From a virus: a DNA stretch of 25,780 bases. The position numbers and the translations under genes were made by a program. The stretch lies in the IMG/VR virus record IMGVR_UViG_3300021197_000963, positions 1-25,780 of that record; one strand, given 5' to 3'. Below the pieces are notes generated by a model. The model did no database searches and had not been told where the DNA came from. It saw only the letters and a program-made list of their open reading frames with translations. Shown here in pieces: positions 1 to 25,780 of the stretch; position 1 is the first letter of the stretch; the number at the start of each line of letters is the position of its first letter.

Positions 1-71
1 ACAGAAGATATTAAATCCAAGAGAAAAACAAGCAACAAGTGAGTGATAACGAACTTGGTGTTGTTTGATCT

Positions 72-93
72 TGTCTGTCTGTAAAGACAGATA
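72..93 (+). other. Stem-loop with GUAA loop in the left-end noncoding stretch
   Basis: TCTGTCT (74-80) pairs with AGACAGA (85-91) around the loop GTAA, a GNRA-type tetraloop on the + strand; two more pairs, one of them G-U, can be added outside. It lies in the gene-free stretch 1-226. The first bases may be the end of an upstream gene: one frame stops at 40-42 and another at 44-46, and I cannot tell which is used. No U-tract follows the stem, so it is not a standard terminator. It could be an RNA processing or stability element. Confidence 0.4.
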
Positions 94-181
94 TGTATGA
101 GTGTTAATCAACCCACAGAGACAATGGCCGAACTCAGATAGAGCGTCAAGCACCCGCCAAATACCCTCATATTTGAACGAT

Positions 182-219
182 CTCCTTTTGATAAATACTA
201 ATACAAGACACTAAAGGAG
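182..219 (+). promoter_or_regulatory. Hairpin that would hide the ribosome binding site of the 227 gene
   Basis: CTCCTTT (182-188) is a perfect 7-bp complement of AAAGGAG (213-219), the Shine-Dalgarno sequence 8 bases before the ATG at 227. The 24-base loop contains the GATAAATA motif (190-197). An RNA reading through from upstream could fold and hide the ribosome binding site, whereas an RNA started just after GATAAATA would lack the CTCCTTT arm. The same logic is established for T4 gene e and soc. Pairing is seen; regulation is inferred. Confidence 0.45.
190..197 (+). promoter_or_regulatory. GATAAATA motif, candidate late promoter
   Basis: One of six GATAAATA copies in the window, all outside genes. 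It differs in one base from the T4 late promoter core TATAAATA. Starting a transcript a few bases downstream would leave a leader of about 20 bases before the gene at 227. No TTGACA-like box lies at the right distance upstream. Confidence 0.45.
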
Positions 220-226
220 CAACCCA

Positions 227-628
227 ATGAGTAATAAGAATGTTTACACCAAGAGATTTAACAGGTGGTGGACCAAAGTCAATGCTAGTCATAAAACATA
301 TGATGAAATAAGCAATTGGCTGTTGTATGCTAAAAAAACAGTATCAACAAGATGCGATCAGGATCAACAACGGCTGGTATATACAATAAGCAATAGATTC
401 CATCGTAGCACATACAAAAGGCTAACCAAAGCCAATGCGTGGAAGATATATGTAATAGTAAACAAAAAGCAACTGGCGTTTCGTGCGGAAAAGGCCAGAG
501 TTCACGCGATGTTGGATAAATTAAAAGATGCAAATGGGCTTACAAGAATACCTGTAGCTCGTAAAAATGTATTGGTGCAAAAAAAGATTCATAGAAAATT
601 GGTAAGCAAGGGAAATAACAATGTATAG
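227..628 (+). CDS. Hypothetical basic protein, 133 aa
   Basis: I do not recognise this family. The protein is strongly basic throughout (many Lys and Arg, for example FNRWWTK near the start and LVQKKIHRKLVSKG near the end), soluble, and has no signal peptide or membrane segment. The start is set by AAAGGAG at 213-219, eight bases before ATG. Its end overlaps the next gene by 8 bases, so the two are probably translated together. The position next to tail-fibre genes does not by itself give a function; the charge would fit nucleic-acid binding, which is only a guess. The upstream hairpin suggests control of translation. Confidence 0.7.
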   Translation: MSNKNVYTKRFNRWWTKVNASHKTYDEISNWLLYAKKTVSTRCDQDQQRLVYTISNRFHRSTYKRLTKANAWKIYVIVNKKQLAFRAEKARVHAMLDKLKDANGLTRIPVARKNVLVQKKIHRKLVSKGNNNV

Positions 629-869
629 ACTAGAAACATATTGGATAGAAGGCGACGATCCTGTGTGTTTCAGACATACCGAAAAAACACTAGACAACGA
701 CTTAGATCATCTATTGCAAGTTGCGTTTATGGCAAGATTAAGTGCTGGTGATAGTTGGGTAGGATATAGAGTAGTGCATAGTCGCGAAGTAGGACCAGAA
801 CCAGTAGTGTTTGAAAAGTTTATGGATGGAAGCGTAAAAGATCGATGGACAACCGCATTTGATGGGTAA
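621..869 (+). CDS. Hypothetical acidic protein, 82 aa
   Basis: An unrecognised small acidic, soluble protein. It starts at the ATG inside the last codons of the preceding gene, with a weak AAGGGAA-like ribosome binding site at about 607-613. It contains aromatic residues spread through the chain (MYRLETYWIEGDD, DSWVGYRVVHSREVG) and ends in KDRWTTAFDG. The acidic partner directly after a basic protein with an 8-base overlap suggests co-translation and perhaps a complex, but nothing more can be said. Confidence 0.65.
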   Translation: MYRLETYWIEGDDPVCFRHTEKTLDNDLDHLLQVAFMARLSAGDSWVGYRVVHSREVGPEPVVFEKFMDGSVKDRWTTAFDG

Positions 870-877
870 TAGTAAAA

Positions 878-927
878 GGGAGCTCAAAACAGCCTTGTCC
901 GAGCTCCCAGAGCTAAACCCCCTTAGC
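878..927 (+). other. Two tandem stem-loops after the 621 gene
   Basis: First stem: GGGAGCTC (878-885) with GAGCTCCC (901-908), 15-base loop. Second stem: GCTAA (912-916) with TTAGC (923-927), six-base loop ACCCCC. A third, competing stem AGCTC/GAGCT (902-906 with 910-914) would break both. No run of T follows, so a simple intrinsic terminator is not supported; mRNA processing or a factor-dependent stop is possible. Confidence 0.4.
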
Positions 928-952
928 CCGAGATCCAAAGCGATCCTAACAA

Positions 953-970
953 TATTTATCGAGATAAATA
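953..970 (+). promoter_or_regulatory. Palindromic GATAAATA site before the fibre module
   Basis: TATTTATC (953-960), two bases GA, then GATAAATA (963-970): a perfect 8-bp inverted repeat, so the candidate late-promoter motif is present on both strands. The + copy lies 35 bases before the ATG at 1006 and would give a leader with the AGGAGAA ribosome binding site (992-998). The minus copy points at no credible gene. Confidence 0.45.
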
Positions 971-1005
971 ACAATAAACCACGAGTCCAGTAGGAGAACA
1001 AAAAT

Positions 1006-1341
1006 ATGGCAGCAGGAATATATAATATAACAATTGAAGCTTATGCTGACTTTGATAGAACCTTTCAGATAAAGTCAGGTGCTTCAGCTTTAGATATAAC
1101 AGGATACAGTTTCGCGGCAAGTTTACGAGAACGAGCCCAAAATACAACCAGTGCTGCAGACTTTACTTGTAGCACAGTTTCTAACACAGATGGTAAGTTT
1201 CGTTTACAACTAAGTGACAGTGTAACAGCTGGTCTTAAAAGTGGAGATTATCAATATGATGTAGTAATGACAGATGCTGGTGGAAGCAAAAGTCGTATAT
1301 TACAAGGGTTAGCAACAATTACAGCAGGTATGACACGATGA
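1006..1341 (+). CDS. Beta-sandwich adaptor-like structural protein, first copy, 111 aa
   Basis: A small virion-associated protein of a type often found just before tail-fibre genes in phages and prophages: it opens with YNITIEAYADFDRTFQIK, continues with 'DITGYSFAASLRE' and ends in a strand-rich 'GDYQYDVVMTD' and 'LQGLATITAGMTR'. The alternation of hydrophobic and polar residues indicates a beta-sandwich. It is a paralogue of the protein at 2514, which has YNITI, 'VYDLEMT' and 'LEGTISVKPEATR' at matching places. The ATG has AGGAGAA (992-998) upstream. Its stop overlaps the next start (ATGA), so it is coupled to the fibre protein. I infer a fibre-attachment or baseplate role; the exact partner is unknown. 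Confidence 0.7.
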   Translation: MAAGIYNITIEAYADFDRTFQIKSGASALDITGYSFAASLRERAQNTTSAADFTCSTVSNTDGKFRLQLSDSVTAGLKSGDYQYDVVMTDAGGSKSRILQGLATITAGMTR

Positions 1342-2300
1342 GTAATTACACTGTATATGGAGTTGATGATGAAAATCAAAGAATCACTGTAACAGATGAT
1401 TTAACAGCAAATATAACAATCTTAGAACTATCCACCATAGAACTAGGACAATTAGCTGATGTAGACCTAAACAATTTACAAGCCAGTCAAGTTATTGGCT
1501 ACAACAGTGTTGCAGGGCGTTGGCAAAACATTGACCAAGGTGCTCAAACAGCTGGTGTAACACCTGTAATAAGTATGGCCACTGATCAGAAACAATTGGG
1601 TCCATCACAGTTTACAGTAACTAACTATGCAGGATACACGCTACCAAACTTTAAGTTTGATATAAAAAACTCAAGTGGAATTGTAGTGCTTACACAAGAT
1701 GATATCACTCACAACGGATCGGGTGTATTTGAATTTGCAAATAGCAGTTTAACACCTGGAAACTTTACACTGGAAACAACAGTGCAAGACTTTGGTAATG
1801 CAGCCAGTGTAGTAGTAACAACCAGCTTTACACTAAGTGCAATAAGTTTCAGATATTGGCGTATAGATGGATTTGATGGTGATATTGATGGAACATTGAT
1901 AATGATACCAGGCATAAGATTCTTCAGCGATCCTGGACAAAGTGGAACCCAGTATCCTCCAAGTATGACCAGTAATACTGCGCCAAGTCCTTATGTAGCA
2001 AGTGGTCAAGGTAGCTTTGATAATAATGTATATGACTATTGGAAAGTATTTGATAGCAACGATGTCACAACTTTCTATTGGAACTTATCAGGCAACAGTG
2101 CTACAGACCATATTGATTTAGATATGGGCAGCACAACCACAGTTAAAAGTATGCGATTTAATAATGGTTCACAAGCGTCTTATATATATGGAAGTTTGCG
2201 AGTAAGTGGCAGTGACACAGGTGCATTCGGCGGTGAACAAACAGTAATAGGAACATTTACAGTTCCCAAAATATTAAATGGAGTGGGCAATGTTGGATAA
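1338..2300 (+). CDS. Tail fibre/receptor-binding protein with discoidin-like domain, 320 aa
   Basis: The first ~75 residues look like a marine-phage fibre N-terminus ('LADVDLNNLQASQVIGYNSVAGRWQN'-type, describing a short attachment region). Middle strands (about 85-165) are Ig-like. The C-terminal part from about residue 170 to 310 has the hallmarks of an F5/8 type C (discoidin) carbohydrate-binding domain: FRYWRIDGFDGD, 'DYWKVFDSNDVTTFYW', 'HIDLDMGSTTTVKSMRF' and a terminal VSGSDTG segment. Such domains bind sugars, so host-surface binding is likely. It starts by ATGA overlap with the adaptor gene and its end overlaps the gene starting at 2290. Confidence 0.75.
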   Translation: MSNYTVYGVDDENQRITVTDDLTANITILELSTIELGQLADVDLNNLQASQVIGYNSVAGRWQNIDQGAQTAGVTPVISMATDQKQLGPSQFTVTNYAGYTLPNFKFDIKNSSGIVVLTQDDITHNGSGVFEFANSSLTPGNFTLETTVQDFGNAASVVVTTSFTLSAISFRYWRIDGFDGDIDGTLIMIPGIRFFSDPGQSGTQYPPSMTSNTAPSPYVASGQGSFDNNVYDYWKVFDSNDVTTFYWNLSGNSATDHIDLDMGSTTTVKSMRFNNGSQASYIYGSLRVSGSDTGAFGGEQTVIGTFTVPKILNGVGNVG

Positions 2301-2514
2301 AACTATAGTAAGAAACAAAATATTAGAATATGCATCACAAGAGATGCAAACAAATGCAGCATTGTTTGGCGAACACGCTGAATGGGTAACAACAGTAATA
2401 ACGCTAATAAGAAATGATTATCACGCTCAAGTAGATTCTGGAGCGGAAGAATACACATTAAATCCCGATATACAAACATATCTGGATGCTAACAAACCTT
2501 GGGAGGATGCATAA
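2290..2514 (+). CDS. Small hypothetical protein between fibre modules, 74 aa
   Basis: An unrecognised acidic, mostly helical protein (MLDKTIVRNKILEYASQEMQ ... TYLDANKPWEDA). I chose the ATG at 2290 because GGAG (2280-2283) lies six bases before it; an ATG at 2278 has no ribosome binding site at the right distance. It overlaps the fibre gene by 11 bases and its stop TAA shares one base with the next ATG. Its place behind a fibre gene would fit a fibre-assembly chaperone, but no motif shows this. Confidence 0.65.
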   Translation: MLDKTIVRNKILEYASQEMQTNAALFGEHAEWVTTVITLIRNDYHAQVDSGAEEYTLNPDIQTYLDANKPWEDA

Positions 2515-2870
2515 TGCCAGCACCAACATACAATATAACAATTGATCAAGGCAGTGATTGGCAATTAGATCTTACAATTAAAAATGACAGTGGAAGCGGT
2601 GCAAATCCCGCCGACCTAAGTTTAACAACATTTGCTTGTATGATGCGACCAAGACACGACCTTGCACCAGCTACAAACATTGATGTAACAACATTAAATG
2701 CTACAGCTGGTCTAATACGCCTAAGTCAAGGCTCGGCTACAACGAAGAATCTAATACCAGGCAACCAAGTATATGACTTGGAAATGACACTGGGTGATCC
2801 GTTGTATCCACAAAAAACTTTAAGAATACTTGAAGGAACAATATCTGTTAAACCGGAGGCAACAAGATGA
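2514..2870 (+). CDS. Beta-sandwich adaptor-like structural protein, second copy, 118 aa
   Basis: A paralogue of the protein at 1006: MPAPTYNITIDQGSDWQLDL matches the first copy's YNITIEAYADFDRTF, and the C-terminus 'QVYDLEMTLGD ... LEGTISVKPEATR' matches 'YQYDVVMTD ... LQGLATITAGMTR'. The two genes even share the bases AATATAACAATTGA near their starts. The start is the ATG at 2514 with GGGAGG (2501-2506) seven bases before; an in-frame TTG at 2499 is upstream of that site and unlikely. ATGA overlap couples it to the large fibre gene. A role in attaching that fibre to the tail is inferred. Confidence 0.75.
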   Translation: MPAPTYNITIDQGSDWQLDLTIKNDSGSGANPADLSLTTFACMMRPRHDLAPATNIDVTTLNATAGLIRLSQGSATTKNLIPGNQVYDLEMTLGDPLYPQKTLRILEGTISVKPEATR

Positions 2871-4552
2871 CAGCAATTAACTTAAACACAGACAGCCTTA
2901 CACTAACTATTGCAGAGGCTGGTGAAGCCAATACAAATAGTAAAGCAGGCGGAACAGCTGGCTTAGTTAATACTAAAGTTGGAGTCAATACTCCACTAAA
3001 AGGTATTACAGGCGGCACAAACATTACAGTATCAGAAGGCACTAACGAAGTGACCATAGCTGTAACAAACGATTACGACAATATAGATGTCGCACCAAAA
3101 CCAGATACTACTGGCTCCCACGCATTGGGATCAACTTCTAAAACTTGGAGTGATTTATATCTAAGCAACTTTAGAGTTCAAAATGCAAACAGTAGAATCG
3201 AAATTGATTCAGATACTGATGTATTATGGGAACAAGGCGGACAAAACTTTGAAGTTGATACAGGTGCAGGCAACATTACACTAACAACAGGCAGTTCAAA
3301 CCAAGTTATAGTAGACACAGGAACAATGACAATTAACGGTAATTTGGATGTTAATGGATCAACTACAACTATTGATACAACTAACCTTAGTGTAAGTGAT
3401 AAAGTAATTGAACTTAACAGAGGTGCAGCTAGTAATGCCAATGATGCAGGTTTTATTGTAGAGCGTGGATCAACTGGTGATAATGCAGCTATATTCTGGG
3501 ATGAAAGTGCAGATAGATGGACACTTGGAACAACAACATCAACTGGTACTGAAACTGGTGACTTTGGTGGTGTAACCCAAGGCACACTAAATGCAGATAT
3601 TGCCAGCACAGGCAGTAGTAGCTTTACTGGAACAGTAGACCTAAATGGTGCTACAGTAAACAATGCAAGTTTTAACTTGAGTGGTAACTTAACTGGTGAT
3701 GTATTGGGTGATGTGCGAGGTGATGTAAAATCAACCAACACAAACGGTGTAGTGCTAGATACTAGCAGTGCTATTGCAAGTTATACTGGTGATGTAGATG
3801 GTCGTATTGGTGAAACAACACGAGCTACAGGTAAGTTTACCAGCTTGGATGCAGATGGTAATATTGATGCTTACAGAGGTATCTTTACATCAGGTATCAA
3901 TGCTAACAGCACAAGTTATGGCACAAGTAACTTTATGATATATGACAACGATAGTATTCCTGGTGCAGTAAGTGCCTTAACAATGGTAAGATACTTGGGA
4001 TCAGATGGTGCATTAACAACTGGATTTGATGCTCGTGGTGCTACTATGGATTGGGAAATTCGTAGTGACAGTGGAAACAGCAACGGCGCTGCAACAAACA
4101 TTTATCCAGGTGGTATTGCAGGTTATGCCAAACACAATGATGATACACACCAAATGCATTTCTTCGTATATGATAATGGACACAGCAGTTATACAAGACA
4201 AAATGCTTTCTGGTTTGATAAAAACCACTTAACTATTGAAATGCGAACTGAACTATTGGCTGATCTATACACAGAAGGTGATGCAGAAATTAACCTACAA
4301 GATGCTAATGGAACAGTTCGTGTAAACGATCACAATGACAATAATATCTTTGAAGTTGATGAAGACAAAGTAAAACTTGGTGTTCCAATGCAAATGAAAG
4401 TATTCACTGTAGGTAATTTACCAACAGATTTAGATGAAGGTGCAATGGCATATGTAACAGACGAATCAAGTGTTTCAGGTGGTAATTGTATGGTATTCTA
4501 CGATGGTGCAGGATGGAAACTAATGCACAGTCCAACAACAACAGCAAGTTAA
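2867..4552 (+). CDS. Large tail fibre protein, 561 aa
   Basis: A long repeat-rich fibre of marine-phage type. Around residues 150-225 it carries the widely seen segments INGNLDVNGSTTTIDTTNLS, 'VSDKVIELNRGA' and 'NAAIFWDESADRWTLGTT'. Around 275-300 it has the glycine-turn repeat GDVLGDVRGDVK. The end (about 510-561) is a terminal domain 'GAMAYVTDESS ... CMVFYDGAGWKLMHS', similar to the end of the fibre at 22651 ('PAYYNGSAWKYISD'). Domains in order: N-terminal attachment region, beta-helix-like repeats, a globular middle, the tip. GGAGG (2855-2859) is seven bases before ATG. Probably a receptor-binding or side-fibre protein; the receptor is unknown. Confidence 0.8.
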   Translation: MTAINLNTDSLTLTIAEAGEANTNSKAGGTAGLVNTKVGVNTPLKGITGGTNITVSEGTNEVTIAVTNDYDNIDVAPKPDTTGSHALGSTSKTWSDLYLSNFRVQNANSRIEIDSDTDVLWEQGGQNFEVDTGAGNITLTTGSSNQVIVDTGTMTINGNLDVNGSTTTIDTTNLSVSDKVIELNRGAASNANDAGFIVERGSTGDNAAIFWDESADRWTLGTTTSTGTETGDFGGVTQGTLNADIASTGSSSFTGTVDLNGATVNNASFNLSGNLTGDVLGDVRGDVKSTNTNGVVLDTSSAIASYTGDVDGRIGETTRATGKFTSLDADGNIDAYRGIFTSGINANSTSYGTSNFMIYDNDSIPGAVSALTMVRYLGSDGALTTGFDARGATMDWEIRSDSGNSNGAATNIYPGGIAGYAKHNDDTHQMHFFVYDNGHSSYTRQNAFWFDKNHLTIEMRTELLADLYTEGDAEINLQDANGTVRVNDHNDNNIFEVDEDKVKLGVPMQMKVFTVGNLPTDLDEGAMAYVTDESSVSGGNCMVFYDGAGWKLMHSPTTTAS

Positions 4553-4565
4553 ACTAATTAACTAA

Positions 4566-4603
4566 TGGGGTGTGTAACAGCACCCCAATACACATCCGTG
4601 TAT
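4566..4603 (+). other. Two tandem stem-loops between fibre and terS
   Basis: TGGGGTG (4566-4572) pairs with CACCCCA (4581-4587), and directly after it ATACAC (4588-4593) pairs with GTGTAT (4598-4603) around ATCC. The ribosome binding site AAGGAGG follows within two bases. There is no T-run, so this is more likely an RNA stability or processing element, or partial attenuator, than an intrinsic terminator. Confidence 0.45.
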
Positions 4604-4617
4604 AAAGGAGGAACAAT

Positions 4618-4962
4618 ATGTCAGAAAAGACAGCAAAAAATCCCAAAGGAGCAGGGCGCAAAAAGATCGAATTGGATAAAGATATGCTATTACGATTGGC
4701 TGAGCTACACTGTAACTGGAAGGAAATATCTTATGTAATGGACTGTAGTGTTGATACACTAAAGCGTAATTATGCCGAGATAATCAACAAAGGACAAGCA
4801 CAAGGCAATATCAAGTTGCGTAGGGCTATGTGGCGCAATGCATTAGAAAATGATCACGCAGTAATGCAGATTTATCTTTCGAAGAATGTATTGGGTATGA
4901 GTGATAATCCAGTAAGCAGCGAGAGTGAAACTGTGCTACCTTGGGAAAATGAAAGTGAATAA
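4618..4962 (+). CDS. terS: Terminase small subunit-like protein
   Basis: 114 aa, the usual size range for short terS proteins. 'KGAGRKKIELDKDMLLRLAE' leads into a helix-turn-helix (about residues 28-55: 'CNWKEISYVMDCSVDTLKRN'), followed by 'KGQAQGNIKLRRAMWRNALE' and 'HAVMQIYLSKNVLGMSD', the classic tail of small phage terminase subunits. It should bind packaging-site DNA and help the large subunit (7567-8790) start packaging. It is separated from terL by about 2.6 kb of small genes and a methyltransferase, which is unusual because the two are often adjacent. AAGGAGG lies just before ATG. Confidence 0.75.
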   Translation: MSEKTAKNPKGAGRKKIELDKDMLLRLAELHCNWKEISYVMDCSVDTLKRNYAEIINKGQAQGNIKLRRAMWRNALENDHAVMQIYLSKNVLGMSDNPVSSESETVLPWENESE

Positions 4963-4964
4963 AT
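4957..4964 (+). promoter_or_regulatory. Degenerate GAATAAAT(A) site at the end of terS
   Basis: The bases GAATAAATAC at 4957-4966 resemble the GATAAATA motif with one insertion/substitution and lie at the terS stop codon, about 30 bases before the ATG at 4995. It is only a weak member of the family. Confidence 0.2.
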
Positions 4965-4994
4965 ACACTGTATAAACTATAAGGAAACCATACT

Positions 4995-5150
4995 ATGGAA
5001 CTATTTAAAAGAGCAATAAACGACTCAAACATTAAGGCACAGATTAAAGCTGATTTAATCAAACACTTAGAAGATTGCAAGTGTGGTGAAAAACCTAAGG
5101 CAGACAAGCCTAAGAAACCCGCTTATAAACCAAAGTTTAAAGCGGAGTAA
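4995..5150 (+). CDS. Small Lys-rich protein, 51 aa
   Basis: Starts MELFKRAINDSNIKAQIKAD, then a Cys pair 'CKCGEKPK' near residues 29-31, and ends in a lysine/proline-rich tail (KADKPKKPAYKPKFKAE). AAGGAA at 4981-4986 lies eight bases before ATG. It is not a recognised family. The N-terminal part should be an amphipathic helix. It opens a run of seven tiny genes with overlapping or near-touching ends, suggesting one operon. Confidence 0.6.
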   Translation: MELFKRAINDSNIKAQIKADLIKHLEDCKCGEKPKADKPKKPAYKPKFKAE

Positions 5151-5156
5151 AAAGAA

Positions 5157-5390
5157 ATGGCAAGAGAAAAACAACAGTGGTCAGAAATTACTGATAAGAA
5201 CACTGCAGATATTCGTAGCATTAAAGAAGATATAAAAGACATTCGTGGAAATCATCTCCATCATATCGAAAAGGATATGGAGAGGCAAACCAAACATATA
5301 GAAAAAATTGACAACAGGCTATGGTGGGTATTAGGCCTACTTGTAGTAAGTGTTGTAATGAGTATGGTTAAAACTGGAATAGGAGTATAA
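5157..5390 (+). CDS. XhlA-like lysis-associated membrane protein, 77 aa
   Basis: The first ~50 residues form a charged coiled coil (SIKEDIKDIRGNHLHHIEKD ... 'KHIEKIDNRL') and the end is one membrane segment, 'LWWVLGLLVVSVVMSMV' (about residues 54-71). A coiled coil followed by a C-terminal 'RLWW' membrane helix is the layout of the haemolysin XhlA family, phage proteins that accompany holins and act at the cytoplasmic membrane during lysis. It is followed by other small membrane proteins, which supports a lysis cassette. The family call is from layout and motif, not a search. Confidence 0.6.
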   Translation: MAREKQQWSEITDKNTADIRSIKEDIKDIRGNHLHHIEKDMERQTKHIEKIDNRLWWVLGLLVVSVVMSMVKTGIGV

Positions 5391-5392
5391 CG

Positions 5393-5461
5393 ATGGCTTA
5401 CAAAAGCAAAAAGAAAATGAAGAAAACCCCTAAGAAAAAAGGCTATAAACGGTCTAAATAA
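5393..5461 (+). CDS. Tiny polybasic peptide, 22 aa
   Basis: MAYKSKKKMKKTPKKKGYKR plus two residues; more than half are Lys or Arg. Translation is credible because AGGAG (5381-5385) lies seven bases before ATG and the gene fits exactly between its neighbours, two bases after the previous stop. No known function. A polybasic peptide could bind nucleic acid or membranes; this is a guess. Confidence 0.45.
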   Translation: MAYKSKKKMKKTPKKKGYKRSK

Positions 5462-5476
5462 TATAGGAGTAAGAAT

Positions 5477-5611
5477 ATGAAAAAATCAAAAGTAATTAAG
5501 AATAAATGGAAAGCTAAACTAAAGTCAAAGAAACTATGGCTAGTGGGTGCAATCCTAATTGGTCTAGTAGTATATAACTGGATGTATCCAGTGATGCCTG
5601 CAGCAGTGTAA
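5477..5611 (+). CDS. Small single-span membrane protein, 44 aa
   Basis: A very basic N-terminus (MKKSKVIKNKWKAKLKSKKL) is followed by one membrane helix, 'LWLVGAILIGLVVYNWMY' (about 20-37), and a short tail PVMPAAV. The positive-inside rule puts the N-terminus in the cytoplasm. TAGGAG lies just upstream. The stop shares bases with the next start (TAATG). It may be a holin-like or spanin-like accessory in the small lysis-like cluster; no family motif is recognised. Confidence 0.6.
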   Translation: MKKSKVIKNKWKAKLKSKKLWLVGAILIGLVVYNWMYPVMPAAV

Positions 5612-5805
5612 TGGCATCCTACAGAGGATCAACTTGTAAAACAGATTGCGGTGGTCACTATGCAGGAGCCAGATATGCCCGTGCAGGTGGCCGCACACTA
5701 ACTCGTAGTAGCAGTAGCTTTAATGCTGGAATGAGAGCAGTTCAAGCCAGTTATAAAAGGCGAGGTAAGAATACTAAAATGAGTATAAGGAAGAAAAGTA
5801 AATGA
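5611..5805 (+). CDS. Small basic Gly/Ser/Arg-rich protein, 64 aa
   Basis: Starts in TAATG with the previous stop. The N-terminus has two cysteines four residues apart in 'STCKTDCGGHYAGARYARAG', with a His close by, then a serine run and a basic end (KRRGKNTKMSIRKKSK). The Cys/His spacing could bind a metal, but there are too few ligands for a classic zinc finger. Soluble, strongly basic, no recognised family. Its stop overlaps the next start by ATGA. Confidence 0.6.
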   Translation: MASYRGSTCKTDCGGHYAGARYARAGGRTLTRSSSSFNAGMRAVQASYKRRGKNTKMSIRKKSK

Positions 5806-6020
5806 CCCCAGATCAACTAAATGCTTGGCGTATAATACCAAGACTGTTGATACTAACATATATGATCAGCTTCTATCTGGTGATCAATTGGTTTATGGGA
5901 CTAGAAGATCCAAACAATGCTCAAGCAGCGTTTACAAGCACAATGATTGGTGCTGGTGCGGCTTGGTTTGGACTGTATGTAAATGGCAGTAGCAATAACA
6001 ACAAAGGAGATAAAAAATGA
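5802..6020 (+). CDS. Holin-like small membrane protein, 72 aa
   Basis: Two membrane segments are visible: about 11-32 ('IIPRLLILTYMISFYLVINW') and about 44-61 ('FTSTMIGAGAAWFGLYVNG'), with a charged tail NNNKGDKK. The pattern W-x-IPR-x-L, then 'WFMGLEDP', resembles a class of two-helix proteins often found beside terminase genes in marine phages and annotated as holin-like. It would sit in the inner membrane. The preceding XhlA-like protein supports a lysis role; direct proof is missing. Confidence 0.55.
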   Translation: MTPDQLNAWRIIPRLLILTYMISFYLVINWFMGLEDPNNAQAAFTSTMIGAGAAWFGLYVNGSSNNNKGDKK

Positions 6021-6169
6021 GAACAGGATTAACAAGAGCAGAAGAGCTTCAAATAGAACAAGAAAAACATATTAAGATAGCAAATACATTCTTCGCACTA
6101 GCGTATTGGAATATCTTTATCTTAGATGTAGCCCTAATTATATGGGCGTGTAAAACATATCTATTCTAA
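6017..6169 (+). CDS. Small single-span membrane protein, 50 aa
   Basis: Starts inside the previous stop (ATGA) with AAAGGAGA nine bases before. The N-terminal half is a charged helix (MRTGLTRAEELQIEQEKHIK) and the C-terminal half is hydrophobic, 'FFALAYWNIFILDVALIIWA' (about 25-44), ending KTYLF. Unrecognised. It closes the small-protein cluster, 19 bases before the methyltransferase gene. Confidence 0.6.
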   Translation: MRTGLTRAEELQIEQEKHIKIANTFFALAYWNIFILDVALIIWACKTYLF

Positions 6170-6188
6170 ACGCACAAGGAACCCCCAA

Positions 6189-7580
6189 ATGAAAATATCG
6201 TATAAGAAACTTAACGAAATAATTCCATACGAAAACAATCCACGAAAGATCAATAAAGGTGTTGATATAGTAGCGGAAAGTATACAACAGTATGGATTCC
6301 AACAGCCTATAGTAGTTGATACAGACGGTGTTATCATAGTAGGACACACAAGATATCAAGCCAGTAAAAAACTAGGTCTAGCAGAAGTTCCAGTCACAGT
6401 AGCAGACGAACTAACAGAAGAACAAATCCGAACTTACCGTATTATGGATAATAAAAGTGGAGAGAAAACATTCTGGGATGAAGGTCTATTGGTAGAAGAA
6501 CTTAAAGAACTATTACCAGACAGTAGTATACAAGACCTTAGTTTCGAAACAGGCTTCAGCGAAAGTGAACTAAACAAATGGTTAACTGAACCAGAAAAAG
6601 ATGATCTAAGTGATCTAAGTGCTCTACGCACTAAAGTTCCAAGAGCACAGTGGGGTGATGTATATACGCTGGGTGATCATAAACTTGTATGTGGTGATAG
6701 CAGTGATGCAGAAACAGTAAAACTATTAATGGGTGAAGATCGTGCTGAAATCATATGGGAAGATCCACCATACGGTGTAGAATACAAAACTCCAATGGCA
6801 ATAGTATATGGTGATAAGTTTGCTAAAGATTGGAGTGCAAAAAACGATATTGAAAACGATGATCTAAACGAAGAACAACTAGACGAACTGTTAACTAAAC
6901 ATATGAGTGCAATACTTCCATACTGGAACAAAGGTGGAGCAATATATTGGTGTCACGACCAAAAATTCAATCATCAATTCAAGCAAATATTAATAGCAAA
7001 CAATGTGCATATAAGCGATACTTTAATATGGAAAAAAGACCTACACAGCACCTTTACAAGTGATTACTGTAAGATATATGAACCTATACTATACGGATGG
7101 CAAAAGGGTGAAGCACACAGATGGTATGCAGAGCGTATGCAACACAATGCACACACAAGTGAAGAACTGGATAACCTAACCAAAGAACAACTGATAAAAA
7201 TTATTAAACACAATCATACTAACTATCAAGAGATTAAAAAACTTCCAGCTAAAGAATCAGCTAAGATGCACCCTACAGTTAAACCACCAAAATTGATATC
7301 ATATCACTTGCTTAACAGCACCAAACGAGGTGATATAGTGTATGATGGATTTAGCGGTAGTGGAAGCACACTGATAGCGTGTGAAAAAACAAATAGAGTA
7401 GCTCGTTGTATAGAGTTCGAAACAAAGTATATAGATGTAATAATCGAGAGATGGCAAGAGCTAACAGGCCTTAAAGCAACTAGACAAGATGGAACACTGT
7501 GGGATGATATATATGATACAGCGTTGCAAAGCGAAGTTGATGATAATTTAACAGAGGTATTCAACCTTGCCGCTGACTAA
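6189..7580 (+). CDS. ParB-like domain fused to DNA adenine methyltransferase, 463 aa
   Basis: Residues 1-130 form a ParB/sulfiredoxin-like domain: NPRK (17-20) and 'VIIVGHTRYQASKKLG' (48-63) with the GHTR signature. The rest is an S-adenosylmethionine-dependent methyltransferase: catalytic DPPY at 192-195 (motif IV), a target-recognition stretch, 'HPTVKPPKL', and the cofactor motif 'DGFSGSGST' near 386-394. The order IV then I is that of the beta class; DPPY usually means N6-adenine. No restriction enzyme is visible, so it is an orphan enzyme, likely protecting phage DNA or marking it for packaging or regulation. It ends 14 bases inside terL. The recognition sequence cannot be read from the protein. 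Confidence 0.88.
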   Translation: MKISYKKLNEIIPYENNPRKINKGVDIVAESIQQYGFQQPIVVDTDGVIIVGHTRYQASKKLGLAEVPVTVADELTEEQIRTYRIMDNKSGEKTFWDEGLLVEELKELLPDSSIQDLSFETGFSESELNKWLTEPEKDDLSDLSALRTKVPRAQWGDVYTLGDHKLVCGDSSDAETVKLLMGEDRAEIIWEDPPYGVEYKTPMAIVYGDKFAKDWSAKNDIENDDLNEEQLDELLTKHMSAILPYWNKGGAIYWCHDQKFNHQFKQILIANNVHISDTLIWKKDLHSTFTSDYCKIYEPILYGWQKGEAHRWYAERMQHNAHTSEELDNLTKEQLIKIIKHNHTNYQEIKKLPAKESAKMHPTVKPPKLISYHLLNSTKRGDIVYDGFSGSGSTLIACEKTNRVARCIEFETKYIDVIIERWQELTGLKATRQDGTLWDDIYDTALQSEVDDNLTEVFNLAAD

Positions 7581-8790
7581 TCCACAAAAAACTATATTTG
7601 ATTCTCAAAATCGCTTCCGGCTAGCTGTGTGTGGGCGTAGATTTGGAAAAACACATTTAAGTAAATGGGAAATAGCTCGTGCAGCAAGGTTTCCTAATAG
7701 GCGTATACTATACTTGGCACCTAATTATCGTCAAGCAAAAAGTATTATATGGCAAGACCTGAAAGATGAATTGGGTGCAAGAAGATGGATTAAAAAAATT
7801 AACGAAAGTGAGCTTAGTATAAGACTAGTTAATAATACACTAATTGAACTTCGCAGTGCCGAATCAGCTGATTCTATAAGAGGTATACAGTGTCATTTCG
7901 CAGTATTAGACGAGTGCGCCTATATGCCTCCAGAAGTTTTTAGCCAAGTAATCAGACCCACACTATCTGACACTGGCGGAGGGGCTTTATTCATCACAAC
8001 TCCTATATCGCAAAGTAACTGGGTATATGACTTGTATATGCAGTGTGATCACTTGGAAGACTGGAGTAGTTTCCAATATACAACTCTCGACGGAGGTCAG
8101 GTTCCAGCTGTAGAAATAGAAGCTGCTAAAAGAGATTTAGATCTAAAAACATTCCAAGCTGAGTATCTAGCTGACTTTACAAGTGGATCAAGACTAGTAT
8201 ACTATGCATTCGATAAAGCTAACAATATAAAACCGTTCACAGATAGACCAAATCAGATTTGGATAGGCGCTGATTTCAATATAGAACCTATGAGTGCAGT
8301 AATAGGAACTCCAACCAAAGCTGGCTTCCATATCTTTGATGAAATAATTATACCTAATAGTAATACACACGAACTAGCAGAAGAAATAGTAAGACGATAT
8401 GGTGGACACAGAATAACAGTGTTCCCTGATCCGGCAGGTAGTGCAAGAAAAACAGCAAGCCGTGGGCGTAGTGATCACGACATATTGCGAGAGTATGGAC
8501 TAGAAGTTCGTAGCAAAAAAGCTCACCCTAAAGTAAAAGATAGAAACGCTGTAGTAAACAGTATGCTACTAAATGCACAAGGTGAAAGCAGACTGTTCTT
8601 CGATCCCAAATGTAAAACAACAATTGATAGTGTAAGTAGACACAGTTATAAAGCCAACACAATGATACCAGACAAAGACAGTGGAACTGACCACGCCACC
8701 GACTGTTTAGCATATGTCGTAGACTATAACTATGCTATCAGAGACACAAGAGATACATTTAATAAACCAAAAGTATTTGGAGCGTTTTAG
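7567..8790 (+). CDS. terL: Terminase large subunit
   Basis: The DNA-packaging motor and headful/end-cutting nuclease. ATPase: Walker A 'CGRRFGKT' (22-29), Walker B 'FAVLDECAY' with D115-E116, and the 'ITTP' coupling motif at 143-146. Nuclease domain: 'GADFN' with D236, 'FPDPAG' with D288, and 'DHATDCLAY' with D375/D379. 407 aa is a compact, normal length. The start is a TTG at 7567, overlapping the methyltransferase end; a GAGG lies about ten bases before and no ATG is available in frame nearby. The last codon is one base before the promoter of the small RNA. Confidence 0.95.
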   Translation: MPLTNPQKTIFDSQNRFRLAVCGRRFGKTHLSKWEIARAARFPNRRILYLAPNYRQAKSIIWQDLKDELGARRWIKKINESELSIRLVNNTLIELRSAESADSIRGIQCHFAVLDECAYMPPEVFSQVIRPTLSDTGGGALFITTPISQSNWVYDLYMQCDHLEDWSSFQYTTLDGGQVPAVEIEAAKRDLDLKTFQAEYLADFTSGSRLVYYAFDKANNIKPFTDRPNQIWIGADFNIEPMSAVIGTPTKAGFHIFDEIIIPNSNTHELAEEIVRRYGGHRITVFPDPAGSARKTASRGRSDHDILREYGLEVRSKKAHPKVKDRNAVVNSMLLNAQGESRLFFDPKCKTTIDSVSRHSYKANTMIPDKDSGTDHATDCLAYVVDYNYAIRDTRDTFNKPKVFGAF

Positions 8791-8791
8791 G

Positions 8792-8820
8792 TTGACAAAC
8801 AATATAAACAATGCTATAAT
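8792..8820 (+). promoter_or_regulatory. Perfect sigma-70 promoter of the terL-portal small RNA
   Basis: TTGACA (8792-8797), 17-base spacer, TATAAT (8815-8820), with TGC directly before the -10, making an extended -10. Every consensus base is present. It begins one base after the terL stop. The expected start is about 8826-8828. Confidence 0.9.
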
Positions 8821-8826
8821 AAATAC

Positions 8827-8989
8827 AATTGAAGCAACTAGAACTAGGAATCAGGTTGTTTTAATTTCTCCTGTAGGGTTAACGAGTGTTAACTCTAGGG
8901 TTGCGAGTGCAGCCCACAATTACTATAACGAAGTTAAAGTTAAGTTAAAAACTCAGCCCAGCATTAGCCCCCTAGTGTTGGGCTTTTTT
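8827..8989 (+). ncRNA. Structured small RNA between terL and portal, about 163 nt
   Basis: The unit from perfect promoter to perfect terminator holds no ATG at all. Read by hand it folds as follows. H1: 8827-8839 with 8854-8866, 13 bp including three G-U pairs, starting at the expected first base. Linker TCTCCTG (8867-8873). H2: 8874-8883 with 8888-8897, 10 bp, loop GAGT. H3, abutting H2: 8898-8904 with 8909-8915, 7 bp, loop GAGT again. Then an AU-rich single strand with three GTTAA units, and ACTC (8951-8954), complementary to the GAGU loops. Then the terminator hairpin. I recognise no known family. Possible roles are an antisense regulator of phage mRNAs or a protein-binding RNA. The host-type promoter suggests early expression amid late genes. 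Confidence 0.8.
8955..8989 (+). terminator. Intrinsic terminator of the small RNA
   Basis: A 13-bp stem (8955-8967 with 8972-8984; two G-U pairs) with a CCCC loop, GC-rich at the base (AGCCCA/TGGGCT), followed by six T (8984-8989). A textbook intrinsic terminator, which also isolates the portal operon from the small-RNA promoter. Confidence 0.92.
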
Positions 8990-9006
8990 CTGTCAGAATT
9001 TAATTG

Positions 9007-9014
9007 GATAAATA
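9007..9014 (+). promoter_or_regulatory. GATAAATA motif, candidate late promoter of portal operon
   Basis: An intergenic GATAAATA copy 98 bases before the portal start and just after the small-RNA terminator, so the portal operon needs its own promoter here or readthrough. The leader contains the palindrome AGTATATACT (9020-9029) and a small stem CCGAT/ATCGG (9033-9037 with 9046-9050). Confidence 0.45.
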
Positions 9015-9111
9015 AAGTAAGTATATACTGAACCGATCAGGTTTAATCGGGTGACAATAGTCTATGTCGTAAAAAATGGACAGACAAAACACTCTATCAG
9101 AGGAAAAACAT

Positions 9112-10560
9112 ATGTTAACAATAGAACAAATTAATCAGGTTCATCCAGGCTATGCCGAATACCTATACAGATGGGATTACTATATGCGATCTTATATGGG
9201 TGCAGAAGAGTATAGAGATGGAGCGTTCCTAAGAAAATACATTGGCGAGGATCAAGGACCCGGCGATCAATATAGACAACGACTCCTTGATACAGCACTA
9301 CACAATCACGCTAAAGTGGTTGTAGACACATATCGTAGTTTCATATTTAGAAACTTACCAACACGAACCCTGGGCAACTTAGTAGACAATGATTTCGCAA
9401 TGCGTTTTGTCACAGATGTAGACTTAGATGGAACTGGAATGAACCAGTTTATGCGTGAAGTAAACGATATGGTTTCAATTTATGGAAATTGCTGGGTTGG
9501 ATGTGATCGACCAGCATACACAGTTGAAACAGCCGCACAAGAAGAGGCATTAGACATAAGAGCTTATGGTATTGCTCTCGACCCTACAGCGGTAACAGAC
9601 TGGAGCTATAGTCGCCAACCAAATGGTGCAAAAACATTAAGTTATATCAAGATCATAGAAGATAGACAAGCTGATCACGATGTAATAGTATGTTGGACAC
9701 AAGATACAATAACAAGATATACAGTAAGTAAGAAAGCTATACACACTACTAACACTACAATTACCAAACACGAACAACAAAAGGATGCTATTGCATATGA
9801 ATATGGTGAAATACTAGAAGCGTATGAATATGCTAATCCTATTGGATATATTCCGTTCCACAGTGTTATGGATACACGCAGTTTCCATAAAGGTATAGGA
9901 ACAAGTGATATTGGTGATGTGTGTGATATTATGCGTAGTATCTACAATAAACTAAGTGAATTATATTCAAATATTAGATTGAGTTCACACCCTAGTATTG
10001 TAGCAGAACCTAGTGCAGAAATTAACGGTGGGTCAGGTGCTATTATATATGTAGACGAAAACACACAAATTCAACCTTACCTACTCCAACCAACAGGTGC
10101 AAGTATTGATGGCATTATTAAAAGCATCGAACTAGATGTAGAAGCTATTGATAGTATTACACACTTGAAAGCCGTAAAAGCTAAAACAGGATCACCGATG
10201 AGTGGTGTTGCATTGGCTACAACTAAACAACTTCTAAACGCTAAACTAGCCGATAGAGCAAGTATGTTGGAAATTGCGGAAAGAAAACTATGGAATGATT
10301 GGTTTAACTGGCAAACAGTTGATCAAGAAGAAGACTTTCATATACACTATGAAAAAAGCTTCGACCTTAGAGACAAACACAGCGACCTAGAATTGTATAG
10401 CAAGGCAATCTCGGCTGTTCCACACGATGGCTTCGTGCATCATATTCATAACGAGATCGCAGCAATGATGATCGACGATGAAAGAGATCTGCAACTAGTT
10501 CAAGAGCAGATTGCAGAAGACCATATGAAGAACAACATTATTACACCAGAAACAGAATAA
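9112..10560 (+). CDS. Portal protein, 482 aa
   Basis: The dodecameric ring at the capsid vertex through which DNA is packaged and ejected. Support: position right after terL and before scaffold/capsid; typical length; 'VDTYRSFIFRNLPTRTLG' near the N-terminus, a helix-rich wing, 'GDVCDIMRSIYNKLSELYSN' and 'SPMSGVALATTKQLLNAKLA' stem/crown helices typical of portal proteins, and 'EIAERKLWNDWFNW' near the C-terminus. The start is the ATG at 9112 with AGAGG (9099-9103) eight bases before; an in-frame ATG at 9076 has no ribosome binding site. Confidence 0.85.
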   Translation: MLTIEQINQVHPGYAEYLYRWDYYMRSYMGAEEYRDGAFLRKYIGEDQGPGDQYRQRLLDTALHNHAKVVVDTYRSFIFRNLPTRTLGNLVDNDFAMRFVTDVDLDGTGMNQFMREVNDMVSIYGNCWVGCDRPAYTVETAAQEEALDIRAYGIALDPTAVTDWSYSRQPNGAKTLSYIKIIEDRQADHDVIVCWTQDTITRYTVSKKAIHTTNTTITKHEQQKDAIAYEYGEILEAYEYANPIGYIPFHSVMDTRSFHKGIGTSDIGDVCDIMRSIYNKLSELYSNIRLSSHPSIVAEPSAEINGGSGAIIYVDENTQIQPYLLQPTGASIDGIIKSIELDVEAIDSITHLKAVKAKTGSPMSGVALATTKQLLNAKLADRASMLEIAERKLWNDWFNWQTVDQEEDFHIHYEKSFDLRDKHSDLELYSKAISAVPHDGFVHHIHNEIAAMMIDDERDLQLVQEQIAEDHMKNNIITPETE

Positions 10561-10569
10561 TCTGTCTGG

Positions 10570-10577
10570 GATAAATA
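10570..10577 (+). promoter_or_regulatory. GATAAATA motif, candidate late promoter of scaffold/capsid operon
   Basis: Copy located ten bases after the portal stop and 83 bases before the scaffold start. The predicted leader begins almost at the stem-loop at 10587. The capsid protein is needed in the largest amount, so an extra promoter here makes sense. Confidence 0.5.
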
Positions 10578-10586
10578 ATACTGTGT

Positions 10587-10623
10587 GCAGTATAGGGTTA
10601 TGAAACCCCCAGAACTATATTGC
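10587..10623 (+). other. 5' leader stem-loop before the scaffold gene
   Basis: GCAGTATA (10587-10594) pairs with TATATTGC (10616-10623), one G-U, and directly inside it GGGTT (10595-10599) pairs with AACCC (10604-10608) around ATGA. This stacked structure starts about ten bases after GATAAATA, so it would cap the 5' end of the transcript. T4-like phages use such leader hairpins for mRNA stability; here that is inference. Confidence 0.5.
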
Positions 10624-10659
10624 GTAAATTAATATCCTTGCAAAGGAGAACCGTTTAAG

Positions 10660-11343
10660 ATGGACGAACAAGAAAACATCGCTAAAGCAACTGAAAACAC
10701 AGAGACTGGCTCTGTAAATGAAGTGGATACAACAATGAACCAGGCTGAAAAGGCATTCTCACAAGAGGATGTGGATCGTATAATCCAAAATAGACTAAAG
10801 CAAGTTGAAAAGAAGTATGAAGGTGTTGATATGACAGAGTATCAAAACTTGAAGGCTCAACAAGCTGAAGCTGAAAAGGCTAATATGATCAAGCGTGAGC
10901 AATTCGAAGAGTTGCTTCAGAAACAAAAGTCAGAATATGATACTAAGCTGAAAGGCTTACAAGGTGAATTGCATAAAACAAAAGTAGACGGAGCTCTTTT
11001 AGAAGCAGCAAGTCGACATAAAGCAGTAAACCCTACTCATATTACTAACTTAATGAAAAACCAAGTTAAACTTGGCGATTCGGGTGCAGTAGAGGTGTTA
11101 GACGATGCAGGCAATGTGCGTTATAATACAGAAACAGCTGAACCAGTAAGTGTTGACGAAGCAGTAAAAGAATTTATCACCGCAAACAGTTATTTGCGTA
11201 GTGCAGGTCCTAGCGGAGCTGGAACTGGTGCAAATAAAGGTAAATCGGCCTCCGGAGAGGTTAAAATCGAATCTTTGGATATGAAAAAACCAGAGGATCG
11301 TAAAATATATGCAGAATACCGCAAGAAGGCGGGAATTGCATAA
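10660..11343 (+). CDS. Capsid scaffolding protein, 227 aa
   Basis: Guides capsid assembly and is then lost. It has an acidic disordered N-terminus (1-30), 'FSQEDVDRIIQNRLKQVEKK' (about 34-53), a long charged coiled coil (about 55-110), and a small conserved C-terminal end 'MKKPEDRKIYAEYRKKAGIA'. This layout matches the DUF4355-type phage scaffold family, and it lies directly before the major capsid gene. AAAGGAGAA (10642-10650) sets the start. This ribosome binding site is exactly complementary to the linker of the small RNA (TTCTCCT, 8866-8872). Confidence 0.85.
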   Translation: MDEQENIAKATENTETGSVNEVDTTMNQAEKAFSQEDVDRIIQNRLKQVEKKYEGVDMTEYQNLKAQQAEAEKANMIKREQFEELLQKQKSEYDTKLKGLQGELHKTKVDGALLEAASRHKAVNPTHITNLMKNQVKLGDSGAVEVLDDAGNVRYNTETAEPVSVDEAVKEFITANSYLRSAGPSGAGTGANKGKSASGEVKIESLDMKKPEDRKIYAEYRKKAGIA

Positions 11344-11371
11344 ACATTAAACTATATAAGAGGATAATCTA

Positions 11372-12223
11372 ATGGCAAACTCAACAACAACAACATTGGC
11401 GTCTTTGATTTCTCCAATCGTTCAAGAAGCTTTATTCACAGCGAACGAGAGATCAGTAATGCGTGGCTTAGTTAAAAACTTCGCAGTCCCAATGAACTCA
11501 GGTAAATCTGTTCAGGTTCCTGTCTACCCAATCGTAGCAGCACAAGCCTTAACAGAAGGAACAACAATGGCAGGAACATCTGCCGATATCGCAGTAACAA
11601 CTACAACTAAAACATTAACTTTAGCTGAAGTAGGTGTTATGACTAACTTAACAGACCTAATGCGTGACACATCAGAAGCAGATGTAATTTCGCATTTAGG
11701 AAAACTGTTCGGAGAAGCTATTGCGACTAAAATGGACGCAGATCTAATGGGTCTATTCACAGGCTTCTCAACTGAGCAAGGACCAGGTGCAGGTGCAGAA
11801 TTAACTGTAGCAGACATCTTCCAAGCAGCAGCTGAACTAAAATCAAACAACGCACCAGGTGACTACTTTGCAGTATTACACCCTAAGCAAGTATATGCAG
11901 TTAAATCAGCACTAACAAACACTTTCACAGGTGTTGCAGCTACTGATGTAGGTAATGAAGCATATCGTAGAGGCCTAGTAGGTCAAATCGCTGGTGTTAA
12001 CATCATCGAATCATCTAATGTAGCTGTAGACGGCTCAGGTGACTCAATTGGTGGTGTATTCTCAAGTGAAGCAATGGGTCTTGCAATGCAAAATGATCTT
12101 TCAATCGAAATCGAAAGAAATGCTGCATTAAGAGCAGATACCGTAGTAGCAACAGCTAGATACGGCGTTGGTGAACTAATTGATGTTTATGGTGTCAAAC
12201 TAACATCAGATGCAACTATCTAA
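11372..12223 (+). CDS. Major capsid protein, HK97 fold, 283 aa
   Basis: Forms the icosahedral shell. Features: N-terminal arm 'LISPIVQEALFTANERSVMR', 'GKSVQVPVYP', 'TKTLTLAEVGVMTNLTDLMR' and a C-terminal P-domain strand with 'IERNAALRADTVVATARYGVGELID', the latter a signature of phage capsids with the HK97 fold. Length and position after the scaffold agree. There is no long N-terminal delta domain, in keeping with a separate scaffold gene. GAGGA lies 5-10 bases before ATG. Codon use is richer in C-ending codons (GCA/GTA, AAC, TTC) than its neighbours, as expected for a highly expressed gene. Confidence 0.93.
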   Translation: MANSTTTTLASLISPIVQEALFTANERSVMRGLVKNFAVPMNSGKSVQVPVYPIVAAQALTEGTTMAGTSADIAVTTTTKTLTLAEVGVMTNLTDLMRDTSEADVISHLGKLFGEAIATKMDADLMGLFTGFSTEQGPGAGAELTVADIFQAAAELKSNNAPGDYFAVLHPKQVYAVKSALTNTFTGVAATDVGNEAYRRGLVGQIAGVNIIESSNVAVDGSGDSIGGVFSSEAMGLAMQNDLSIEIERNAALRADTVVATARYGVGELIDVYGVKLTSDATI

Positions 12224-12254
12224 TAACTCATAAAGAATAATAGGAGAGGTAATA

Positions 12255-12701
12255 ATGACAGTATATGCAACAAACGATGATTTAATCAGCATAGTTGGAG
12301 GAGAGATCTTCGACAATGGTGTTGATGATTTCACTGATGAGTTGACTCGTGCTACCTCAGATGTTAACCGTTATATCGATGTCAACTGGTTTCAGAAGAC
12401 AAGAGGTGGAAGCACTAAACGAATAGTAAGTGTGGGCGAAACATTTGATCCTGACAAGCTAACAGCTGGTCAATGGAAAAACAGCACAATCTATCTTGCA
12501 TTGTATCGTTACATATTACCTCAACTATCACCCTTTAGAGGCGGCGATAGCTTTATGCAACAAATCACTTTCTATAAAGAACGCTACTTTGAAGAAGTCA
12601 AAGAAGTAATGGCATCTGGTATTGAATATGATACCAATGATGACGGAAGTATAAGTCAGGATGAAGTGTATGAGCATCGACAAGATAGGGTGTATAGATG
12701 A
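12255..12701 (+). CDS. Head-tail connector protein with EF-hand loop, 148 aa
   Basis: In the place and size range of HK97 gp6/lambda-type head completion proteins that sit on the portal. The N-terminus 'YATNDDLISIVGGEIFD' and the following helices fit this group. Near the end is a complete 12-residue EF-hand calcium loop, D126-T-N128-D-D130-G131-S-I133-S-Q-D-E137, in 'YDTNDDGSISQDEVYE'. Calcium binding is therefore likely, perhaps stabilising the neck. TAGGAGAGG precedes ATG. Its stop overlaps the next start by ATGA. Confidence 0.7.
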   Translation: MTVYATNDDLISIVGGEIFDNGVDDFTDELTRATSDVNRYIDVNWFQKTRGGSTKRIVSVGETFDPDKLTAGQWKNSTIYLALYRYILPQLSPFRGGDSFMQQITFYKERYFEEVKEVMASGIEYDTNDDGSISQDEVYEHRQDRVYR

Positions 12702-13126
12702 GTAATAGAGAAGCAATTGCAAAGTATTTGGTTGGAAAACTCGAAGAAGTTCGATATATCAAATCAATTACAAGAGAACCAAAAGTAGTGGAGGAGTTGG
12801 CTCGAACTTCCTTCCCACACTGTTTAATCGAAACCACTGACGAAAGTCGTGAAGATTATTCTATGGGCTCAACTGACAGTGTAAGAACAGCAACAATACA
12901 ATTTCTAATCAATATTGTAGTATACGGCGATGAAAGAGACAGTCAAAGAAATTTGATTGTCGAAGCTGTAGAACGCAAGTTAGAAGAAGACAGAACCTTT
13001 GGTGGACTATGTTACAACTCAGGTGTAAGTGAAGTTTTAACAAGAGAAATTGATAGTGCAAGTCCTTATGCCACAGGAGCAATTGTTTACAGTGCAACAT
13101 ATCACTATGATAGAGCGAAACCATAA
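12698..13126 (+). CDS. Tail terminator/tail completion protein, 142 aa
   Basis: Placed between the connector and the tail tube. An alpha/beta protein: N-terminal helix 'NREAIAKYLVGKLEEVRYIK', strand 'FPHCLIETTDESRED', then 'TATIQFLINIVVYGDE' and a helix 'QRNLIVEAVERKLEED', ending with 'GAIVYSATYHYDR'. This order matches lambda gpU/HK97 gp10-type minor tail terminators, which cap the tail tube and join it to the head. Identification is by fold pattern and position only. Confidence 0.65.
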   Translation: MSNREAIAKYLVGKLEEVRYIKSITREPKVVEELARTSFPHCLIETTDESREDYSMGSTDSVRTATIQFLINIVVYGDERDSQRNLIVEAVERKLEEDRTFGGLCYNSGVSEVLTREIDSASPYATGAIVYSATYHYDRAKP

Positions 13127-13127
13127 T

Positions 13128-13145
13128 GTATACACTATTGTATAC
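13128..13145 (+). repeat. Short inverted repeat before the tail tube gene
   Basis: GTATAC (13128-13133) and GTATAC (13140-13145), each self-complementary, separated by ACTATT. It can form a 6-bp hairpin just after the 12698 gene stop and 25 bases before the tail tube ATG. It may be a small mRNA processing or stability stem. Confidence 0.35.
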
Positions 13146-13169
13146 TAAACATTTAAGAGGAGACTCACT

Positions 13170-13601
13170 ATGAGCGCGAATAAAGGCCTTAATGGCGTAG
13201 TAAAACTCGGTGCCGCAGGTGCCGAAACAGCTATTCTAAATGTAACAAGCTTCTCACTTGAAGAAACAACTGAAACAATCGATGTAACATCAATGGATTC
13301 GGCTGGAAACTCAAGAGAAGTCTTACCAACATTTATTAGCTTCACAGGAACAGTAGAAGGTTACTGGGACGATTCAGATGCAGCTCTAAACCACACAGAC
13401 ACAGTTGACCCTGTTGTCCGTGCAGGTGCAGAGATTGGATTTGAATTATATCCAGAATCATCAACGGCTTCTAATGCATTGTATTACAAAGGTAATGCAA
13501 TTGTCACAAGTGTGTCTAGAACACAATCGTTTGACGGTGCAACACAATTCACTGTTAACTTCGATGGTAATGGACCACTAGACTATAAGAAAATAGCATA
13601 A
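13170..13601 (+). CDS. Major tail tube protein, 143 aa
   Basis: The tube subunit of the non-contractile tail. 'GLNGVVKLGAAGAETAILNV' followed by 'LEETTETIDVTSMDSAGN', 'FTGTVEGYWDD' and 'TQSFDGATQFTVNFDGNGPL' are typical of short phage tail tube proteins (beta-barrel with a long loop). Its position between the tail terminator and chaperones agrees. AAGAGGAG precedes ATG. The stop overlaps the next ATG (TAATG). Confidence 0.85.
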   Translation: MSANKGLNGVVKLGAAGAETAILNVTSFSLEETTETIDVTSMDSAGNSREVLPTFISFTGTVEGYWDDSDAALNHTDTVDPVVRAGAEIGFELYPESSTASNALYYKGNAIVTSVSRTQSFDGATQFTVNFDGNGPLDYKKIA

Positions 13602-13939
13602 TGGCTAAGACATTGCGTTCCGCTAATGCGGTATTTAAAGATATAATATCGTGGGCAGAACGCAGTGTCAACACTACTGTAGATGGTATAAATACAGTAG
13701 CAAAGCAACTGACCCCAAGAGTTAACACAGGAGTTGCAAAAAGCAGTTGGCGTAGAAGTGCAAATTGGAAATACAGAGGTCGTAATAAACTTGATGTAAT
13801 ACACAATACAGCACACTACATAGCAATATTGGACGGAAGTGTTCCAATGCGTAACGGAGCAACAAGCAGATACGCACCAATAACGCAACCAGCTATAGAT
13901 AAGATGTTGGCACAAAGTCACTATCTAAATAATAGGTAA
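13601..13939 (+). CDS. HK97 gp10-like neck/tail completion protein, 112 aa
   Basis: Basic alpha/beta protein with 'TPRVNTGVAKSSWRRSANW' (proline-R-T-G followed by a W-R segment) and 'IHNTAHYIAILDGSVPMR', the 'hYaxxlExG'-like region seen in HK97 gp10-type proteins, and 'RYAPITQPAIDKML'. These act at the head-tail joint. In most siphoviruses this gene precedes the tail tube; here it follows, overlapping it at TAATG. Moderate confidence in function. Confidence 0.6.
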   Translation: MAKTLRSANAVFKDIISWAERSVNTTVDGINTVAKQLTPRVNTGVAKSSWRRSANWKYRGRNKLDVIHNTAHYIAILDGSVPMRNGATSRYAPITQPAIDKMLAQSHYLNNR

Positions 13940-13941
13940 CT

Positions 13942-14316
13942 ATGAAAAACAAACAAAGCGAGACTAAGAAAATGACAAAACTAATTGATAAAGTAGAAAC
14001 ACATTTCGAAAGTGTTTTAGCAAATGGACTACAAGGTCCAGTAGAAGTTCCTGAATGGGACGAAAAGATTTGGTGGAGACCAAGTTCAACGATGGCAGAA
14101 GAATCAAGAGTAATTGAACTATCACAAGCTGGTAAAACAACCGAAGCATTGGTAGTAACACTGATTCAAAAAGCAATGGATAAAGATGGAAAACCTTTAT
14201 TTGCACCATCAGACAAACTAAAACTTATGCGTGTAGCAGACCCGAAAGTTATTCTTCGTGTTATTACAGAAATGAATGATAAACAAACGGAGTTCGAAGA
14301 CGCAGTAAAAAACTAA
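13942..14316 (+). CDS. Tail assembly chaperone, short form (gpG-like), 124 aa
   Basis: Analogue of lambda gpG: an acidic/helical protein that binds the tape measure and recruits tail tube subunits. Sequence runs through 'KLIDKVETHFESVLANGLQG', 'EVPEWDEKIWWRP' and ends 'EDAVKN' at TAA 14314-14316. Location between tail tube region and tape measure is diagnostic. The stop is directly preceded by a slippery heptamer. The start at 13942 has only a weak AGG upstream; an in-frame ATG at 13972 is an alternative. Not a membrane protein. Confidence 0.8.
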   Translation: MKNKQSETKKMTKLIDKVETHFESVLANGLQGPVEVPEWDEKIWWRPSSTMAEESRVIELSQAGKTTEALVVTLIQKAMDKDGKPLFAPSDKLKLMRVADPKVILRVITEMNDKQTEFEDAVKN

Positions 14317-14483
14317 AAGAGTCCTCTAATGTATTGTTTGCATACAAGCTCGCATTAGAACTGGGTATGACAGTAGAGGACTTGCTCAATAATATGGGCA
14401 CACTAGAGTTCAAAGGATGGATACATTACTTCGAATTCGTAGCCGACCAACAAAGGAAACAGAGTAAAAAGAAAGGTCCATAG
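13942..14483 (+). CDS. Tail assembly chaperone, frameshifted long form (gpGT-like), about 180 aa
   Basis: Made from the same start by a -1 shift at A AAA AAC (14307-14313). After the shift the reading continues from CTA at 14313 to TAG at 14481-14483, adding 56 residues, including 'VLFAYKLALELGMTVEDLLN' and 'TLEFKGWIHYFEFVADQQRK', which strongly resemble lambda gpT-type domains (F-x-LA-x-LG-x-T followed by E-F-x-x-W). The added frame has no start codon with a ribosome binding site of its own. The G:GT ratio controls tail assembly in lambda; the same role is inferred here. Confidence 0.85.
14307..14381 (+). promoter_or_regulatory. Programmed -1 frameshift site with downstream stem
   Basis: Slippery A AAA AAC at 14307-14313, in register with the zero frame, one codon before the stop. 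After a seven-base spacer, GTCCTCTA (14321-14328) pairs perfectly with TAGAGGAC (14374-14381), and inside it CATAC (14341-14345) pairs with GTATG (14365-14369). Heptamer, spacer and stem together form a classic frameshift signal. Confidence 0.88.
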
Positions 14484-14512
14484 ATAGGGCCTGAATAACG
14501 AGGAGACCTTTG

Positions 14513-17272
14513 ATGGCTACAACATATGACTTAATCGTCCAAGCAACAGACAAAGCAAGTGGACCACTTGCAAAGATTAATGGGCGACTAAAAGCAACAG
14601 AAAAACAAACTAAATCACTTGGTATCAGCTTTAGAGCGGTGGGGGCAGCAATAACTGCCGCTCTAACTGGTGGTGCATTAAAAAGCATCGTTGGTATTAC
14701 AGCAAGATTTGAAGACTTAGAAGATACACTAAACGCTGTCACAGGTAGTGCAACAAAAGGTGGAGAAGCCTTTAAGTTCATACAAAAGTTCGCAACTAAA
14801 ACACAGTTTGGTGTTGAAGAACTAACAGAAACATATATCAAATTAGCTGGTGCAGGTATCAAACCCACCGAACGGCTATTAACAACATTCACAGACACAG
14901 CAGCTATTACAACTGATCAATTGGGATCGCTACAAGCTATCACTGACTTATTCTCTCGTAGTGTAAGTGGTGGACTAGGCTTGGAAGATCTAAACAGATT
15001 GGCTGATAGAGGTGTGCCTGTATTCCGTATACTAGAAGAACAACTGGGTCTAACAAGATTAGAATTAAGTGAGTTTGGTAAAACAGCAAAAGGTGCCGCA
15101 GCAATTCGTGCCGCATTAACCAAAGGTATCAATGACGAGTTTGGTGGAGCAACTAAAGGTAAAATAGACAACTTATCAACAGCAATGAGTAACTTTAAGA
15201 TCCAAGTTGGATTAAGTGCAGTTGAACTAGGTAATAAATTTAAGCCACAACTAACAGCAGTAATTGAAGAAGCAACAACATTCCTTGCAGCCAATGATAA
15301 ACTTATACAAAGTTTAGGTGGTGGACTAGGACAAGCAATTGTAGCCACAGCAGATGGTCTAAAGCTAATGGCAGAGAACTTTGATGCTATTAAAACAGCA
15401 GTGTTAACACTAGTAGGTTTGCGTATAGCAAGTTTCATAGGAACACTAGCATCTCGTATGAGTAGTGCTATAGCTGGTGCAAAAGGATTGAGTGGTATCT
15501 TTAGCGGTCTAGCTAAATCAATAGGAACAACCATAGGTAAAATTCCAATACTGGGTAGAGCATTTAGTGGACTAGGAACTATGGCAGTTCGTTTACTTCC
15601 ACTGTTAACAAATCCGTTTACAGCAGTAGCGGCGGCTATTGCAGCAGTAGTTGCCGGAGGCTTATGGTTCTTCAGAGACGAAGCTCTTAAAGTAGGTGGC
15701 ACAATGACCACAGTTGGTGAAACAATTCGAGCAACCTTAAATGTAATTGGCGGATATATTCAATCTGCTGTCGCATTCTTCAAAGATATATTTGGTAATT
15801 TATGGTTCTCTATAAAGAATTGGTTTGATATAGATAGCCTTGGTGCTGCATTTGGTAGAACATTTCAATTTGTAGTGGATCTATCCAAAAAAACAACAAA
15901 CTTAATTATGAACTTATTTGTCTTGGCATTTGAATATATTACAGGAACAATATACAATATGCCAGACTTCTTCAAAGGTGCATTTGGGGCAATCAAAGAA
16001 ATGGGTGCTGAACTGGTTCAAAGTCTAATCGCAGGCTTTGGTAGTTTAGGACCAGCAATTAAACAAGCATTAACCGGCGATTTAACCGGCGCAGCTCAAA
16101 GTGTAGCAAATGCCTTCCAAACAGACTTTGGTGCAGCTATGCAGAGAGGCTTTGAAAGAGCTGGTGGAGCCAATCTAATTCCAGATATAGACGCTAAAGG
16201 TATATTAGCAACAGATAGACTTGGAAAAGTTGCAGATATATTTAAAGAAAAAACAGGAACACTTGAAGTTGAAATCCGTGCCTTCCTAACGGACGCATTT
16301 AAACCAATAGAAGGTGCAATGGATGGTGTTATCGGCCAGGTAGAAGCAGAAATACTAAGATTACGAGCAGAACAACAAGCCTTGGCTGCGGCAGCAAAAG
16401 CAGATGGACAAAATGCTGCATCAGATGCCAAACTAATAGCTTTAGCTGAACAAATAAAACAACAACAACTCTTAGCAGATGAACTTAAATATCAAGCAGA
16501 GCTAGAAAAAACAATAGCAGATGGTCAAGCACAGAATGATACAACTAAACTAACAGCATTAGAAAGTTTAGTCAAAGGTATCAAAGATCAACGCACAGCA
16601 TTCAACAGCTTAAACATAAGTGTAGAGGAACAAAAGCGTTTAGCAGATCAACTAGGTATATCATACAAAGACTTCGCAGCAGCACTAGAAGGTGCTAAGA
16701 GTGGTATGGATATATTCCTAACTGATGCACAGAAGTTTAACAAAGAACTAGAAGCAGGCTTCCGTAGTGCTGGTGAAAGTTTAAGTAAGAGTTTAGCAAG
16801 TAGTATCGTAAAAGGTAAAGGGCTAATGAGTAGCTTTAAAAACTTCTTCGACAGTATCTTAGAACAAATGCTACAAAAGATTATACAAACACAATTAATG
16901 GATCCACTAATGAACGGCCTCTTTAGTGGTGGCGGTATGATGGGCGGCGGCGGAGGCGGCATAATGAGTTTACTTGGTCCAATTGGAAGCTTATTTGGTA
17001 TACCTGGAATGGCACAAGGTGGTGCTCCATCAACCAGGTCTCCGACCCTAATTGGGGAACAGGGTCCAGAATTATTCCTACCAGGAACAACAGGGCGTGT
17101 AATACCTAATAACGATTTAGGTGGAATGGGCGGAGATACCACAGTCCAATTTAATATAAACGCCGTGGACAGTCGCAGCGGAACTGAGTTCATATTAGAG
17201 CAGAAAAAACAAATTATAAATATGATTAACAGTGCTCAAAGACAACGAGGCAAGATGGGGATTATAGACTAA
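14513..17272 (+). CDS. Tape measure protein, 919 aa
   Basis: Sets tail length and leaves the tail during DNA ejection. N-terminal 'YDLIVQATDKASGPLAKING' is the standard start of this family, followed by 'FEDLEDTLNAVTG' and 'GVEELTETYIKLAGAGI'. Hydrophobic membrane-like segments lie near residues 365-390 ('AVAAAIAAVVAGGLWFF'). A Gln/Ala-rich coiled coil spans about 605-670. The end has a glycine run and 'LIGEQGPELFLPGTTGRVIP', also typical. At about 0.15 nm per residue the tail should be near 135-140 nm. Start: ATG at 14513 with GAGGAG seven bases upstream; a TTG one codon earlier is not needed. No lytic enzyme domain was recognised. Confidence 0.92.
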   Translation: MATTYDLIVQATDKASGPLAKINGRLKATEKQTKSLGISFRAVGAAITAALTGGALKSIVGITARFEDLEDTLNAVTGSATKGGEAFKFIQKFATKTQFGVEELTETYIKLAGAGIKPTERLLTTFTDTAAITTDQLGSLQAITDLFSRSVSGGLGLEDLNRLADRGVPVFRILEEQLGLTRLELSEFGKTAKGAAAIRAALTKGINDEFGGATKGKIDNLSTAMSNFKIQVGLSAVELGNKFKPQLTAVIEEATTFLAANDKLIQSLGGGLGQAIVATADGLKLMAENFDAIKTAVLTLVGLRIASFIGTLASRMSSAIAGAKGLSGIFSGLAKSIGTTIGKIPILGRAFSGLGTMAVRLLPLLTNPFTAVAAAIAAVVAGGLWFFRDEALKVGGTMTTVGETIRATLNVIGGYIQSAVAFFKDIFGNLWFSIKNWFDIDSLGAAFGRTFQFVVDLSKKTTNLIMNLFVLAFEYITGTIYNMPDFFKGAFGAIKEMGAELVQSLIAGFGSLGPAIKQALTGDLTGAAQSVANAFQTDFGAAMQRGFERAGGANLIPDIDAKGILATDRLGKVADIFKEKTGTLEVEIRAFLTDAFKPIEGAMDGVIGQVEAEILRLRAEQQALAAAAKADGQNAASDAKLIALAEQIKQQQLLADELKYQAELEKTIADGQAQNDTTKLTALESLVKGIKDQRTAFNSLNISVEEQKRLADQLGISYKDFAAALEGAKSGMDIFLTDAQKFNKELEAGFRSAGESLSKSLASSIVKGKGLMSSFKNFFDSILEQMLQKIIQTQLMDPLMNGLFSGGGMMGGGGGGIMSLLGPIGSLFGIPGMAQGGAPSTRSPTLIGEQGPELFLPGTTGRVIPNNDLGGMGGDTTVQFNINAVDSRSGTEFILEQKKQIINMINSAQRQRGKMGIID

Positions 17273-20031
17273 TGAAAAAAATATTTACATATCCAAACAA
17301 TTCAAGTAGTAATTTCATCCACTTAGACGACAACCAGGGCGCTGATATGACAGCACTGGAGTTTATGGAAAGCATACACGATGGAAACTACATAGCTAAC
17401 AACTTTAGTGCAACAGCAGCCAGCAGCGGTAATGTAACTACAGCTTGGGGTAGATTCTACAAATATGTTGATGCAAAGAAAAGTGGCGCCAATGTTAGCA
17501 GACACGACTTTTGGCGACAACCAATTATTCAAGTAGATGTAGCAGGATATTATATTCCTGGTGTTAAATTAATTAACCCTACCAGTGATAGAACTTCAAC
17601 TGATGCAGCAAGATTTGAAGTTCACGATGGCAGTGCTCACAACTTGCGAAATGGTGCTATAATGTATACATTTAGAAACACTGACACTAATGTAGCAGAA
17701 AACAATCGTAGCTACAGTTTAGCAACAGGTGTAGGTGGAGGAAATGAAAGTCAACAATACTGTAAAGTAATCTCAGCTACACAATTTGAAATATACGATA
17801 GTTGCACATATGATGCAGATGGAGTAGCACAAAGTTTTAGCAACCCTATTACACCTTTCCAATTATACACATATAGAGCGTATGGTAATAACTTTCCTAG
17901 TAGTAGTGCAGGTTTCCAAAGCAGTTGGGAACTGTTTGATACACTCCCACAAGTAATGCGTAGTCCTATGCGAGACAGTGGTTTAAAAGCCAGCACAAAT
18001 AGAGTCAACAATGCTAACAGTGGATTCGTAACCAATTGGAAAGATAGTGCAAATGATGAATGGTTGGCACCGTTTATGGCAATTCCAGATGATGTGCGAG
18101 ATGCAGATGGTGTAGGCGATGTGCTAGATACACGCACATACTATCTAAATGAATATGATTCAGAATGGATTGGAGTATATGATACTCCGTTTGTCAACAC
18201 AAACTACAGTGGCAGTGATTATCAAATGCCAGGTAAATCAAATCAAATTGATGATTTAAGCTATAGTCCTACATTCGATTATACAGTAAGTGCAGACACA
18301 GATGGTAGAGCATTGTTTACAAAAAACAGTGGAAATCTTCCAAACTTTGTCAATGGACATCCTCTGAACCTAACAAGAGCTGACAGTTTTAGACTATTGG
18401 TAGGCAACAGAGCAGCTCCAAGAGGTGGATGTGGTATTACTTGGTTTATACATAAAAAGAACAACAACAGTTTCTGGATAACAGCACAACCATACAGAAC
18501 CGCTACAGAACATACATATGCAAAATATGTAAGTGAAGCTAGTGTCACAAATAGATGGCACCGAGATACACAGAGTGCAAGTGTAAGTGCAAACGCAGCT
18601 GATATAAGATTTGGCAGTGTAGTTGATACAAGTTTTAAATTTAGAATGTTTGATTACAGTCTACAAATTAATGTAACCAATGCCACAGCTGAAACATACA
18701 ATTGGAAGTTCCTGGAAAACCAAACCAGTGGCACATTAACATATGGCACAAGTCATATGACAGACTTGGGTAGAGTATATGGAAACAGTTGGTTTGATCC
18801 ACTTCCGTATAGAGTCACTAGTGCTACACTACTTTGGCCAGGTAATGCACAATATGGAGCAAATGGCAGTGGTAATTTAAACACAGAATCACACTATGTA
18901 GAAGGACAAGAAACTCCTGTAGTTTTACAAACAGGTAAAGGACAAGTTATAACCAAAGGTGGCCTAAATGTTGCATTAGAACACAAACATACAGCACCAA
19001 CTGTAACATATACAACAGACTCAAATGGATATATGAACAGTGTAACACTAACAGATGGTGGATATTTACCTTGGAGTTATAATGGATTAGATGTAACAGG
19101 CGAACCAGATGATCCAACAGGTTTACCAAGTGACTTAGACACACCACAAAACAGTGCTTGGCCAGAACAATCAAGTGGACAACATATATTGTATCAACCA
19201 CCAGCAGAGATAACACCAGCTATAACTTCAAACAATGACAGACATCTGGGAAATAAAAGTTATGATAGTGATAGTTGGATGGCAGGAATAGCTATAGCTA
19301 GTTCAGGTGGATACGAAACCAATGTATACTCAGAAGAACTTAACAAATTCCAACACTTGGATGGGCGTTTATACTGGCCAGATCATATTGCACCTCGTAG
19401 TGCAAACATTACAGTAACACAACCAAGTAGTGTAAACAACAGTGCAAGTGGAATCAAGTATGTTCGTAATAGTGGATTCGTAAGATACAGTTTAGATTTA
19501 GAATATCCACCAATGAAAGAGGAACACTTTGCGAGATTCCTGGGTTTTGTCAACGGAATGCGTGGACAAACAGTGCCTTTCCGCTTTCCACTACAGTTTA
19601 TCAACAGATTTACAACTGGAATGGACGGAATATTGTTTAACACACCAAATAATCCAGATCATCCTGGCCAAAGTCCAAGATTATGGAGACCTTTAGCCGC
19701 AGGTGACAAGAGAATGTATTTAGAAGGTTATGAAAGTGAGCAAACAAACGCCACACAAGCAGGACAACACTTCCAATTAGCAGATAGTAATAGAAATGGT
19801 GGATTACACACAAGTTTATTACAACAAAATGCAAATGGATTGGGTCAAGTAGTTTTAAATATGGCATATCCATCTCAGATAAGTAGTAGTATAGGTATTG
19901 GCACAGAAGTTAATGATAATCCAAAATATGTAACTGTTAGCCTCAATGCAGACGACTTTGTCTACAAAACAGATTACAGTGGATTGTATAACTTCAGTGT
20001 TGAAATGACATTTGATGAGAGAAAAGATTAA
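17272..20031 (+). CDS. Large tail tip structural protein, distal-tail-like C-terminus, 919 aa
   Basis: Begins in TAATG with the tape measure stop, so translation is coupled. Rich in Asn, Ser and Thr and beta-structured; the middle has 'HAPTVTYTTDSNGYMNSVTL'-type strands. The last ~190 residues hold 'YSLDLEYPPMKEEHFARFLG' and 'MRGQTVPFRFPLQF', a pattern seen in distal tail and DUF2460-like proteins that form the ring between tape measure end and baseplate. The large N-terminal 700 residues are not recognised and may be a decorated insertion that binds the host surface. Order tape measure, this gene, DUF2163-like, peptidase, J-like hub is that of many marine siphoviruses and gene transfer agents. 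Confidence 0.65.
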   Translation: MKKIFTYPNNSSSNFIHLDDNQGADMTALEFMESIHDGNYIANNFSATAASSGNVTTAWGRFYKYVDAKKSGANVSRHDFWRQPIIQVDVAGYYIPGVKLINPTSDRTSTDAARFEVHDGSAHNLRNGAIMYTFRNTDTNVAENNRSYSLATGVGGGNESQQYCKVISATQFEIYDSCTYDADGVAQSFSNPITPFQLYTYRAYGNNFPSSSAGFQSSWELFDTLPQVMRSPMRDSGLKASTNRVNNANSGFVTNWKDSANDEWLAPFMAIPDDVRDADGVGDVLDTRTYYLNEYDSEWIGVYDTPFVNTNYSGSDYQMPGKSNQIDDLSYSPTFDYTVSADTDGRALFTKNSGNLPNFVNGHPLNLTRADSFRLLVGNRAAPRGGCGITWFIHKKNNNSFWITAQPYRTATEHTYAKYVSEASVTNRWHRDTQSASVSANAADIRFGSVVDTSFKFRMFDYSLQINVTNATAETYNWKFLENQTSGTLTYGTSHMTDLGRVYGNSWFDPLPYRVTSATLLWPGNAQYGANGSGNLNTESHYVEGQETPVVLQTGKGQVITKGGLNVALEHKHTAPTVTYTTDSNGYMNSVTLTDGGYLPWSYNGLDVTGEPDDPTGLPSDLDTPQNSAWPEQSSGQHILYQPPAEITPAITSNNDRHLGNKSYDSDSWMAGIAIASSGGYETNVYSEELNKFQHLDGRLYWPDHIAPRSANITVTQPSSVNNSASGIKYVRNSGFVRYSLDLEYPPMKEEHFARFLGFVNGMRGQTVPFRFPLQFINRFTTGMDGILFNTPNNPDHPGQSPRLWRPLAAGDKRMYLEGYESEQTNATQAGQHFQLADSNRNGGLHTSLLQQNANGLGQVVLNMAYPSQISSSIGIGTEVNDNPKYVTVSLNADDFVYKTDYSGLYNFSVEMTFDERKD

Positions 20032-20684
20032 TGAGCAAATTTAACGAAAGTTTACAGCCTAACTTTGCGGCAGCATTAACTAAGAAAACACTTCAAGCAT
20101 ATGAATTACTTGAAGTTATCTTAGATCCAACAGATGTTGATGATAAGTTCTATCTAACTAATGCAATAAACAATATTACATATAATGGTAATACATATAT
20201 TGCAATAGGTGGTATACTTGGGTTCAGCGATGTTGAAGAAAGCCAACTGTTCGGTATCACAGAAATAACAGTAACAATGGCAGGATTACCGTTTCACGAT
20301 ATTCCAGATCCAGGTGATAGTAGTATAAAACTAAACTTTACAAGTGAGTTTCTAAATAAGCATTACACAGACAAACCTTTGCGTATATACAGAGCATATT
20401 TAGACAACGATAAACTAATACAAGACAGCGGCACACCAGCAGTAATACAATTGTTTGATGGTCGTATTGACTCACCTGCAGTAACTGACAGCGAAGCTGG
20501 TGATACAGTTATAGCCTTAAAAGCAACTTCACACTGGGTAGACTTTGAAAGACGAGGTGGTAGACGCACAAACGATAATGAACAGCGTAATACCCTACAC
20601 TATAATGGAACTGACAACTTCAATGGTGATAGATTGTTTGAATACTCATACGATAGTATCAAAGATATTAAGTGGAAAGAGTAA
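20031..20684 (+). CDS. DUF2163/BR0599-like tail tip protein, 217 aa
   Basis: 'AYELLEVILDPTDVDDKFYLTNAIN' opens the protein, followed by 'ITYNGNTYIAIGGILGFSDVEE', 'EITVTMAGLP' and near the end 'WVDFERRGGRRTNDNEQR'. This series (a domain describing 'YLTNA', 'Y-GNTY', then W-x-x-FER-x-x-GR-x-T) is characteristic of BR0599/DUF2163-type tail proteins, which form part of the hub ring beneath the distal tail protein. It starts in the overlap TAATG and is two bases from the next gene. Confidence 0.75.
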   Translation: MSKFNESLQPNFAAALTKKTLQAYELLEVILDPTDVDDKFYLTNAINNITYNGNTYIAIGGILGFSDVEESQLFGITEITVTMAGLPFHDIPDPGDSSIKLNFTSEFLNKHYTDKPLRIYRAYLDNDKLIQDSGTPAVIQLFDGRIDSPAVTDSEAGDTVIALKATSHWVDFERRGGRRTNDNEQRNTLHYNGTDNFNGDRLFEYSYDSIKDIKWKE

Positions 20685-20685
20685 T

Positions 20686-21093
20686 ATGCTAAACAAAAAA
20701 TATATAACATACTGTAGCTGGCTAGCACAAAAACACGGAAGTCCTTGGCGTTTGGGAACAAACGATTGTATGACACTGTTGTTTGAATGCACAGACTTAA
20801 TGTATAACACAGACAAACATAAAACAGTGCTAAACAAATACAATGATGTGCGTAGTGCAATTAAGTTCTGGCGTAATATGAAAACAACTACAAGTCAACA
20901 AATGCATTTGATGGGTTTTAGAACTGTAGAATCAGCACAAGAAATGGACATTGGTATCAGCTGTGGTGCATATCCAAATGCAGTGTTTAGACACAATGGA
21001 TATTGGCACGGAATCCAAGAAGGTGGCGTATTTGGCGCCTTTCCTATGGGTTTAGATGAACCAGTAGACATATGGAGATATAAAAATGGGTAA
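20686..21093 (+). CDS. Tail tip peptidase, NlpC/P60 or DUF6950-like, 135 aa
   Basis: Probably a cell-wall hydrolase carried in the tail tip. 'WRLGTNDCMTLLFECTDLMY' carries the D27-C28 pair expected for the catalytic cysteine at the start of a helix, and His103 and His108 in 'FRHNGYWHGIQEGG' could supply the histidine. Length and position between the DUF2163-like protein and the J-like hub agree with the tail peptidase of marine siphoviruses and GTA gp14. The ATG at 20686 directly follows the previous stop; longer in-frame extension would run inside the previous gene. The exact catalytic set is not certain. Confidence 0.65.
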   Translation: MLNKKYITYCSWLAQKHGSPWRLGTNDCMTLLFECTDLMYNTDKHKTVLNKYNDVRSAIKFWRNMKTTTSQQMHLMGFRTVESAQEMDIGISCGAYPNAVFRHNGYWHGIQEGGVFGAFPMGLDEPVDIWRYKNG

Positions 21094-22651
21094 GGTATTT
21101 AAAGCATTAGCAATATTTGGACTAGCATTGTTTCTAGGTCCAGGTGCGTTTGGATTAACAGGCTTAGGACTAATAACAGGTGCACAAGCTCTAATGTTTG
21201 GTATTTCAGCTGTTGGCAGTTTCCTAATGAAAGACAAAATGGATCAAGCTTCAAAGCGTGATGATCCAGGCTTTATGGTCAACAAACAATCAACGCAACA
21301 ACCACTGTATGTAATATATGGTGAGCGAAGAATTGGACCACACAGAGTATATATTGAAACAACAGACGATGCTGGAGCATTAAGTGGAACACAATACTTG
21401 CATATGGCTATGGCAATTGGCGAAGGCGAAATTGAAGATATTAAGTGTATGCGATTTAATGACAAACTAGTATGGGTAAACAGCAACAGTGATATACAAG
21501 CCGAGTATGCATCAGAAATAAGTGATAAATCAATCAGCACAAACAGTGATGGTATAGTAACAGCTAACAATGAAGATCCTAGTCAGGACTTTAGCGGTGT
21601 AATTAAAATGGCATACTGGAAAGGCAGTGATGATCAATACTTTGAATCACCAGACTTTAACACAGAAGGCGATATGAGTTGGGCAAGTGATGACTTCTAT
21701 AAAGGTGGCAGCAATGGCGACAGTGATAGACGAGGCCGAGGTGTAGTATGGATGTATATAAGATTCAAATACGACAGAGACTTGCTTCCAAATGTTCCAA
21801 CAATTATTACAGAAGTTCGTGGTCGTCCTGTAGCTAATGTAGCCGATGCCAGTGAAAGTTGGAGTGGATTAAGTTATGCACAAAAAACAGCCCGTATGAC
21901 AAACCCTGCTAACTGTATTGCAGACTATATTGAAAACACACGCTATGGTAAAGGACTAACAGCTAACACACTAGACAAAGGCAGTGCAACCAGCAGCTTT
22001 GGAACATACAGACAATGGTGTATAGACAATGGTGTAACCTTTAATGGTGCAACAAACACAGACAACACACTGTTTAGCAATATGCAAGGTATGTTAAGTA
22101 GTGGACAGTGTTATCTAACATTTACAAATGGTGTATATAAAATTAGACCTAATCGCAGTGAAACATTTGACAGCAATACACATATATTCAACAAAGATAA
22201 TATCATAAGTGATGTGCATATTGAATTGGGTAGTAAAAAATCTAAATCAAATATTATGAAAGGCACATACTTTGATAGAGATAAATTTAATCAATCAAAT
22301 ACAAGTGTGCAACCACCAATCACTGTAGCTAATACATATCTAGCAGAAGATAACAACACAGTAAACGAAAGCAGTTTCCAAATTGATTTCTGCGACAACG
22401 AAACACTAGCTAATAAACTAACCAAGTTCCAGTTAGACCTAAGTAGATATGCAACAGTAATGCAATTTAAAACCACTTGGAGTGCAAGTAATTTAGAAGT
22501 TGGTGACCCAGTTTATGTAACATATGATAGATACGGATTTACAAATAAGAAATTTAGATTGGTAGGACAAACAATGAATGCGGACGGAACAATAGATGTA
22601 AGCCTGTTGGAATATCCAGCAGATGATAGTATATTCCTGGAGGTAGCGTAA
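21086..22651 (+). CDS. Tail hub/tip attachment protein, J-like, 521 aa
   Basis: Central tail hub. The N-terminus is hydrophobic with Gly-rich repeats ('LFLGPGAFGLTGLGLITGAQ', about 15-40), as in lambda gpI/J-type tip proteins. Then 'QQPLYVIYGERRIGPHRVYI' (about 72-91), a strong signature, and 'LHMAMAIGEGEIEDIKCMRF'. The C-terminal half has 'NILSDVHIELGSKKSKSN'-like and 'FKTTWSASNLEVGDPVYVTY' segments typical of hub domains. It is much shorter than lambda J (over 1100 aa), lacking the fibre-like tail, so host binding probably rests on the separate fibres. It overlaps the peptidase gene by eight bases and the next start by TAATG. Confidence 0.8.
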   Translation: MGKVFKALAIFGLALFLGPGAFGLTGLGLITGAQALMFGISAVGSFLMKDKMDQASKRDDPGFMVNKQSTQQPLYVIYGERRIGPHRVYIETTDDAGALSGTQYLHMAMAIGEGEIEDIKCMRFNDKLVWVNSNSDIQAEYASEISDKSISTNSDGIVTANNEDPSQDFSGVIKMAYWKGSDDQYFESPDFNTEGDMSWASDDFYKGGSNGDSDRRGRGVVWMYIRFKYDRDLLPNVPTIITEVRGRPVANVADASESWSGLSYAQKTARMTNPANCIADYIENTRYGKGLTANTLDKGSATSSFGTYRQWCIDNGVTFNGATNTDNTLFSNMQGMLSSGQCYLTFTNGVYKIRPNRSETFDSNTHIFNKDNIISDVHIELGSKKSKSNIMKGTYFDRDKFNQSNTSVQPPITVANTYLAEDNNTVNESSFQIDFCDNETLANKLTKFQLDLSRYATVMQFKTTWSASNLEVGDPVYVTYDRYGFTNKKFRLVGQTMNADGTIDVSLLEYPADDSIFLEVA

Positions 22652-23142
22652 TGAGTGTAATCAGCGTAAAAGATGGTGCAATAAGTTTATCAGCACAAGA
22701 TGAAATCAGACAAATAACAGGCGGTAATACTTCAACTGTTGTAGTAACAGTAGCTAATATAAGTGATACACAAATATTATCACCAGCAGACAACGACTTC
22801 CTTGCATACGATGCCGCAAGTAGTAAATGGACAAACCAAAATTTAGCTGAAATAACAGGATTGGCAGCAGTAGCAAGTTCGGGGGACTATGCTGATCTAT
22901 TAAACAAACCAACATTATTTGATGGCGCATACAGTAGTCTAAGTGGACTGCCAACTTTATTCAGCGGAGCATACGCAGACCTGTCAGGTAAGCCAACACT
23001 AAATAGAACTGTGGGACACGCTTCAACAAGTTTACCCACTGGGACCACAGGGGACCTAATACACATAACAGATGATTCCAACAAGCCCGCATACTATAAC
23101 GGTAGTGCGTGGAAATATATTTCAGACAATACAGATGTATAA
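22651..23142 (+). CDS. Short tail fibre protein, 163 aa
   Basis: N-terminal ~50 residues attach, then 'ILSPADNDFLAYDAASSKWT' and 'YADLLNKPTLFDGAYSSLSG' with the repeated unit 'AYxxLSGxPTL' (two to three copies, about 75-118), typical of marine tail fibres. The C-terminus 'TGDLIHITDDSNKPAYYNGS' ends in a small tip domain like that at the end of the 2867 fibre. Starts in TAATG with the hub gene. Receptor binding is inferred. Confidence 0.75.
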   Translation: MSVISVKDGAISLSAQDEIRQITGGNTSTVVVTVANISDTQILSPADNDFLAYDAASSKWTNQNLAEITGLAAVASSGDYADLLNKPTLFDGAYSSLSGLPTLFSGAYADLSGKPTLNRTVGHASTSLPTGTTGDLIHITDDSNKPAYYNGSAWKYISDNTDV

Positions 23143-23153
23143 TAGAGGATCAA

Positions 23154-23669
23154 ATGAATACAACAATACCCAAACCCCAAGGTATTTGGAAATTTAGACA
23201 ATACACACACTACAACAAACTAAAAACAGTTTACTTCACAAATAAGATCATAGACAAAAATGCTGTGCCTGGCACAATAGCTTGTTTAACATTCCCACCA
23301 GGTGGAGGCATAGTAGTAGCCACAGATGCAGAAATAGATATAATTCGTGCAGATATAAATTTATGGAACAGTATATGTTTCATAATTCCAATGGAAGATA
23401 AACTAGCTATAGAATACAATATAGATCACTGTATTCGTGTAAGTGGAAACACACTAGCTTGGCGCAACTTTGAAAAAACTGGTAGTTTAACTAGAAATCC
23501 TGCAGATAATATATTAGAAAAAATGGCATATGATTATTTCGAAAATCTAATGAGCGGAACTCAACTAGCAGAAAAGTATGGACTTAATATAGGCAGTGTA
23601 TACAAATATCTAAGAGAACACAAAAGAACAGTTCTAAAAGAAACTGGTGTAATGCTGGAACGCACATAA
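23154..23669 (+). CDS. Protein with C-terminal helix-turn-helix, 171 aa
   Basis: Last gene before the control region. Residues 1-115 are an unrecognised alpha/beta domain ('FPPGGGIVVATDAEIDIIRA'). Residues about 128-160 form a clear helix-turn-helix: 'YFENLMSGTQLAEKYGLNIG' followed by 'SVYKYLREHKR', as in Trp-repressor-like or recombinase-like HTHs. A DNA-binding regulator or packaging/partner protein is likely. Start at ATG 23154, with AGAGGA 5-9 bases before. Location next to the inverted repeats and promoter at 24042 makes it a candidate regulator of that region; this is inference. Confidence 0.65.
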   Translation: MNTTIPKPQGIWKFRQYTHYNKLKTVYFTNKIIDKNAVPGTIACLTFPPGGGIVVATDAEIDIIRADINLWNSICFIIPMEDKLAIEYNIDHCIRVSGNTLAWRNFEKTGSLTRNPADNILEKMAYDYFENLMSGTQLAEKYGLNIGSVYKYLREHKRTVLKETGVMLERT

Positions 23670-23670
23670 T

Positions 23671-23678
23671 GATAAATA
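23671..23678 (+). promoter_or_regulatory. GATAAATA motif upstream of structured RNA
   Basis: Intergenic GATAAATA copy just after the 23154 gene. The 28-base stem-loop at 23684 begins six bases after it, so a transcript begun here would start with a hairpin. No protein gene with a ribosome binding site lies within 400 bases on the + strand, so the product may be the noncoding RNA at 23684-23863. Confidence 0.4.
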
Positions 23679-23683
23679 GTTAT

Positions 23684-23863
23684 AACAACAAGGCCGTCAA
23701 GTCCTGTTGTTTACAGTAGAGATACTGTCCTTTACAATTATAACAAGATGACAATCTAAAAGCAAATGCATTAGCAGGTCGACCCTAACTCATAGGTCTC
23801 TCCTTTCAATGTTCAACAACATAAAGCTGTAATCAGCCCCTTGTCCTGCTAATATCTTTTAGA
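23684..23863 (+). ncRNA. Candidate structured RNA with four-way junction
   Basis: On the + strand: hairpin 23684-23711 (7 bp, bulge, 2 bp, nine-base loop); hairpin ACAGTA-GAGA-TACTGT (23713-23728, GNRA loop); then P1 23755-23762 with 23856-23863 (8 bp), an internal loop, P2 23771-23778 with 23845-23852 (8 bp). Inside P2 are P3 GACC(c)TA/TAGGTC (23781-23798), P4 ATGTT/AACAT (23809-23822, loop CAAC) and P5 GCTG/CAGC (23826-23837, loop TAAT). All helices use perfect or nearly perfect pairing. The linker TCTCCTTTCA (23799-23808) is complementary to AAAGGAGA. The strand is uncertain, since most pairs hold on both; GATAAATA at 23671 and GNRA loops favour +. Confidence 0.5.
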
Positions 23864-24006
23864 ACCTTAAATAAAGCATAAACACCACATAATTCACCAA
23901 AGATGATAAATATATATGTAAGTGTTAATAAGTGATATACTTGATTTGCGAAAATAATTATAGCCGATTCTCCAATCAAATATATAATATCTATACGCTG
24001 TGCCAG
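23833..24006 (-). CDS. Possible small membrane protein with CTG start, 57 aa
   Basis: The only credible minus-strand gene. GAAGGAG lies seven bases before a CTG codon (24004-24006). The product, LAQRIDIIYLIGESAIIIFA and onward, has two hydrophobic spans (about 6-20 and 26-47: 'LLTLTYIFIIFGELCGVYAL') and a basic end KVLKDISRTRG. Against it: CTG is a rare start, no minus promoter is evident, the left arm of the inverted repeat lies within it, and AT-rich DNA gives hydrophobic reading frames by chance. Confidence 0.25.
   Translation of the reverse strand: MAQRIDIIYLIGESAIIIFANQVYHLLTLTYIFIIFGELCGVYALFKVLKDISRTRG
23905..23912 (+). promoter_or_regulatory. GATAAATA motif at the left arm of the inverted repeat
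   Basis: Sixth GATAAATA copy, eight bases before the left inverted-repeat arm (23920). No gene follows for about 220 bases on the + strand. Could promote a leader through the repeat, or be a chance copy. Confidence 0.25.
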
Positions 24007-24043
24007 TGTAAGACTCCTTCAAGTATATCTCTTATTAACACTT
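23920..24043. repeat. 25-bp near-perfect inverted repeat pair in the control region
   Basis: Left arm 23920-23944 begins AAGTGTTAATAAG and ends GATATACTTGA; the right arm 24019-24043 is its reverse complement with one mismatch. The 74-base spacer has no recognised element. The right arm's last two bases are the first two of the -35 box of the promoter at 24042. Arm centres are about 99 bp apart. Likely paired operator sites (possible DNA looping) or, if transcribed through, a long hairpin. Confidence 0.75.
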
Positions 24044-24070
24044 GACAACTGCTACAAATAGTAGTATAAT
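24042..24070 (+). promoter_or_regulatory. Perfect sigma-70 promoter of the right-hand gene cluster
   Basis: TTGACA (24042-24047), 17-base spacer, TATAAT (24065-24070). It faces the genes at 24129-25555 with a leader of about 50 bases. The -35 box overlaps the inverted-repeat arm, so a protein binding there would block RNA polymerase. Confidence 0.9.
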
Positions 24071-24098
24071 ATATTAAATGCCCAGTTAATAAGCTGAG

Positions 24099-24106
24099 TA
24101 TAAATA
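24099..24106 (+). promoter_or_regulatory. TATAAATA site in the leader of the 24129 gene
   Basis: An exact match to the T4 late promoter core, 23 bases before the ATG, between the sigma-70 promoter and the first right-hand gene. It may be a second, late-phase promoter or a chance match in AT-rich DNA. Confidence 0.25.
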
Positions 24107-24128
24107 CAATAACACAGGAGATATGATA

Positions 24129-24617
24129 ATGCAACAATATTATCCAACACTAAAAACAATGGAGGCTAGAGACTCCGAAATACAAGCCGCAAAGGGTAAA
24201 AGCAAACACCCCAGTGTTCAGCTTGTTCAGAGCCTAGCTGAAAGAAAGCGTATGCTAAAACCTTTATGCGAACTTCACGGTATGTATAAAGAAGATCCCA
24301 GCCTATTCCCAAAAAGATTAACAGACTCAGCTGGTAATCCAGTATTAATTGGTAATGACCATAAAAGCTATACTATAAAACAAATATTTGCACTATGGGC
24401 TAAAAAACTTCCAGATCATCTAACACTAAATGAAAGATATCATATATTTGAAAGCAGTGTTATGCGTAGTAATGCTATAGTAGAACATCTAGCAAATGAA
24501 ATTGCAGATGAAGGCAGAATACAAACCGCTGAAAGTTTAATTAAACACTATTATATTGTATATGATATAAATCAACATATACCAACATACAGAGAATCAC
24601 TATTTGAAACAGTCTAA
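24129..24617 (+). CDS. Hypothetical protein, 162 aa, first gene of the right cluster
   Basis: Unrecognised soluble, helical protein: 'MQQYYPTLKTMEARDSEIQA', a basic stretch 'AERKRMLKPLCELHGMYKED', then 'IFALWAKKLPDHLTLNERYH' and 'RIQTAESLIKHYYIVYDINQ'. I start at 24129 because AGGAG (24116-24120) is eight bases before it; the ATG at 24123 would be only two bases away. Directly behind the perfect promoter, so probably expressed soon after infection. A host-takeover or replication role is possible but not shown. Confidence 0.75.
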   Translation: MQQYYPTLKTMEARDSEIQAAKGKSKHPSVQLVQSLAERKRMLKPLCELHGMYKEDPSLFPKRLTDSAGNPVLIGNDHKSYTIKQIFALWAKKLPDHLTLNERYHIFESSVMRSNAIVEHLANEIADEGRIQTAESLIKHYYIVYDINQHIPTYRESLFETV

Positions 24618-24630
24618 AGGAGACATCGTA

Positions 24631-24846
24631 ATGAAAATGAGTAAGTATACCAAAAAAGAACAACTTGAAAACTTTGAACACGCTTTGAGTATGGCCATTC
24701 AGAATGCCGAACGCCAAAGCAACTCTGCTTATCCAACAGAATTGTCAAAGTTTATTGAACCACTTCGAGAATTAGACAGAGAACTTAGCCCAATTATGGA
24801 AAAGTATTTCAGAAAAGATTGGGATAAAGAGGATGCAACACTATGA
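24631..24846 (+). CDS. Hypothetical helical protein, 71 aa
   Basis: Small charged protein likely to be all-helical ('KKEQLENFEHALSMAIQNAE', 'LREL­DRELSPIMEKYFRKDW'-like second half). AAGGAG (24617-24622) lies eight bases before the ATG at 24631. Overlaps the next gene (ATGA). Unknown function; part of the four-gene cluster behind the 24042 promoter. Confidence 0.7.
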   Translation: MKMSKYTKKEQLENFEHALSMAIQNAERQSNSAYPTELSKFIEPLRELDRELSPIMEKYFRKDWDKEDATL

Positions 24847-25217
24847 CACACAAAGCAAAACAACAAACAACAGAAGAAATTAACCAAGAGAATTATGAGT
24901 ATAGAGAACTATTGATTAAACTTAATATTGAAGAAGATTTAAAATCACTAGATGAACCTATTGACTTCCTAATGTATATGCTAAGAGATTTAGCAATCAT
25001 AAGCCACGATATAGATGGTAATGATGAGTATATTGAATTTGATTGGGATGATGAAGGTGCAAAACTAGATTATTTATTGGATCACTTAACATCATATAAA
25101 AAGATGTCGAGAACCAAAGCATCATCAATGAAATCAAAACTAAAAAATATGCTTGATATGAATCCACCTAGTGCTGAAAGCATATTAAATAGTATTAGAG
25201 ACTCTAAGAAAAAATAA
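24843..25217 (+). CDS. Hypothetical acidic protein, 124 aa
   Basis: A highly acidic middle ('DIDGNDEYIEFDWDDEGAKL', about 56-75) is followed by a basic Lys/Ser-rich tail (SYKKMSRTKASSMKSKLKNM). Strongly acidic small early proteins are often DNA mimics or inhibitors of host or defence enzymes; that is only an analogy. Starts in ATGA with the previous gene and ends in TAATG with the next. Confidence 0.7.
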   Translation: MTHKAKQQTTEEINQENYEYRELLIKLNIEEDLKSLDEPIDFLMYMLRDLAIISHDIDGNDEYIEFDWDDEGAKLDYLLDHLTSYKKMSRTKASSMKSKLKNMLDMNPPSAESILNSIRDSKKK

Positions 25218-25555
25218 TGAGTAGACCTAAACCAACAATAATACTAGAGCATCGTGATGAAAATTACGATGCAATACAAATAATAAAAGCTGAGTATGTA
25301 TATGCAATAACATACAAAGATAAACCAATTGGTATTCGCACAATGAATACACTGATGAATTATCCTGGACCTAAATATTTAAAATCAACCTTTACAAACT
25401 CAGCACACGCATTTAACAGAAGTGATAAACTAAATGAAATGTTCAGTACCACAGACTTTAATGTAGCAATGATGTCACCAACTAAGACTGTTAAGCGAGA
25501 AGAAATACAACCTAAGTCAACACTAAAGAGGCGAGCTTCAAAAGACGCCTTTTAA
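25217..25555 (+). CDS. Hypothetical basic protein, 112 aa
   Basis: Starts in TAATG. 'YDAIQIIKAEYVYAITYKDK' suggests beta strands, then 'IGIRTMNTLMNYPGPKYLKS' and a basic tail 'EIQPKSTLKRRASKDAF'. No family recognised. Last gene of the cluster: a hairpin at its end may be the terminator. Confidence 0.7.
   Translation: MSRPKPTIILEHRDENYDAIQIIKAEYVYAITYKDKPIGIRTMNTLMNYPGPKYLKSTFTNSAHAFNRSDKLNEMFSTTDFNVAMMSPTKTVKREEIQPKSTLKRRASKDAF
25526..25553 (+). terminator. Weak candidate terminator at the end of the 25217 gene
   Basis: AAGAGGCG (25526-25533) pairs with CGCCTTTT (25546-25553), eight bp with one G-U, 12-base loop, and the 3' arm itself ends in four T. It lies over the last codons of the gene and just before the next promoter. 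The T-run is short, so termination may be partial. Confidence 0.4.
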
Positions 25556-25576
25556 ACGCATTTAAGCACAAAATAC

Positions 25577-25605
25577 TTGACAACGGGTAAGTAAGTGTGT
25601 ATAAT
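25577..25605 (+). promoter_or_regulatory. Perfect sigma-70 promoter at the right edge
   Basis: TTGACA (25577-25582), 17 bases, TATAAT (25600-25605). Upstream bases AAATAC then TTGACAAC resemble those at 24042 (AACAC then TTGACAAC). It faces the partial gene at 25633 with a leader of about 20 bases. Confidence 0.9.
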
Positions 25606-25632
25606 AAAAGAACATTAAGGAAGATACTAACA

Positions 25633-25780
25633 ATGGCTAACACAACAAAACGCACAGCTAAATTACAAAAGCGATTGGAATCACTTTCCAAGCGTTATTA
25701 TGGCACATCAGATCTTCACAGTTTATCATCAAGACAACTTGATAAAGTTGTAGGATGGACTATGAACTGGACAGAAGACA
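25633..25780 (+). CDS. Partial hypothetical protein, cut by the window end
   Basis: 49 codons are visible: basic N-terminus MANTTKRTAKLQKRLESLSK, then 'LHSLSSRQLDKVVGWTMNWT'. AAGGAAG about seven to eleven bases before ATG. The frame runs off the window. Basic and helical; too little to name. Its own perfect promoter suggests early expression at a high level. Confidence 0.7.
   Translation, partial: MANTTKRTAKLQKRLESLSKRYYGTSDLHSLSSRQLDKVVGWTMNWTED

Follow-up and report, generated by a model that had tools for sequence, protein, structure and literature searches.

A predicted RNA gene between terL and the portal gene

The sequence analysed here (the window) is the whole 25,780-base IMG/VR virus record of a phage for which metagenome sequences are the sole source. 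Terminase, portal, scaffold, capsid and tape-measure genes are found within it. The gene located upstream of terL (6189-7580) has separate parts that match ParB-like and DNA-methyltransferase families, indicating a fused protein. A single base separates the terL stop codon (TAG, 8788-8790) from the -35 hexamer TTGACA (8792-8797) of an extended sigma-70 promoter, in which a 17-nt spacer is followed by TG-N-TATAAT with its last base at 8820 (Table 1). This promoter, noted in the preliminary description and recovered here with a full consensus match, is the sole 12/12 site within the first 15 kb of the window. Counted over both strands, the window has three perfect TTGACA-TATAAT sites with spacers of 16 to 18 nt, compared with 0.03 in 100 dinucleotide shuffles. 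The other two are located at 24042-24070 and 25577, and the former lies upstream of a gene at 24123 whose start region matches the UUUCUCC core over 8 nt.

Table 1. Coordinates of the promoters, predicted RNAs and structural elements in the window
Feature	Position	Strand	Observation
Sigma-70 promoter, TTGACA-17-TATAAT, extended TG	8792..8820	+	12/12 consensus match
ATAAATA, late-promoter-like, overlapping -10 of the RNA promoter	8819..8825	+	putative function
Predicted small RNA, ~163 nt	8827..8989	+	fold z -5.2; no ATG
H1 hairpin	8827..8866	+	fold
UUUCUCC, complement of Shine-Dalgarno GGAGAAA	8865..8871	+	mostly unpaired, H1-H2 linker; same promoter-strand motif in 10 non-redundant units
H2 hairpin, GAGU tetraloop	8874..8897	+	fold; covariance-model match 8875-8918, E 3.8e-9
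H3 hairpin, GAGU tetraloop	8898..8915	+	fold; covariance model
Intrinsic terminator, 13-bp stem and T run	8955..8989	+	stem 8955-8984, 6 G-C of 13 pairs
ATAAATA of the portal gene	9008..9014	+	~100 nt ahead of portal start; distinct from RNA promoter
Second RNA of the same kind	23906..24044	+	ATAAATA 23906; hairpin 23919-24044, 14-bp closure, UUCUCC (23968) within

Of 11 terminator-like sites found across the first 15 kb, the terminator hairpin has the longest stem, and its T run extends to 8989, as had been described. In L001, the closest relative of the window (portal identity 89%), the T run of the counterpart is retained and the stem is changed.

With its own promoter and terminator and with no ATG in any frame of 8827-8989, the unit agrees with the earlier reading of a free-standing noncoding RNA gene. 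One frame, ORF 8732-9031, is without stops across the entire RNA, which would allow the locus to be part of a small protein-coding gene. However, the start ATG of this ORF lies within terL with no visible Shine-Dalgarno sequence, no family match was found for it in PHROG, and in L001 the frame is interrupted by an in-frame TAG beside the T run (read by eye). A conserved reading frame had been named as evidence against an RNA gene; the frame is instead broken in the nearest relative. On the strength of the L001 stop, the missing internal ATG and the missing PHROG match, the protein-coding reading was rejected as extremely improbable.

The predicted fold of 8827-8989 has a free energy of -56.1 kcal/mol, which none of 200 shuffles equalled or bettered, and the structure signal persists (z -3.4) when the last 42 nt containing the terminator are removed. 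The preliminary description had the interior folding almost entirely into helices. The strong fold bears this out in large part, yet the claim is slightly too strong, as the centroid structure leaves most of the roughly 40 nt ahead of the terminator (8916-8954) unpaired. The first two U of UUUCUCC are base-paired within H1. H1 itself had no homologue among the sequences searched and the window RNA as a whole had no alignable one, alignment being restricted to H2-H3. Comparison with other phages supports H2-H3 and the UUUCUCC linker. H3 may resemble a stretch of 16S rRNA.

RNA units in the corresponding gap of related phages

Relatives were gathered from IMG/VR through their portal proteins (54-91% identical) and are all uncultivated phages, from which 19 non-redundant portal-upstream regions formed the comparison set. 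Protein comparison finds only remote isolates, with portal identity to Pelagibacter phages of at most 35%. Of the 19 regions, 14 contain a TTGACA promoter whose -10 is fair (1.2 in shuffles) and 13 contain TTTCTCC on one strand or the other (1.0 in shuffles), some of the latter possibly being ribosome-binding sites of real genes. In 18 of the 19 regions, against 3.2 in shuffles, a TAAATA precedes the portal start by no more than 135 nt, and in the relatives its distance from that start is nearly constant at about 86-93 nt. Thirteen predicted transcripts of 80-248 nt gave fold z-scores from -2.7 to -8.2, to which the terminators contribute part. Most relatives carry such an RNA unit in the terL-portal gap, and the earlier view that a unit of this kind is unusual at this site does not hold within this group of phages.

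Orientation varies: the window, L053, L056 and L059 have the unit on the portal strand, whereas L057, L063, L066, L006, L075 and L076 have it on the opposite one. Regardless of orientation, UUCUCC is on the promoter-transcribed strand in all 10 non-redundant units having both promoter and motif. The L060 unit does not contain UUUCUCC. Because the orientation of the unit changes and the portal gene has a separate promoter element, these sequences are better fitted by an RNA acting in trans than by a late-operon leader.

The portal-upstream regions of L061 and L003 apparently hold two convergent RNA units with one common bidirectional terminator. Their minus-strand unit contains UAUUUCC and (A)CAGCUCAU or CGCUCAU, sequences also found in the RNAs of G005 and G006. 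The L003 contig looks chimeric, having two oppositely directed portal genes and a left part resembling G005/L004.

Hairpins with GAGU tetraloops

GAGT was the commonest tetraloop in the phage contigs examined, accounting for 10 of 148 hairpins of at least 7 bp (some of the contigs being related), and was 3.8 times as frequent as expected at hairpins of at least 5 bp. The stems flanking the loop differ, with AAC[GAGU]GUU, GC[GAGU]GC, AGU[GAGU]ACU and AAU[GAGU]AUU all represented, and the loop varies less than its stems. Across 15 hairpins, some with near-GAGU loops, 38 double-change cells were counted versus 10.6 in shuffles, although the rows had been chosen as hairpins and the count is hence not an independent test of pairing.

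Tandem pairs resembling H2-H3 are found in L103, L105, L106 and L108, in another tail-gene neighbourhood, and in G005, G006 and G008, downstream of tail genes. In L105 and L109 the pair is immediately upstream of coding starts. One unpaired base separates the tandem hairpins in L103, L105, G005 and G006, versus adjacent helices in the window fold. A covariance model seeded with L103, L105, L106, L108, G005, G006 and G008, leaving the window out, gave one match in the window, at H2-H3 (41 bits), its E-value of 3.8e-9 being rough owing to short calibration. No other single observation weighs as heavily as this match. Weaker matches to the same model were obtained in L064, L071, L078, L056 and L109. 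Compensatory stem changes in relatives, which the preliminary description had proposed to look for, were thus found for H2-H3 through the covariation and the model, but not for H1, of which no homologue was found.

Searches of isolate-phage DNA with the tandem hairpin returned partial matches only (E of at least 0.7). A tandem-pattern scan of a genome collection gave 35 matches, judged to be chance because almost none had both stems, H3 being assessed by inspection of the sequence, and because their count was near that predicted from pattern length. Single-hairpin scans of viral contigs returned, tandem loci aside, mostly unrelated contexts and were likewise set aside.

The UUUCUCC motif

In most of the relatives UUUCUCC is enclosed in a hairpin closed by 10-15 bp, the stem sequence of which differs between groups, so that no common sequence is alignable among them. 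For 12 of 13 sites in relatives only 0-2 of 200 shuffles gave a closing hairpin as good; the exception is L075, where the script picked another site. The window RNA has no such closing hairpin for its motif (93/200 shuffles as good).

In many relatives the sequence 5' of the motif is complementary to what would be a spacer plus AUG, so motif and preceding bases look as if they had originated from a translation start. Complementarity of the motif to gene starts of the same phage was overall not above that to genes of other phages. Exceptions are L004 and L072, with matches of 12 and 11 nt, respectively, to their own early-type genes; a 12-nt target match in L003 was not counted apart from that in L004 because of the chimeric appearance of the contig. 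As own gene starts are not enriched, a host target would be expected.

A second RNA and ATAAATA elements in the window

The second RNA of the window lies within a segment (23913-24099) that folds with z -6.4, and its closing stem was matched by none of 200 shuffles. The 14-bp closure surrounds GAUUCUCCAAUC, and no terminator is visible directly downstream. Another structured noncoding stretch at 23679-23862 (z -2.9) has UCUCUCC within a long imperfect hairpin.

Nine of the 11 plus-strand ATAAATA sequences in the window are intergenic and upstream of genes or RNAs. On this strand the element recurs ahead of genes at 191, 964, 4959, 9008, 10571, 23672 and 24100. This recurrence resembles T4-type late promoters, in a genome that is siphovirus-like. 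The stretch from 9015 to 9111 forms the portal leader and contains small hairpins.

Interpretation and alternative explanations

Comparison of these sequences supports the existence of the gene and the conservation of its design; transcription of the predicted RNA, its having a target and repression of that target are what we infer from it. We consider it highly likely that 8827-8989 is a gene for a trans-acting sRNA. The perfect promoter, the terminator and the strong fold support this, as does the recurrence of this layout in the relatives' gap, on either strand and with the portal TAAATA separate. Further support comes from the covarying GAGU stems together with a window-free model that matches 8875-8918 only, and from the same tandem design in phages with other gene neighbourhoods. 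The explanation is weakened in that nothing alignable with the entire window RNA was found, H2-H3 being the only part that aligns.

Host RNA polymerase carrying sigma-70 would initiate this RNA directly after terL, and the intrinsic terminator would stop it short of the portal operon, which is served by a promoter of its own. Three kinds of module would make up the RNA, namely GAGU hairpins, an exposed anti-Shine-Dalgarno UUUCUCC and a terminator hairpin. H2 and H3 would probably act as a protein-binding or stability platform, while UUUCUCC would pair with the ribosome-binding site of at least one mRNA, a host message being a likelier target than a phage one, and so block translation initiation. 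The RNA is most likely a translation repressor, with Shine-Dalgarno pairing as the presumed means; put otherwise, a genuine regulator that works away from its own locus is probable, and blocking of ribosome-binding sites is its possible mode of action. The whole statement, sRNA gene and UUUCUCC pairing together, stands in our judgement at even chances. Pairing is favoured by the constant placement of UUCUCC on the promoter strand, mostly in closed hairpins of the relatives, and by the matches of L004 and L072 to their own gene starts. It is weakened by the lack of enrichment among own gene starts, by the motif of the window, which has no closing hairpin and whose first two U pair in H1, and by the L060 unit without the motif.

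The GAGU hairpins might instead serve as a decoy or scaffold that binds a host or phage RNA-binding protein, UUUCUCC being part of the site or incidental. A loop steadier than its stems and common to several phage groups is in keeping with this, as are the tandem pairs directly ahead of coding starts in L105 and L109. However, a pure decoy would have no use for the recurrent promoter-strand UUUCUCC in closed hairpins, and no protein binding GAGU was identified; we hold this reading possible but doubtful. A leader or attenuator of the late operon, giving a short RNA until an antiterminator permits transcription into the portal and head genes, would suit the window, where the unit is directed toward portal and its terminator is just ahead of that gene. 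The lambda 6S RNA, which runs from pR' to tR', likewise has a strong sigma-70 promoter and a terminator just ahead of late genes. In several relatives, however, the unit is reversed, and a portal TAAATA separate from it is present in 18 of 19 regions, which makes a leader unlikely.

The put RNA of phage HK022 consists of two adjacent stem-loops that alter polymerase, and the tandem hairpins of the window (H2-H3) and those spaced by a single unpaired base in L103, L105, G005 and G006 are reminiscent of it. Yet the window RNA is stand-alone, with a strong intrinsic terminator within about 40 nt downstream of H2-H3 and no gene in between, and a cis-acting antiterminator of this type is very unlikely. 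The location between terminase and portal also brings to mind the pRNA of phi29, a phage RNA gene near packaging genes. A structural RNA of DNA packaging is nevertheless highly improbable, given that the window RNA matches no Rfam family model, that the relatives vary in shape and orientation, and that related RNAs occur elsewhere in the same genomes.

Relationship to known RNAs and significance

No Rfam family matched the window RNA at gathering thresholds, in keeping with the preliminary description, which could name no matching family, and relaxed matches were at chance level. Isolate phages showed no DNA similarity to 8700-9100 and no convincing match. In the literature searched, the coverage of which is incomplete, no GAGU or anti-Shine-Dalgarno phage RNA of such a design was found. 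Yfr1 and Yfr10 are cyanobacterial sRNAs; Yfr1 has a short pyrimidine-rich unpaired motif between two stem-loops, Yfr10 has its motif atop a stem, and the UCCU of the motif is required for target pairing (PMC6778093). The motif of the window RNA is also between stem-loops and that of its relatives also at the top of a hairpin. However, the motif is a different one, and the window RNA is a phage gene with GAGU hairpins and without an Rfam match. The layout is by analogy like that of Yfr1 and Yfr10, and family membership is not claimed.

Phage-encoded trans-acting sRNAs are known as a kind, most of those described having come from temperate phages whose hosts are in culture (reviewed in PMC12197685). 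The window RNA is like these in carrying a promoter and a terminator of its own, in lacking an ORF and in presumed base-pairing, but no relationship to them in sequence or structure was found. We judge the RNA gene to be real and of a known kind, phage sRNA, with a new design, its family not being described in Rfam or in the literature searched. More tentatively, these RNAs may represent a class of viral regulators that is widespread and as yet undescribed, built as modules from GAGU-tetraloop hairpins and a Shine-Dalgarno-complementary loop, which would use a host RNA-binding protein to silence chosen host mRNAs. Such a class would be common to phage groups whose gene neighbourhoods differ and would occur more than once per genome.

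Two questions follow directly, namely which messages would be silenced and whether a protein, and if so which, reads GAGU. Little is known of sRNAs in uncultivated phages, and with the GAGU hairpin and UUUCUCC as a defined set of two motifs such genes can be found in viral metagenomes.
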